From Blepharisma japonicum (lineage: Eukaryota; Ciliophora; Heterotrichea; Heterotrichida; Blepharismidae), in NCBI GenBank assembly GCA_949751835.1, contig CATKHK010000027.1:124001-188000 (forward strand): a DNA stretch of 64,000 nucleotides, read 5' to 3'. Below are positions 1 to 64,000 of the stretch, piece after piece. The position numbers were made by a program, and so were the translations under genes. The notes under the pieces were generated by a model. That model had not been told where the DNA came from and did not search any database. It saw nothing but the letters and a program-made list of their open reading frames with translations. The stretch's first letter is position 1; every line of letters starts with the position of its first letter.

Positions 1-812
1 ATCTTGACGAAGTTTCGAGAGATACAGGAATTCAGATGCCAGATCCAGCATTTTTAAGACAATTGATGTCAAATCCTGCAACCAGGCAAATGATGATGGC
101 TTCTATGCAACAGATGATGAATAATCCTCAGATGAGAGACTGGGTTTTTAATTCAAACCCACAGCTAAGGCAACTGTCTGAGAGAATTCCAGGAATTAAA
201 GATGCGTTAGGGAGCCCTCAAGTGATACAACAAATGATGAGCACAATGGAAAGAATGAGTGTGGGGAATACTGCTGGGCCAATGTCAGGAGAGCCAGGAA
301 GTTTTCCAGCACCTGGAGGGGCTAGTCCTCAGACTGAGAGCTCTCAGCCTCCTCAACCTCCTCAGCAGCCACCAGCAAGTCAACCCCAAAATCCCCAAAA
401 CCCTCAAGTTCCCCAATTTCCTATGTTTAACCCTTTTATGATGAATCCAATGATGAACCCAATGATGAATCCAATGATGCAGCCTCAAAATCCCCCACAG
501 CAGGCGCCTTTACCAAATACTAATCCTCAAATGCCTGCACCTCAATATCCTATGTTCAATCCTTATGGGTACTACGGGATGCCCTATATGCAGCCTCCAT
601 ACAACCCTATGCAGCCTCAATATAATCCTTTTGCAATGCCAGGAGTGAATCCAGGAATGGCAGCTCAAAATCCTAGAGAAATATTTGCTTCCCAGCTTCA
701 AAGGATGAAAGAAATGGGCTTTATAAACGAAGAAGCTAACATTAAAGCTCTTCAAGCAAGTGGCGGCAATGTAGAATTAGCAATTGAACGGTTATTAAAT
801 ATGCTAGGATAA
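1..812 (+). CDS. Ubiquilin/Dsk2-like protein, C-terminal part (5' end outside window)
   Basis: The frame is open from the left edge (first complete codon at position 3), so about 269 C-terminal residues of a longer protein are visible. An STI1-type stretch rich in Met, Gln and Asn (MSNPATRQMM, MNNPQMRDWV) covers roughly residues 12-80 of the fragment. A Pro/Gln/Asn/Met-rich linker follows, with short MNPM repeats. The last 40 residues form a UBA domain (LQRMKEMGFINEEANIKAL ... AIERLL). Ubiquilins carry ubiquitylated clients to the proteasome: an N-terminal ubiquitin-like domain docks on the proteasome and the UBA holds ubiquitin. The ubiquitin-like domain would lie upstream and is not seen. 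The order STI1 - linker - UBA makes the family call firm. Stop codon is TAA. Confidence 0.88.
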   Translation, partial: LDEVSRDTGIQMPDPAFLRQLMSNPATRQMMMASMQQMMNNPQMRDWVFNSNPQLRQLSERIPGIKDALGSPQVIQQMMSTMERMSVGNTAGPMSGEPGSFPAPGGASPQTESSQPPQPPQQPPASQPQNPQNPQVPQFPMFNPFMMNPMMNPMMNPMMQPQNPPQQAPLPNTNPQMPAPQYPMFNPYGYYGMPYMQPPYNPMQPQYNPFAMPGVNPGMAAQNPREIFASQLQRMKEMGFINEEANIKALQASGGNVELAIERLLNMLG

Positions 813-880
813 TTATTATTTTAGGCCTCAAGCTAAATAGTATAAAAATAAAGACAATTAAAAAGTTAAATGATTGATTA

Positions 881-1534
881 TTACTGAAGAAGCTGATCAA
901 CCGGCACAGGGTGTTGTTTTAGAGCATATTGCTCATACATTTCTTCAACTCTATTCCAATTTATGATATTCCAGAATTTTTCTACGTATTCCAGTCTGCG
1001 ATTTTGGTACTGCAAGTAATATGCATGCTCCCAGATATCGCAGGTGAAAAATGGGATTGAAGTGGCTTGATAAACTCCTGACATCATAGGATTATCCTGA
1101 TTTGGTGATGTTGTGATCACAAGTCTTCCTTGAGGTGTTACGCTAAGCCATGCCCATCCTGATCCAAAGGTATTTACAGCTGCATTCGTGAATTCTGCTT
1201 TAAACCTATTGAAATCTCCCCACTCTCTATTGATGTGATCCAACAATTTGCCTGAAGGCAGGTCTTTTCCTTTCCCTAGACACAGCCAAAACAAGCAGTG
1301 GTTATAATGTCCTCCTCCATTGTTCCTCAAAGCTGTCTGGTGTTGTGCTCTGTCTCTAATAATTTCAATCAGTGGAACATCTAGAGTCCCTAAGGCTGCA
1401 TTTAATTTATCAACATAGGTTTGATGATGTTTTGCATGGTGGAAAGATAAAGTCTTGCTGTCATAAAGAGGCTCGAGTGCTGTATTTTCGAATGGAAGCT
1501 TTGGAAGCCTAAATGAAAAGAATCTCTTCAGCAT
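881..1534 (-). CDS. SOD2: Mitochondrial-type Mn superoxide dismutase
   Basis: 217 residues, full length for an iron/manganese superoxide dismutase, which converts superoxide to hydrogen peroxide and oxygen. The four metal ligands are present: His32 (SFHHAKHH), His79 (GGGHYNHCLFW), Asp166 and His170 (DIWEHAYY). The GGGHxNH motif and Gln146 in NQDNPMM fit the Mn rather than the Fe subtype. The first ten residues (MLKRFFSFRL) are basic and hydrophobic, consistent with a mitochondrial presequence, which is an inference. All Trp codons are TGG. It converges with the ubiquilin gene; the two stops are about 70 bp apart. Confidence 0.93.
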   Translation of the reverse strand: MLKRFFSFRLPKLPFENTALEPLYDSKTLSFHHAKHHQTYVDKLNAALGTLDVPLIEIIRDRAQHQTALRNNGGGHYNHCLFWLCLGKGKDLPSGKLLDHINREWGDFNRFKAEFTNAAVNTFGSGWAWLSVTPQGRLVITTSPNQDNPMMSGVYQATSIPFFTCDIWEHAYYLQYQNRRLEYVEKFWNIINWNRVEEMYEQYALKQHPVPVDQLLQ

Positions 1535-1664
1535 ATTTGTATCACCATTGAAATCATGGGCAATTCTGGTGATTTGTGTGATTACAGCATATACTGTTAA
1601 AATGATTAGAATAAAAAAAAATATACCTATTAGGGCTTATTTTCATATTTAAGACTAATTATGA

Positions 1665-3035
1665 TTAGAAATCTTCCTCTTCCCCTGCAGGATTCGGCCT
1701 ACTTGGCAAAAATGGCTCATCCCCTCTGATTTCTCTAAATAATTTTTTTGCCGCTTCAAAATGATCACTCACCTCAAATCCTAGCCCAGGATTTGGTATA
1801 TGCACAGCCTCTCCTGAATTTTCTGTAATCTGCTGCAAATAAGTCGCATAAAATACAATCTCTATAGGAAATTGTTCAATAAGTCTTTGAAATGAATGCA
1901 AGTTTTCATCATAATTAGACAGTCTAGTATATAGGTGAAGCACCGAATAGCCTTCAGGACATGTAGAAGAATTAGATGATAATTGGAGAATATAAATAGG
2001 GAACTCATTTTCAAAGGTATGGGGAGGTACTGAAAAGAGAACAGGACCATCATTTTCATGGAAAACTCCTCTTGAAAGAATTACTCCTCTGGTAATTCCT
2101 GCTTGAGGGACTGCTACAAGGCTTTCGTCGACGTTTGCAAAGGTGGAGTTAAGCAAAACCCGATTTCCGTGAAACTCACCTAAGGTGGTAGCAATTCCTT
2201 TAATTTTGTTGTCTTCTTTTAGGAGCCCAAAAATGCTTAATTCTTCGGTGATTACGTAAGTACCTTCGTAAACTGCAGAAACTCTGCAGAATCCTTGAGA
2301 GATGTCCCCTGCCCCGTACATTGGGTATAATAAAGTGGAGCCTTCTTTATAAATTCCTAAAGAGCTTGAATATTTTTGAATTTTCCCTAATGCTTCACCA
2401 AGAGTAATAGATCTTGTGTCTCCATCAACAAGTAAAATTGCATAGAATAAGATATTTTGCAAGTTTTCAGGAAGTCCTTTTTCTTCTAGCAGCGCTTTGA
2501 AGTCTTGATTAGGATCAAAGTCTTCTCCTTCTAATAACTTTGTACAATACTCAACAATTTTCATTAGTTTTCTCTTCTCGACCACATTTAATTTCTCATC
2601 CTGGAAAATTTCACTTTTATTGCATGGCACTTGTCTAAACCCATCCTGAGTCCACAGCATCCCAGATTTCACCGACTTAAACTCAATATATTGTGCAATC
2701 CCACACGCTAATAAATAATCTACTACATCTCCAACTGAATAAATCATTTTTGCCTGCAAATCAAAATTAAATCGCCTAGGAAATTGGTTACATTCTTCGT
2801 CAGGACCAGGAGAGATATGAATTTGTTTGTTTAAGAAAGGAGGAGTTTCAGGACTGATCAGAAACTTCTGAAATTCATTGAAGGAAAGTGTGCCATCTAT
2901 ACTCCCATAATATCCTTGAGAATCCAGGTGAAGCACTTTGTGGCCAGATATAGCAAGTGCAGCAGCTAAAATACTAGAGGTGTTATCAGTGCCTAAGATG
3001 ATGTCATCAAAGTGGGTTGCAGCTAAATCTTCCAT
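1665..3035 (-). CDS. Rab escort protein (GDI/REP family)
   Basis: 456 residues in one uninterrupted frame; ATG at 3035 chosen. The N-terminal GDI/REP flavin-like fold is clear (FDDIILGTDNTSSILAAAL, then HLDSQGYYGS). Several segments match Rab escort proteins (CHM/REP) better than Rab GDI: VPCNKSEIFQDEKLNVVEKR, and PMYGAGDISQGFCRVSAVY, with the long YGAGDISQ segment of the substrate-binding platform. REP presents newly made Rab GTPases to geranylgeranyl transferase II, so this is a cytosolic membrane-traffic component. GDI remains a possible alternative because the families are close, but the VPC..EIF..K.L..VEKR motif is typical of REP. Confidence 0.82.
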   Translation of the reverse strand: MEDLAATHFDDIILGTDNTSSILAAALAISGHKVLHLDSQGYYGSIDGTLSFNEFQKFLISPETPPFLNKQIHISPGPDEECNQFPRRFNFDLQAKMIYSVGDVVDYLLACGIAQYIEFKSVKSGMLWTQDGFRQVPCNKSEIFQDEKLNVVEKRKLMKIVEYCTKLLEGEDFDPNQDFKALLEEKGLPENLQNILFYAILLVDGDTRSITLGEALGKIQKYSSSLGIYKEGSTLLYPMYGAGDISQGFCRVSAVYEGTYVITEELSIFGLLKEDNKIKGIATTLGEFHGNRVLLNSTFANVDESLVAVPQAGITRGVILSRGVFHENDGPVLFSVPPHTFENEFPIYILQLSSNSSTCPEGYSVLHLYTRLSNYDENLHSFQRLIEQFPIEIVFYATYLQQITENSGEAVHIPNPGLGFEVSDHFEAAKKLFREIRGDEPFLPSRPNPAGEEEDF

Positions 3036-3078
3036 CAATTAATTATTTCTGATTATAACTAACAAAAATTAATTTTAA

Positions 3079-3864
3079 TTAATCAGCAAGAGCTCTCTTT
3101 CTTATCATATGAGGATCTTTAAATGGTGAATTAGGCCCTGTAAATGTCTTTTTAGACATACTTATAAACTGATAAGGAGAGTAGCTTGTTGGTATATACT
3201 GATTATGCTTTTTCAAATCGGGAGTATTATATCTTATCTGAACTGGCCTAAAATCTCTTTTATTTGACGACTCATAACCATTTTCATATGTTTGTATATA
3301 TGAAAGTGACGGCGACGATACCACTTTATGCTTTACCTCAGGTGAGGAGCTTCTTTTTTCATAAAACAATGAATAAGAACTTTTTCCTGTAAATTTCATT
3401 TTAGTCTCATGTGTAAGTTGTGGATCTTTTTCATGATTTATTTCAACTGGTCCTCAATTAGGAAAATCACATTGGTATTTTGTTCGACCTGAGAACTTTA
3501 AATTGGAAAAAGATGAGGAGACTGCTACTGGCTTGGAAAATGGTTTTAGGTCAGGTGCTTTGTAGTCTTGCTTTTGTGTAGTTACTAAGTCCATTTTAAA
3601 AGGACTTGGAGAGTAGGAAGATCGAACTCGCTGGGGAGGGCTACGGCTAGAAGGCTTTTTGAAAGTAAGTTGGTATTGAGAAGAAAATGACGTTTTGGGG
3701 TAAAGTGTTTTTTTTATAGCTGGGCAGCTGTGCTTACCACAGGTACACATAAAACAAATGCATTGTCGGGTGTAGTGGTCAGATTCGGGGATTAAGTCTA
3801 ATGAATCGTCTTTTAGGATACATTCTCTTCTTCGAGAAGCACTTTGAGGTCTTTTTATTGCCAT
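3079..3864 (-). CDS. SAXO-like (stabilizer of axonemal microtubules) protein
   Basis: 261 residues, read through one TGA (Trp) codon at 3454-3456. The N-terminus has a cysteine cluster (CICFMCTCGKHSCP), as in the SAXO/FAM154 family. It is followed by spaced repeats with Phe-x-Gly and Tyr plus basic residues (LKFSGRTKYQCDF, MKFTGKSSYSLFY) and SPSPF/SPYQF motifs, which resemble the Mn microtubule-binding repeats. SAXO proteins bind and stabilise axonemal or centriolar microtubules, sensible for a ciliate. Without TGA as Trp the gene would fall into two pieces; the segment between them keeps the repeat pattern. Family call rests on the Cys motif and repeat style. Confidence 0.72.
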
Positions 3865-4587
3865 TTTTAATAGTTTATATAATATTTAACTAATATTCAT
3901 GATAAAAATTGGACGATAGAATATAATGTCTCGGGAAATTTATATAAGAAAATGCATTGATGCTTTAACTTTTTAGACTGTTCAAATTAAAAAATTTTCT
4001 TGATTTTTATGAATTTTAAGAGAAAATTAAAGAATTATGAAGAGAAATGCTCATTTTAGCATTAATACCTCAGTTATAGATTTAAATCGTTTTTATTTTT
4101 AATTATTTTAAATTTAAAATTTCCAGAGAAAAATATCTTAATATCATTTAGTAAGCCTTATGATATCATAGTATTGATTATTTAGACTCTAATGTATTAT
4201 GCTGCAGAACAATAGTCTTATAAATATTGAAAATTTTAAGTATTATTTCTGATTCAAAGCTCTGAATCTAAATTTATAGTTTTTTTGTTTAGCTAATATC
4301 CTATTAAAGTTTAAGTTATAGAGCCACATTCTTTTTATAATAAATTCCATATTAAATTACTATTAAAGCATATTTGAGTTTTATTTATTTTCTTTGTAAT
4401 AATTTCAGTTTCTTTCTTTAAGAATCAAACTGTAATCATTCAAAAACAATCAAATTTTCTAAAATATTAAATTTTCCTATCTTATTTTATTCAACCATAT
4501 TTAGATGATAAAATTCTTAGCTAATTACATGAAGGTCTTTTCTTAAATTTAATTGCTTCTTTCAACCACAATGGCGAACTTTTATAA
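3865..4587. other. AT-rich divergent intergenic region
   Basis: About 720 bp between the divergent SAXO-like and protease genes. It is very AT-rich with no open frame of note on either strand when TGA is sense. The last 50 bp (around the TTTATAAATGGATAA that spans the protease start) recur upstream of the duplicated protease copy near 6080-6130. Confidence 0.6.
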
Positions 4588-5661
4588 ATGGATAATCTCC
4601 TTTCATCCAACACTCAGGCAAAATCTGGGATCTCTAAAAAGGCCATTGCAGCAGTAAGCATCATTGGCTTAGTAGGCGTTATTGCGGCTATTGCAGTTTA
4701 TTCCGCTTCTTCCACCCCAAGCCTTCTTTTGAAGCAATTCGAGCTTGAAGAGTCTGAATTCCAAGACTTTCTCAATACTTATGGCAAAGATTACCAAGGA
4801 GAAGAGTATTTGAAACGTCTTCAGATTTTCAGAGATAACTTATCATTTATTAGAGTAAATAACTTACAAAACAACGACTGGGTACTTGGAGTCAACAAAT
4901 TCGCTGACATTACCTTTGCAGAATTCAAGCAACTCTACCTAATGGAAACCTTCACTCAGTTTGACGCAAAATACTCCAAAGACTTCCAATTTGACGTCGA
5001 GGCAGTCCCATCCAAAGTTGACTGGAGAGCCAAAGGTGCAGTAACCCCTGTAAAAGATGAAGGTGCATGTGGCGGTGGCTCATATGCATTTGCTGGAGTT
5101 GGCGCAGTCGAGTCAATATGGAATATTACTGGACACCCTCTTGTAGCTCTTTCAGAACAAGAAATAATTGACTGCACTGGGTTATATGGCAACCATGGTT
5201 GCAACTTTGGAAATGTTCAAGGTGTTTTTGAGTATGTTACTGAAAAAGGCATTACTTCTGAAGCAGACTATCCTTTTACTGCTAAACAAGGCACTTGCAA
5301 CGGTGGAGACGTATCTAAAATTGTTGCAGAAGTCGACGGATATACTGCAGTCCCAGAAAAAAATTTGACTGCTTTATTAGCTGCCAATGCTCAACAGCCA
5401 ACTGCTGTCGCCGTTCAAGCTGATCAGTCATCATGGCAATTCTATAAAGGAGGGATTGTTACTAATAACTGTGGAAACAAGCCAGACCATAGCGTTTTAA
5501 TTGTTGGCTACAACAACATTAATAAGCCTCCTTATTGGATTGTCAAGAATTCTTGGGGACCAGACTGGGGAGAAAGCGGATACATCAGGATTGCAATAAA
5601 GGACGGTGAAGGGCTCTGTGGAATCAATCTTTACCCATACTATCCTAATGGCGAGAACTAA
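4588..5661 (+). CDS. Membrane-anchored papain-family (C1A) protein with Ser replacing the catalytic Cys
   Basis: 357 residues. An N-terminal hydrophobic segment (about residues 18-41) is followed by an I29-type inhibitor prodomain (FQDFLNTYGKDYQGEEYLKR ... NKFADI) and a C1A domain starting at VDWRAKGAVTPVKD. The active-site motif is not QGxCGSCWAF but EGACGGGSYAF. There is one extra residue, Ser165 stands where the nucleophilic Cys belongs, and the oxyanion-hole Gln is Glu158. His301 (PDHSVLIVGY) and Asn321 (IVKNSWG) of the catalytic triad are retained, as are the structural cysteines. It is either a pseudoprotease or a serine-type variant, as in the SERA proteins of Plasmodium. No TGA codons. 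Start chosen at the ATG preceding the hydrophobic anchor. Confidence 0.9.
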   Translation: MDNLLSSNTQAKSGISKKAIAAVSIIGLVGVIAAIAVYSASSTPSLLLKQFELEESEFQDFLNTYGKDYQGEEYLKRLQIFRDNLSFIRVNNLQNNDWVLGVNKFADITFAEFKQLYLMETFTQFDAKYSKDFQFDVEAVPSKVDWRAKGAVTPVKDEGACGGGSYAFAGVGAVESIWNITGHPLVALSEQEIIDCTGLYGNHGCNFGNVQGVFEYVTEKGITSEADYPFTAKQGTCNGGDVSKIVAEVDGYTAVPEKNLTALLAANAQQPTAVAVQADQSSWQFYKGGIVTNNCGNKPDHSVLIVGYNNINKPPYWIVKNSWGPDWGESGYIRIAIKDGEGLCGINLYPYYPNGEN

Positions 5662-5689
5662 GCGTTTAATTTTAGAGCATTTCTATAAT

Positions 5690-5790
5690 AAGCTTTATAA
5701 TCTAAAATGATAGAGCAGAACTTGATGCAATAGCAGCTCTTATTAAGTAGTTTCTCTATTTGCTTCAATGAATTTCACAGTATAGATTTT
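5690..5790 (+). pseudogene. Relic of the 5' end of a duplicated RBR ligase gene
   Basis: Just downstream of the first protease, 5694-5710 is identical to the start region of the RBR gene at 7224-7240, including its ATG. Some 45 bp later about 28 of 32 bases (5756-5787) match the RBR sequence encoding the start of its first RING (7301-7332). The spacing differs (45 versus 60 bp) and the frame is closed by stops within a few codons, so this is a dead copy. The rest of the RBR gene is not recognisable before the second protease copy. Confidence 0.7.
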
Positions 5791-6122
5791 AGTTTCACAT
5801 AAATTGTTAAAAGGAATTTTAAAATATGACAGATTACAAATGTTTTAAGGAAACTTTCAAAATATCTCAGCATATTCTTATATTAAACAAGGTAAAATTA
5901 AAAAATATGTTTTATGCATTTGAGCCAAATTGATTTTAAACTTTTATAAGAGATTAAAAATGAATTTTTTGAAAAACTGCTGCATTTTATTATAAATCCA
6001 TTTCAGGGAGATGGTAGCTGGCAATGTAAATAAATATTATTTATAAAAATGTGATTCTATAGATGATAATATTTTTTTGGACATTTAATTGCTCGTTTTA
6101 ACGGGATGGTGAGTTTTTATAA
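5791..6122. other. AT-rich spacer inside the tandem duplication
   Basis: About 330 bp with no open frame. It holds the eroded remainder of the first RBR copy (not alignable by eye) and the leader of the second protease copy from about 6080. Confidence 0.5.
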
Positions 6123-7200
6123 ATGGATAACTTTCTTTCACCAAAAATTCAATCAAAATCTTGGATCTCTAGAAAGCTTGTTGCTTCAGTCAGTGTCATT
6201 AGCTTAATAAGTGTTATAGCGATTATTGCTGTATATTCTCATTTTTCAACTCCAGGTCTTCTTTTGAAGCAATTTGAACTTGAAGAGTCTGAATTTCAAA
6301 ATTTTCTTATAACTTATGGCAAAAAATATCAAGGAGAAGAATATCTGAAGCGTTTTCAGATTTTTAGAGATAACTTATCCTTTATAGAGTAAAAAACTTA
6401 CAAAACAATGGTTTGGTCCTTGGGGTCAACAAATTTGCTGATATTACCCTTGCAGAGTTCAAAAAAAATCACTTAATGAGTTCATTCCCAGAAATAAGCA
6501 CTAAAAGCTCCAAAAATTCCAGAAATCCTATTGAAGGTCCTGGGCTTCCAAACTATGTTGACTGGAGAATTAAAGGTGTTGTACCCCTGTAAAAGATCAA
6601 GGCCCATGTGGAGGTGGCTCATGGGCATTTGCCGGAATTGGTGCTTTAGAGTCAATTTGGAATATCTCTGGAAACCCTCTTGTTTCCCTTTCTGAACAAG
6701 AATTAATTGATTGTGACACTGACATGGGCGAATTAGGTTGCTCATTTGGAAACGTTGAAGGCGTCTATGCCTATATCTTTCCAAATGGTATCACGTCTGA
6801 AGCTAATTACCCTTATACTGCTAAAAAGGGCACCTTCAATGCCACTAATGTATCCAAAGTTGTTGCAAAAATTATTGGATATACTCCGGTCCTACAAAAT
6901 GAATTTGTAGCTCTAAAAGTTGCCGTTGCCCAGCAGCCTACCGCAGCTGCAGTTGAAGCTGACCCATCTTCATGGCAATTTTATAAAAGTGGTGTTGTGA
7001 CCAACAATTGTGGAACGACTCCAGACCATAATATTGTTATTGTGGGATTCAGCTATAATACAAATCTTTCTTATTGGATTTGTAAAAATTCTTGGGGACA
7101 AGACTGGGGTGAGAAAGGATACATTAGAATAGGAATGACAGCTGGCAAAGGAGTGTGCGGGATCAATATGTACCCATATTATCCATATGTTGAAGTCTAA
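6123..7200 (+). pseudogene. Second papain-family copy, broken by two frameshifts
   Basis: Paralogue of the gene at 4588, collinear from the membrane anchor to the last codon. Relative to the intact copy it lacks one base near 6385 (TTTATTAGAGTAAAT versus TTTATAGAGTAAA) and one near 6582 (GCAGTAACCCCTG versus GTTGTACCCCTG). Each shift closes the frame. The intervening and following segments still encode clear protease sequence: a prodomain NKFADI, then QGPCGGGSWAF, PDHNIVIVGF and ICKNSWG. It keeps the unusual CGGGS motif, and here the oxyanion Gln is intact. Both indels could be real lesions or consensus errors; two independent ones in one copy favour a young pseudogene. Confidence 0.82.
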
Positions 7201-7236
7201 TAAATTATATTTACATAATCAGTTTTATAATCTAAA

Positions 7237-8307
7237 ATGAAAGAACTTGCACCTTATGTCCAGATGACAGATTTAGATGATTCTTTTAAAATAGCTTGTC
7301 CTATTTGTTACAATGAATTTCACAGTGCAGATCTATTAAGTTTAAGCTGCGAGGACAAGTTTTGTAAAAATTGCCTCGAGATGTTCCTAACTAACAATAT
7401 AAATGAAGGGAAAATATCAGCTATTGTGTGTCCTAACTCAACTTGTAATGCAGCATTTGCAGACAGTTTTGTAGAGTCTTTGGTATCTAAAGAACTATAT
7501 GAGAAATTCTTAAAAATCAGAGAAAATAAAACATTAGAAAAAAATCCGAACCTTATATGATGTCCAGTCCCTGACTGTGGAGGGTACAGCTATATATCAG
7601 GGCCAGGAAAAAATCAGCTATCCTGTAATAAATGTAATACAAAATTCTGCAGTGAATGCATTAGTCAATGGCATGAAGGTCCATGTCAAAGAGATCAACT
7701 ATTAGACAATTATATTGTAAGCAATAAATTAAAACGGTGCCCTGCGTGTGCAAGTTATATTGAAAAAGCGTTTGGCTGTCCCTCAGTAACTTGCACATGT
7801 GGAAGCACAATATGCTGAAAATGTGGAAAAATAATAGATGAGTCTCACGATATGGTTAAATGCATGCTTGGAGGGTCTTATGGCAGAGCGTCTTGAATGT
7901 TGATTATTATTTTGATTTTTTCTTGGATTTTATTTCCGTTTGAATTAGGATTTATGACGATTTACTTTATGGAGGACTGAGGAGATTCGAATCAAACAAA
8001 TTTTAAAAAATTCAAGGCGGCTTATTATTTTACATTAGTGATACTGTCACCGATTGGGTTGGTTTTGGCGCTACTTTTTGGAGGAATGACACCTGGGACA
8101 ATGCTAGTGTTAAATATAGCAAAAGCGTTAAAACTTGAAGAGAGAATGAATAAGAAAATAAGCAATCTGATTGTCACTTTACTTTGATTGTTAATTGTGC
8201 CAATAGTTGTAGCGCTGATTGTGGTTGCATTTTTACTAATAAATGCATTACTTCCTTTGGCGGGAATATCATTAATGGTAGCAAAATTAAATAACAAAAA
8301 TCAATAA
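7237..8307 (+). CDS. RBR-type E3 ubiquitin ligase with C-terminal membrane segments
   Basis: 356 residues read through five TGA (Trp) codons. RING1 (CPICYNEF ... CKNCL, about residues 21-50) is followed by an IBR domain beginning WCPVPDCGGY, whose first Trp is TGA-coded and family-typical. RING2 follows (CPACASYIEKAFGCPSVTC, ending CWKCG), with the candidate thioester Cys181 in FGCPS. RBR ligases pass ubiquitin through this Cys before the substrate. After RING2 come two or three strongly hydrophobic segments (about 215-245, 265-290 and 315-345), so the enzyme is probably membrane-anchored, like RNF19/RNF144-type RBRs. It starts 36 bp after the broken protease. Confidence 0.88.
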
Positions 8308-9701
8308 TATGGATAATCTGATAACTGTTTTCGAATCATATTTATTTTAGGTGTCCATGTGGAGTAGAGGCATGCTCAAGAATTAAGAGTAGTATTTGAT
8401 TAAAAACATTTAAAGTATTTTAATATGATAATTAGAAGAGCTTACAATGTTTATAGACAAAAGCTCATGCAACCTTAAATTTAAACTTAAAGCTGAGTCT
8501 TGATGCAGATAAGCATAGTTTGGAAGCTTAGACAGTTTATTCATGAGTTTTGTCTAAATCTTGAAGTTTTAAAATATTTTTTAATAATTGCAGAATTTGC
8601 AATCCTTACGTATTCCAAAAGAAGTTTAATTCTTAAAAATTATTTTTTATCAAATATTATATATTTTCACAAAAATAATTCTAAATTTTTATAAAATTTA
8701 CCTACCATCCTGCATTTTATAAATTAAGATAAAAATTGTTATATGTCAAAAAATTACCAATTTAACTTTATTTGTCAGAAAATTTATTTAATAAAATCTT
8801 TATTTTCATTATCAACTCTCTCCATGCGACTGCTATAATTATGCTAAATATATTTATTGAAATCTAAAAAGAATCAATGTTTATTCATCATAGTTCTTTT
8901 TCTATATAATCTATTACAAAATGTAAATAAATTATAAAAATTAAATTTAAGTTTTTCTATATAATAATACTTATATTGCGTTATATTATATCAAAGTAAA
9001 GCTTGTTTTGATTCTGAAAGTGCTGTTATTTTATATCTTATATCATATTATATTAATAGCAGATAGGCACTAGTCATTTTGGTGATGAGTCCATCAAGTA
9101 TCTCTGAAAGAGATTTATTCGCTTTGTGGCATCATCTATCAAATTTGATTCAGCCTTTAATCTTGACTGATTTTTCGCAAATTTCACCTAAGTCAAAGTT
9201 TGAGAAAACAGCTTCAAAAGATAAAGTACTTTGCATCCATTCTATGTGTAAATATTTTTCATATCATAAGCCATAGTAATCAAAAATTTTCAATAATGAA
9301 TAATAACTTTATAGAAATCTTATTTTTTTACTAGAGAATAGCTTACTTCAAAATATAATTCTATAAAATATCTGCTGCATTAACAATTAAAATTTTGTTC
9401 TTATAATTTCCTTTGTCCATCTTTCCAATAATTTTAATAAAAATGTTCATACTCTTATTTTCCAAAAATCATAAAAATAATTTTTTATATTATTCTTTCT
9501 ATCAGATAAAATAAAATTAAAACAAATTGCTTAAATTTCTTCATAAAGCATTTTTCGTTTTCTTATTTCAATATCTTAGCTCTTCATTTTAACTACTTAT
9601 AATTGGTGAAATAATTTATGCCCTAACTTTTAGCCACAAAGAAGCCTTTTCTAGATTCGTTTAATATTTAAATATCTTAATAGGCATATTTTCCATATAA
9701 A
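8308..9701. other. 1.4-kb gene-poor AT-rich region
   Basis: The longest stretch in the window without a convincing gene. Open frames here are short and compositionally like spacer, apart from the small ORF at 9085-9276 listed separately. No repeats with neighbouring sequence, tRNA or terminator-like structure were recognised. Confidence 0.5.
9085..9276 (+). CDS. Possible small ORF of unknown function
   Basis: 63 residues from ATG (MSPSSISERDLFALWHHL) to TAG. Base composition is less AT-rich than the surrounding spacer and the amino-acid mix looks coding-like, but I recognise no family and there is no supporting context. It could be a gene remnant or chance. Confidence 0.25.
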   Translation: MSPSSISERDLFALWHHLSNLIQPLILTDFSQISPKSKFEKTASKDKVLCIHSMCKYFSYHKP

Positions 9702-10703
9702 ATGAGAGACCAATTAAAGCTGTCCATGGAATTAAAGGCTATCCTTGCTTCAGATGACCTTAATACTTTTATGCAAGTGAAAGTCAAAAGAGGTGGAGTT
9801 TACGGAAAAGAAAATAAAACCATTCTTCATTTGGCTGCTAAATACTGCCAAAGTATCGCCATCCCATACTACTGTATATATAAATTAAAAGTCAATCCAA
9901 AGACGAAGACCAAGCGGTCCAATTCTAGCGCTCTTCATTATGCTTGTATATACGGAAAGCTGCAACTTGTCGAGCTCTTAGTTTCCTCTTGTAAGGTTCC
10001 TGTAGATATACAGAGGAAACACGGAGAAACTCCTTTGCTGCTAGCTATTCGGCACAATCATAATGAACTGTCTGAATTTTTGATAAGCAAGAATGCAGAT
10101 TTAAATGTCAAAGACAGCAAAGACTTGTCTTTGGCCCATTGGGCAGCCAAAAATGGAAACTCAGGATTGCTATCCAAGTTGATCAAATTAGGAGCACCTT
10201 TTCAAGGCGTCACGAAGAGTTCAGAATATTGCTTGCATTTTGCTGCAAGCAGTGGTAACGCAGACATCGTCAAAGCACTTTTCCCTTACTTTTACCCTTT
10301 TGCATGTGGCGAAAAAGGGACCGTACTTCATTATGCTAAGGGTAATTGGGAAATTGTAGAGTGGGTTATTTCAAATACGATTTGGCAGAAAATGCCGAGA
10401 TTAAGTATTTTATTAGATATTGGGGCAAGCAGTAGCTTGATATTTCAGTATTGTAAAGAAGAAATTAACTTAGGAGTTGTTTTGATGTATGATAGAGCAG
10501 ATTTGTTAGAAATTTTATATATAAATAAAAAAATCCAAATTCAATTGTTGGTTCACGAAAAATTAGGACCAAGATGTACCGAAAAAATCAAAAAGCTGGA
10601 AAGATGGGAAAATGTGAGAGGTCTACTGTTTGTATATAAACATCAGAATATGTATACAAAAGTACCCTTAAGCCTTACCAGAGAAATTTCCGAATATATT
10701 TAA
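9702..10703 (+). CDS. Ankyrin-repeat protein
   Basis: 333 residues with about five or six ankyrin repeats over residues 35-220: NKTILHLAAKYC, SSALHYACIYGKLQLVELLV, GETPLLLAIRHNHNELSEFL, DLSLAHWAAKNGNSGLLSKL and SEYCLHFAASSGNADIVKAL. The last 110 residues are a helical tail without a recognised domain. Ankyrin repeats bind other proteins, so the specific role cannot be read from sequence. No TGA codon is used. Confidence 0.85.
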   Translation: MRDQLKLSMELKAILASDDLNTFMQVKVKRGGVYGKENKTILHLAAKYCQSIAIPYYCIYKLKVNPKTKTKRSNSSALHYACIYGKLQLVELLVSSCKVPVDIQRKHGETPLLLAIRHNHNELSEFLISKNADLNVKDSKDLSLAHWAAKNGNSGLLSKLIKLGAPFQGVTKSSEYCLHFAASSGNADIVKALFPYFYPFACGEKGTVLHYAKGNWEIVEWVISNTIWQKMPRLSILLDIGASSSLIFQYCKEEINLGVVLMYDRADLLEILYINKKIQIQLLVHEKLGPRCTEKIKKLERWENVRGLLFVYKHQNMYTKVPLSLTREISEYI

Positions 10704-11017
10704 CTATAAATAGTATTATGAATGTAATAAGTCTAAATAAATAGGTTGAACTTTTAACAAAAACATGAATTTTTGAATTTGTTTGATGAAAAATAAATTT
10801 TGAATAAATTCAAAAATACGTTGATTTTATTATTTAGTCTTTTAGTTATTTATTTCATCTATTGATTTATAAAGAAAAAAAATACAGAGGTTATTATTTA
10901 AAAAATTTCGCAATAAGCAGACTATTATTCAAATTAGTTTAAGAGAAAAATATATTTCATTTAAAATATCAATAGCTTTTATCTTATAAGAAATTTAAAA
11001 CTGTTAATTAAATTATA
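10704..11017. other. AT-rich convergent spacer
   Basis: About 310 bp between convergent genes; nothing recognised. Confidence 0.5.
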
Positions 11018-11479
11018 CTAGCACGACCTGTTCTCCAAATCAATAAATAATGGCATCCTAAATATTGTCTCGTTTGAATTCCTTCTGCTAGAAAATGCAC
11101 TATTATCTGTGGAACTAGAATCAGTGTCTGGAGAACTTTCTCTGTGAGAAAATTGACACTTGCTTCCATAAATGCAATATCCCTTATCTTGATACATTTT
11201 GCATCCAGGGATTTTCGCTTTTGCACTTTTTTGTGATTTGTTTCTTAGTTCCTCAATTCCATGCGCAAAAGCGCATTTGTTTCCAAATTCGCACTGCCCT
11301 GATTCTCAGTTTTTACACATCTCAGTTTTATATTTGATTTGAAATTCTGAATCGATTCCTTTAGCTCTTATTGTCATATTAGATTTCCCATATAAAGAAT
11401 TTTCGTTTTTAAGTAGTAGCGATGTGCTTTTAATTGCTTGGTTTGGGTTTTTGCTGCAGTTGATGTATTGAGTATTCAT
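11018..11479 (-). CDS. Tandem CCCH zinc-finger protein (tristetraprolin/TIS11-like)
   Basis: 153 residues, read through one TGA (Trp) at 11306-11308 that lies inside the first finger. Two CCCH fingers are visible. The first is preceded by the hallmark lead-in YKTEMC and reads CKNWESGQCEFGNKCAFAH (C-x7-C-x5-C-x3-H). The second is CKMYQDKGYCIYGSKCQFSH (C-x8-C-x5-C-x3-H), about 18 residues after the first. TIS11/tristetraprolin proteins bind AU-rich elements in mRNA and promote decay. The C-terminus is Ser/Asp-rich. Start is the ATG at 11479; stop TAG. Reading only TAA/TAG as stops is essential here, as the gene would otherwise be cut within finger 1. Confidence 0.87.
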
Positions 11480-11843
11480 AATTTTCAAAAATTTATTTAT
11501 AAATTAATAGACTTATTAAATATGGAATATATACGTTTTTTAAGTCAATTATTAAAATTTAGAATAATTTTAAGGTAATTCAATTATAATTTCTAATTAA
11601 TTTTCTTCTGCTATAATTCTTTTACAAGCAGAATTTAAGTAAAGATAGCTAATAGAGTTTAGAATAAATTTATATTTGCACAAATTATTAGATGAAAAGT
11701 CATCTTTCTTATTGTGAATTTACAATAATGAATTGCTATTTTAAGAGTCGCTGAAAGCAAAAACTGTTAAATCAAAGAATCTCTATTGCTTTTTCTTCAT
11801 AATTATATATTATAATTAATACTTATTTTGAATAGACGCAAAC
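11480..11843. other. AT-rich divergent intergenic region
   Basis: About 360 bp between divergent genes; no open frame or motif recognised. Confidence 0.5.
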
Positions 11844-12869
11844 ATGTCGACCTTCAAGAAAACTAGATCAACAAAAGCAGAGCAAGCTAGAGAATACCTA
11901 CGATTAGTTCACTTAAAACAAAAAGAACTACGAAAAAATAAAGAGGTGCATGAAGAAAGCAAAAAGTCCAATCAAATGCAGATTTTAGATGATAAAAATA
12001 AACTAGAAGACATCGAAAGACTTCAAGATGATTTAGAAAAATGCTTGAAAACCCAAGAAAAAAACAAAAAAATAATTGAGTTATTAAAAAATGAGCTTTT
12101 GAGATTTAATTTAGAAACCAATCAACAAAATTATGAAGAACAAAAAATTCCGACTAGCACAAAATCAGATCAAGAGCCCAAAAGACTTGATATCGAAGCA
12201 ACACATAATTTAACAAAATTAAGGCTTGAAATATCAGAGCTTAAAAATGAAATAGCTAAACAAGAAACTGTTATAAACCAAAAAGAAAAAAAGCTTATAA
12301 AATTAGCTACCACAAATCGGCCTGTTTCTGCAAGGCTTGAAAGAGAAGTGGTAGCTATGGATTCAACCCTAAAAAACGTTCAAAATCGATTAAAGCTACT
12401 CAAACATACCGAAGATCTTGTCCAAACAAATAACATAGAAGGTCTTAATGGTCTTCTAAATACAATAAATGAATTCAAGCCAGAACAACCTGAAACAATA
12501 TGCACAGTAGACGATGCATGAACAGTAGCACCTTCTGAAGTCAGAGAAAAGTTGACCGAAAATTACAAAATAATGAAACAAAATATTGAAATAATAAATA
12601 ATTTAAAAAAAGACTTATCAGAAGGCATTGAATATGACACGATTTTGCAAGCAAGATTAAATAAATTACTAGAAGAGAAAAACAAAAAGTTCATTAAGGA
12701 GCAGGAGAGCTCATTGAATGGAATTTTAAACAGTTTGGGAAGCGGGTATAACGCTGAAATAAATAAATTAAACCAAGAAATCATTGACCTCGACCAAGCA
12801 TTGTCATCAAAATGGCTTAAAAAGAAAAAAGAAGTAAGCTTTGAGCCAGCCAGAAAAATTAGTGATTAA
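11844..12869 (+). CDS. Coiled-coil protein of unknown function
   Basis: 341 residues, read through one TGA (Trp) at 12519-12521. Nearly the whole protein is charged and helical (KNKEVHEESKKSNQMQIL, ELKNEIAKQETVINQKEKKL, LNQEIIDLDQAL), with Lys/Glu-rich heptads in two blocks (about 15-150 and 225-325) around a less regular hinge with the TGA. There is no transmembrane segment or catalytic motif. It might be cytoskeletal or basal-body related, but the sequence alone does not show it. Confidence 0.75.
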
Positions 12870-12928
12870 TTGTGCTATCTATATTAAAATAAGTATTTTA
12901 ATTAAAATTGTGATAGCATAGCTGAGCA

Positions 12929-13001
12929 GCCCGTGTAGCCTAACGGATAAGGCGCTTCCCTCCTAAGGAAGAGACTGTGGGTTCAAGTCCCATCTCGGGT
13001 G
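12929..13001 (+). tRNA. tRNA-Arg (anticodon CCU)
   Basis: A 73-nt cloverleaf without intron. The D arm is GCC-TAACGGATAA-GGC. The anticodon stem CTTCC/GGAAG encloses the loop CTCCTAA, giving anticodon CCT (CCU), which reads AGG. The T arm is GTGGG-TTCAAGT-CCCAT, and the acceptor pairs GCCCGTG with CTCGGGT (one G-T pair and one mismatch), followed by discriminator G. The A box (TAGCCTAACGG) and B box (GGTTCAAGTCC) are good Pol III promoters. It resembles typical eukaryotic tRNA-Arg(CCU). Confidence 0.95.
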
Positions 13002-13007
13002 TTTTTT
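13002..13007 (+). terminator. RNA polymerase III terminator of tRNA-Arg
   Basis: A run of six T directly after the discriminator base, the standard Pol III stop signal. It lies three bases before the start codon of the next gene. Confidence 0.85.
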
Positions 13008-13010
13008 ATA

Positions 13011-15032
13011 ATGATATTTTTAATAGCTTTTATTGTCAGCTTGGCAATCTCAAGCTTAGCATATGAATCTGCAAGCCTTTCTAATTCATCTTATTTCAAT
13101 ATTGATGACACTGAGCAGCTGAAGAGCCTTTCTATTCCTGCTGCACCTGTTATTTTTGGATTTTCTCAAGAAAGAGGCTTAAAAGTGTTTCCTCCTTATA
13201 AATACCCTCCTTGTAGTTATACTTATTTCAATGCCTTGAACAAGATTCATATGGATTTTAAAAACAATACAGTAAGCTTAACGTGCGCCTATGAGAAAGA
13301 TCCATATATTGTTTTCGGGCCTGATTTATTCACAAAATTGTCATTGCCGATGGAAGCGAAAAAGTCTTTAATTAGGGTGAATTGGAAAGGGGAGCCAATA
13401 AAAATCCAGCCCTATCACGAGTTTGCGATAGGATCCTGCGTGGATAGTGATTATACAACTGTGAATTTATTTCATTTGGCTCCAAGGTATAGACCAAAAA
13501 CGTATGACAATACATTGAAAATAGCTCACCAATTGAGAAAAGAGCCTAAGAAACCGATGCTGATGATATTTTTAACAATTGATAGTTTTTCAAGAAGGCA
13601 CTTTTTTAGAAAATTAGAATCTACGTTAGGATTTTTGAATAAACTCAAAGAAGGCGAGACCTATGATGTTTTTGACTATAAATTTCATAATATCATTGGC
13701 GCAGATACTGCTGAAAACCAATTAAGAGTTTTTGCTGAAAAATGGGTAAGAGAGTTCACTGGAGACCAAGACATAGATTTTGCAGGAAAAGATGCGATTT
13801 GGTTCAAATTGAAAAATCTAGGATTCATGACTTTATATGGAACAGATGCCTGCTCACACAATACAGTTAAATCGATAGGAAGGCGCCCAGTTGTAGATCA
13901 TTCAGTTAATCTATTTTACTGTGCAAATTATGTATATGGAGACTATAGAGCTTCCAAATTTAAAGTATCTAAACAGCGATGTTTAGGGCCTGAAATGGCA
14001 CATCATTATTTAATGGAATATTCTTTAAATTTCAGCAAACAGTATATAAAAGCAAATCAATGGGTCTACAATCATATGACGGCAGCACATGAGAGTAGTG
14101 GACAGCATGCTCAAGCATTAGATGATGATCTTAAAGAATATTTAGAAAAATATATTAATCAATTCGAAAAAACACATGAAATTGTTATTTTTCTTAATGG
14201 GGATCATGGAATGAGATATGGAGACTTTTTGTCTGACCAAGAAAGTATACAAGAGCATAGGCTACCTGCGCTTTTTATTATTGGGAAAAAAGAATTTTTT
14301 AAAAAAATTGATCCATCTTATAGCGCTTTACAACACAACTCATTAAGACTAACAACAAAGCCTGATCTCAGAAAGACAATGCTTTATCTAGCACATTGGC
14401 AAAGTGATGTAAAATTTGAGTATGAAAAAAATAATTTTTATAATTTGCTATTAGAAAAAGTGCCAGACAGCAGAACTTGTCAAGATGCAGAAATTCCATT
14501 GTGGTTTTGCTCAAGTTACTTACCAAATCCTATTGAGCGGCGAATTTTTGATCCTACTGACCTTAATTACTGAAATAGAAGCAACACAGAAAAAAATCTT
14601 GGTAGCACCCTTAATTTTATAGGAAAAATTCTTTTTGAAGAAATGAATGACTCAATGTTCATGAAAAGTCAACCAGACACACTCTGCACCATAATAAAAC
14701 TAAAAAAAATCGAAAATGCAAGCATGATAAAAGTAGATGAAAATAATATTTTATTTAGAATTATGGTAAGTGTTGAAGAAAGCACAAGGGCTCTACTGGA
14801 TTCTTGGATCATTATAACTTCAACACCTCTTAATGACGATATTATGAAAAATGAGAATTTTTTGTCACAACCAATTGTTTTTGAAAGCAAAAAGATGTTC
14901 GTTAGAGTAATCATTATTTAGATATTAAACATAGCAAGAGCTGATAAATACGGTGGCCCTTGCGAAATGAAGGCTAGAAAATCAGGACTGAACCCTCAGT
15001 TTTGTGTTTGCAATGATGAAAAAATCAGATAA
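13011..15032 (+). CDS. DUF229-family protein (alkaline-phosphatase/sulfatase superfamily), one 15-nt intron
   Basis: 668 residues: exon 1 13011-14906, intron 14907-14921, exon 2 14922-15032. An N-terminal signal peptide or anchor (MIFLIAFIVSLAISSLAYES) leads into a lumenal/extracellular domain. Motifs of the DUF229 branch of the alkaline-phosphatase superfamily are present: IFLTIDSFSRRHFFRKL with the nucleophile region near residue 192, MTLYGTDACSH, HMTAAHESSGQHAQALDDDL and IFLNGDHGMRYG with metal-site Asp and His. One TGA Trp (14571) must be read through. Splicing supplies the Cys-rich tail (ADKYGGPCEMKARKSG ... FCVC) that the family normally has. Substrate unknown. It starts only 9 bp after a tRNA gene. 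Confidence 0.85.
14907..14921 (+). other. 15-nt intron (DUF229 gene)
   Basis: GTAATCATTATTTAG, phase 0. It ends in an in-frame TAG, so an unspliced message would terminate. Removal joins MFVR to ILNIARADKYGG, the expected C-terminal tail of the family. Confidence 0.88.
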
Positions 15033-15055
15033 TTTTAATTAACACAATAATTATA

Positions 15056-15865
15056 ATGATTTTTTTTAAACCTTATGAATTTTCAAGAAAAATTATCCAG
15101 GAGCCTCTCAATAAATTGAAGAAGTTAGAGAATGATGATGACCAAGAATCTCCACATGAGGAACCAATATACGTTAGAAGAGTTTCTATATCAAATCCTA
15201 CACAAACTCTTCATGCTGCATATGCAACTGTTTCGAAGCATAAAAAAGTTTTATTTAAACATAATAAAAACAGTTGAAATGCTGCTTATCCAGAAAATTC
15301 GTTGAGTCCTTCAAATTCTTCGGCTCAGGACACTAGGCCTTCATTTTATCCAAATGCTTCACTCAACCCCGAATTAGAGAGAAAAATAAAAGCAATAGGT
15401 ATTATTAATAGAACCTCGAATTTATTTAGAAGGGAAAAATGCTTTTCATCACCTAGGTATCAAAAAAATGTAAGAAAAGGAAGCCCAATTAAAATTCATA
15501 GCATTAACCCAAATATTACAATTAGTTTGATGAGAACTCAGATAAATGAAAAATGCAGCCAGTGCGGCTGTGAAAATTGCATTTGTTTTTCTCAATTAGA
15601 TATTTTAAATCAAAAAATCAAAGAGCAGCATCATATTAATAAAAATGCAAGAAAAGCAATACAAAATGAAATTAATGAGCTTGTAATATCAAAAGAAAAT
15701 CAAAAAATTAAAAAATTAAAGCCTATACCTATAAAAACATTTAGAGCGCAATCTGTTGATACTCAGCTTCTTAATGTAGAAGATATTGAACAAAAGCGCA
15801 ATGTAACCCTAAGTGTTTGTGTCACACCTGTAACTTTACACAAGAAGCGTAAATATAAATTTTAA
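15056..15865 (+). CDS. Unrecognised basic, low-complexity protein with CxxCxC cluster
   Basis: 269 residues, one TGA (Trp) at 15275. The protein is basic and probably mostly disordered (many Ser, Asn, Lys and Pro, e.g. FRREKCFSSPRYQKNVRKGS). It has a short cysteine cluster, CSQCGCENCIC (about residue 163), followed by a helical stretch. No family recognised. It starts 23 bp after the stop of the DUF229 gene on the same strand. Similar C-x2-C-x-C clusters occur in two other proteins of this window (3079 and 41559). Confidence 0.7.
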
Positions 15866-15931
15866 TTTTTGTGTATTATATTTCCCATCCCTAAACTATA
15901 TAAGCTTTAAGCAAATTATCCTAATAATTAA

Positions 15932-17125
15932 TTATAAATTATCTTCAAAAGATACCACCTTTCCTTTAGCCAAAATCCAGGTGATATCAATATTCATATT
16001 ATCATGCTCCCATCCTTCTTCAGCCCTCCTATTTTCAGCACATATTAATTTCGCACACAAATACACTCCTGAGAATTTTCCAATTAAATCGATATCTACT
16101 TCATACACCCTTGGATTTTCCAAAAAGTTAATCCAGACAATAGGTTTAATCCTAAAATCAGTTGGCTTGAATTCAAAATATTCATATCCTTTACACTCAT
16201 ATTTTGGATAAGTCTTAATCTTTGATTCGCTTTCCAAGAACGTTTTAACACAATCTTCATTTGTTAAATTATCATAAATATTGAGGCCTGGATCAGTTAC
16301 ATCAATATATGACTCGCTTGTAAAAATAATTAATGTTTTTATCGGGCAAGTAAAATTTCCGACTCTTGATATTTCAAGCCCTGTTATACAAGCCATAAAA
16401 GGAGCTGTATCAGCATCCTGTATATCAATTGGAATATCTAGTAAAAAGGGATCATTTACATATCTTCTTGATTTTAATACATCACATTGTTTTTCTTCTA
16501 GCTGCTGATATACATAGCGAACTTTTTCTTTAAATGCTTCAGGGTCATTTTCACCGCATGCAATAGCATCTAATGGGAAATTAGAAAACACATACTTAAA
16601 TATGGTAATTCCTGCATGCTCACATTTCTGTTGTACATTTCTATTCTTTTGCTTCATCCATTCTTTTATGATTTTAATAGCTTCTCTTTTAGACAGATAA
16701 TATTCTATATTATTGAACTGCGAGTCAACAAGCACACTTGCAATATTTACATTAGTCTTATTTTCACGGCAGCAATAAGGCTTCTGATTCTTTTCAAAAA
16801 GATTTTCAAGTCAATAAATAGGATTATCCTCGTCGACCCCTCCATTTGTGGAATAACCTTTAAAATCTAAATATTCATAGTCCTCTTTCGGCTTAAACTC
16901 AAGAGCTTCTTTCAGAAGTCTATAGCACGTGCATTCTGCTAAATTAAGTGATTTTTGGATATAAAAATCCCTTTCGACAAGACTTCGAAGAAACCCAATC
17001 GCTTTCGTTGCATAATAAAAGGTTTTGCTCAATAAAACTATGTGTCTAAATATTTGAGAGGTTTCTAGAAAAATAAGAATAGAAGGAAGGATGTCACCTG
17101 GCAAATTTTCCATTATTTGAGTCAT
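15932..17125 (-). CDS. F-box-like protein
   Basis: 397 residues, one TGA (Trp) at 16811-16813. The N-terminus (ENLPGDILPSILIFLETSQI, then LLSKTFYYATKAI) matches the F-box pattern LP.DIL..I..FL....... ...SK.FY. F-box proteins recruit substrates to SCF ubiquitin ligases through Skp1. After a linker (KPYCCRENKTNVNIASV) comes a globular domain of about 250 residues that I do not recognise; it has alternating hydrophobic strands (RIKPIVWINFLENPRVYEVD) and may be the substrate-binding part. Start ATG at 17125. Confidence 0.65.
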
Positions 17126-17192
17126 TTTTCTATATAATTATGCTTATTTGTTTCATAAAATATTATCATTTGGATAAATATTATCAGGTGGT

Positions 17193-18542
17193 ATGAGCTA
17201 TTTGGATCTTTGTGATAAATTTAGTGAAGTAAGAGATCACTGACTATCAACAAGATCTTTTTCTGATGAATATTTAAATTTTCTTTTATACAAATCAGAA
17301 ATTGATAGAACTTATGCGAAAGGTCTAAAAAAACTTTCGAAAATGCCAATTTTCGGTATGTCAAAAGGCACTCTGCTTGCAGGACTTAATACTCTTCAAA
17401 ATCTGTGTATCCAACATTCAATACAGCTTAAGATCCTTTCAGAAAATTTGCATAAAGATCTTTCTTTAGCATTGAAACAATTAGTCGCACATCAAGATTT
17501 AATAATAAAAGATAAATCAGAACTAGCGAAAAGACTTATCTCCGAAAGGGAAAAAATCATAAAATCGCATGAAAAAGCAAAGAACAACTATATGAAAGAA
17601 TTTAAAGAAGGCCATGTGACTGATAAAAGTCTTAAACTTGAACAAAAATATAAAAATTGTATAGAAAGACTGAATAATTGCAATAAGGCTTATACAGAAA
17701 ATATGAAAGTGGTTTTATCAACTTATCAAGAACAAGAAGAAGAAAATTCCAAAAAAATAAAAGAAGTGCTGATAAAAATGATATCATATGAACAAGCATA
17801 TATAAATACTTATAGAAATGAATTCGAGCCTTTATTGCCAGCAATGCAATCCTTTAATCCGCCTACAGATTTACAGAAATTTATTAATGATAACTTAACC
17901 GAAACAGGAGTTGATACAGTAAAATTTATGCCTTATCTTCCTCCAACTCCTAGACAAAGTTTGAATTCAATAAACAATAAAGAAGAAATTCTAAAAGGCA
18001 TAATCCAAAAATGCTGGGATGGAGAAGAACTAAGCAGAGAAGAAGGATCAAAATTTTTATGAACAATTTCAGACGAAATCGGTAAAAAATCCTGAGTCCA
18101 GCTTCTCAGTAGTGTTAGAACTCAAGGCCGGGAATTAATTCCTCTATCAACTTTTGAAGTATTTGGAGACCTCATGTGATGTGTCCTTACTTCTATGATG
18201 GAGAACAATGACTATAAATACGCAAGAGAATGTATCAGTCTTTCACAAGTATTTTATACAGAAGAAAACAACGAAAAAAAATACATCCAAGACTTTCTCA
18301 TGCTGCATCCTCTCTGACAAGAAGAATACAACTGGGAAAAACTTATAATAACTGCTATTGAGCAAGAAATTGAATTTTTTATCCAAAATAAAAACATAGG
18401 AGAATTAAAATCGCAGATTATTGCTATATCGCAGCTTACTTGATATACACACATTATGATAATTTATAACGCAGATGAAGCAATGATAGCTCGCTTAACA
18501 GCTCGTCTTAAAGGATTATATAACATTTCTGAAGGATTTTAA
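17193..18542 (+). CDS. F-BAR (FCH) domain protein with SBF2/KIAA0513-like C-terminal domain
   Basis: 449 residues, read through six TGA (Trp) codons. Residues 1-60 contain an FCH-type start (SDEYLNFLLYKSEIDRTYAK, GLKKLSK), and about 60-240 are long charged helices (LAKRLISEREKIIKSHEKAK), as in F-BAR membrane-bending proteins. A short linker with PYLPPTPR leads to residues about 270-449. There, IIQKCWDGEELSREEG, VQLLSSVRTQGREL and YKYARECISLSQVFY resemble the SBF2/KIAA0513-type domain found in some myotubularin-related proteins; that assignment is from memory of motif style and is less sure. Role inferred: membrane curvature and endocytic or cytoskeletal linkage. Confidence 0.72.
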
Positions 18543-18624
18543 GTGTATCCATAAATTTAATATCCTTCAATATTGAAATAATAAATTACCCTCTTTTAAA
18601 TAGTTAATTATAAGGAAAAATGCA

Positions 18625-19251
18625 TTAATTAATATTCACAAGAGGCTCTGGACCAATAGAAATTTCTTTTATAACCGGAGTAAATTGCTGTAAACGATAT
18701 AAAATTGCTTCTTGCTCTAAAGGATTGACAGGTCTTGGGGTTTTAGGAAGAAATTGCAATTTAACTTTTGGACTTTCAATACGATTTTGTACCTCAGTTA
18801 TTTTAACTTTTTTTCTGCGAGGCCGACGTGCTAAAACTCCTTTTGTGCCTGGTTTTCAATCTTTTACAACTCTCATTACATGACAAAGTACAGGATATTT
18901 TTCGTTAAAATAAACAGCATGCATTCTGTATACAAAAGATGATAATAGTCCATTGGCAATCATATAATAGACTAATGGTTGTTTCACAGGTAAAGGAACA
19001 GGAAAATAACTAATTCTTTTTCAACGATATCTTTTAATTAGTCCTTTCACTTTAGGAAATTTCAATAAGCTGTATTCTTGATTTTTAAGGAAATAAATAA
19101 AGCCATTCTCTGGATAAGTATAAATTAAGGTAGGATGGCGTTGGGATATTTTGAAGTTATACTGCTTCGAGTATTCTTCAAAATTTGATAGAATAAATTT
19201 GTACTCAGAGCCTTTGAGCCACCGTTCTTCCCATGGGAATTTTGGGAGCAT
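18625..19251 (-). CDS. Unrecognised basic protein
   Basis: 208 residues from the first in-frame ATG (MLPKFPWEERWLKG) to TAA, with two TGA Trp codons (19021, 18858). It is rich in aromatic and basic residues, with a very basic patch RRPRRKKVKI near residue 145 and no membrane segment. The frame is open another 117 bp upstream of this ATG but without an ATG, so a short upstream exon is possible. The composition would suit a mitochondrial ribosomal or other RNA-binding protein, but no family is recognised. Confidence 0.65.
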
Positions 19252-19894
19252 TTTAATTTTTATTGCTAATGACACTCCATTTTCAAAATTTATGGGGCTC
19301 TTAAATAAATTATATAAAAACACTCATGCAGTCTTAAATAGATTGACTAAAGAACTAATTATTATTTAAACTATTATTATTAATTCTATTAAGTTTATTA
19401 GAATTCCAGAATATTTTAAATTAATATTTGATTAAATTAGGTATGATAAGCATTTATATTAGTATTCAAATTTTCTTAATAATTCGTTTTTCTTTGAATA
19501 AATATAAATATAGCAATTGCTAATCCAAATAAATAAAAAATAAATGATATGAAAATCACATCATTAATTCTTAAAAAATATGATCATAGCCTAAGTATTT
19601 AATGAAAATAATATTTTTAATAAACCCCTAAGAATTCAATTGAATTCATTCCTCTCTTATCAAATTTGGTAAATTTTCTGTCTTGTTAAATCTGACAAAA
19701 AATTCAATAAAACATAAACTACCACAATTTATTAATAAAAATGCCCTTTTTCTGGCCAAAAGCAGTAACAAAAAAATGACCATAAAACAGTTTTAATGTC
19801 CGAAGCAATTTTACGCATATTCAAATTTATCTGGTCTTTTTAATAAGAAAATTAAGAATGCAGTTCTTAAGAGTTTTACTAATAACAATAATTA
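19252..19894. other. AT-rich divergent intergenic region
   Basis: About 640 bp between divergent genes. The left 117 bp continue the open frame of the minus-strand gene without a start codon; the remainder shows no open frame or motif. Confidence 0.5.
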
Positions 19895-21040
19895 ATGGAG
19901 CCCAAGAAAAGATATAACCTTCCAGCAAAAGCTCGTAGCGGCACTTTTTCTGATGACTTGTTAGGCAGAAATTGAGACACACAAAATGGAGGTACCCAGA
20001 AGGACTCAAAGTATAGTCTTGTCCACACATCTGCATCACAGTGCTTTAGTGATATGTTAGACGAAGACCCGACGCTTTCTTATAGTGGCGACATTGACTT
20101 TTCTTCAGACCTTTCAATCAATATTGGCACGCTCCCTTCTTTGTGCCGCACCAAAACAGGAAGCAAAAAAGCTCAGCAATACATTGCAAAGAGTCGACCA
20201 GAAGAAATTGAACAAATCGTGAATGTTGTCGCTCCACATCTAGGTGATTTAATGACTGACTTATACGGTAACTATATGTGCCAAACTTTATTTCAAAGCT
20301 GTTCGTCAGTCCAAAGGCTTATTCTTCTGACTGGGATGAAAGATGATATTATCAGAATTTCAAGAAACCCAAGAGGGACACATGCGCTTCAAACTGTCAT
20401 TACTCTTGCTAGTTTGCCTGAGGAAGAAATTATATACCAAAAAGCTTTGCAAGGCCATATCGTAGAACTTTCATTGGAAACAAATGCGTCTCATGTTATT
20501 CAAAGAATACTTTCGACATTAAAAAATAAGCATTTTGTTATAAGAGAAATTTTAGGACATGTAAGAGAACTTGCACTAGACAAACTTGGCTTGTGTGTGA
20601 TTAAAAAATGTGTGAATGATCCCCAAATTTTCAATGAGTTATTAAGTCAAGCGTTAGTTTTGATGCAAGATCCGTATGGTAATTATGCTCTTCAGCATAT
20701 GATTGATCAGTGGCAAGAAGAGTGCTCGTTTCAAATAATTAGTTGCATTAAAGGTAAAGTAGTACAACTTTGCATACAGAAATACTCGTCAAACGTTATG
20801 GAAAAGTGTATAAAAGAGGAAAGGATGAGAGAAGAAATAATAAATGAGCTTATTGCAGAAGATAAGCTCCCTGTTTTACTTAGTTGTCCGTATGGATGTT
20901 ATGTATTGAGAACAGCTGCGTTGGAGTCAGATCAAAAACAGAGAGAGAGACTTAAGAATGCCATAGATATGGCAATCCCAACGTTACACCAAAAAAAGCT
21001 GAAACCAAGATGGGATGAAATTTTAAGTTATTTAAGATAA
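19895..21040 (+). CDS. Pumilio/PUF RNA-binding protein
   Basis: 381 residues, one TGA (Trp) at 19973. The N-terminal 110 residues are low complexity. Then come PUF repeats with the family cores: DLMTDLYGNYMCQTLFQSCS, ISRNPRGTHALQTVI, LSLETNASHVIQRIL, LALDKLGLCVIKKCV, LMQDPYGNYALQHMID, LCIQKYSSNVMEKCI and LLSCPYGCYVLRTA. About seven or eight repeats fit one half-doughnut that binds 3'-UTR elements and represses or destabilises mRNA. Start ATG at 19895, in frame with and 159 bp upstream of the first Met of the better-conserved part. Confidence 0.9.
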
Positions 21041-21566
21041 TACGTAATAGAATAAATACAGTTTTGCGTACTTGTTGATAAATATGTATCTCCGATTATT
21101 ATATAAGAGAGAAATAACGAAACTAATACAGAGTGTTTAAGAATGAATTAAAAAATGAGAAAGAAAAATTCTGATTGTTTTTAAAAACATTTAGCTTGAA
21201 ATTGCGCATATCTCATAGATTTAAAAAAAATTAGCTCTCAATTATTAAATATCTCAAGGATATTTCAAAATTTAAAATAGGGTAAGGATCTTGAGATTTT
21301 TGAATTCTAATTTAAATCCAAAATTAAAGAATAAGAACGATTTAACGAATTAATTTTTCTCAAACAAATTTTGAAAATAAAATTAATAAAAGAATGCTGA
21401 AGCTTTAATTGACGTTGTCAAATAATCTTTCTTTATATAGACTTTAGCTATTAAATAATATGAAAAACACTAACTATTTCAAAATTGCTAACAAAAATAT
21501 TGAATCAAATATAACTGATGATAAAAGAATTCCATAAAACTGATCCTCTAACTTTTTTCTTAAAAA
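21041..21566. other. AT-rich intergenic region
   Basis: About 525 bp between two plus-strand genes; no open frame, tRNA or repeat recognised. Confidence 0.5.
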
Positions 21567-23315
21567 ATGGATAAAATAGACCTGCCTCAGCATTCCCATA
21601 TCAATGTCGACGGAGTGACATTTTTCAGCAACTTTGATTCAGGAAACCTTGCAAGAGCAGTAAGAACAGGAATTGGCCAAGTATCATATATTTAGTACGA
21701 AATTTGAATTGCGGCTGACGCAGCTCACAGAGGATATAATAGCTACAGAGTTTGATTTAATTTTGGAATCAGAGGACTAAGAAAAGGAACTTTATTGAAA
21801 TTAACAATCATGAACATGAGTAACATAAGAATCCTTGCGTCACAAAATTATAGGCCTGTATGAAGAGCAATTCCAGAGCAGACACAATGGCAGCGAATAA
21901 TTACAGAATGCTCTTATGAAAATAATTTTGCAACTTTATTCAAATTGTCATGGACAATGGAATACACATATGAGAACAGTGATTTATATTTTGCCTTTGC
22001 TCCTCCTTACCCATACTCAGAAATCATGAAAACCATTGATTTTTTTGAAAATGTGTGTCCTGCTGACTCATTATTTTACAGAGAAACTTTAGTTAGAAGT
22101 CTCGACAATCTTAACGTCGAAGTTATCACAATCTCAAACAGAGAAAATTTCCAAAACCAAAGAGAAGAAAAAATCCCTTATCTTTTCCCCTCACAAATGC
22201 CAAGACCTTTCAAGGCTAAAAAACCCATAATTTTTATCAGCGCCAGAGTCCATCCTGGAGAAACTCCAGGCTCGTTTATATTAGATGGATTTTTGCAAGC
22301 TTTATTAAGCCAAGACATAAGAGGATTTATGTTGAGGAAAAATTATGTTTTCAAAATTATTCCTGTTTTAAATCCAGATGGAGTACGCAGAGGCCATTTT
22401 AGGGTCGACCAAAATGCTGTAAACTTAAACAGATGCTATGAGTCCCCTTCATTTGTAGACCAGCCAACTATTTATGCTGCAAAAGTTTATTTTGAGTATC
22501 TGCATAAAGAAGGAGGGATTGACATTTATTTGGATTTCCACGCCCACAACTCAAAACGAGGCTGCTTTGTGTATGGAAATTGTTTACCTCCAGAAAAACA
22601 AATAGAAAATGAATTATTTGCAAAAATAATTGAGCTGAATTCCCCTTTTTTCGATTTCAATGAATGCGATTTTAGTGAAAAAAGTATGACTTCAAAAGAC
22701 CCAAAAGACCATTTTAATAAAGAAGGAAGCGGTAGAGTATCATTCTATAAGACAGTCGGTATAATTTGTAGTTATACAGTAGAATGTGCATATAATGTTC
22801 CTCTTCCTCTGCATACAGTGTCCCCATTAGTCAACATTAAAACAGGGAGGAGATTATCAGAGTCTTTAAATTATATATTGACGCCTGATAGTATAGATCT
22901 CTATAATCGTGCTTTTTTCAATGATATTGGTTCAGCTGTAGCATTTACTATTTTAGACTACACCAATATAAATCCAATCACAAGAATACCTACTAGTGAG
23001 TTTAAAAATTTAGAAGCAATTAAAGCTTATTTAGAAATAAAACAGCATCTTCCGAACAAAGGAAGAGGTCCTGTAAGAAGAAGCCTTTCAAGAAATGATC
23101 CAAAAGTGAAGCAGCTTGAAACAAAAATTATCCCACAGAAGCTTGCTGGAATTGCCAAGCGACAAATACACAAAATGAAAATTGTGAGTCCTATGTTTTC
23201 TGATAGGAATGCCACAAGTGTAGGAGCAATAAGGTCGAAAAAGAGACTTGGGTTGCTTTTACATAGAGGGAAGCCTAATAATGCAGATCTACAGATTGCA
23301 TTGGCTAACAAATAA
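21567..23315 (+). CDS. Cytosolic carboxypeptidase 5-like tubulin deglutamylase (M14), one 15-nt intron
   Basis: 577 residues: exon 1 21567-21680, intron 21681-21695, exon 2 21696-23315. The start FFSNFDSGNLARAV is the signature of the CCP N-terminal domain and closest to CCP5/AGBL5. The zinc carboxypeptidase core has HPGE (His224, Glu227), NPDGVRRGHFR, VNLNRCY, DFHAHNSKRGCFVYGN (His320) and the catalytic Glu401 in YTVECAYN. CCP5 removes branch-point glutamates from polyglutamylated tubulin, which matters for cilia. Several Trp in the N-terminal domain are TGA-coded. The C-terminal 100 residues are basic and poorly conserved, as is usual. Confidence 0.9.
21681..21695 (+). other. 15-nt intron (CCP5-like gene)
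   Basis: GTATCATATATTTAG, phase 0. It carries an in-frame TAG; removal joins ARAVRTGIGQ to YEIWIAADAAH, restoring the CCP N-terminal domain. Confidence 0.9.
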
Positions 23316-23382
23316 TGATATATTTCTTTATATGATTTTCCCATTTTATATAATTTTTTATTAAATTTATATAATTTCTAGC

Positions 23383-24444
23383 ATGTCTGTGATCGTAAAT
23401 ATCTCCAATGAAGATCCTGCATTTGAGCTGCTGAGAATCACAAAAGGGCTTATCAACACAGAATCAATTAAAGACAAGTGGATTGTCCACTCAAAGGTTG
23501 TAAAAGTTGAAAAAGTCCTAAAAATCATCTTTGACCAGATTCAGAATCTCCTTGAAGGGAACGATTCAGATGTCCAAGGCCGCTTTACATTAATTTCGTT
23601 TTTACTAAATTCAAGAAAAAATAATGAGCTTACTTTATCGCTGATCAGAAATTTATCAACTCTTACAGAACAAAGAAGAGCAGCTATGCAGGCTCTTTCA
23701 CTTCTTTATGATGCAATTCCAGAAGGTTTTTTGAAGTTTGCTATATTCAAAGCTATTGTCTCACAAGCTAAAGATGCCGATCTATTAAACATGATTTTGC
23801 CTCACCTGCAGAAAATCGAAAATTTCAGCAAAGAATGGAATGCAGTCAGCTCAGAAGAAAAACAAGAATTTTATTGGGAAATCTCCAAATTGCCTATCAA
23901 TGAGCAATTAAAAGCAAAATTTATAAAGATGCTAATATCAGAGACTTCTGAACTTCCTCATGAGCACTTCGAAGAAGCTTTTTCTCAATTAATTTCTTAT
24001 TCTGATGCTTCAGAAATAGGCTCTATTCTTCAGCTTCCTTGTATTCACAAAATATATGGTCATTTTGCTGAGCTTGTAAAAATTTTGCAAGAAGTTTCAG
24101 TGTCAAAATACCTTCAATTTAAAGAGCATCATGAGGAATATTTAGAATCCAAAAATTTTAACGCAGAAAAATGCCTTGACACTATACGAGTTTTAGCGTT
24201 ATGTGATCTTGCTAAGCAGCATGAAGAATTTACATATGCAGAAGCTGCTGAACATTTGAAAGTAAGTGAAGATGAAATTGATGAATGAGTCGTTAAGTCA
24301 GTGACCTTTAATTTGCTGGATGCAAGGATTGATGAGGTTGAAAAGAAAATAAGAGCGACTAAAAATACCAGTGATCAAAGTGGAAAATATTGGGAAAATA
24401 TTGGAAATTTGTTGGAAAATTGGGAAAGGAATTTAAATAAATAA
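23383..24444 (+). CDS. EIF3M: Translation initiation factor eIF3 subunit M (PCI domain)
   Basis: 353 residues, one TGA (Trp) at 24286. The helical N-terminal half (VQGRFTLISFLLNSRKNNEL, LIRNLSTLTEQRRAAMQALSLLYD) and the C-terminal PCI winged helix (LDTIRVLALCDLAKQHEEFTYAEAAEHLKV) match eIF3m. The tail after the TGA (VTFNLLDARIDEVEKKI, YWENIGNLLENWERNL) corresponds to the final strand and helix (family form W..LY..L..W...L). eIF3 organises the 43S pre-initiation complex. CSN7 of the signalosome is the nearest relative, but the C-terminal W-E-NIGNLLENWERNL motif favours eIF3m. Confidence 0.87.
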
Positions 24445-24650
24445 GCTTTTTATAAGCATTTTTTTTGGATTTAAATGATTAAATTAAGGGGATAAGGAAT
24501 ATTTTTAAGAGTTTGACATATTAGCTATTCGATTTTTATTGCTATTACAATCTTAACAATAATGATTTTTATGACAGAATGTAGATGAATTTTATACTTT
24601 TTCATGTTTTACTATTTTATTTAAAATCAAATAAGAATATTTAAGTTTTC

Positions 24651-25283
24651 CTAGAATGGCGACTTAGTGTGAAGCAAAGCAAAGCAATTCGGGCACCTGT
24701 GAATGACATCCATACATTGAGGCATGCAGAAAGGTAAGCAGCTACAAGGCCAGAAAACGCAAAAAATAATCAGGCAGAATATCCAAGTCATTGCCCCTGG
24801 TTGATTTCTAATAATAGTTAAAACGTTTTTATTGCAAGTTGGGCAATAAGCTTGCTGTGGAGTATTTCCCCAACTGGTAGTTTGCACTGGTGGAGCTTGG
24901 CGTCCTTGGCCTTGGCCTTGGCCTTCTTGGATAATGATAATTGGGGTTGGATTTGGATTAAAATTTGGGTTTGGATTTGGGTTAAAATTTGGGTTTTGAT
25001 TTGGGTTAAAATTTACGTTCGGATTATTAGGATATCCAGGTTGATTCATTCCAGGCTGACCATAACCAGGCTGGCCATAACCAGGCTGACCATAACCAGG
25101 CTGACCATACCCAGGCTGCCCTCCGCCTTGTTGAAAGTTCGGAGGAGGATTAGGATTATATGGATAGCCTGAATTTTGAGCTTGATTTGGGTAATTTGCT
25201 TGATCAGGGTTGGCCGGATATGTAGCTGCTTGTAAATTCTCTTGATTTGGAAGCAGAGCTTGATTGGGGTTATTTGGTTCCAT
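24651..25283 (-). CDS. LITAF-domain membrane protein with Pro/Gln/Asn-rich repeats
   Basis: 210 residues. The first 135 are low complexity: four to five tandem GYGQP units and NFNPNPNP runs. The C-terminal LITAF domain has CPTC (about 144-147), a hydrophobic in-plane helix with Cys and Trp (TWIFCLIIFCVFWPCSCLPF), and HRCPNC (about 197-202), the two half-zinc knuckles that bracket a monotopic membrane helix. LITAF proteins act at late endosomes in sorting. The repetitive N-terminus resembles the PPxY-like Pro-rich arms of the family, although no clear PPxY is present. Confidence 0.85.
   Translation of the reverse strand: MEPNNPNQALLPNQENLQAATYPANPDQANYPNQAQNSGYPYNPNPPPNFQQGGGQPGYGQPGYGQPGYGQPGYGQPGMNQPGYPNNPNVNFNPNQNPNFNPNPNPNFNPNPTPIIIIQEGQGQGQGRQAPPVQTTSWGNTPQQAYCPTCNKNVLTIIRNQPGAMTWIFCLIIFCVFWPCSCLPFCMPQCMDVIHRCPNCFALLHTKSPF
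25051..25120 (-). repeat. 15-bp tandem coding repeat (GYGQP units)
   Basis: Unit CCAGGCTGACCATAA (plus strand) at 25051, 25066, 25081 and 25096, then a partial copy, with one or two mismatches per unit. It encodes the GYGQP pentapeptides of the LITAF-domain protein. Near-identity suggests recent expansion. Confidence 0.9.
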
Positions 25284-25727
25284 ATTTTACTCCACAATAT
25301 CTGCTTTAATATTCGAATTAAAATTTCTCTTTTTACGAATATAATTTACACTTGATATAAACTTTATTATAAAGCGTATAAATTTTTTCTAAGATTATTT
25401 AATTTATAGAAATTGAAGTTAACTGATTAGTTTTAATTTTAAAATATTTTTGGGTCTAAAATGACTTCTGCAATTTTGTGGCTAATTAAAGCTTGTAGCT
25501 ATAGATTATATGCTTTAAGTTAAGAGTGTTAAGATATAGTTTTGAGTTATTTTTATCATAAGGATTGTATGGATAATTTCTAATTCAAACTATTTGAAAA
25601 TTCTATATAAATTTATAAAAATTCTAAAATTTAATTAATTATTAATCATCAAGTCAAAATCTTTATTCACAGTAGTGGTTTTGAAATAATTATTATTGAT
25701 TACAAGTTTATAAATTAGAATAAAGTA
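25284..25727. other. AT-rich divergent intergenic region
   Basis: About 440 bp between divergent genes; only trivial open frames (longest about 20 codons). Confidence 0.5.
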
Positions 25728-28382
25728 ATGAAAGTTGAAATTTCTCAAGGAAACATTGGTAGCATAATAGAAAATTATAGCCTAGAAAATAGGGAATTAC
25801 ATGAGACATTGCCTATACCCTGGTTATATCAATTACAGTCACAAAATTTAATTCTCAGTTGTTGGGGCAAGCTTAAGAGTATTAGAATGCAAAATGATAT
25901 TGAAAAAAGATATGTGTTAAGCATAAATCGAAACTTAGAATTTTTTGCAAATAATTCTATTATATCTCTATTCTATTTTCACAATTGACAGCAAAGCAAT
26001 AAGATTAAATGTCTAAAAGATATACATTATCAGATATGAAGTATCATTGCAAAAGATATTCCCAGCTGAACTCTAGCTAAAAGCATAAAAGCTTCCTATT
26101 TTAACTCAATTGATCTCTCCAGCTTTTATTCTAGCCTAGAAAAATGTAAATCTTTTTTTACATCAGATCTTCAAGAAATACTTTTTAATATCGTTATCTT
26201 ATCAAAGGATTTTCCCGAAATAGCAAGAGCTGCAAGCAATGCAGTTACTATTTTAAACAAGCTTAGATATTCATTTAACAATAAAGACTTGCAAGCAATA
26301 AATGCCCCCTACGCTGATTTTTCTCATACCAATTTAATAAACATATCTTTGAAAAACAGTGATCTCAGATCAGCAAATTTTTCACAATCTCACCTGCACA
26401 AAGTTAATTTTGCCAAATGTAACTTAGAAAACGCAAAATTTTGACCCCAAAAACAAGTTTTAAGTCATAGAAAAATTGTGAAATATTTTGATATTTCTTC
26501 TTGTGGGAAGTACTTAGCAGCCTTTGGACGAGATGAAGAAATAGTAATAAATGTATGAGAATTAGAGTCTGATAAGCTCATAAAAGAGATTCAATGTAAA
26601 GAGGAATCAAGATGGCTTTGATTGCTACGGTTTTCGCCATGTGGGAACTATATTTCTATGATAAAATCAGGAATACTTACTTTATTTGAGATCTGAAATG
26701 ATTCTGAGGAAATTAAATTTGAAGGGTTTTATGCTGATGCTCTTTGCTTTGATTTTTCGCCATGTAAAACTTATATTGCAGCTGGAAGTAAGAATAATAT
26801 TATCAGAGTTTGGGATATAAAAAGCAAAAAGCTGACTCATGAACTATCTGGCCATATAAAGAAAGTTGTCAAAGTCTCATTTTCCGCATGCAGCAAATTT
26901 CTATATTCAATTAGCAATGACCAATATATTCTTATTTGAAATCTTAATGCAAAAGATACTATGATTTCATATTATAATAAAAATAACAAATTAAAATATC
27001 ACAAAAAGAAAGCTAAGCGACTTGTTAAACGCATTAAGTATGATAAAGACGATGAAATTATAGCGCTCATACCCTCTAACTGCAGAAAATTTTTGATTCT
27101 TGCTACATCAGCAAGGATCTTAATATGAAATATAAATTTAGGAGAAAAAAATTTTCTTTATAACTGAAATAATCTTGAAGAAGTTTTTTATAATATGCAT
27201 AATATACTTGTTTTTAAAAAAGATGATGGAGCAATAGTGACTTTCGATATAGAGACACAAAATTTTGTGTGCACTACTTTTTGTCGCTCAATTAAATTTG
27301 GTAGGAAGCTTGCAATTTTGCCAGGATGAAAATCAATAGCCGTAGCAAACGAAATAAAAGGCATTTCAATTTTAGATATTAATGACGAAACCTGTAGCAT
27401 GTCGACTACGAAATATAACTATACTGTAAACTGTATCTCTTTTTCTCCATGTGACAATTTTTTGGTCACATATTCTAGAGATGCCTTGATTGAACTGTGA
27501 GATTTAAAATCACATAAAATTATAAAGCAAATAGAGGATTCTCCTTACTCTGCAGCTAAAGTCATTATGTATTCACCTTACGGTAGCTGTATAGTAGCAT
27601 CTATGGATAATTATATTAATGTATACTCTCCAGATCTAAATTTCATTCAAAAATTTTCAGACGATAGTGAAATTATTACAGCTATAGCTATATCACCTGA
27701 TGAAAAATACATTATGTGCTGAAAAAATAATTATAAAATCACTCTCTGAAAAATAAATAATCTGGAAAAACCTATAGAGAAAGTTTGCTATCTTAAAACA
27801 CCAAAAAATCAGATGATTTATTTTGGCTTTTTAAATTTCAAAGAAATGATAGTCTTTTATGAGCATGAAAAACGCATTTGAATGTGGAGTATTGAGAAAA
27901 AGAGATTTATTGATATTTTGCAAATCAAGTCTGATGAAAATTTTATATCGCAGGTTTGTATTTGAAATAATTTTTTGGCTTATACCTTAGAAAATCCTTC
28001 AAATGTTTTTCTATACAATTATAATTCTCCTACATGAGAAGTAGTTTTACCTCCACTTAGTGATAGAAAAAAATCTCAAGATTCTAAGTTTCAATGGCAA
28101 GATTTTAATACAATCTTAAATAAAGGAAGCAGTACCTATAGTTTGCTTAAATTTTCTCCACTTGGAACCTATTTTGCAGCTTTGTATAAAAGATGAACTG
28201 ATGATAAATTTATAAATGAAATTCGTATATGGCAGGTTAAAAACAAAGAGTTTTTAACTAGCATTAAGGAGAATACCTACTTAATTACTTGTTTTGAGTT
28301 TTCTCCTTGTGAGAATATTATTGTTGCTGGCATCTCAAATTCAACACTTAAATTTTGGGATTTTAAGAATATTAATACATAG
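25728..28382 (+). CDS. WD40-repeat protein with internal pentapeptide repeats
   Basis: 884 residues in a single frame if TGA is Trp; 18 of its 26 Trp codons are TGA and 8 are TGG. Residues about 190-240 are a pentapeptide-repeat block (NAPYADFSHTNLINISLKNS, SANFSQSHLHKVNFAKCNLE). From about 250 to the end come many WD40 repeats with the expected FSPC..YIA and IW/VWD motifs, for example RFSPCGNYISM, IIRVWDIKS, CISFSPCDNFLVTYSRD, ELWDLKS and CFEFSPCENIIVAG ... KFWDFK, probably two propellers. Several WD dipeptides (LIWN, ELWD) are TGA-coded, strong independent proof of the code. The N-terminal 190 residues are unrecognised. Function is likely scaffolding. Confidence 0.88.
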
Positions 28383-28528
28383 GAAAAAACAATTAAAAAA
28401 GTAGAAAATAAATAATATGGCTTTGAAAATGAATAAAAATAATTAATTACTCCAATAAGCAAATTTATAGTATTTATACTGATTATATTGATTATATTGA
28501 TTGAAAAACTTCTTCTTGCATAAACTAT

Positions 28529-28681
28529 CTATTTCTTGTAGTAATAGAAGTCACTTGGCCCTCAAAATGTTTCAATTTTTGAAACTTGGTAAGATAAAAG
28601 AGGGCGTTTTAGCTTGCGCATATCAATAATAAGCTCTCTGTGGTCATAATTCATCCTGAATTCTTGAAATGTATAAACCAT
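28529..28681 (-). CDS. Small ORF (50 residues) directly behind CDC73
   Basis: Reads from ATG at 28681 to TAG at 28529 with one TGA Trp (ETFWGPSDFYYYKK). The start lies 5 bp after the CDC73 stop on the same strand, behind two TAA codons in a row. Composition is coding-like (MVYTFQEFRMNYDHRELIID) rather than spacer-like. No family recognised; it could be a small mitochondrial or complex subunit. It may be expressed from a promoter inside CDC73 or from a bicistronic message. Confidence 0.5.
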
Positions 28682-28686
28682 ATTTA

Positions 28687-29742
28687 TTATCTAGATTTAT
28701 TATATCTCGGCGAAAACAAGAATTTCTCAAATTCAGCCCAAAACTCATTCTGAATAGTACGATCCATATGTCTTTTGTTTCTATTAATCAGCAGTTGCTT
28801 TACATTCCATTTTTTCACATTTTCATCAGCAGGGACATCATGATATTTCATATAAAATCCACGGACTGACAAAAACAGCTGAACCAAGTCATTTCCCAAA
28901 GGCCAGTCTTTGAATTGATATCTTGGTCCTTGTACAAAAACAGCTGCAACCCTTCTCCAGTGATTTTTATTAAACGTCAATGTTTGGTCGTATATTTCAA
29001 AATTAACAATTTTGTCCCTGACTTTTCTCGTGAACATTACAGGTTGCATTACAGCATAATCCTGAATATCTTCCATATAAATTCCTTTATCCAAAAACTG
29101 CAGAGCATTATACAAGCACAAATTTCCAGGGCTTGGATTAGAAGGAACCAAAATAATTGGGTGTGGTGGTATATCTTGTGATTTATGTGGTAGTTTTAGC
29201 ACCTCCTCTAAAAATGACAAATTGCTTGACTCTCTCTGCCGCTTTCTGTTTTTCACTGACTCATTGCAATACGTCAGCAAGTATTTATAACTTACATTTG
29301 GGGTCTGCAGAATGCTTTCTTTAGTGCACAAAGGCCGCTCCAATGTTTCTCTAGCCGCAGCACGCCTTTCTTCTTTTACCTCCTCTCTGCTTGTTTTTTT
29401 GATAAGGGTACTTGCTCTCAGTTCTTCATCAATAGCTTCTGATGTATCAGATTCCCCTTTGAAGTAAGAAATAATTTCAGGCATATCTGGCCTAGAGACT
29501 AGATCTACGCCCATTTTTCCACAGTCCTTGATGTAGGTTTTGTAGTCTTTGTCAGAATTTTGTAAGTAGAACCATAGAGAACCGATGGTGTATTGTTTTG
29601 TTGTTTTTGGCTTTCACGCTGTTGGGTGGGAAAGAGGGACTTCGAGGTTCCCAAAATAAAGCTTTCCTCCGACGAAATCAATTTTCTTGTTGTTCATGAT
29701 GTAATCTCTGAGCAAAAGAATCGGGTCTTGGAAGTTTGCCAT
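28687..29742 (-). CDS. CDC73: CDC73/parafibromin, Paf1-complex subunit
   Basis: 351 residues, one TGA Trp (TAWKPKTT). The N-terminal part (LLLRDYIMNNKKIDFVGGKL, then LWFYLQN and VSRPDMPEIISYF) matches the conserved CDC73 N-terminus. The C-terminal Ras-like domain is clear: PIILVPSNPSPGNLCLYNAL, VMFTRKVRDKIVNFEIYD, HWRRVAAVFVQGPRYQFKDW and GFYMKYHD. The Paf1 complex travels with RNA polymerase II and promotes elongation and histone modification. The family C-terminal domain usually ends about here. The linker between domains is short, so the protein is smaller than the human one. Confidence 0.93.
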
Positions 29743-29894
29743 TATTTTTTATTATTAAGTTGATAATAAGAGTTTGAAAAGAAATTGGGAGCTAAATTTT
29801 AATATTAAATTAATTAAATTTAGTTCTCGTTAAGATATTTTGAGGTTTTTTTTGCTTATTCTATTTCTCAGTTTTATCAATTAATAATCTCAAA

Positions 29895-31184
29895 ATGGAC
29901 GCTTGTGAGAATTGCAAAAGATCAGACGTCGCTTTAATGCAGTGTAGTAGCTGCCATCGGGTTGCATACTGCTCTCAAGCCTGTCAAAAATCTAACTGAA
30001 AAGTCCACAAATTGATTTGTGATAACCCTAATCTAGTTCAATGGGATCCAGAACTTGTCGAGAATTTTCTAAATTTCATGATAGAAAGTATCGACATTTA
30101 CAAAATTTTGCTATTAATTGACCGCGTTGCTGCACAAAAATACCAAACCAAACTACATTCAAAGCCTTCTCACCATGATCACGACCATGGCCACGAAGAA
30201 CATGGATGTTCACACAAAGCCCACTCCATAGTATTAGATCAAGACTCCACAACTCTCGAAAAAGTCCTCGCTCAGGCAACTTCACGATCTCGTCTCTATG
30301 AACTTCTCCCAGCTGTTGCCCAACAAGCTGCAGATATTTTCAAAAATATAAAAGAAAAAGGCTTAAAAGATGGTCTTACAATGGACGAAGAAACTGAAAA
30401 ACAAGTATTAAAGCAACTAATGGAAGAAGCAATGTCAAGAAGAATTCAAACTGAAGTAAATTCCACCTATAGACAAGAAGAAGAAACCTTTAGCAAGCAG
30501 CCTATGCTTTTTGCTCATCCTTCAGGTTTCCAAGAGACAATAAACAAAGAGCTTGATTTATTGACCCAAGATACTATGGAAAGTCTTATGACACGAGATT
30601 ATGCAATTCAAGACAATTTTCTTGACAATTATAATGTCACTGATAAACTTTTTGAGGAGTCTGAATATCTTGATTTTGATGGGAAATTTGAAGAGCTACT
30701 TTCACAAAAACTGAAGAAGTTAAGGACTGATAAGGTTTTGTGGATACCTAAAGATACACTTGATGCAAGTATTAAAGGAAAGCATGAAACTCCTCTGCAT
30801 TTATCTCTATCTTATTGTCATGCAATGCAGTCTTTATCAGACCATTTCTTTTCAATTCCATTTGAGCTTAATAAAAAGACAAATTTAAGCTTGCAAGTAA
30901 ATGATCGTATCTTGCTGGACTGTTTTTCTTTAAATACTTATCATTATGCACATATGGATAGTGGGTTTGGAAAAGATGACTCTGGGAAGAAAATCACCTG
31001 TATTTATATGATCACCAAAGGGTATGGAGAAAGAATAATTGTAGGGAATGAAGAAATTCCAGTAATTCATAATAGACTCATAATACTGAAGTCAAGAAAA
31101 GTGCAGATAACGGTGCCAGAGACTGCCCAGAAGTTCTTTTTAGCATATTATTTTATTTCTGGTCCATGTGATCCTTATCAATAA
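29895..31184 (+). CDS. MYND zinc finger plus prolyl-hydroxylase (EGLN/PHD)-like protein, active site degenerate
   Basis: 429 residues. An N-terminal MYND finger has all eight ligands (Cys4, 7, 17, 20, 26, 30, His38, Cys42); its conserved Trp35 is TGA-coded. A His-rich stretch lies at about residues 90-112 (HHDHDHGHEEHGCSHKAH). The C-terminal 110 residues resemble the double-stranded beta-helix of HIF prolyl hydroxylases: YHYAHMDSGFGKDDSGKKIT, then CIYMITKGYG and NRLIILKSRKVQITVPE. His353 and Asp355 form HxD, but the distal His (NPHE in PHD2) and, by my alignment, the 2-oxoglutarate Arg appear to be replaced. The pairing MYND + PHD is that of EGLN1. It may be a non-catalytic relative. Confidence 0.65.
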
Positions 31185-31207
31185 GTAATAATCATTATAA
31201 TAAGAAT

Positions 31208-31405
31208 ATGGAATATGAAAGAAGAATCGAGGATCTCAGAAAACTTGGAGAGCATGCAGGCGCAGAAGGAAATCATAAAGAAGATGAACAAGCTTATAGA
31301 GAAGGAGTTAAAGAAGGGTACGAAATTGGAATAAACCAAGGCAGAATAGAAGGAAGACAAAAAGCATTAGAAGACTTACAAGCAAGAAATTCAATGAATC
31401 CTTAA
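31208..31405 (+). CDS. Miniprotein with Yae1/Lto1-type deca-GX3 repeat
   Basis: 65 residues. The C-terminal half has Gly every fourth residue: YREGVKEGYEIGINQGRIEG. This is the deca-GX3 pattern of Yae1/Lto1 proteins, which hand the ABC protein Rli1 to the cytosolic iron-sulfur assembly machinery. It is far shorter than either family member and lacks the C-terminal Trp expected of Lto1, so the role is uncertain. It starts 23 bp after the MYND-PHD gene stop, same strand. Confidence 0.6.
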   Translation: MEYERRIEDLRKLGEHAGAEGNHKEDEQAYREGVKEGYEIGINQGRIEGRQKALEDLQARNSMNP

Positions 31406-31456
31406 TTATTTTACAGAATAAAGGTATCCATTATAATATTTAACTGAAATAATGCA

Positions 31457-32455
31457 TTATTTACGTCCAAAATGAAGTCCCTTCTCATCTTGATCTCTAT
31501 AATTAAAAGGCACTAGCCACCAGTACCAGTTTTTCCCAAGTGCCTCCTTCAAGTTATTCCAAGCCCCTTTATCGAAAGGTGATACTTTGTATTCCTGTAC
31601 CTTTTGCTTCTTTTTTTCACAATATTCGATTGTGGTATAATTTTGTATCATAAGTCTTATATGGAAAATACAAAATCCAATAACTGCAATCCCGAGCATT
31701 AATATCAAAGAATAGCAGAGGACCACAAAAAAGCATAGTGCTGCTGACGATTCAGAATCATTAAGCACTACTACGACTGTTTCCCAAAACGTCGATATAA
31801 AAATAGCTAAAGCAACAGCTCCATAAAAAACTATCAAGAAAAAATATTTATAGTTGAAGTATCCGACGCAGTTCGCTATTCAGTTGCAATGGTGGTCCAT
31901 TTTCAAGTTGCATCTTTCACACTGTTTACAATGATGAGTCCTGTCTGGCTTTCTCATAGTGCAACGTGCACAAGTTCTAATTGACCCGTCTTTTCTTTTT
32001 TCAATCAAAACGACGCTTTCTGAGGAGGACTCGTCGTTTTCATCATCAGGAATATCCCATTCTCTTTCTCGAGGGATTTGGCCTGGATCTGTTTTTAACG
32101 CTCGATAGTGGCTTACCAATATCCAGAAGATGCACCATGTAACTAAGGTAAAAAAAATCCACCCGCGGGTTTCTGCATTTGTTTTTTCACTGTCGCTGTG
32201 TCAGTAATAGAGCTCTGGCCTGTCATCTGTGTCGCCTACTAAAGGGTAAATATAAAAAATCAGATAAATGATATATCCACCGATAACTAAACCTAAAAGG
32301 ACGACTACTGGGAGATATATGGCGATGTAGAGAAAAATCGTTAGTAGTCGCTGCTTGAAGTCAGCTTCAGACCATGGTGGCAAGTTATTTTTCAGTTCTT
32401 GCTCGCTGTCTTCAAAAGCTCGGGTTAAATGCTGGGAAGATGGAGTTTCTGCCAT
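31457..32455 (-). CDS. DHHC-type protein S-palmitoyltransferase
   Basis: 332 residues, read through two TGA Trp codons, one of which completes the core motif MDHHCNW. The Cys-rich domain (CARCTMRKPDRTHHCKQCER) sits between two pairs of membrane segments (about 38-70 and 95-115 before it; about 205-225 and 240-265 after it). The following NCVGYFNYKYF is typical. The enzyme transfers palmitate from CoA via the DHHC Cys to substrate cysteines at Golgi, ER or plasma membrane. The C-terminal tail is short. Start ATG at 32455. Confidence 0.93.
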
Positions 32456-32885
32456 TGTTCTATCCGTTTATTGAAAAATTGAAATCATCGAAGAGATTAG
32501 TGTAAGGGGATTAGCGATTTAGGAGAGATTTTTAGGGTTTTAAGTTTATAGAGATTTAGCGCAGATTTGATGGAATAAGCGAGGGCAGTTAAATTTATGT
32601 TAAAATTTATGTGGATATTTAGATTTTTATTTGTTGAATTTTTTTAGAATTTTGATATTGGAATTGCAGATTTTAACAACCAAAAATGCGTGAAATTAGA
32701 TATCAAGTAATCCTTGAAAATTGATTGCAATAGATCATGAATTAAATTAATTCTTAGTATTTTAAGTGATGATATCTAATAAAAATATCCTGCATTTAAA
32801 TTATTATTGGAAATATAATTAATAGCCTAGAAGGACAAATTATCTAAAGTATAATAAACTTTCATCAAAAGAAAATTATATAAAT
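32456..32885. other. AT-rich divergent intergenic region
   Basis: About 430 bp between divergent genes; nothing recognised. Confidence 0.5.
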
Positions 32886-33203
32886 ATGAGTTGGCAAACC
32901 AAGATTGCTTCAAAACTGAGAGAAATAAGATTTATCTGCTGTCAAGCATCAGGTCACAGCGCAGGTGTTAGAAGCTTCATCAATACTAATTATCAAAGCG
33001 TGAAAGATGCAGCACCAAGATTTCCTTTCATTGTCAGAGAATGCGAAAATGCCATCCCTCTCATTATTGCAAGATATGACTTTGGAGTTGAAAGAAAAGT
33101 AGTTGCCGAGAATCTAAGTGAGGCAGAAGTTAAGCAAGCTGTTGAGGATTTGATAAACCAAGCAGATTCCATCAACTCTCATAGATTTCTTAATAAAGCT
33201 TAA
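32886..33203 (+). CDS. NDUFA2: Mitochondrial complex I subunit NDUFA2 (B8)
   Basis: 105 residues, about the usual length. The thioredoxin-like fold of the family is recognisable by KLREIRFICCQASGHSAGVR (human LREIRIHLCQRSPGSQGVR), FPFIVRECENAIPLIIARYD and FGVERKV. NDUFA2 is an accessory subunit on the peripheral arm of complex I. The two cysteines here are adjacent (ICCQ) and not the human spacing. Confidence 0.93.
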   Translation: MSWQTKIASKLREIRFICCQASGHSAGVRSFINTNYQSVKDAAPRFPFIVRECENAIPLIIARYDFGVERKVVAENLSEAEVKQAVEDLINQADSINSHRFLNKA

Positions 33204-33609
33204 TTTATAGGCTGATTCTCAAAGATAATCTTGCTAGGTTCATACTAATTTTGGTAAGGCAATCTCTAATCTAATCCTGGAAAATTTCCCAGATTCTAAA
33301 AATTTCTTTAGTGATAACCTTTTAATAAAACATTATGCAAAAATTTCATTATTATTTAAGCTCCGCTCTATAACACTGATATCTATCCCATTCCGAATCA
33401 CAGCATAGACTCGCAAATAAACATATTTAATTTTCTTTTTTAGGCGTTGAAACCGCATATTTTCATATAAATCTATCGGATATCTGGTGAATAAATAAAA
33501 GTTACTATGACAACTCTTTTTTCCTTTATTACTGAAATTATAACTTAAGCTCCATCTGAAGCTATCTTTTTTGCAGATTTATATTTTAATACGTCATAAT
33601 ATTAGCTAA
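33204..33609. other. AT-rich intergenic region
   Basis: About 405 bp between two plus-strand genes; nothing recognised. Confidence 0.5.
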
Positions 33610-34587
33610 ATGGGAGATTCTGAAAAGCTCGTGGTTTATTACTCCTGCTTTAACTATGAAGTTGACCCTCAAGAATTCCCCCAACTCCAATCCTTCAGAT
33701 ATTCATTGCTGTCCTTACTTGGCGAAGACTGGCTCCAATCTCTACAAAGAGAACTTGAATTTTTGAATATCAGGCTGGCGAAATATTCACTTGAAGTCTT
33801 GATTGAAATTTTCCTCAGCATAATTCAGAAATACCATAGTATTGATTTTGCTAGTTTTAAGCAAACTTTTAAGGATGAGCTTTCGTTAAATTCAGTTTGG
33901 ACTGACAAAAACCAGGAATGCGCCTATCTTGAGTCACTGCTGAATGAATTTTTTATAGCGGCAATGTCTCAGCCTAATGATATTGAGTTAAATAGATATG
34001 AATTTAAAGTCTTGCCAAGTGCTAGAGTCAAGTCGCAGCTTCAGCCACTTGTAGTTGCCCAAGAAGACGTGCAAAATTTTGCCTCCAGAGTTTGTAAAGT
34101 ATTGAGAAGGGCAAGTTTACCACTTGAAGCTATAATTGGTCCAGAAATGCTAGCTTCATTATCAAATTATATAGATAGTCTTTCTAATCGAGTGCTTTCT
34201 ACTTTTCAAGTAACAAGTCAAGTTGTTACGAATATTATCGAAGTAAGCCCTTTCAATATAAACGTAAAAGTAAGAGTGATCCAACCTGCCCGAGATTTTT
34301 ATAACAAAGCCATTGAAATTTGAATATCTCTTAACGAGCAACTCAACTCTACAGATTTTGTCTTGTCTGTCAAGGCAAAAATGGGCTCTTGTTGGACTGA
34401 AAAATTACTGAATCCAGCCCTACATTTTTATCAAATTGCAAGTGAGGAATGGATAAAATCCAAAGGTATTGGAATCGACTATTTTACTAGAAGGGTCAAT
34501 GAAAGGCTATGGGAAATGTGGCGACAGTCAATTATTGAAGCTTCTAAATCCTTCCAAGAGCATATGATTCCAAAAACGATAATTTAA
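33610..34587 (+). CDS. Unrecognised helical protein
   Basis: 325 residues, one TGA Trp (34321). Mostly amphipathic helices (SLQRELEFLNIRLAKYSLEV, VKSQLQPLVVAQEDVQNFAS) with several Val/Ile-rich stretches (TFQVTSQVVTNIIEVSPFNI) in the second half, but no clear transmembrane segment and no catalytic motif. The C-terminal third with repeated aromatic/basic helices could be membrane-surface or lipid-droplet associated, which is only a guess. Confidence 0.65.
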
Positions 34588-34629
34588 TGTAACCACATTT
34601 AGCGAATAGATAAATTAACTTAAATTGTG

Positions 34630-35415
34630 TTAAAATGTTATACAGCGGCAACAATGGGAGTCTGAATAGCGATCATCCTCAACTGTAGCGCTGGCTTTAT
34701 TTATTTCAAATATTTTTGTGGTGTCGTCAATTGAATAAAACCGCGTGCTTGCTGAGCTTCGTCTTGATGCAGCTGGACAAACTTCAATGGCTAAGTTTTT
34801 AATCCCTATCAAAGTTAGAGCAATTGCACATAAATACGCAAAATCTCCTTTTAGAAGCAAAAGTTTTTCATTTGACAACTTGACTCCTTTGGCAGAAAAA
34901 AACTCTTCAAGCTCATTTATAGGCTTGATGGTATTTTCCGAGTCTAAAACCTTTAAGTAATCATTGTTGGTTTCGATGAATTGGATTTCATCTTGTTTTT
35001 CTACAACTTCTTCAGGAAGCTTGTAGTAGTCTTCATTAATTTCATGCTCTGACTCATCAGTTAGCAAAGGTAAATTTGCTACAGAGTTGACAACAGGGCC
35101 ATACTCTTTGACTCATTTTTTTATCCCTCCATCCAATATTAGTGGAAGTCTACCAATTGACCGGAGACCGTACCAAATCTTTGAAACGGACTCTAAATTG
35201 CCTTCATCATAGATTATTATTGGAATTTCTTCAGCAAAAGCAAGCTTCTTAAATGTTGAAACAAACTCTTCTGGATCTGATGAGTAGCGTAAAAGGTAGG
35301 AATTTGGTATGTGTATAGGTGTAGTATCAATAAATTTAGCACAATGGATTAGCTGAATTTCATGAGATTTTATTGTTTCAGCTAAGTGAGAAGTTGTGAT
35401 AAAAATTTTATGCAT
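34630..35415 (-). CDS. Rhodanese-like tandem-domain protein lacking the catalytic Cys, with CaaX tail
   Basis: 261 residues, one TGA Trp (35113) in GGIKKW, the family-typical end of the first rhodanese domain (PIIIYDEGN ... SIGRLPLILDGGIKKW). The arrangement follows mercaptopyruvate/thiosulfate sulfurtransferases. The second domain keeps the pattern around the active loop (LLLLKGDFAYLCAIALTLIG), but the nucleophile position of the family YCGxGVTA loop is Lys, so sulfur transfer is unlikely. The acidic linker between the domains is shortened. The last residues, SHCCRCITF, make a prenylation CaaX box (CITF) with adjacent Cys that could be palmitoylated. Inferred: a membrane-tethered pseudoenzyme. 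Confidence 0.65.
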
Positions 35416-35426
35416 AATTATTTTTT
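35416..35426. promoter_or_regulatory. 11-bp spacer between divergent start codons
   Basis: The ATG of the rhodanese-like gene (35415, minus) and that of the kelch-like gene (35427, plus) are separated by 11 A/T-only bases (AATTATTTTTT). Any promoters must lie inside the opposite coding region or be shared. Confidence 0.5.
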
Positions 35427-36918
35427 ATGAAAATGTCTCACTGCTATAAATTTGCATGTGAAAATAAACCAACTTTTTTGTGTCATTGTGTAGCAAAAGG
35501 GTGCTTTATCTGCAAAAATCATTTGTCAGAGCATATTGAAGATTCTTCGGTCTCTCATAATCCAAAATCTTTATATGAAAAGCCTGATGCTGAGAGTAAA
35601 ATTTTAATTTACTCTAAGCTGATGCAAATTAATGAGTCGCTTTGAATTATTGAGCATAGTATTATAAACCAAACTGCAGAATTTATTCAAAAAATTACCA
35701 ATAGGATGAACAGAATTATTGAAAAAATAGATCTGACTAGGAAAGAGTGCACAGATTTAATATTAAAAATAATTGAAACTGAAGAAATATATAATGAGGA
35801 TGGCAAAATTTTTAAAATTATGAAGCTTAGACCAGATCGAGCACTTTTGGAATTTGAGATATTAAGGAAAGAAAATCTTTATTTACCTGAATTAGACAGC
35901 TCTATTATATTGGGAAATAGTTTCCAAACAAGTCTGGATTTGAGTGACTCTATTTTTAGAAACTCAGAAAAAAATAATATGACTGTAAAAAATAATGATT
36001 TTAATGATAAACAGCAAGCACATCAAAATATCACAACTGAAAATAGAGAAAAATATCTTCAAGCGCTTAAGCCATATTTATCACATATAATAGGAACTGA
36101 TTTAAATTTAGAACCATCTTTTTGTGGTAATGAAGAAGTAAAAGACCAAAAAGATGCCAAAAAAATATTTTATTTTAAAGACCATACAAAAATTCTTGTT
36201 TCAATTGATTTATCTACAAATGAAACTTCAGAGAAATTACTATCTATCCCCGAAGAAATGTGTATAACTACATCTATGTGCCTTCTACCTAATAACTCAA
36301 TATTTTGCTATGGGAACTGGCAATTAAATCCACTTAAAAAAAAAGCCATTTTCTGGAATTGCATTTATTATCGATTGTAAGCAAAATGTATCAAGATGCC
36401 AAGATGGTTATCCTTGCATTAATGCTGGTTCAATTTACTACAATGGAGAAATCTATATCTTTGGAGGAAATGATGGAAAAGATCTTGATTTCGTAAGATC
36501 ATTTAATTTAAAAGAAAAAAAATGAATACCAAGAGGATCAATGCTAAGCCCTTCTTCAACATGCTCATGTGAATTTTTTGAGGGTAAAATATATGTTGCT
36601 GGATGAAATCATTCAAAAATTCACACTTTCTGTCCTTATTCAGGATTTCATGATACTTTAGATTTATCTATAGTACAAAGAACTAACAAAGTAATTTTAG
36701 CAAGCGAAGAGAGGCTTTATTTGATAGAGTCAAATGGGGTTATATATGAAAGTGGAGTATGCGATCTTTCAAACTGGATGAGTGTAGGAATTTTTGAAGA
36801 TAAAGGGAGATATTCTAACTCTTATAAGTATGTGTGACAAAGAAATGCATTTTTTATGATATCTGGGGTTTTATTCAAGTTTGATTTTAGTTCAAAGACA
36901 GTTTTAAAATTAAAATAA
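35427..36918 (+). CDS. B-box-like plus kelch-repeat protein, frame broken at a poly-A run
   Basis: The N-terminus has a small Cys/His cluster (FLCHCVAKGCFICKNHLSEH) like a degenerate B-box, then coiled coil, then from about residue 225 kelch-like beta strands: SMCLLPNNSIFCYGN, GSIYYNGEIYIFGGNDGKD, EFFEGKIYVAGWNHS. The frame from 35427 runs to a TAA at 36378. The obvious kelch continuation (PFSGIAFIIDCK ... VSRCQDGYPCINAG) is in another frame and ends at 36918. The switch falls in nine consecutive A (36336-36344); eight would keep one frame of about 496 residues. Consensus error, real frameshift or a rare 19-nt intron (from 36377) are all possible. Several TGA Trp codons. Confidence 0.7.
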
Positions 36919-37260
36919 TATAGAGTATACAATCTAGTATTAAGTTAAAAACATTGAATTTTTTAATTAATATTATGAGTTAAGGAAATCATAAATTGCT
37001 TAAATTTTTAAAGATTCAGTAATAATTATTCACTGATTGCGCCATTCCATCTAAAATCTATTATTTAAAAATGCAAATATAATGGTTTTAATGATAAATT
37101 TTTATTACCACTAAATCAAATTTTCTCTAATATCCTGAGATGACATAAAATATATTACTCTGCAAATAATAATATCGAATGGAAAACTTACCCTATTAAA
37201 TATCCTTATAATTAATGCATCTATAATATACTTTTTTTATAGAGACCGTATATAAATATT
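36919..37260. other. AT-rich intergenic region
   Basis: About 340 bp between two plus-strand genes; nothing recognised. Confidence 0.5.
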
Positions 37261-40200
37261 ATGTCAAATTCCCATGACAATTATTTTTCAATAGCTCCTG
37301 AAAGTCTATCAAATTTATTCGAACCTGATGGGATCCGAAATGGAAAAAGTTTCGAACTTCTATCACAGCTAAACGGAGTATCTGGAATCTGTGAACTCTT
37401 AAAATCAAACGCATCCAAAGGTATAAGCGAAAACCCATCCGAATTATCTAAAAGAGCTCAGCATTTTGGCGACAATCGTCCTCATATATATAATAGAAAA
37501 CCTTTTTGGCGATTTTTGCTCGAGCCACTATCTGACACAGTCCTTCAAATTTTAGTTGTGGCATCAATTGTATCTTTGATTGTAGGAACAATTGAAGATC
37601 CCATAGAAGGCTGATATGAAGGTCTTGCAATTTTAGTTACTGTATGCATCGTAATATTTGTGACTGCCGTCAATGATTACAAAAAAGAAGCCCAATTTAT
37701 TAAGCTGAACCTACAGACTGATCTTTGCAATCTAATTGTGATAAGGGAAGGAAATGAAAAAGAAATCACTTTAAAAGAGCTTTTAGCTGGAGATTTATTA
37801 TGCTTAGCAACTGGAGATATTTTGCAAGGTGATGGGATTTATATAAGAGGGAGTGGGCTAAGTATTGATGAAAGCTCAATTACAGGAGAAAGTAAATTGG
37901 TTAAAAAAGAAGCTTTTCAAGAAGGAGACAAAGCTTATGACTCATTTTTGATTTCTGGAGCAAAAATTATTGAAGGAAGTGGATTGGTGCTTATTTGTGC
38001 AGTAGGGCAGCACTCTGTACTTGGGAGAAATAGAAGAATGATGAATACTTTGGCGGATGAGCCAGAAACCCCGCTCCAAGAGAGATTGACTGTTTTGGCC
38101 ACATTTTTAGGGAAAATTGGATTTTATGCTGGGGTTATCCTTTCTTTTGCATTGCTACTTCATTTATTTATAGGTGCTTGGATTGATGAAAGATGGGGCA
38201 ATCAAGAATGAACAGATCTTGTTGATGCAATTATTCTTGGGATAACTATTATGGTTGTAGCCATCCCTGAAGGGCTTCCTTTAGCTTTGACTTTAGCTAT
38301 GGCTTATTCTATTCTTCGTATGAAAGATGAGCAAATCTTTGTCAAGCACTTAAAAGGCTGCGAAATCATGGGAGCCGCCACCAATATTTTATCAGACAAA
38401 ACAGGAACTCTTACACAAAACATCATGACTGTTACCAAAGCAACACTATTTGGAGAGTCTTTAGAAAAAATTGACTGCTCACAGTTTTCTTCTGACAGCA
38501 TTAACTTGTTAGCAGAATGTATTTCTAGAAACTCAACTGCCTTTATAAGCAATAAAAATCAAAAGCATGATTTGGTAGGAAACAGAACTGAATGCGCTTT
38601 ACTTATGATGCTGACACAATGAGGGTTTGATTACCATACATTTAGAAACCCAGAACACCTTATAGCACAATTTGCGTTTAACCCAAGAACTAAAAGAATG
38701 ACAACTGTATATGATTCAGAGAATGGAGAAGTCATTGTATATTCAAAAGGAGCTGGAGAAGTTATCCTGGATTTTTGTGATGATGAGCTTCTGTGCAACG
38801 GACATACAGAGAAGCTGACAGATGAAAGGAAAAAAATACTTTTGGATATTATTAAAAATTATGCAGATTTAGGCTTAAGAGTTATCACTGTTGCGTATAA
38901 GAAAACTTCTTTGGAAGAACTAGTTACAGAAGCCCCTGAACGGAAAATCAATGAAGAAAAAGCTGAGCAAGGACTAATTTTAATAGGTATGCTAGGAATT
39001 GAAGACCCACTGAGGCCTGAGTCTAAACTATCGGTAGAAAAATGCAAAGTTGCTGGAGTTATTGTCAGAATGGTGACTGGAGATAACTCAGAGACTGCTA
39101 AACGTATAGCAAAAAACTGCGCAATTTTACCACCTGGGATTTTAGATGAAGAAATTGACGATTATGTAATGGAAGGAGCTGTTTTTAGAGAAAAGGTAGG
39201 AGGGCTTGTAACAGTGACTAATGAGGATGGAAAATTAGAAGGGTTTAAGGTTGGAGATCTTGAAGGGTTTAAAAATATCATAGCAAGATTAAGAGTAATT
39301 GCAAGATGCTCATCTGAAGATAAGCTTTTACTTGTGATTGGACTTAGAGCCCTGGGAGAAGTTGTTGGAGTCACAGGAGATGGATCAAATGATGCACCAG
39401 CTTTAAAACATAGTGACATAGGCCTTGCCATGATGTCAGGAACTCCTTTAGCTAAAGAAAGCGCAGATATCATACTTCTTGATGATAACTTTGAAAGTGT
39501 TGTAAATTCTGTAAAATGGGGGAGAAACGTATATGCCTCTATAAGGAAATTTTTGACTTTTCAAATGACATGTAATGCAGTTGCATTAGCTATAAGCATT
39601 ATTGGTGCTGGTACCACTTCTGACTCCCCTCTAAATGCTATACAAATGCTATGGGTTAATCTAATTATGGATGCACTTGCCGCTTTAGCATTGGCAACTG
39701 AGCCTCCAACAGACCAGTTGTTTTTTACAAAACCTTTTGGAAGAAAGGAAAAAATGATAATAAAAGACATGATAGTCTCAATGATTACACAGTCAGCTTA
39801 CCAAATTGGGATTTTATTAGTCATATTATATGAAGGACCATGCCTTTTTGATATTGAAGAAGGATGGGGGCATGATTCATGAAATGAGGAAAATGGGAAA
39901 CATTTTACCCTCATTTTCCATACTTTTGTGATGATGCAAATTTTTAATGAAATTTGTTGCAGAAAATTGTCATTGTCTGAGATAAATATATTTAAGGGGT
40001 TTTTCAATAATAGTATATTTATTGGTATCCTTGTAGTTACTACTGGGGTGCAGTTATTATTGGTTAACTTTGGAGGAAGCTTTGTTAAGTGTACAGCTTT
40101 AAGTCTAAAGCATCATTTGATTTGTGTTGGCTTGGGAGCAGGCTGTATTCTTGTGTCTTTATTTGTTAGATGCATTTATAAACTGTCTGGGAAATCGAAA

Positions 40201-40266
40201 AAGGGCGTAGAAGATGAGAAATATCCTTTGCTTAGGAGTAACTCTAGTAATCATTCTGATTTATAG
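37261..40266 (+). CDS. Plasma-membrane-type Ca2+-transporting P-type ATPase (P2B)
   Basis: 1001 residues, read through four TGA Trp codons. All P-type landmarks are in order: the TGES-like loop (SSITGESKLVKKEAF), PEGLPLALTLAMAYS in membrane segment 4, phosphorylated Asp379 in SDKTGTLTQN, FNPRTKRMTTVY and YSKGAGEVIL in the nucleotide domain, RMVTGDNSETAKRIA, and VTGDGSNDAPALKHSDIG. The pattern PEGLPLALT and the short N-terminus match plasma-membrane calcium pumps. Such pumps export Ca2+ from the cytosol. The C-terminal tail after the last membrane segment is only about 35 residues, with no obvious calmodulin-binding helix, so regulation may differ from the animal enzymes. Confidence 0.93.
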
Positions 40267-41026
40267 TCAAGTAACTAATAATTAAAATTAGATACTAGGA
40301 GACATAAATCAAAAATATTAAAATTTTAAATTTCTAATTAAATGCGCTGTCCAAATCATTTATACGTATTTTATCATTACGACTGTCTATATTCCATCTT
40401 TTTTATGCAATTATCAAGTTCAGCTTAATAATGTGGTACAATATTTGATTAAATAAGTATGTTGCTTTATTAAAATCAGATAATTTTGATTTCAATTCTT
40501 AATTGATAAAATATTGATAAATAATCTCAAAAGAAAAATTAAATAAGTGGTAAATAAAAAGTTTACAAAATGAAAGAACTTCTTTATAAAATCAGCCAAG
40601 TTTATTATTGATTTACCAATTTAGAGACTCTTGAAAAATAGGAATATCCAAATGCTAAAAATATTCAAGGCTACTTAAGGAGATTTGGATTGAATTTATT
40701 AGAAAAATATTTTTGAAAATTTTGACTAATATGTTTGTTACAAATTCTCAAATACTTATTTAAGCCTGAAAATCCAATTAAAAAAGACTTATCATTCAAT
40801 TTTGCATCGATAATTAAATTCTAAGAATATTATTTGTGTCTCCCAATAAGTCCATTGACTAATTAATGATTCTGGAAAATGCGGGTGTCAAAATATAGAT
40901 CCAAATTCTTACAAAGGTTGTTGAATAATTTTATTAATTTGTATTCAGGAGACAAAATTCATTACTTCTCCTCCAATCCACATTAAAAATTTTATCTTTG
41001 AGGTCTGCTCATGCGATTTATAATAA
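40267..41026. other. Intergenic region with a decayed open frame
   Basis: About 760 bp. The left 300 bp are plain AT-rich spacer; 40570-40986 contains the coding-like but interrupted frame listed separately. Confidence 0.45.
40570..40986 (+). pseudogene. Possible gene relic with internal stops
   Basis: One frame starting MKELLYKISQVYYWFTNLET reads as plausible protein (GYLRRFGLNLLEKYFWKFWL, then PENPIKKDLSFNFASIIKF and KMRVSKYRSKFLQRLLNNF) for about 138 codons. It is cut by three internal TAA/TAG, after residues 23, 84 and 98. TGA occurs at Trp-like places. Between the first two stops it stays open for 60 codons in about 75% AT sequence, which is somewhat unlikely by chance. No family recognised; a dying gene is the simplest reading. 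Confidence 0.3.
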
Positions 41027-41380
41027 ATGATGGATTACAAAAGATCATTAAGCAATATTTCAGAAGTTTCTGAACGAAACGAACAAAGTGAGAAATCTAC
41101 ACCCACAAATTGTAGTTCTCAATTTGGCTCCGGCTCCTTTTTTCATCAGGCACTTGTTTCTATCTCGGAAGATGAACAGGATTCTGACTTATCGCCAAGA
41201 TTATTGCCAAGTAAAAACCGTATAAGCAGAAAAGAAAGCAAAGATACAGCAGACGAAACATTGAGGTCAGCTGTATCAAGTAAACGCAAAAGCATGTTTG
41301 GTTCGGACCAGGATTTGGATCAATTGGTATCTTTGCGAATTAATGGAGATAAATGCTCTTGTACATGCATTATGTTTTAA
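41027..41380 (+). CDS. Small Ser-rich protein with C-terminal CaaX motif
   Basis: 117 residues (two in-frame ATGs, 41027 and 41030). Polar and probably disordered, rich in Ser, Asp and Glu (SISEDEQDSDLSPRLL). The C-terminus is KCSCTCIMF: a CaaX box (CIMF) with two further Cys upstream, suitable for prenylation plus palmitoylation and membrane attachment. No domain or family recognised. Confidence 0.65.
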   Translation: MMDYKRSLSNISEVSERNEQSEKSTPTNCSSQFGSGSFFHQALVSISEDEQDSDLSPRLLPSKNRISRKESKDTADETLRSAVSSKRKSMFGSDQDLDQLVSLRINGDKCSCTCIMF

Positions 41381-41558
41381 CTGTATTTAAACAGATTGTG
41401 TAATGAATTCTGCCATATGCTTTAAATAATTCAAAGATAAAAAAAGCCTTAACAATTTCAGATTAATGAAATATTATAGTTTTTTTATTCTGCCTATTTT
41501 AAACCTAATTAGTAAATTTCATAAGAAGATTAGGTTAATTTGATTTTTTATTTAATAC

Positions 41559-42392
41559 ATGGAACCATTCTATGTTAAAAGCGATAGTTTTGCCCCAGCC
41601 CAAAAGAAAACGATAAATGTTGCTGAAGCCTATGATTTAGGGGAATCTTCTCCTGTTACTTCAATTTTTGTTAATAAAGATCCGAAGAAAATTAATGATC
41701 CTCAAGACAAAAATAAAGAAATCTTCGCATCGCCTGAGAGACCAGAATTAACAATGTCGGACCTAGAGCCTTCCTCAACAGAAAGAAACTTACTTGCACT
41801 TGCCAAAAGTTCAAGAGCCAGTGATACTTTTGCACTGTCAAAAACGACTGATGGGAGTTTATTAAAAAGCAAGCTAAGTGTAAGATTTTCAGACACAGAC
41901 CAATCTGGACAGATAACTCCAATATCAATAATTGAAGAAAAAAAATCAACCAAGAGTCTAGATTCCATAGAAAATACTTATGATAATTTAAAACAAAAAG
42001 AAACAAAATTTCTAGAAATTGCAAGGCCTCATTGTCCAACTTGCAGATGTACTTTAGAAAAGCCTGAAAACCAATATGAAAACCAAAAAGCGTCACTTGG
42101 GGTATCTGAAAGAGATTTAAAATATTTGTCAAGCCTTGGGTCTTCATCTTTGCTGAAATCTAATTACCCTGCATATGGGCAATATGAGTCTCCGGTTTTT
42201 CAGAAAATGCAAAGACCATATACTTCTCCAGTAAAGCTGGATAGCCAGAAAACTCCAAGAATCTATATATCGCCTATATATAACCCTGTCACATCTCCAA
42301 GTCATATTTTCCGAGAAAGGCTAAATCGAAGAATTTTATCTTATGAAAAAAATAGTCCAAGTGGTTATAATATGTATCGTAAAACTTATTAG
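41559..42392 (+). CDS. Unrecognised low-complexity protein with CxxCxC cluster
   Basis: 277 residues. The protein is mostly polar and likely disordered (SDLEPSSTERNLLALAKSSR, KLSVRFSDTDQSGQITPISI). It has a C-x2-C-x-C cluster (RPHCPTCRCTLEK) near residue 160 and a Pro/Ser/Tyr-rich C-terminus (RPYTSPVKLDSQKTPRIYIS). No TGA codons and no membrane segment. The C-terminal SP/TP motifs would suit phosphorylation, but no function can be assigned. Confidence 0.65.
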   Translation: MEPFYVKSDSFAPAQKKTINVAEAYDLGESSPVTSIFVNKDPKKINDPQDKNKEIFASPERPELTMSDLEPSSTERNLLALAKSSRASDTFALSKTTDGSLLKSKLSVRFSDTDQSGQITPISIIEEKKSTKSLDSIENTYDNLKQKETKFLEIARPHCPTCRCTLEKPENQYENQKASLGVSERDLKYLSSLGSSSLLKSNYPAYGQYESPVFQKMQRPYTSPVKLDSQKTPRIYISPIYNPVTSPSHIFRERLNRRILSYEKNSPSGYNMYRKTY

Positions 42393-42768
42393 AAAAAATA
42401 TCTTCTTGATTATAGGTAATATAAATTAATATCAAAGACACTTTTATGTCATTTTAGATTCCATAATGGATTAAAAAAGGTTTAATACTTAAAATTATAG
42501 AAATCAATTTTTTTGAAAGTTTATTTGCGTAAGAGCTTAAAGAATGAATCTCTTCACCTAAATATAAAAGTCAAATTAGTATTCTAATTTTAACTCTTTT
42601 CAATCCATACAATTTGATTGAAAAAAGCAAATAGTTTAATTTTTTTTTGGATTTAATTGCCACAGAAAAATTTAAAGCATAAATTTATTTCTTTCTATTA
42701 TAAGCATTTCTAGAATATTTCTCCTGATTTCCAATAAAACATTTTAAAGTGACTTTATTTCATTTTTA
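42393..42768. other. AT-rich intergenic region
   Basis: About 375 bp between two plus-strand genes; nothing recognised. Confidence 0.5.
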
Positions 42769-44358
42769 ATGGAATTAAAACACGTGTTCCTTTTGCCTAT
42801 CCTATTTGCAGCTGCTCTCTACACTGAAAATGGCCCTGTAGTTCAGCTCACTGAAGCTAATTTTGCTACAGAAGTGCTTAACTCTGAAGATTTCTGGATA
42901 GTCGAATTTTTTGCCCCTTGGTGCGGCCATTGCCAAAAATTAGCTCCAGAATACGAAAAAGCAGCTGAATCTCTCAAAGGAATTGCTAAGCTTGGTGCAG
43001 TCGATATGACTAAACATGGCACTGTAGGCAACCCTTATGCTATACAAGGCTATCCCACTCTCAAAGTATTTTACACAGACAAAAAAAATCCACAAGAATA
43101 TTCAGGAGGTAGAACAGCCAAATCCATTGTCAATTATGTCTTAAAGCAGCTTGGAAAAGAGGTTGAAGAAGAAGAGCCAGAACCCTCCACAGCTCCTCTC
43201 TACACAGAAGATGGCCCTGTTGTTCATCTCACCGAAGCTAATTTCGCTACAGAAGTGCTTAACTCTGAAGATTTCTGGATTGTCGAATTTTATGCCCCTT
43301 GGTGTGGCCATTGCAAAAATTTAGCTCCAGAATTCAAAAAAGCAGCTGAGTCTCTCAAAGGAATAGCCAAACTTGGTGCAGTCGATATGACTAAAGATGG
43401 CAGCGTAGGTAGTCCTTACAGCATCGAAGGCTACCCAACCCTAAAAGTATTCCACACAGACAAAAAAAATCCTTTAAACTACTCAGGAGGCAGAACAGCC
43501 AAATCAATAGTTAACTACGTCCTAAAACAGCTTGGAAAAGAGCCAGAAACTTTCACATCAGCGCTTGTGGAAGAAGAAGTCTACGTCATAACTGATGAAA
43601 ATTTTGATAATGTCGTCAGCAAAAGCAAAGATGTGTGGATTATTGATTTCTATGCACCTTGGTGTGGGCACTGTAAAAGTTTAGCTCCTGAGTTTGCAAA
43701 AGCAGCTATTGAATTAAAAGGGCATGTCAAATTAGGAAAAGTTGACGCCACTGAAAACTCTGAATTGAAAGAAAAATTCAAAATATCTGAATTCCCAACA
43801 CTTAAAATTTTCCCACCAGAAAATAAAGAAGAATATGAAGCTTTTAATAATGCAAGAAGCGCTGATATAATTGTCAAGACTGCACTTGAAAAACTTGATT
43901 CTTATGGAGTTTCAGTACCAATTCAACAATTCACAAAACTAGAAGTCCTTCAAAAAAATTGTGAGAAAAATGTATGTATTATCGGATTTTTGCCACATAT
44001 TTATGACAGCTCTGCTGAAGAGAGAAACAGATATTTAGAAGTTTTCCAAGAAATAGTTAAAAAGAATAGAGGAAAACCTATTTCATTTTTGTGGACTCAA
44101 GCAGGAGACCATTATAAGTTTGAACAAATGGTCGGAGTCGGAATGGGATATCCAGCGGTTATAGCAATTAGTTTACCGAAATCTAGATTTGCACTTATGA
44201 GAGCAGCATTTAGCACGCAAGAAGTAAATACTTTTGTAAACAAAATCTTGATTGGAGGAGTTTCTCTACAAGAATTTAAAGAGCTTCCAAAGATTAAGGA
44301 GGTGGAAGCTTGGGATGGAAAGGATAAACAGCCAGAATATAGATCAGAAGATTTATAA
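42769..44358 (+). CDS. Protein disulfide isomerase with three thioredoxin domains
   Basis: 529 residues. A signal peptide (MELKHVFLLPILFAAALYT) is followed by three thioredoxin domains each with an active CGHC (FFAPWCGHCQ, FYAPWCGHCK, FYAPWCGHCK at about residues 48, 175 and 292), then a redox-inactive C-terminal domain like the b domain of PDIA6/P5 (about 385-515). It ends in SEDL, a plausible KDEL-like retention signal. PDIs oxidise and isomerise disulfides in the ER. The first two thioredoxin domains are near-identical (see repeat). All Trp codons are TGG. Confidence 0.92.
   Translation: MELKHVFLLPILFAAALYTENGPVVQLTEANFATEVLNSEDFWIVEFFAPWCGHCQKLAPEYEKAAESLKGIAKLGAVDMTKHGTVGNPYAIQGYPTLKVFYTDKKNPQEYSGGRTAKSIVNYVLKQLGKEVEEEEPEPSTAPLYTEDGPVVHLTEANFATEVLNSEDFWIVEFYAPWCGHCKNLAPEFKKAAESLKGIAKLGAVDMTKDGSVGSPYSIEGYPTLKVFHTDKKNPLNYSGGRTAKSIVNYVLKQLGKEPETFTSALVEEEVYVITDENFDNVVSKSKDVWIIDFYAPWCGHCKSLAPEFAKAAIELKGHVKLGKVDATENSELKEKFKISEFPTLKIFPPENKEEYEAFNNARSADIIVKTALEKLDSYGVSVPIQQFTKLEVLQKNCEKNVCIIGFLPHIYDSSAEERNRYLEVFQEIVKKNRGKPISFLWTQAGDHYKFEQMVGVGMGYPAVIAISLPKSRFALMRAAFSTQEVNTFVNKILIGGVSLQEFKELPKIKEVEAWDGKDKQPEYRSEDL
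42811..43542 (+). repeat. Intragenic duplication of the first thioredoxin domain of PDI
   Basis: Copies 42811-43161 and 43192-43542, offset 381 bp (127 codons). They share long identical stretches, for example the codons for LNSEDFWIVEF and GGRTAKSIVNYVLKQLGKE; the third domain is clearly more diverged. The duplication is therefore younger than the family's domain architecture. Confidence 0.9.
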
Positions 44359-44726
44359 GTAATAATTCATACTTAAATCAAATAAGAAAATTTTAGACTA
44401 ATGGAATTACTTCAAAGATTTTGAAATATTATCATAATATTGATGCAATAAACTTTATAAAATAAATCTTTAATTTAAACATATTATTTAGCTTATGAAA
44501 AATATAAAGTATCATATAATAATTACTGCTCCAGATGAAGTATTTCTTAATAATAATATAGTTATATATAAATTCTTTTTAATGTTTCTGGTTTAATTAT
44601 TTGTTTATTTTTTCTCATAAAAGCGTTTGCATTGAAATAGATCATCGATTATATAATTATATCAGATTTTTTCATTATTTAATATGTCACGTTTTAATAG
44701 GCTGTCGAAACAAATATTAAATAGCC
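44359..44726. other. AT-rich intergenic region
   Basis: About 370 bp between two plus-strand genes; nothing recognised. Confidence 0.5.
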
Positions 44727-45818
44727 ATGCGTTGCTGCTCTCTTAACTGGCTTAAATTTATATTATTTGAATCTTCAATTATCCAGATTGTGAATTATAT
44801 TTAGGGAACTGGAGCATTTATCATCTATGTAGGCGTGGCTTGTATTAGTGCACCTTTAGTTATTGCAATTGATAAAGAATGGGTAGGCGCCGTTATGGTT
44901 GTAATAGGGATTTTTATGATTATTTTTACCTTTTTTGCAGCATATGGGACATTTCACGAAAAGAGATGATGTCTTTGCTCGTATATGTTCGTTGCATTTT
45001 GAACAGGCGCTCTCCTACTAACTTTTGGGATAGCTTGCTTATGGGGTCGAGCATATGCTGGACAGTATTTAGGAAGTGACGATAATTGTTATAGCTTAAA
45101 GGCCCTTAGAAAAGCTTCAGATACTGTTATTCGAGCTGGAAGTATTATGTGTACTATATTTTGCCCATGCGATCTAGAGCCAACTACACATGTAAATCTT
45201 TATGCTAATCAGACTTTTATTCATGGGCCAGCCACCAAGATCCAGAATTGTGATACTTGTTGGAATATTGAATATTACCCGCCTACTACACAAGCTTTAT
45301 TGGTGGGTTGAATGAAGAAGTATTTAAAAATAGACGTGACGCCTAGTAACTGTGTAATACCTGATGATGCTTTTTCTGATACTTATTTAGGAGATTATGC
45401 GAAATATTTGCCTTTGCTGAAATATGTGGAAAATACTTTTAGCTGCTCTGGGATTTGCGTTATGGAAAATGTGTTTCTCTTTACAGATATTAATAGAGGG
45501 ACTCCTAACGGGAATTGCAGGGAAAAAGTATATGAGTGGGTGAATTGGATTACATTAAAATTTGGAGTTACTAATATTGTTTTTGGGTGCATACAAGTAT
45601 GAATTATTTAGATTTTTGGCATGATAATTGCGTTTATGATTAGACGGAAAATCAAAGTTCGAACTGAAGTTGAAAGTCCAACCAAAGTTGTTGATACTGA
45701 AAATGGACTTAACGAAAAACAAGGACTCGATGAAAATGTCACTTTTAATTATACTCAAACTGATAATGATACTTCGAATAGAGAAATCTCCACAAAAGAG
45801 GTCATAAATTTTGAATAG
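44727..45818 (+). CDS. Tetraspanin-like membrane protein, one 15-nt intron
   Basis: 358 residues: exon 1 44727-44789, intron 44790-44804, exon 2 44805-45818. Several TGA Trp codons. Three hydrophobic segments lie near the N-terminus (FILFESSIIQIGTGAFIIYV, AVMVVIGIFMIIFTFFAAY, MFVAFWTGALLLTFGIACLW), followed by a Cys-rich loop of about 170 residues and a fourth segment (NIVFGCIQVWIIWIFGMIIA), then a polar tail. This layout with a large cysteine-containing second loop is that of tetraspanins, but the CCG signature is not present, so the call is by topology. Confidence 0.65.
44790..44804 (+). other. 15-nt intron (tetraspanin-like gene)
   Basis: GTGAATTATATTTAG, phase 0, with in-frame TAG. Removal joins the first half of membrane segment 1 to the second (SIIQI|GTGAFIIYV). 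Confidence 0.85.
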
Positions 45819-46036
45819 CTCTGCTTAAAATAATGTTCATTACATTAATTTGAGAAATCAAATCAATATAAATTTAAAAATACACAAAATTAATACTACT
45901 TGGTTAGTGTTTAATTTAGCAAATTTGATTACCCCCAAAAGGTTTGAATCTAACCCTTATCATTTTTTATATGTAGCTTCGAATGTCAATATTTAACTGG
46001 AATAATCTTAGACAATTAGATTTATTTGGAATTAAC

Positions 46037-48862
46037 TTAAGAAGTATATAAATACTTTGGAATTTTATCTGCCTCTTCATCTTTCATCAAGCTTGCCTCC
46101 AAATCTTCTGCTGGGATGCTTTCAATTTTATTATGAGAAATCTCCTGATCCTCAAGTCTTCTTCTTTCCAGTCTTTCTTGAGCTGGATTAATATTTGGCT
46201 GGCTTTTAACTCTTGACATAGCATTGAGGCTAGGCTTCGGGATTTCTACAGACTCCAAGTCCCAAATTTCATCCGCATACTCTCTTATAGTGCGATCACT
46301 TGAAAATCTTCCCATATTCAATGCTCCTGTAATCGACATCCTAAGCCACTGATCTTGATTTTTATAAGTTGCATCAGCTTCAGCTTGTTTTTCAATATAC
46401 GAATAAAAATCATTCTTCACAAGGTAAACGTCACTATGTTCAAGTGATTCTATGAGTGATGATAATTCTTTCGGGTTGCCAAAAGTGCCATTTTTAACTG
46501 CGTCAAAGAGTTTTTGTAGGCGAGTCCCTGCCGGCTGTCCACTGTGCTGTCTAAGTCTATCAACCTCATGGACTCTTGCCCCAAATATAAAAGCATTCTG
46601 AATTCCTACATCTTCTACAATTTCTACGTTGGCGCCGTCCATTGTTCCCATGATAATGGCTCCGTTCATCACAAATTTCATGTTGCTAGTTCCTGACGCT
46701 TCAGTTCCTGCGGTAGAAATTTGTTCAGTCAGATCAGCAGCTGGGATGATAATTTGGGCACTAGAAACGCAGTAATTTGGAAGGAAAACTACTTTCATCA
46801 GGTCTCCTATATCGGGATCATTGTTCACGACGTCTCCAATTGAGTTGATAAGTTTAATGATTTTTTTGGCAGCAATGTAGCCTGGGGCAGCTTTTCCTCC
46901 GACCATAAAAACTCTTTTAACTTGTTTTGCTCTATCATCAGCATTCATTGATTTTAAAGCAAAGTATCTATGAATCATATAAAGAGCAAATAAGTTTTGT
47001 CTCTTGTATTCGTGGATTCGTTTTACCATAATGTCAAACATGGCGTCAGTTGGCACTTTAATCCCACATTCTTTTTCAATCCATTGGGCTAGTCTTTCTT
47101 TATTTTGCTGCTTGGCTTGTCTAAACTCTTCTTTAAATTCTTCATCATCAATATGGCTCATTAAAGATTTAGTTTCAGTAAGATCTGATAGCCAACTATT
47201 AGATTGGAGGTATTTTTGATAGAGAGCTGAAAGAGGCTTATTTGAGCACTTTATTCATCTTCTTGGGGTAACTCCGTTAGTTTTATTTTGGAACTTGTTG
47301 GGGAAATACTCGTGGAATCTAGCAAATAGTTGAGTTTTTAGAAGGTTAGAATGAAGAGCTGCAACACCGTTTACTGCATGAGATCCAACAATGCAGAGAT
47401 TAGCCATACGGACTGCCTTTGGTCTTGATTCTTCAATAAGGGACATGTAGCCCATTATGTCAAACTTTTTAGGGTCATTGGCATATCTTTGGCCGACTTG
47501 GTTCATAAAGTGGTAATTGATCAGATAAATAATCTCCAAATGTCTTGGAAGAAGTCTTTCAAATAGCTCGACACTCCATTTTTCTAAGGCTTCAGGCATA
47601 ACTGTATGGTTAGTATAGCTAAATACTTTATAGCAAATATTCCAAGCTCTTTGCCACTCTAATCCATACTTATCCACCAAAACTCTAAGCAGCTCTGGTA
47701 TAGAAATCGCAGGATGGGTATCATTAAGCTGAATGGCCACTTTGTCAGGAAACTCTTCCCATTCTCTTGATTTCTTTAAAAATCTTCTAATAACATCTTG
47801 AATTGTGGCACAACAGAAGAAATATTGCTGCCTTAGTCTCAGTTCTTTTCCACTTGGTGTTGAATCATTAGGATAAAGCACTGAAGTGATATATTCAGCT
47901 TTTTGCCTAGTTTCAATTGCTCTGAAATAATCTCCTTGGTTAAAGCTTTGGAAATCGAATTCATTGGTAGGGATTGATTTCCACAGTCTCAAGTTAATAG
48001 TATTGAAAGTGTCATATCCAGGTATTGGATTATCATAAGCTACCGCTTTTACAGTTTCGCTTGGGATCCAATTTGATTTTTCTACTCCATTTTCCCACCT
48101 TTTTTCAACTCTTCCTCCGAAGTATACATCATAAGACACATCAGATCGTTCAATTTCCCAAGGGTTCATCTGCGCAAGCCAGTAGTCAGGCATTTCTACC
48201 TGGTATCCTTTGACTATCATTTGTCGGAAAATTCCATAATCATATCTGATTCCATATCCCCAAGCTGGATAGTCTAAAGTGGCTAAAGAGTCTAAAAAGC
48301 AAGAAGCGAGTCTTCCAAGACCTCCATTTCCAAGGCCAGGGTCTACTTCTTCGTCATAAAGTTCTTCAAGCTTATAGCCTACCTCTTCAAGAGCTTCTCT
48401 ATAATTATCTTCAAGTCCTAAATTTACCAAAGCGTTTTGCATTGATCTGCCAATAAGAAACTCAATTGACATGTAGTAGACTCGCTTTTTATCTTCTCCT
48501 GTAAAGAGCTGCTGGGTGTCATTCCAACTTTCAATTAGTCTGTCTCTAATTGAAAGAGCTGTTGCTTTGAAACAGGAATTTTTATCAAAATTGAAACGAG
48601 TGCGGGCCAAGGTATACTCAACGTGGGCTACAATTGACTTTTGAATTGTGGATTTTTCAGAGTCTATGTATTCTGCCATGAGTTCCCAGAGCTTTTCATT
48701 AGCTTCTTCTCCTCTCATGACGGAATCGAATTCGGGGCGATAAAGCTTTTGAGCTGACAACTCAACTCTTGATGAATGCCTGCTGCCTTTGCGACGAAAA
48801 CCAGATGCTTCTTCATCGACAAAAACTCCAGAGCTGTAGCGTTTATCTGATCGCTCCACCAT
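46037..48862 (-). CDS. Glycogen phosphorylase
   Basis: 941 residues, one TGA Trp (47255) exactly in the conserved NKTNGVTPRRW. Further landmarks: ALGNGGLGRLA-type motif (PGLGNGGLGRLASCFLDS), the DYPAWGYGIRYDYGIF segment, QLNDTHPAISIPELLRVL, and the pyridoxal-phosphate lysine region EASGTSNMKFVMNGA followed by MGTMDGANVEI. The enzyme releases glucose-1-phosphate from glycogen. About 75 N-terminal residues precede the conserved core and contain FRRKGSRHSSRVELS; whether they carry a regulatory phosphosite is unknown. A C-terminal extension of about 70 residues is lineage-specific. Confidence 0.95.
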
Positions 48863-49098
48863 TATTTACTAATCAATAAAAATGATTTTGATAATAAAAT
48901 ATGATTTCTGAATCTTTTTAAAGTGAATTAATGTATTAATTTGATTTTTAGTTGTTAAAATTACTGAATAAAAATAAAATAAAAACCAAAATCATCAAAA
49001 TTATTGGAGAATAAAAATGATTAAAAATATTATTATATGATAAATAACTTTTTTATCTTTATCAGTAATCTTATACAAACTCCTCTATAATTATTTTT

Positions 49099-50553
49099 TT
49101 AATTTTTAGTCATTAAATTTACGAACTCCTTCACATCTATAACTCCATCTCCATTTGCATCTACCTCGGCAATAATTTGATTCCAATAGCTATCTGATAC
49201 GATTAATTCTTTTCCAAGAACTTCTTTTAGTTCTTCTATCGTGATATCACCGCTTCCATCTTTATCAAACATCTTAAAAGCAGCTTCCAAATTTTCCCTC
49301 GACACAAGTTTATTATAATCTGAGCAAGCTTTCAAAAACTCAGAATAATCAATATTCCCGCTCCCATCGGTGTCAACTTCTTTCATAATTTTCTCTACTG
49401 TTTGCTGCGCTTCTTCTTCACTCATGAATTTTCTGTATTCTGCATGGAGCTCAGCTCTACTGACTTTTCCATCTCCATTTTTATCAAGTACAGTGAAGCT
49501 TTCTTTAAGCTTTTTGGTTTCTTCGTGAGAAATCAGCTGAGTAGCGAGGAAAATGTGGACGGCTGTTTTAAGCTTGGTTGTAGAGTGAAATTGCTTTAAG
49601 TCATTGAGCGCTGAGCTAAGGTGATTATTTTCATTTGACCGGAAATTTTGGATCCATGGGTGATTTGCTGCATCTTTTGCAGAAATTCGGGTGTTTGGGT
49701 CTACCTCTAAAAGGCATTGGAGCAGATTTATAGCGTCACTTGAAATTCCTGGGCATTTTTCAGGAGTGATTCTTATTGGGTTATCTCTGACTTGTTTAAG
49801 GATAAAATTTTGGTCTCTCCCTTGATATGGAGGTTTTCCAGTGAGCAAAATAAACATAATAATTCCACAGCTCCATTCATCACATTTCTCATTATAAGAC
49901 CCTGTAAGCACCTCTGGAGACACATAATAAGCAGACCCAAAGCACCCATTAAGTTTTCTGTCTTTATCCAGCATGCACGAGCTCCCAAAGTCTGCAATTT
50001 TAACATTAAGCGTCCCTTCACTATCTTCAAGCAGAACATTTTCAGGCTTCAAGTCTCTATGAATGACTTTTTTTTCATGACAATAAGAAACGGCTGAAAG
50101 GATTTGCTGCATAATATGTGATGCGTCCTGCTCTGAAAACTTCTTCAAGGCAACTATTTTGTCGAATAATTCTCCTCCTGCACAGTATTCAGTTGAGACG
50201 TAAAATTTCCATGGGTCTTCGAAAATCTCGTAACACCTGAGGATATTTGGATGATCAAGGGAGCTCAAAACCTGAATTTCTTTGAGCATATAAGTAGAGT
50301 CCATTTGCTGAGTACTCAGACCAGCTTTGTGGATTATTTTTACAGCACGCTCTTGGTTAGTAGGCTTGAATATACATAGCTTAACGTCTGCGAACGCTCC
50401 TGAACCGATTTTTCGAATTTCTTTGTAGTTTTCGGAAAGTCCTCCCATATGTCTTTGCAAGAAGGTTCCTGGATTTACACTTGCGCCTGGTTGCTCTACT
50501 TTTTTAGGTTCGATTGCTGCCTTATTTGTTTTTTTTGATCCTCCACAACCCAT
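49099..50553 (-). CDS. Calcium-dependent protein kinase (CDPK)
   Basis: 484 residues. The N-terminal MGCGGSKK fits myristoylation at Gly2 and palmitoylation at Cys3. The kinase domain (about 42-300) has IGSGAFADVKLC, the catalytic Lys in RAVKIIHK, HRDLKPENVLL, DFGSS, and AYYVSPEVL. A junction helix leads to four EF-hands with intact loops: DKNGDGKVSRAEL, DTDGSGNIDYSEF, DKDGSGDITIEEL and DANGDGVIDVKEF. This is the standard CDPK plan of plants and alveolates. Ca2+ binding to the EF-hands releases autoinhibition. All Trp codons are TGG. The Ca2+ pump at 37261 acts on the same second messenger but is not physically linked in an operon. Confidence 0.96.
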   Translation of the reverse strand: MGCGGSKKTNKAAIEPKKVEQPGASVNPGTFLQRHMGGLSENYKEIRKIGSGAFADVKLCIFKPTNQERAVKIIHKAGLSTQQMDSTYMLKEIQVLSSLDHPNILRCYEIFEDPWKFYVSTEYCAGGELFDKIVALKKFSEQDASHIMQQILSAVSYCHEKKVIHRDLKPENVLLEDSEGTLNVKIADFGSSCMLDKDRKLNGCFGSAYYVSPEVLTGSYNEKCDEWSCGIIMFILLTGKPPYQGRDQNFILKQVRDNPIRITPEKCPGISSDAINLLQCLLEVDPNTRISAKDAANHPWIQNFRSNENNHLSSALNDLKQFHSTTKLKTAVHIFLATQLISHEETKKLKESFTVLDKNGDGKVSRAELHAEYRKFMSEEEAQQTVEKIMKEVDTDGSGNIDYSEFLKACSDYNKLVSRENLEAAFKMFDKDGSGDITIEELKEVLGKELIVSDSYWNQIIAEVDANGDGVIDVKEFVNLMTKN

Positions 50554-50915
50554 TAATTAATATTGAATTTGATCTATTAACTATTTAAAACCCAATATAT
50601 TCCTAACAATTTCTCTGCGTTATAAACCTCAGAAGTTTAAATTTAAAATATGCGTTTTATAATTTTTAATTATTAATTTCTAATTAATTTCTCAATGTTG
50701 AGATTCAAACTAATTAAAAGAAAAAAATAATTACTTGGTTTTATTTATGCATTTTTTAAATAACTATTTTTATTTGATACTTTCGTTTCCATTTTACATT
50801 CAAAAATGGCATCAAATCGTCAGAAAATGAGGAACTTTGTAAAATAACACAAATTTAAATAGAAATTGAAAGCTCAAGAAAAATAATCTTATGTAGTAAT
50901 TTTTATATAAGCAAG
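50554..50915. other. AT-rich intergenic region
   Basis: About 360 bp between two minus-strand genes; nothing recognised. Confidence 0.5.
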
Positions 50916-51581
50916 CTATCTCTTTTTATATATGCAAGGATTTAATAGTGATTCAGGTTGTGAACTGCATTGGCCGAATTTTCTAAAAATAAACAATGAA
51001 AAATAGCTGTTTGGTATAATTTCTTTATTTAACTTGAACCCCAGCAGTTTCATTTTGTCAATAAATTCATCATGAGCAAATCTTGAGGTAACTTCTGCTA
51101 CAATTAGATATCCTTTTTTCTTTAAGCATCTGTAAGCTTCCTTAACCATCTCCACATGATTAGTTCCCATAAGAGAAAGACAAAACACAGCTATATCTAA
51201 TGCTCTATCTTGAAGTGGCAGCTTTGTAATATCACAAGCAATTATATGATCTGCTTTTGCAATTAGGTCATAGGAATATACTTTAATCCTTTCAAGATCA
51301 GATAATTTTGTGTATAGAATCCCATCGCCACAGCCTAAATCAGCTAATTTAATAGTGTTTCCTGAGTATAGCTTTCTAACTTCTTCTTCTACCAAAGAAA
51401 TTGGCTTCACAGGTCATGACTCTATTTGAGATTTAAAGCCTTTGTGGTACTCATCAAACATTTCTGGGTTTTCTTGAAATAATTTAAAACTCCGAGAGCT
51501 CTCAGTTGTATAAAGCAATTCATTTAAAAATCGAAATTTACCACCCTGAAGCCTATCTTCTCGAGATCTTTTTCTTTTCAT
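50916..51581 (-). CDS. RRP8: RRP8-type rRNA N1-methyladenosine methyltransferase
   Basis: 221 residues, one TGA Trp (51414, ESWPVKPI). The N-terminal family motif RLQGGKFRFLNELLYTTESS, then GFKSQIESWPVKP, precedes the SAM-binding ADLGCGDG. The later DIAVFCLSLMGTNHVEMVKEAY is the RRP8 signature. RRP8 is a nucleolar methyltransferase acting on 25S/28S rRNA. The long N-terminal extension seen in yeast and animals is absent. Start ATG at 51581 gives MKRKRSREDRL, a basic nuclear-type start. Confidence 0.93.
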
Positions 51582-51761
51582 TTATTTGATTTAACCTTAC
51601 TATCGATTTTACGATTAGAAAAATTTAATTGAAATTGAGAAAAGATTAGGAATATAATTTGAATAAATTGGCAAGCAAAAATGCTATAATTATGCCTTGA
51701 ATTGGAATATTTATACAAATTAATCAAGATATTTAAATTTAGAGATATCATAATAAATAAA

Positions 51762-52241
51762 ATGGCAAATAAAGACGAATTTATCCAGAAAATAGTAAAA
51801 CTTGCTGAAAGCATTCCTGCAATTCAAGAAATCTGCAAAGTAACAGGCTTGCCTGCTCAAACACTTATATTTGGTGCATCAGCAGCCATTATCTTCTTTA
51901 TTATATTTGCAATTTGTCCCAACACAACTATCATTCTAATTGGAGGTTCTTATCCTTTCTATTTCTCGATAAAAGCTCTTGAGTCCAGTAAAATAAACGA
52001 TGGAAAAGAATGCCTTAAATTTTGGTTTGTGTTCGGGATTTTCAACTTGATAGACCCAATTCTTGATCTTTTATTATCATTTCTTCCTCTTTATTTCTTA
52101 CTAAAGGCTGGGCTAATGGCGTTTTTATTCTGGCCTCAGACAAGAGGAGCAGTGATATTATATGATACAATAAAACCTCATATGGAGCAGTACCAGAAGA
52201 AATTTGAAGATTTTTTAGAGAGAATTGCGAAGCAGTCTTAG
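51762..52241 (+). CDS. REEP/TB2/DP1/HVA22-family ER-shaping protein
   Basis: 159 residues. After an N-terminal helix comes a first hydrophobic segment (about 35-55, TLIFGASAAIIFFIIFAICP), then the family core: GGSYPFYFSIKALESSKIND, CLKFWFVFGIFNLIDPILDL, LLSFLPLYFLLKAGLMAFLF and TRGAVILYDTIKPHM. Such proteins wedge into the ER membrane and generate tubule curvature. No TGA codons. Start at the ATG at 51762, which is preceded by AAATAAA-type leader sequence. Confidence 0.88.
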   Translation: MANKDEFIQKIVKLAESIPAIQEICKVTGLPAQTLIFGASAAIIFFIIFAICPNTTIILIGGSYPFYFSIKALESSKINDGKECLKFWFVFGIFNLIDPILDLLLSFLPLYFLLKAGLMAFLFWPQTRGAVILYDTIKPHMEQYQKKFEDFLERIAKQS

Positions 52242-52725
52242 TGGAATTATAATGGTATATATCTATAAAATCTTTAAAAAATTAATCTAAAATAAGCCAA
52301 TAATTTCTTTTCGTATGAATGACAGCTTAAGTGGTTTATTAAGCTTATATTTTTAGAATGGCAAAATGAGGATCGAATAATTTCGAAAGCTTTTAAAAAA
52401 AATTCTTTTGGAAAATATCATATTTTTGTTAAACATATGTATGGATAATTAATGAATCTCATCAATGAAGGCTGGCTGTGATTCTTAATTTTTATAATTT
52501 ATGATAAGAGCGTGAATTTATAAGCTCATGAATTATATCACCATTGATTTTAGAAGCACTAAATATAGGAAATGTATATAGCCACTTAGATAATTTTCAG
52601 CTGAGTATTATGAACCATTGTCTATTTCTAAGAATATTGATTATATCTTTTATATCTTTTAGATTTTTTGTTTAAGAATTAGATCCCTTCTTAGTCATAA
52701 TCTTTGTATTTGCTTATGTCCACAT
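52242..52725. other. AT-rich intergenic region
   Basis: About 485 bp between two plus-strand genes; nothing recognised. Confidence 0.5.
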
Positions 52726-53577
52726 ATGGAATTTTATGATACATTATTTACTAACCGTTTTTCATTAAACCAAGCATCTAAAGCAATAAAAAATATGCTG
52801 AGAAGAATAATCAACAGACCTTTCTCCTCATTGTCAAAACTCCAAAGTCTTATATCAGTCAAAACATGGGAAGAGTTAAAAGATTTTACCAATGAAAATA
52901 CTCAACTCATCAGAGATTTTGCTTCAGGGACTCCTTTTACTGCATCATCTGGTATAACATTTTCAAAAATAGCTCGTCATGAACAGGATGAAGCTTTTGA
53001 AGTCTTAGGCAATATCATCCCAGTTAGAGAGCCAATGGCAGCAAAGTTGCAGATGACAAAAGACGAATTCATACATAACACGTGCTTAAATTTTATGGTA
53101 AATTCGAAATATGAAGACCTAACCATTGTAGCGAAGGACAAAAATAAAATTATTGGAGTTTTTACCTGCATTGATTGGGCCAATCAGAAGAAAAAGCATC
53201 CGAAAACAGAAGAAGAAATTGCTTTTTGGACGAATAAATTAGAACCGATTGCCCTGTTTTTGCATAACACGAATAGAGTCGGGCCAAAATCAGGCCGTAT
53301 CGCCCACGGAATCACATCAGGTGTGCAAGAAAATTATTTAAATCAAGGAATCGCTAAATCTGCACTAGCTTTAAGGTTAGCTATGACAAGAGTTCTAGGC
53401 TATGATTTCTTTATCGTTGAGTGTGGATTTGGATCTTCTAACGCGTTTATGGTTTACAATAAATTATTGCAGTTTGGAAGTGAAATGAGATATGAAGATT
53501 TCGAACATAATGATCAGAATCCTTTCGAAAAATTAGAAGGTGGGTATCTTTTCATGTATAGAGAACTACAGAAGTAA
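52726..53577 (+). CDS. GNAT-like acetyltransferase family protein, possibly mitochondrial
   Basis: 283 residues. The central and C-terminal part follows the GNAT plan: DEAFEVLGNIIPVREPMAAK, DLTIVAKDKNKIIGVFTCID (strands 2-4), then QENYLNQGIAKSALALRLAM, where the loop and helix of the acyl-CoA site (normally Q/RxxGxG/A) reads QGIAKSA, and FFIVECGFGSSNAFMVYNKL. A similar style occurs in arylalkylamine N-acetyltransferase-like proteins. An internal ATG at 52795 would give MLRRIINRPFSSLSKL, a mitochondrial-presequence-like start, so the true start is ambiguous. Substrate unknown. Confidence 0.68.
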   Translation: MEFYDTLFTNRFSLNQASKAIKNMLRRIINRPFSSLSKLQSLISVKTWEELKDFTNENTQLIRDFASGTPFTASSGITFSKIARHEQDEAFEVLGNIIPVREPMAAKLQMTKDEFIHNTCLNFMVNSKYEDLTIVAKDKNKIIGVFTCIDWANQKKKHPKTEEEIAFWTNKLEPIALFLHNTNRVGPKSGRIAHGITSGVQENYLNQGIAKSALALRLAMTRVLGYDFFIVECGFGSSNAFMVYNKLLQFGSEMRYEDFEHNDQNPFEKLEGGYLFMYRELQK

Positions 53578-53880
53578 TATTTAATAACTTCATCGTTTAA
53601 TTATTATTTGGCTTGATGTGAGATTATAAGTGTTGCTGCTTTTTAAATTTTTTTTTAGATTTATTCTTTTAGAAATTGCAGTAATAGCTTGGAAAAAGCT
53701 GAGAAATTGAAGGTTTTAGAGGGAAAATATTCCTTCCTCTATAAATATTGTTTTTAACCATTCTGATTTTAACTAAGTCTCTATTGCATTTTTATCTTTA
53801 TTATAAAACGGTTAATTTAAATCCAAAAATTACTGAAAGCCTATCTAAAATATTTTTTCTCCTTCAAAGTGGATTTGGTT
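53578..53880. other. AT-rich convergent spacer
   Basis: About 300 bp between convergent genes; nothing recognised. Confidence 0.5.
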
Positions 53881-54231
53881 CTATTTAATTTTAGTTAAAA
53901 TAAGCTTTACTAAGTCAGGCACACCTCTGACCTCGTCAGTGTCTTCCCCACCTAGCGTAATACCAAATTTTTCTTCCAAAGCAGTGTACACTTCTATTTC
54001 AGCAAGCGAATCCAAACCAATTTCATCAAAAATGCTTTTGGCATTCACCTTATCCACTTCCACTCCTTCTGCGGTTTTGAGTTGCTCGATTACAGCGGAC
54101 TCGACTGAAGCTAAACTAGTTGTAAAATATCGATTAATATTCATGCTGGAATTCCTAGTTGAAATAGGCTGCCACATATAGCGAAGATGATTTTGTACTG
54201 GCTTTGAGAGAAATCTTAACCGGCTCCACAT
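53881..54231 (-). CDS. NDUFAB1: Mitochondrial acyl carrier protein (NDUFAB1-type)
   Basis: 116 residues. A basic, Ser-rich presequence (MWSRLRFLSKPVQNHLRYMW, about 36 residues) is followed by an ACP fold with GLDSLAEIEV; Ser75 is the phosphopantetheine attachment site. Acidic helix 2 and the downstream EEKFGITL segment are typical. Mitochondrial ACP carries fatty-acid intermediates for lipoate synthesis, is part of complex I and helps Fe-S assembly. Length after cleavage (about 80 residues) is normal. Confidence 0.93.
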   Translation of the reverse strand: MWSRLRFLSKPVQNHLRYMWQPISTRNSSMNINRYFTTSLASVESAVIEQLKTAEGVEVDKVNAKSIFDEIGLDSLAEIEVYTALEEKFGITLGGEDTDEVRGVPDLVKLILTKIK

Positions 54232-54376
54232 TTTAACTATAAGTTATATATGATGACATATTGACTATTTATTTTTCAAATTATTTATTAGAAGAAATCA
54301 ATGCTTTTCTGATTTCAACTTTTTTTAATCGACAGAATCTTTTTGGCTATTTTGTATGAATTTTAAATAAGATAAT

Positions 54377-55528
54377 ATGGAAATATCCTGTGAAACAAAT
54401 ATTTTCGAATGTTTGTCACGAGTGAAAAATTTTTTGAAAAGGGATATTGTGCTATTGTATGCTGCAATAGGAGTTTACGTTCTTCTAGTTGTAAGATTAA
54501 TATAGATAAGCTTATTTGGGCTTCTTTCTGCTATCCTTATGCATTTGCTTCCTTTATTAGTCATTTGCTTTGTCTGTAGGAAGATTTCACAGATCCACAC
54601 AATTGGTATAGTAAATTACTTGTCAAATCCGATCCAAGAGCTCCTTCTCCATAGGTCAATTTTTGATATTTTATGTGAAATTTGGTTTGTCCCAAAAATC
54701 ACTTTATATTTAAAGCGATTTGCATTGCCATTCTTCATTAAGATGAATAGAGAAGAGGCTTATGAAATGTTTAATGAATTAAATCCAGATTTCGCAAAAG
54801 CACTAGATACAAAGGGTGTTGTTAATATTCTTCCTCAGCCAATCTACAATATCATCATGCCATATAATTCGCCTATTAAACCTGAGATACTACCTATAAT
54901 AGAAAAAGAGGTACTGTCTGAGCCTATTCAAGCCCCAGAATCTGGCTTAATTCATGTAATGAGTTTTGACTCCAATGACCAAGTTGTAAGAATTACAAGT
55001 AAACGAACTGAGCTTTTAGGCTCAGGCAGTAGAGCAGATAGAGTCAAGCCAATCTCACACAACAAAATTGATGAAAAAATCAAAGAAATAACACAAAAAA
55101 TCCCCACGCTTCAGCCTGTGATGGGAAAAATTTTAGGAAATAAATTTAGGTCTTTAATGGGTCTTATTAGTCAGAAGACATTGGTAAGCTGCACGGTGGC
55201 TTCAGGACTAGCGATTTTATTACAGATAATTGTGTCTAAGCAATCCCGAGCTTTGTCTTTAGTTGGGATCAAAATTGCTTTGTTTATCTGTGCTTTTTCA
55301 ACGTTAGGGTTTTCTATCTTAGGATTATTTATAAAATATCTCCATAAACAAGTAGAAGAGCCTAAAAAGCCTGAAGAAATAGATAGTCAACAAAGTGAAG
55401 AATTGGGACATCGCAAGTACCCAAGTATGAGAAGGATAATCGAAGAAAGAACCAAAATAAAGTCAAGATTTAACACAAAGGGAGATAAGAGAAGTTTCTT
55501 TAGCCCTGATTTAAATATGGCATTATAA
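54377..55528 (+). CDS. Multi-pass membrane protein of unknown function, one 15-nt intron
   Basis: 378 residues: exon 1 54377-54490, intron 54491-54505, exon 2 54506-55528. Two adjacent hydrophobic hairpins lie at about residues 24-65 (LLYAAIGVYVLLVISLFGLL) and 260-310 (TLVSCTVASGLAILLQIIV, then IKIALFICAFSTLGFSILGL), separated by a 190-residue soluble loop. A basic, Ser-rich tail follows. The paired hydrophobic hairpins flanking a soluble domain recall ER-shaping proteins, but no motif supports a family. No TGA codons. Confidence 0.68.
54491..54505 (+). other. 15-nt intron (membrane protein gene)
   Basis: GTAAGATTAATATAG, phase 0, with in-frame TAG. Removal keeps the first hydrophobic hairpin continuous (VYVLLV|ISLFGLL). 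Confidence 0.85.
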
Positions 55529-55556
55529 AGTCTTCTTTATACTAAATGGTTAACTA

Positions 55557-58500
55557 TTAGTCGTCAAATATGGTAGGCTTGTTTCGCAAATTGTCAAATC
55601 TGGTCGAATGAATGTCAATGCCTTCTTCTTCATCTGGCTGGTTTCTAGTTGCCATTTCTACACTCTCATATTTTGGAGTACCTCGTCCTTTTCTGTACTT
55701 ATTGATTAAGTATAAAATGCTAAGCCCTAATGCTAAGTATCCTAAACAGTAAAAAATAGTTCCCCAAATTGAATCTTCGTTGGTAATAAATAAAGTTTCG
55801 TCTGATTTCCTGATTTCTTTCATAATACAGCTGCTTTGGGAGGTTTTTTCATAGTTAGTGTCACAATCATAGCAGCCATCTCCTGTATATCCTTCATTGC
55901 AAACACAAATGCCGTCATTTATTTTTCCATGCTGTGAGCATTTAACTGTATATCCGTCTTCTACTTTTTCTATGGTAAATATAGGCGGCACAATAGTTGG
56001 TGCTGAGAAGATTTTTCCTTTACTTGTGTATAATACTCCTTTAACCTGGACAAATTTATAGGTCGCATCTGCTTCCATATCAGCCTTGCTAAAAATAAAT
56101 TCCCATCTTAAGCCTTTTTTATCTAATGAAGCTGCACTTTTTGGTCTAATGAATTTTTTGGCTTTTAATTTTTGAAGGACAAAAGCTCTGGCGATTATAT
56201 CAGAATTTGTAAGCTTGTCAATAATTAAGCCTTCATTTGTGTAAGCCTGCTGTGATAATTCAATAGCCACAGTAAAGTTGGCTTCAGCTATTGTTTGCTT
56301 TCCTTCAGGAGTTATACTTATTACAATTGCATTAGGGTCAGCATCAACAGGCTGTCCTGGACTAACAACTTCAGGGGCTTTTATTTTTTCACATTTATTT
56401 TCTTCATTTCTTGCGTAAGAAGAGTCACATTTATCACATAAATCTCCTGCGTAGCCTTCATCACATTGACATTTTCCTAGAAGGCCAATCCTTCCATTAG
56501 GTCCACAATTAATTGAAGGTGGAATAATATTATTAGGATTGGTAGGCTTCTGCTCTACTTTAAAATGTGGCAAAGAAATAGATACTTGAAATTCATTCCC
56601 TTCATCATCAAATAAAGAACCCTTTGCGATTGTAACAGAATAAGAAGCTCCATATGCCAAGTCTTCTGAGTCAAATTCAAGTATCCATTTGGTTTCACCT
56701 TTATTTAAAGGTGCAGCTGAGCTTGCTTTAACTATTTTTTGATTTATATCGTTCATTATATAAACAGAGTCCATAATCACTTTATTATTTTTCACAGCTG
56801 TAATTTTGTTTTTTTGAGAATTATGAGGAGCTGAGCTAAAGGTAACGTAAATTTTAAAAAGATCATCTTTTTTCATTGTAGGCCCAACATTGATAGTGAC
56901 TTCAGTTATGGTGGAAGGTTCATCAATTTTGTCTTTGATGCACAACCCATCAGACTGCGAAAACCCTGTTACACACTCATGACAAGTAACTCCTGTGTAT
57001 GGCTCTGGGCAAACACATTTAAATGCTTCATTACAAATTGCATTAGCTTTAGGGTTGCATATGCAGCTCATTGTGCAGTAGCTGTGCTTAATCCCATCAG
57101 AAACTAATTGAAAACCTGACTCAGTTTGAGATTTTTCATCAATTTTCAATTGGTAGCAAGTGCTTTCTTTCAATTTTGATGCTTCAAATTTGAATTTAAT
57201 TTTATTTGGAGTATTTTTTGATATTAATAAACTTCCAGCAATAATTTTTTCATATTGATCGCTTTCTAAAGACACTAACTTTGAAACTTCTTTAGCATTG
57301 GCAATTGGACTATCAAAAACAATAAGAATTGTAAGATCTTCATTTGGGTTATGATGAGTCAAATGTCCAGGATCAGCCAAAGTTACCATATAGCTTGAAG
57401 ACTTTTTCTCTTCAACTACTGGAATATATTCGATATTAAAAGAAAAAGGGAAGCAGGAATCGATATCTTTATATCTCTGTATCAAATGATTCGAAGCTAT
57501 CGCTTGTTTTAACACAAGCTTATATTGGCCAGGCTCAAGCTCTTCATTTTCAATTATACTTGCGAAGTTCATAAGTTCTCCCGTTTCGTCATCAGTTAAA
57601 CTTTCCCATTTACTCTTGCTGATTTGTTCATCGTCTTTAGATAAAATCATATTTAAATCATTTGTGAGAAAATCGTAAGTGGACTCTATAGACACAATTG
57701 CTTTGACTGGGATATTTAGAGTCATTTCATATATAAAATTAGAATTTTCTGTACCATCTGATGTAATTCCAGCGGGGAAAGACTTTTTTTCTCCTATCAT
57801 CCATTTATCGAAAATTACATAGTTATCAGATCCATACATTTCTTTTTCTTTTGCAAAATCTATAGAGGATTTAGGTAAAACTTTTGAGATTTCATGGTCT
57901 GTAACTTTACATTTCAAAATGTTTTCGACTTCTTCTGTTGTTTCTATCACAATTTTCAAGTCGTAAGTGACGCAGGAGTCTTCGATTTTGTCTTTTATGT
58001 AGGTGAGTAATAAGTAATAAGGAGTTTTCTGGGCTTTTACGACAAAAATGTAGCTTCCTATGTTTGATTTGTTGCGAGAGTAGGCGACTGGGTCTTTAAA
58101 AGTGGAGTCTCTATAGACAGCGCTTTCTATAACTACATTAGGGTTGTTTGAAATAGTCATGATTCTTGCAATTCCGCTTTTTGGTGCTGAGATTTTTAAT
58201 ACTTCTGAGCTTATTTCGTCTTTTATCTTAAAAGTTCCATGGAAAGAAACGGAGCCATCCCTTGCCTGTGGCCCTCCAAATACTTTGGAATATTTTGAAG
58301 TCAAAGAAGGTGGCAATTCACCTCCATTACATGTAAGTTCATCGCTAATATCTGATGTTTTTATAGAAACTTGAAGTGGCCAACAAGCATTTGGAATGTC
58401 AACTCCATGTGATGAAATTATGTGCAAAATATAGCTGCCTTTTTCTAAATCGACTATAAGCTCACTATAATTTTCAATCCCTAACGATCTCGCTACAACT

Positions 58501-61500
58501 CCGTTTTCGTTAGAAAGTTCAAGGGAAATAAATCCTGATAATGCATTTTCAAACGCAACAATAGCTTCAAATTCGCTATCTTTTACAAATTCAAGTGGAA
58601 TAGAATGGTCAATTGCTTGAGAATTATGCATGATGCTGAATTCATTTATGCCAGTCTTAGCATCAAAAACAGATGGGAGAGAAGCTGGACCTGAACACTG
58701 ATAAATAGAAGTAATTTTGTTGAACTCCGTCATAGAGATGATTTGAAGATCCATTTCAAAACTTGGACACAGTCTTCTCGAAGGCAGAGCTGCATCACTA
58801 AAATAGCTGATTTCCAATAAATAGCTTCCAGGCTTTATTTTCTTATGTAACCCACTGTTTAGTTCTTCAGCTGTCGCCTTTTCAACGCTCTCCACAATAC
58901 TTTCAGCTGTCAACAAGTTTATCTCAAACGTAATTCCTTTTTGTGGGACCACAAAAACCCTTATAATTGACTCTTCATCAATGGCAAAATCAAAAAGAGT
59001 TGCCCCCATCAATACATCTAATTCCAGTTCTTTATTCCAATGCAGATTTCCTGTCTGGATTTGTCCAACTAAATTAAGTGACCCAGGCTGATCTACATAT
59101 GAGCAAGTCTCACTTTTCCTTATCATTGATTCAATATCGTCCCATAATGATAAATCTTCAACTATAATGCTCGTTGAGAATTTCACACAAGACTTGTAGA
59201 GGGATTTCCCAGACTCTTTGAGAACTAAGGTATAATCTCCTTGAGTCAATGGGAAAGCTGGTAACTCAAATCTGTGGGAGGCTTCAAAACTACCGTATTC
59301 GAGTATCTCTTTGTCTTTAAGGACTTGAAGAAGGAGGCCGCTTTGTAAGAAGTCTGATTGGATGTGGCCTGTGAGCAATGCGCCATCTGTGGTGATTTTG
59401 AAAGGAATTTCAATATTTAATGGCTTAGCCGATTGTAAAAATTCATATTGATTTTCATTCATAAGCTGAGAGTAGCCTTCAGGGCTATTAAATCCAAACA
59501 GAATAGGTCCTGTATTTTCAAGAAAACGCTCAGTCATAATTTCTCCTCCAGGAAGCTTTACATTGCAATTTTGTGAAGACCCAGCAGTTAGAGATGATGT
59601 TGGTGCAATTTCAATAAGCAAAGAATAAGTATGACAAGCATCCTTGGAATTAGGATAATATGAAATTGCAAGTTTATAAGTCTGATGCTGCTTCAAAATT
59701 TGATTGAAGCCATAAATTGCAACATCTCTTTCTCCAGTTGCTCCATCGCTTATAACTGTGCTCTTTCCCATCATTAAAGTAACCCTCATTGGAGAGCCTT
59801 CACTTTCAGCAGCCACTCTAATAAAGCTTTCACTATTTAAATAAAATGCAATGTCAGTGGTAGCGTTTGTATAGGAATTTGGAGACATCATATTGGGGAA
59901 AAATATTTTTGTGACTGGCAAATACTCAGTTGGAGTATCTTTTACACCTAATTTATCAAGGGTATTTAGAGTAGGAGGGAAAAGTTGGGCGTCTTCTTGG
60001 AAACATGGCCATTTTTTTAATTTAGTTTCAGTGGTTCCGGCAAGTTTTCCTCTTAATTGAAATGCTCCACAATGAGGTAAAACGCTATAATTGTCAGGAG
60101 AGTCTATATTTTCATAGTCGTTAGTTGTATATGATATTTCTTTGGCAGTTGGGCCAGACTTAATGGTAAATATATAAGTGCCTGGGGCTAACGCTCCTTG
60201 AAAAGACTTACGATCGTGTTTTCCAAGCTTCAAAGAATCTGAAGTGTCGCCTTTAACTACTTCTGTGTTTTCTCTTGGAAGTCTTTTTTCTAGTGAAATA
60301 GTAAAATCGTTGATAACAAAGTCTGAATAAATATCAAAATAGCAATAGGCATATATTGGGAGATAAAACGTGGATTGGAATACAACTTCTTCTCCTTTGG
60401 CAACTGATTTTAATGGAACTCTAAAGAAATCACCAGGTGTAGAGCTCAAATCAACTTTTGATTTCGTTGAATTTAAATTTTCGCTTATTTTTGCAAATTT
60501 ATCAGCCAAATCTGAAGTGTTGTCTTCACAAGTATTCATCCCTAAAAACTGAGAATATCCTCTAACAGCTTCATTTGGCGATATCCCTATTTCCAATATA
60601 AAAGTCTCGCAGAATTTATGTCTCGGATCATCCATCACACTATTCAAAACCCCAAACTCAATTGAATACTTTCCAGCCTGCAATTCTTTTAGAATTCCTT
60701 CACTTTCCCCGATCGCATTGCTTTTTCCAATCTCGATCCCTTGGCTATTTTTTAACGATATATCAATATCTATTCCTGAAGGCTCCACTGTGATTACTCT
60801 TAACACTGAAGGTTTTGAGATTTCAAACTCAGTCGCTTGCTTTACATTAAGAAAATCCGCTATAACACGATCTGAGTATCGAAGAAAACCATTATCGTCC
60901 ATAAGTCCTGGAGTGTTCAAAGAATGAGGGATATGAGCTGCTTCACAATTAAACCGGTCTTCTCGCTGGATTATTGGCTCAATATTCACATGAAGAGAAA
61001 AGGGGATTTTCCCACCTAAAGAATTAAGCATATCATGCTCAGCAAGTGTCATACCAGCATAAAACACAGTAATCGCAAATTTTCCTGCACCAAAGCCAGA
61101 GTACACAGTGACAGCATTTTTGTCAACTCTTCTGCCAAATATGCATGAGCCTCGTTTTACACAATTTAGCTTTGAAAATTTGGTAAGGTTTGTTTTTGCT
61201 TTTGAAAATAATAGGCCCATTCCTCCTCCAGTTAAGAAATCATAATCTAAAGTAAAGCTTACGAAGTGAAAAAGTTATCTTTCAGAGACCGGTAAGGCCT
61301 ATATCTTTGAGCTCTTGTGATATTTCTGGGTTGGTAAATTCAAAAGTGTAAAGTACTGAATCACCCATCTCAATATTTGAGGCGTCAAGAATATATGTAG
61401 AATGAGTCCCTGAATAAGGTGAAAAAGATTGAAGAGTATCGCTAACATCAGATAAATCAGGAAACCCTTCTACATAGTTTTCCAATGATTTCGGCAATAG

Positions 61501-61959
61501 TTCTTTTAAGCTTGCATAAGGATGGACTGCAATATTAAAAAACAGGTTTGGGAGGTTGCAATCTTTCTCGTTTTTCTGATCTGTTTCATCACTCATGATA
61601 GCATTCATTGCTGTCACTATGATAAGATAATTTCCTTTTCCCAATTTATTCGATATCATTAAGAATTCTTCTTGTACAGCACTAGAAGTCAGCATGGTAT
61701 TGGACCCTTTCATTATTGATATTTTTACGTCATGAAGCCTAGGCTCGGCTGATAGTCTAGATAGAATTTACCTAATCCAGGAGTCTTCTGCTAATGTCAA
61801 ATCCCAAGAAATGCTTTCTTCAGGCGCTCAAAATCGTCCTGAAGTTTCTAGATGTTTGGTGTTTTCAAATGAGGGCGAAAAATAAGAGAGGAGTGGTGGA
61901 AGGTCTGGAAGGTCACATGCAAGCACTGATAGAAGCTGAAAAAGAATCCATAGCGCCAT
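55557..61959 (-). CDS. Giant single-pass surface protein (2123 residues) with EGF-like modules, two introns
   Basis: Exons 61772-61959, 61263-61756 and 55557-61246; the sum is an exact multiple of three. It begins with a signal peptide (MALWILFQLLSVLA, then CDLPDLPP). Up to about residue 1500 are several diverged repeats of roughly 170-240 residues. Each opens with a C-x-LP type motif and closes with a Cys and alternating hydrophobics (CETFILEIGISP, CHTYSLLIEIAP, CPSFEMDLQIIS, CWPLQVSIKT, CVTYDLKIVIE, CFPFSFNIEY). Then come three EGF/laminin-like modules (near 1623, 1806, 1996: CVCPEPYTGVTCHEC, CQCDEGYAGDLCDKC, CVCNEGYTGDGCYDC) separated by Ig-like beta domains, one membrane helix (about 2053-2075) and a short cytoplasmic tail. 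It looks like an adhesion or coat protein; no family recognised. Confidence 0.82.
61247..61262 (-). other. 16-nt intron (giant surface protein)
   Basis: GTAAGCTTTACTTTAG on the minus strand. The flanking frames differ by one, so only a length of 1 mod 3 joins them; 16 does. Splicing gives WKITFSLHYDFLTGGGMGLL. Like the 15-nt introns it has A at position 10; the extra base lies between that A and the AG. Confidence 0.87.
61757..61771 (-). other. 15-nt intron (giant surface protein)
   Basis: GTAAATTCTATCTAG on the minus strand, phase 2. Splicing joins LAEDSWI-AG to A-CTA, giving SWIRLSAEPRLHDVK and connecting the signal peptide exon. Confidence 0.87.
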
Positions 61960-61991
61960 GTTACCGTTTTATAATTAAGGAAATGGGTTTA

Positions 61992-63056
61992 TTAGATATT
62001 AGTGATATTAGCCCAGTCAGGGGTCAGTCTGAGTAGCATTTCTGGGGTGGCAGCTTTTCTTTCTTCAAATGTCCAGTCAAAGAGCCTGGTTGGTCTATCA
62101 CCATTTGGCAGACGAGTTTCTTCATCTCGAAGCTCATCGAAAAAGGGATGGGCTAAGCAATCAAGTGCTGAAGGTCTTAGCTGTGGAGAATAAACTAAAA
62201 TAGTTGATAGAAAATCAATGACTTCTTGAGAATTTTCACATTTAAATACTTGCCGCCATGGTGTAGATTTTACATGTGGGAATTTAAACTGATTATAATC
62301 AGGATTCATATCATGAAGCTGCTCTCTTGTAGGAGTTCCTAGTAGCTTAATAATTTCTACTAACTGATCTATAGCGCTTTCACCTGCAAATAAAGGTTTT
62401 CCTATTACAAGTTCAGCTAGAATGCACCCAGCACTTCATATATCTACTGCAAAACCGTAATTAACTGCTCCAAAAATAAGCTCAGGAGCTCTATAATACC
62501 TTGAACATATATAAGAAACATTATTTTCATGAGGCTTCAATTTTTTCGCACTCCCAAAATCACATAGCAATAGCCTATATGCATGACTATTGATAAGAAG
62601 ATTATGAGGCTTTATGTCTCTATGGCAAATATTTAGTTCATGCAAGTATGCTAAAGATCTAAATAACTGATAAGAATATAGCTTGACCAAAATCATAGGC
62701 ATCTCTTGTTTCATTGCACTGTAGTGTTTTCTTACTTTGTAAATGGTTTCAGGTATATAATCCATGACTATGTTTAAGTAGACTTCACCTTCTTGCTCTC
62801 CATTACTAAAGAAAGAATCTCGATAACGGATGATATTTGTGTGCTTTACTTCTTTCATAAGCTCAAGTTCACGGCTTTTATAACGATTGTCTTGCAGGAC
62901 TTTTTTAATTGCTACAACTTCTCCTGTCTCGACAACTGTAGCTTGAAAAATTTCTGCAAAGCTACCTTTAGCTGCGATTTTTAAAGCACTGTAGGTTAGT
63001 TTAGGCTCTTTTTCTTCTTCTGTTTTTTGGGAAGTGTCGATTTGTGATACGATCAT
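61992..63056 (-). CDS. GSK3/shaggy-type protein kinase
   Basis: 354 residues, one TGA Trp (62436) in FAVDIWSAGCILAEL. Kinase landmarks: KGSFAEIFQATVV (the glycine loop is somewhat degenerate), VAIKKVLQD, HRDIKPHNLLI, DFGSAKKL, then the GSK3-specific activation loop VSYICSRYYRAPELIFG with the regulatory Tyr. The C-terminal CMGC insert is present (LLGTPTREQLHDMNPDYN, FPHVKSTPW). GSK3 phosphorylates primed substrates; glycogen synthase is the classic one, although its role in ciliates is not set by this sequence. It starts upstream of and ends 32 bp before the giant surface protein gene, same strand. Confidence 0.93.
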
Positions 63057-63299
63057 TAATTATTATCATTAATAAATTGGCGAATTATGGCATTATAATT
63101 AAATAAATAATAAAATCACTGCATATTTATTATTATATTAGGATATTTTATTTAAAAATGTTAATTTAGTTTAATTTCTTAGGCCTTGTGCTGCTAAATA
63201 TTAAACTTTTGACATCTTAAATACTGGAATTTTGGATTTTTATAAATAGAAAAAGTTTTATTAAAATTTTTAAAGTTTAAATAAGAAAATTCTAATTAT

Positions 63300-63998
63300 T
63301 TATTCAATATTGGAATTATCGATGGATCCTTTAATATTAGCAGGATTTTCGATATCTAATTTTAATAGCTGAGCGTTCATAATATACCCCTCATTAACTC
63401 TATACATTGCATCATCTCTTGCAGTGACAGTCCTCATTGGTGGTATTTGGCGAAGTCTAAATAATAATTACCCTCTAACTGTGCTTTGCTGTAAGAAGGC
63501 CTTGTCAAATTTTTCTAAATTTGGCGATTCTGGAGTTCTAGGCACAGATTCAAATAGAATTTCCTTTCTGCCAGTTTCTTTCCCAAAGTTTGCCAGAGTT
63601 TTAAGCAATTTTTTGTTAGATCATTCATCGAATTTTAAATAAGGTCCTAATAAGATTTTTGGCTCATGAAGTTCTTGCCTAGGGATCATTTTTTTGAAAT
63701 TTACAGTCTTTATATGTTTTTTAGGAATATCTATATCACTGAAACTAATTTTTCTTTGATTAGGAGAGTTAGATGAGCTTATAAACGGTTTTCTTTCAAT
63801 TTGCACATTAAATTTTACAGGAGTTTTAATTTTTGTGTATTTTTCCGGTATCGGACTATTATTTCTAGAAGATTTTTGTAAAACCTGCTCTTGAAAATCA
63901 TCAAAAAGTGATATAGTCCTTCCTAAATTTATATCAAAATTTTTTAGTTCTCCATATGGATCATGTGACGATTTTACACTAGGAAATGAGCAACTCAT
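63300..63998 (-). CDS. Unrecognised phosphoprotein-like protein, one 15-nt intron
   Basis: 227 residues: exon 1 63472-63998, intron 63457-63471, exon 2 63300-63456; one TGA Trp (63621). Rich in Ser, Lys and Pro with several SP/TP sites (RNNSPIPEKYTKIKTPVKF, VPRTPESPNLEKF) and little globular content; a short conserved-looking helix comes after the intron (DDAMYRVNEGYIMNAQLLKL). The start ATG is two bases from the window edge, so an upstream extension cannot be excluded. No family recognised. Confidence 0.65.
63457..63471 (-). other. 15-nt intron (phosphoprotein-like gene)
   Basis: GTAATTATTATTTAG on the minus strand, phase 2. Splicing joins STVRG to LRQIPPMRTVTARD and opens the final 51 codons, which are otherwise behind a TAA. 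Confidence 0.82.
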
Positions 63999-64000
63999 AT

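Follow-up and report, generated by a model that had tools for sequence, protein, structure and literature searches.

The ciliate Blepharisma japonicum carries a papain-family gene whose product has Ser where the catalytic Cys is expected, next to the catalytic His and Asn, which raises the question of whether this protein is a pseudoprotease or a serine-type papain and, if it no longer cuts peptide bonds, what it does instead. The gene, P0001, lies in the window analysed here, a stretch of 64,000 nucleotides on contig CATKHK010000027.1 (positions 124,001 to 188,000) of a 45.2 Mb assembly of 224 contigs. UGA was read as Trp, given that 21 of the 25 TGA codons in 48 cathepsin L-like frames fall in columns where the other rows mostly have Trp; the somatic genome of B. 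stoltei is likewise described as using UGA for Trp, with a size of 41 Mb and introns mostly of 15-16 bp (PMC9942806). The features concerned, in window coordinates, are as follows.

4588..5661, + strand: intact P0001 gene, 357 aa, a type II membrane pro-cathepsin L-like protein without the catalytic Cys (single open frame, Pfam)
4642..4698, + strand: N-terminal hydrophobic segment of P0001, residues 19-37, predicted membrane anchor (hydropathy, model)
4759..4926, + strand: I29 inhibitory propeptide domain of P0001, residues 58-113 (Pfam PF08246)
5005..5646, + strand: papain (Peptidase_C1) domain of P0001, residues 140-353
5068..5082, + strand: altered nucleophile loop of P0001, C161-G-G-G-S165 (sequence, alignments, helix start in the model)
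5488..5490, + strand: His301 of P0001, equivalent to papain His159, codon CAT, retained (alignment)
5548..5550, + strand: Asn321 of P0001, equivalent to papain Asn175, codon AAT, retained (alignment)
6123..7200, + strand: tandem paralogue of P0001, frame-broken (matches in pieces)

The fold and ancestry of P0001, whose frame ends with TAA at 5659-5661, are those of papain family C1A, cathepsin L-like. Pfam search of the translation returned Inhibitor_I29 (E 4.5e-15; PF08246, 56.2 bits against a cut-off of 24.4) and Peptidase_C1 (E 8.5e-63; PF00112, 212.8 bits against a cut-off of 20.7), and the best sequence and fold matches, among those listed, include plant papains and cathepsins. The same proteins lead the best 60 of 174 PDB matches, with no SERA protein among those 60, and neither a silicatein nor a SERA entry appeared among the listed matches of the fold search. 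The entry 2vhs, 'cathsilicatein', which judging by its name is presumably an engineered hybrid, was a general C1A match. All six papain disulfide cysteines are kept, with Cys aligned at papain positions 22, 56, 63 and 95, while Cys295 and Cys344, invariant in an alignment, are taken by homology to be the third disulfide pair. The highest 19-residue mean hydropathy of P0001 (2.75) starts at residue 19, within a helix predicted at residues 17-41 in the AlphaFold model. An earlier note on this locus had singled out the anchor as a distinctive trait, a view that could not be upheld, as a simple hydropathy threshold picked out an N-terminal hydrophobic segment in each of the 47 L-like genes, Cys-type ones among them, whose N-terminus is complete; judged in this way, the membrane anchor is a trait of the family. 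Downstream of both copies, window 7237-8307 is open for 356 aa if TGA encodes Trp, and its translation suggests a RING-between-RING E3 ligase whose C-terminal part would hold membrane segments.

The nucleophile loop of P0001 reads E158-G-A-C161-G-G-G-S165-Y-A-F168, in which Ser165 is encoded by TCA at 5080-5082. Alignment with papain placed Ser directly before Y26-A27-F28 and, in line with the single insertion described earlier, showed one residue more than papain has between Cys22 and position 25; it also matched His301 and Asn321 to papain His159 and Asn175, so that both catalytic partners are indeed intact. In a second alignment (the window paralogue and 43 translated loci, prokaryotic records), the column of Ser165 holds Cys in at least 90% of the rows. 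The AlphaFold model of P0001 has a mean pLDDT of 79.7, with block means of 92-94 over residues 151-180, and its active-site helix extends over residues 165-180, that is, it starts at Ser165; papain Cys25 is likewise found at a helix start. The two alignments and the predicted structure thus agree in placing Ser165 at the nucleophile position of Cys25, and no alternative Cys at this position was seen in the alignments or in the model.

The tandem paralogue was recovered in pieces, 6123-6440 and 6362-6589, both with stops inside, followed by 6577-7188, and its open stretch (6574-7197) contains the loop QGPCGGGSWAF, confirming the decayed copy that the earlier note had recognised; its Cys95 is replaced by Phe. 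A third, intact Ser copy was found on another contig (C66:40966-42036), with a 357-aa frame and 67% identity to P0001, carrying the inserted residue at the same place and Ser by the same TCA codon, so that TCA is used in all three Ser copies. A sequencing error or an intron as the cause of the insertion was therefore rejected, since the insertion is common to the three copies and the P0001 loop is not crossed by any GT..AG stretch of such a length (15-16 bases); two such stretches flank it (5098-5112 and 5041-5056, of 15 and 16 bases) and both lie in conserved coding sequence. A reassigned Cys codon was also rejected, because no single codon is involved: the replacements in L-like genes use TCA, GGA/GGC/GGG, GAC/GAT, CCA/CCT, GCC/GCT and TTC. 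In the L-like tree, P0001, the dispersed copy (C66:41386) and the tandem paralogue form a clade with support of 100/96 and, as Ser and the insertion are present in all of them, both predate the duplications, as had been proposed. The sister of this clade is an Asp-type gene (94/86), and next comes a pair with Ala (85/59, weak). With such relatives nearest, it is favoured that the nucleophile was lost before Ser arose; the order is favoured rather than settled, since a topology joining the Ser clade to the Cys-type gene C72 survived the test at 0.05 (p-AU 0.091). The same holds for one common origin of the L-like Ser forms (p-AU 0.083).

The family search and tree that the earlier note had called for were run on the organism's own genome and yielded, besides these three copies with Ser and the insertion, a far wider loss of the catalytic Cys. 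Profile search of the contigs gave at least 99 PF00112 matches, a lower bound as are all genome match counts here, and a search with P0001 as query gave at least 82, adding no L-like gene to the PF00112 set and only one weak fragment with stops (C81:180356). The family set comprised the 91 PF00112 matches of at least 140 residues, 90 of which cover the loop, after eight short fragments had been dropped; one of the latter, C18:423154, covers the loop and is also without the CGSC motif (CHAGWAF). Cys25 is present in 41 of the 90 loop-covering domains and absent in 49, where it is replaced by Ser (25), Gly (11), Asp (4), Pro (3), Ala (3), Phe (1), Tyr (1) or Thr (1); all genome-wide counts rest on one genome. 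The tree and motifs were used to name groups within the family. Of the 48 L-like members, 26 have Cys and 22 have another residue (G, D, S, P, A or F). Cys and non-Cys members number 6 and 12 in the cathepsin B-like set, 9 and 13 in the set of cathepsin X-like and other domains, to which one more domain lacking the loop belongs, and none and two in the pair C113 and C115. As a yardstick, 80 loci were collected from prokaryote-filed records by patterns of which the Cys loop was no part; Cys was at the position in 63 by script, and inspection of the remaining 17 by eye found it clear in 15 and probable in L142, L097 being unreadable. One of these loci, L068 (1501-2403), comes from a contig filed under Desulfosporosinus sp. 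(MAG DYPS01000100.1) that is probably a ciliate contaminant; the pro-cathepsin encoded there resembles those of eukaryotes and has a TAG in frame.

The family tree requires at least 15 switches between Cys and another residue at this position, and the tree of the 48 L-like genes at least 10, and grouping all L-like non-Cys copies as one clade was rejected (p-AU 2e-7); as read from the tree, the non-Cys copies arose many times independently. A link between loss of Cys and a Trp26-to-Tyr change is suggestive, given that the latter occurs in 11 of 22 non-Cys and 1 of 26 Cys L-like genes, but was dropped, as phylogenetically independent pairs were non-significant (median p 0.5). Outside the L-like group, 11 B-like non-Cys domains extend over the His position, and of these 3 keep His and 8 have lost it; His is also gone from all 13 X-like non-Cys domains having the loop. 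Three B-like copies in a cluster on contig C16 (C16:348461, 352758 and 357350; L042, L043) have lost His and carry a one-residue insertion at the same place in the loop (CSGGG, CTGGS and CNGGS), apparently independent of that in the Ser clade. In three L-like copies (L019 1495-2562, L032 1330-2382 and L030 1483-2544) a Cys stands one position ahead of the nucleophile site, as if shifted (CACG, CACG and CSCA, respectively), and His is kept in two of the three. On contig C1 (L059, L060 and L061) there is a tandem array, several of whose products are cathepsin X-like proteins with two domains; most domains of the array have Ser for Cys and have lost His.

Selection was analysed in the L-like set by pairwise Nei-Gojobori dN/dS, the values being approximate because several dS exceed 1. 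P0001 and the intact C66 copy gave 0.136 (dS 1.68), and the other non-Cys pairs 0.151 and 0.178 (Asp), 0.156 and 0.287 (Pro), 0.130 (Gly) and 0.236 (Ala), compared to 0.096-0.386 for six Cys-Cys pairs and 0.111 and 0.202 for two pairs of Cys with non-Cys genes. The C66 copy gave 0.190 with the Asp-type sister, a comparison saturated for P0001, and values with the tandem paralogue over its open stretch were 0.230 and 0.244. Over 208 sites with the C66 copy as outgroup, the tandem paralogue has 42 unique amino-acid changes and P0001 has 10 (chi-square 19.7); the paralogue evolves under relaxation. Assembly errors might account for its frame breaks, but its faster evolution speaks against this. 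Frames of at least 340 codons occur in 21 of the 22 L-like non-Cys copies, the tandem paralogue being the exception, and the same 22 keep Asn175 in every case, His159 in 20 and the cysteines 22, 56, 63 and 95 in 21; Asn is kept in every L-like copy (n=48). By these measures the non-Cys L-like copies are held by purifying selection, and P0001 in particular combines loss of a catalytic residue with an intact frame and, as estimated from the substitution ratios, purifying selection, which places it in a conserved pseudoprotease lineage. The low ratio of the Ser pair and the 10 changes of P0001 against 42 in the broken copy bear out the earlier note in so far as Ser is upheld in a gene under constraint.

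Taken over the whole family, the sequence evidence makes it very probable that P0001 is catalytically inactive, and we regard it as probably a pseudoprotease, i.e. a membrane-anchored, cathepsin L-like protein that has lost its nucleophile and would not cut peptide bonds. The two readings left standing by the earlier note, pseudoprotease or serine-type papain, are thereby no longer equal: the former is strongly favoured, since Asn is kept throughout the L-like genes and His in 20 of 22 non-Cys copies, and the closest relatives carry Asp and Ala, while the serine-type reading is unlikely. The conservation of such broken-looking copies suggests that they do useful work other than protein cutting. 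For P0001, where anchor, propeptide, fold and cleft are all retained, we infer that this is binding through the papain cleft.

Among the mechanisms considered, the most likely one, put forward tentatively, is that P0001 is a tethered decoy or buffer for cathepsin inhibitors or peptides. Held in place by its N-terminal anchor, it would act in the endolysosomal or food-vacuole system, where it would bind inhibitors (cystatin, chagasin-type or free propeptide) or peptides without cutting them, and this binding would protect or tune the active paralogues. This reading leads because the genome has its own clan CA inhibitors, with at least one cystatin and at least six chagasin-family matches over the cut-off in a profile search, and because an inactive fluke cathepsin binds cystatin. 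In Trichobilharzia regenti, TrCB1.5 and TrCB1.6 are inactive, highly expressed cathepsin B1 paralogues with Cys replaced by Gly, and TrCB1.6 forms complexes with chicken cystatin, if weakly (PMC7054455); the catalytic Cys of P0001 is similarly replaced, but the fluke proteins are of cathepsin B type, from a parasite, and two in number, compared to 49 of 90 domains in one ciliate genome. The decoy step itself is carried over from such proteins of other organisms. One chagasin-type match (C39:326425-326679) and the papain domain of the Asp-type sister gene (L035, C39:321000-324500) are about 3.6 kb apart; with seven inhibitor matches, at least one would lie so close by chance with a probability of about 0.07, so that the decoy reading gains no more than a lead from it. 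In the substrate cleft, Gly65 is replaced by Phe in each of the three Ser copies, which have Asn67, Val68 and Tyr205 in common as well; with so bulky a residue as Phe65 in the cleft, this clade may be ill suited to bind inhibitors or peptides in the ordinary way.

A direct partnership with active cathepsins, in which P0001 would regulate them as a trans propeptide, in a chaperone-like manner or by dominant-negative pairing on the membrane, is a less likely account. It would make use of the retained I29 propeptide and of an anchor of the same kind as that of the active paralogues, but cathepsins, with the exception of C and X, are said to be monomeric (PMC10380794). Rather less likely still is a structural or assembly role, with dead cathepsins building or coating vacuole, granule or extrusome material and the fold serving as a packing unit; the many divergent paralogues, the stable fold with its disulfide cysteines and the changed cleft residues of the Ser clade would fit, but no repetitive segment was seen by eye in the P0001 translation, and propeptide and anchor are kept as in Cys-type genes.

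The serine-type papain, in which Ser165 would act as nucleophile together with His301 and Asn321, the loop being rebuilt by the inserted residue in the manner of silicateins, was set aside as first explanation because of the family pattern of His and Asn retention, and appears improbable. Ser, His and Asn are conserved in all three clade copies, as a serine hydrolase requires, the TCA codon is identical in all of them and the model puts Ser165 at the helix start; silicateins, moreover, are natural Ser forms in which a Ser-to-Ala change ends catalysis (PMC4671257). On the other hand, intact His and Asn are no evidence of serine catalysis, as His is kept beside Asp, Gly, Pro, Ala or Phe in non-Cys L-like copies, and the clade's closest relatives have Asp and Ala. 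Measured against an active C1A peptidase, P0001 has His159 and Asn175 and is without Cys25 and Gln19, the oxyanion-hole residue being Glu158, though it is Gln in the other two Ser copies. Furthermore, Cys-to-Ser substitution abolishes the activity of papain and of cathepsins L and S (PMC4671257). Least probable of all is that the non-Cys genes are relaxed, functionless copies on their way to pseudogenes, for which one could cite the frame-broken tandem copy and a number of family fragments with stops, the majority of them from the B-like and X-like clusters, but against which stand dN/dS of 0.13-0.29 in seven non-Cys pairs, the full-length frames in 21 of 22 L-like copies and the relative-rate test.

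Returning to P0001 as a probable pseudoprotease, one of its nearest analogues is SERA5 of Plasmodium falciparum, with Ser at Cys25, which had no proteolytic activity in its authors' hands and whose Ser596Ala mutant had no phenotype, from which they conclude a non-enzymatic role (PMC4671257). P0001 shares with it a papain-like domain with Ser for Cys, His and Asn kept and Cys-type paralogues alongside, and differs in being short, anchored and cathepsin L-like with an extra loop residue. Unlike in Plasmodium SERA, Ser in the ciliate is one of eight replacements, across several subfamilies. Silicateins have Tyr at position 26, as does P0001, but to our knowledge no inserted loop residue, and we know of no silica role for this kind of ciliate. 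As papain-like sponge proteins with Ser for Cys (PMC4671257), they nevertheless resemble P0001. Human TINAG and TINAL are also listed as inactive papain-like proteins and linked to cell-matrix interaction (PMC10318531). Unlike P0001, they are animal proteins. Their architecture differs from that of P0001 too. The main text of the Blepharisma genome paper (PMC9942806) makes no mention of cathepsin, peptidase, protease or papain, and among the listed matches of a literature search on ciliates and pseudoproteases there was no report of such copies.

The pepsin-like (A1) family PF00026 has at least 99 matches in the same genome, and the first active-site motif was read in 20 copies taken at steps down the PF00026 ranking. 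D[TS]G[ST] was present in 12 of the 20; inspection by eye gave 4 with another residue for Asp itself and 4 more with changes elsewhere in the motif. Copies with active-site changes are L157, L160, L161 and L166 (whole 300-base stretches) and L162-L165. For the subtilisin family PF00082 there is at least one match, the only one found. The A1 sample, small as it is (n=20), suggests that active-site loss reaches beyond the papain relatives. It is conceivable, if speculative, that about half of the papain-family domains and part of A1 form a second, non-cutting layer of the digestive protease system, made of conserved pseudoproteases that would bind inhibitors or substrates in the food-vacuole pathway. 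If so, two unrelated protease clans would have lost the nucleophile time and again under selection, as a way to new functions rather than by incidental decay. Pseudoproteases are usually one or a few oddities per genome. Here, dozens occur in one free-living cell, with at least 15 changes at one position and selection in the L-like group, a set of natural replicates in which the role of a protease fold after the end of cutting can be studied. The family also corrects a common inference: since sister copies keep His and Asn beside Asp, Gly, Pro and Ala, a Ser beside intact His and Asn is not in itself evidence of a serine protease.
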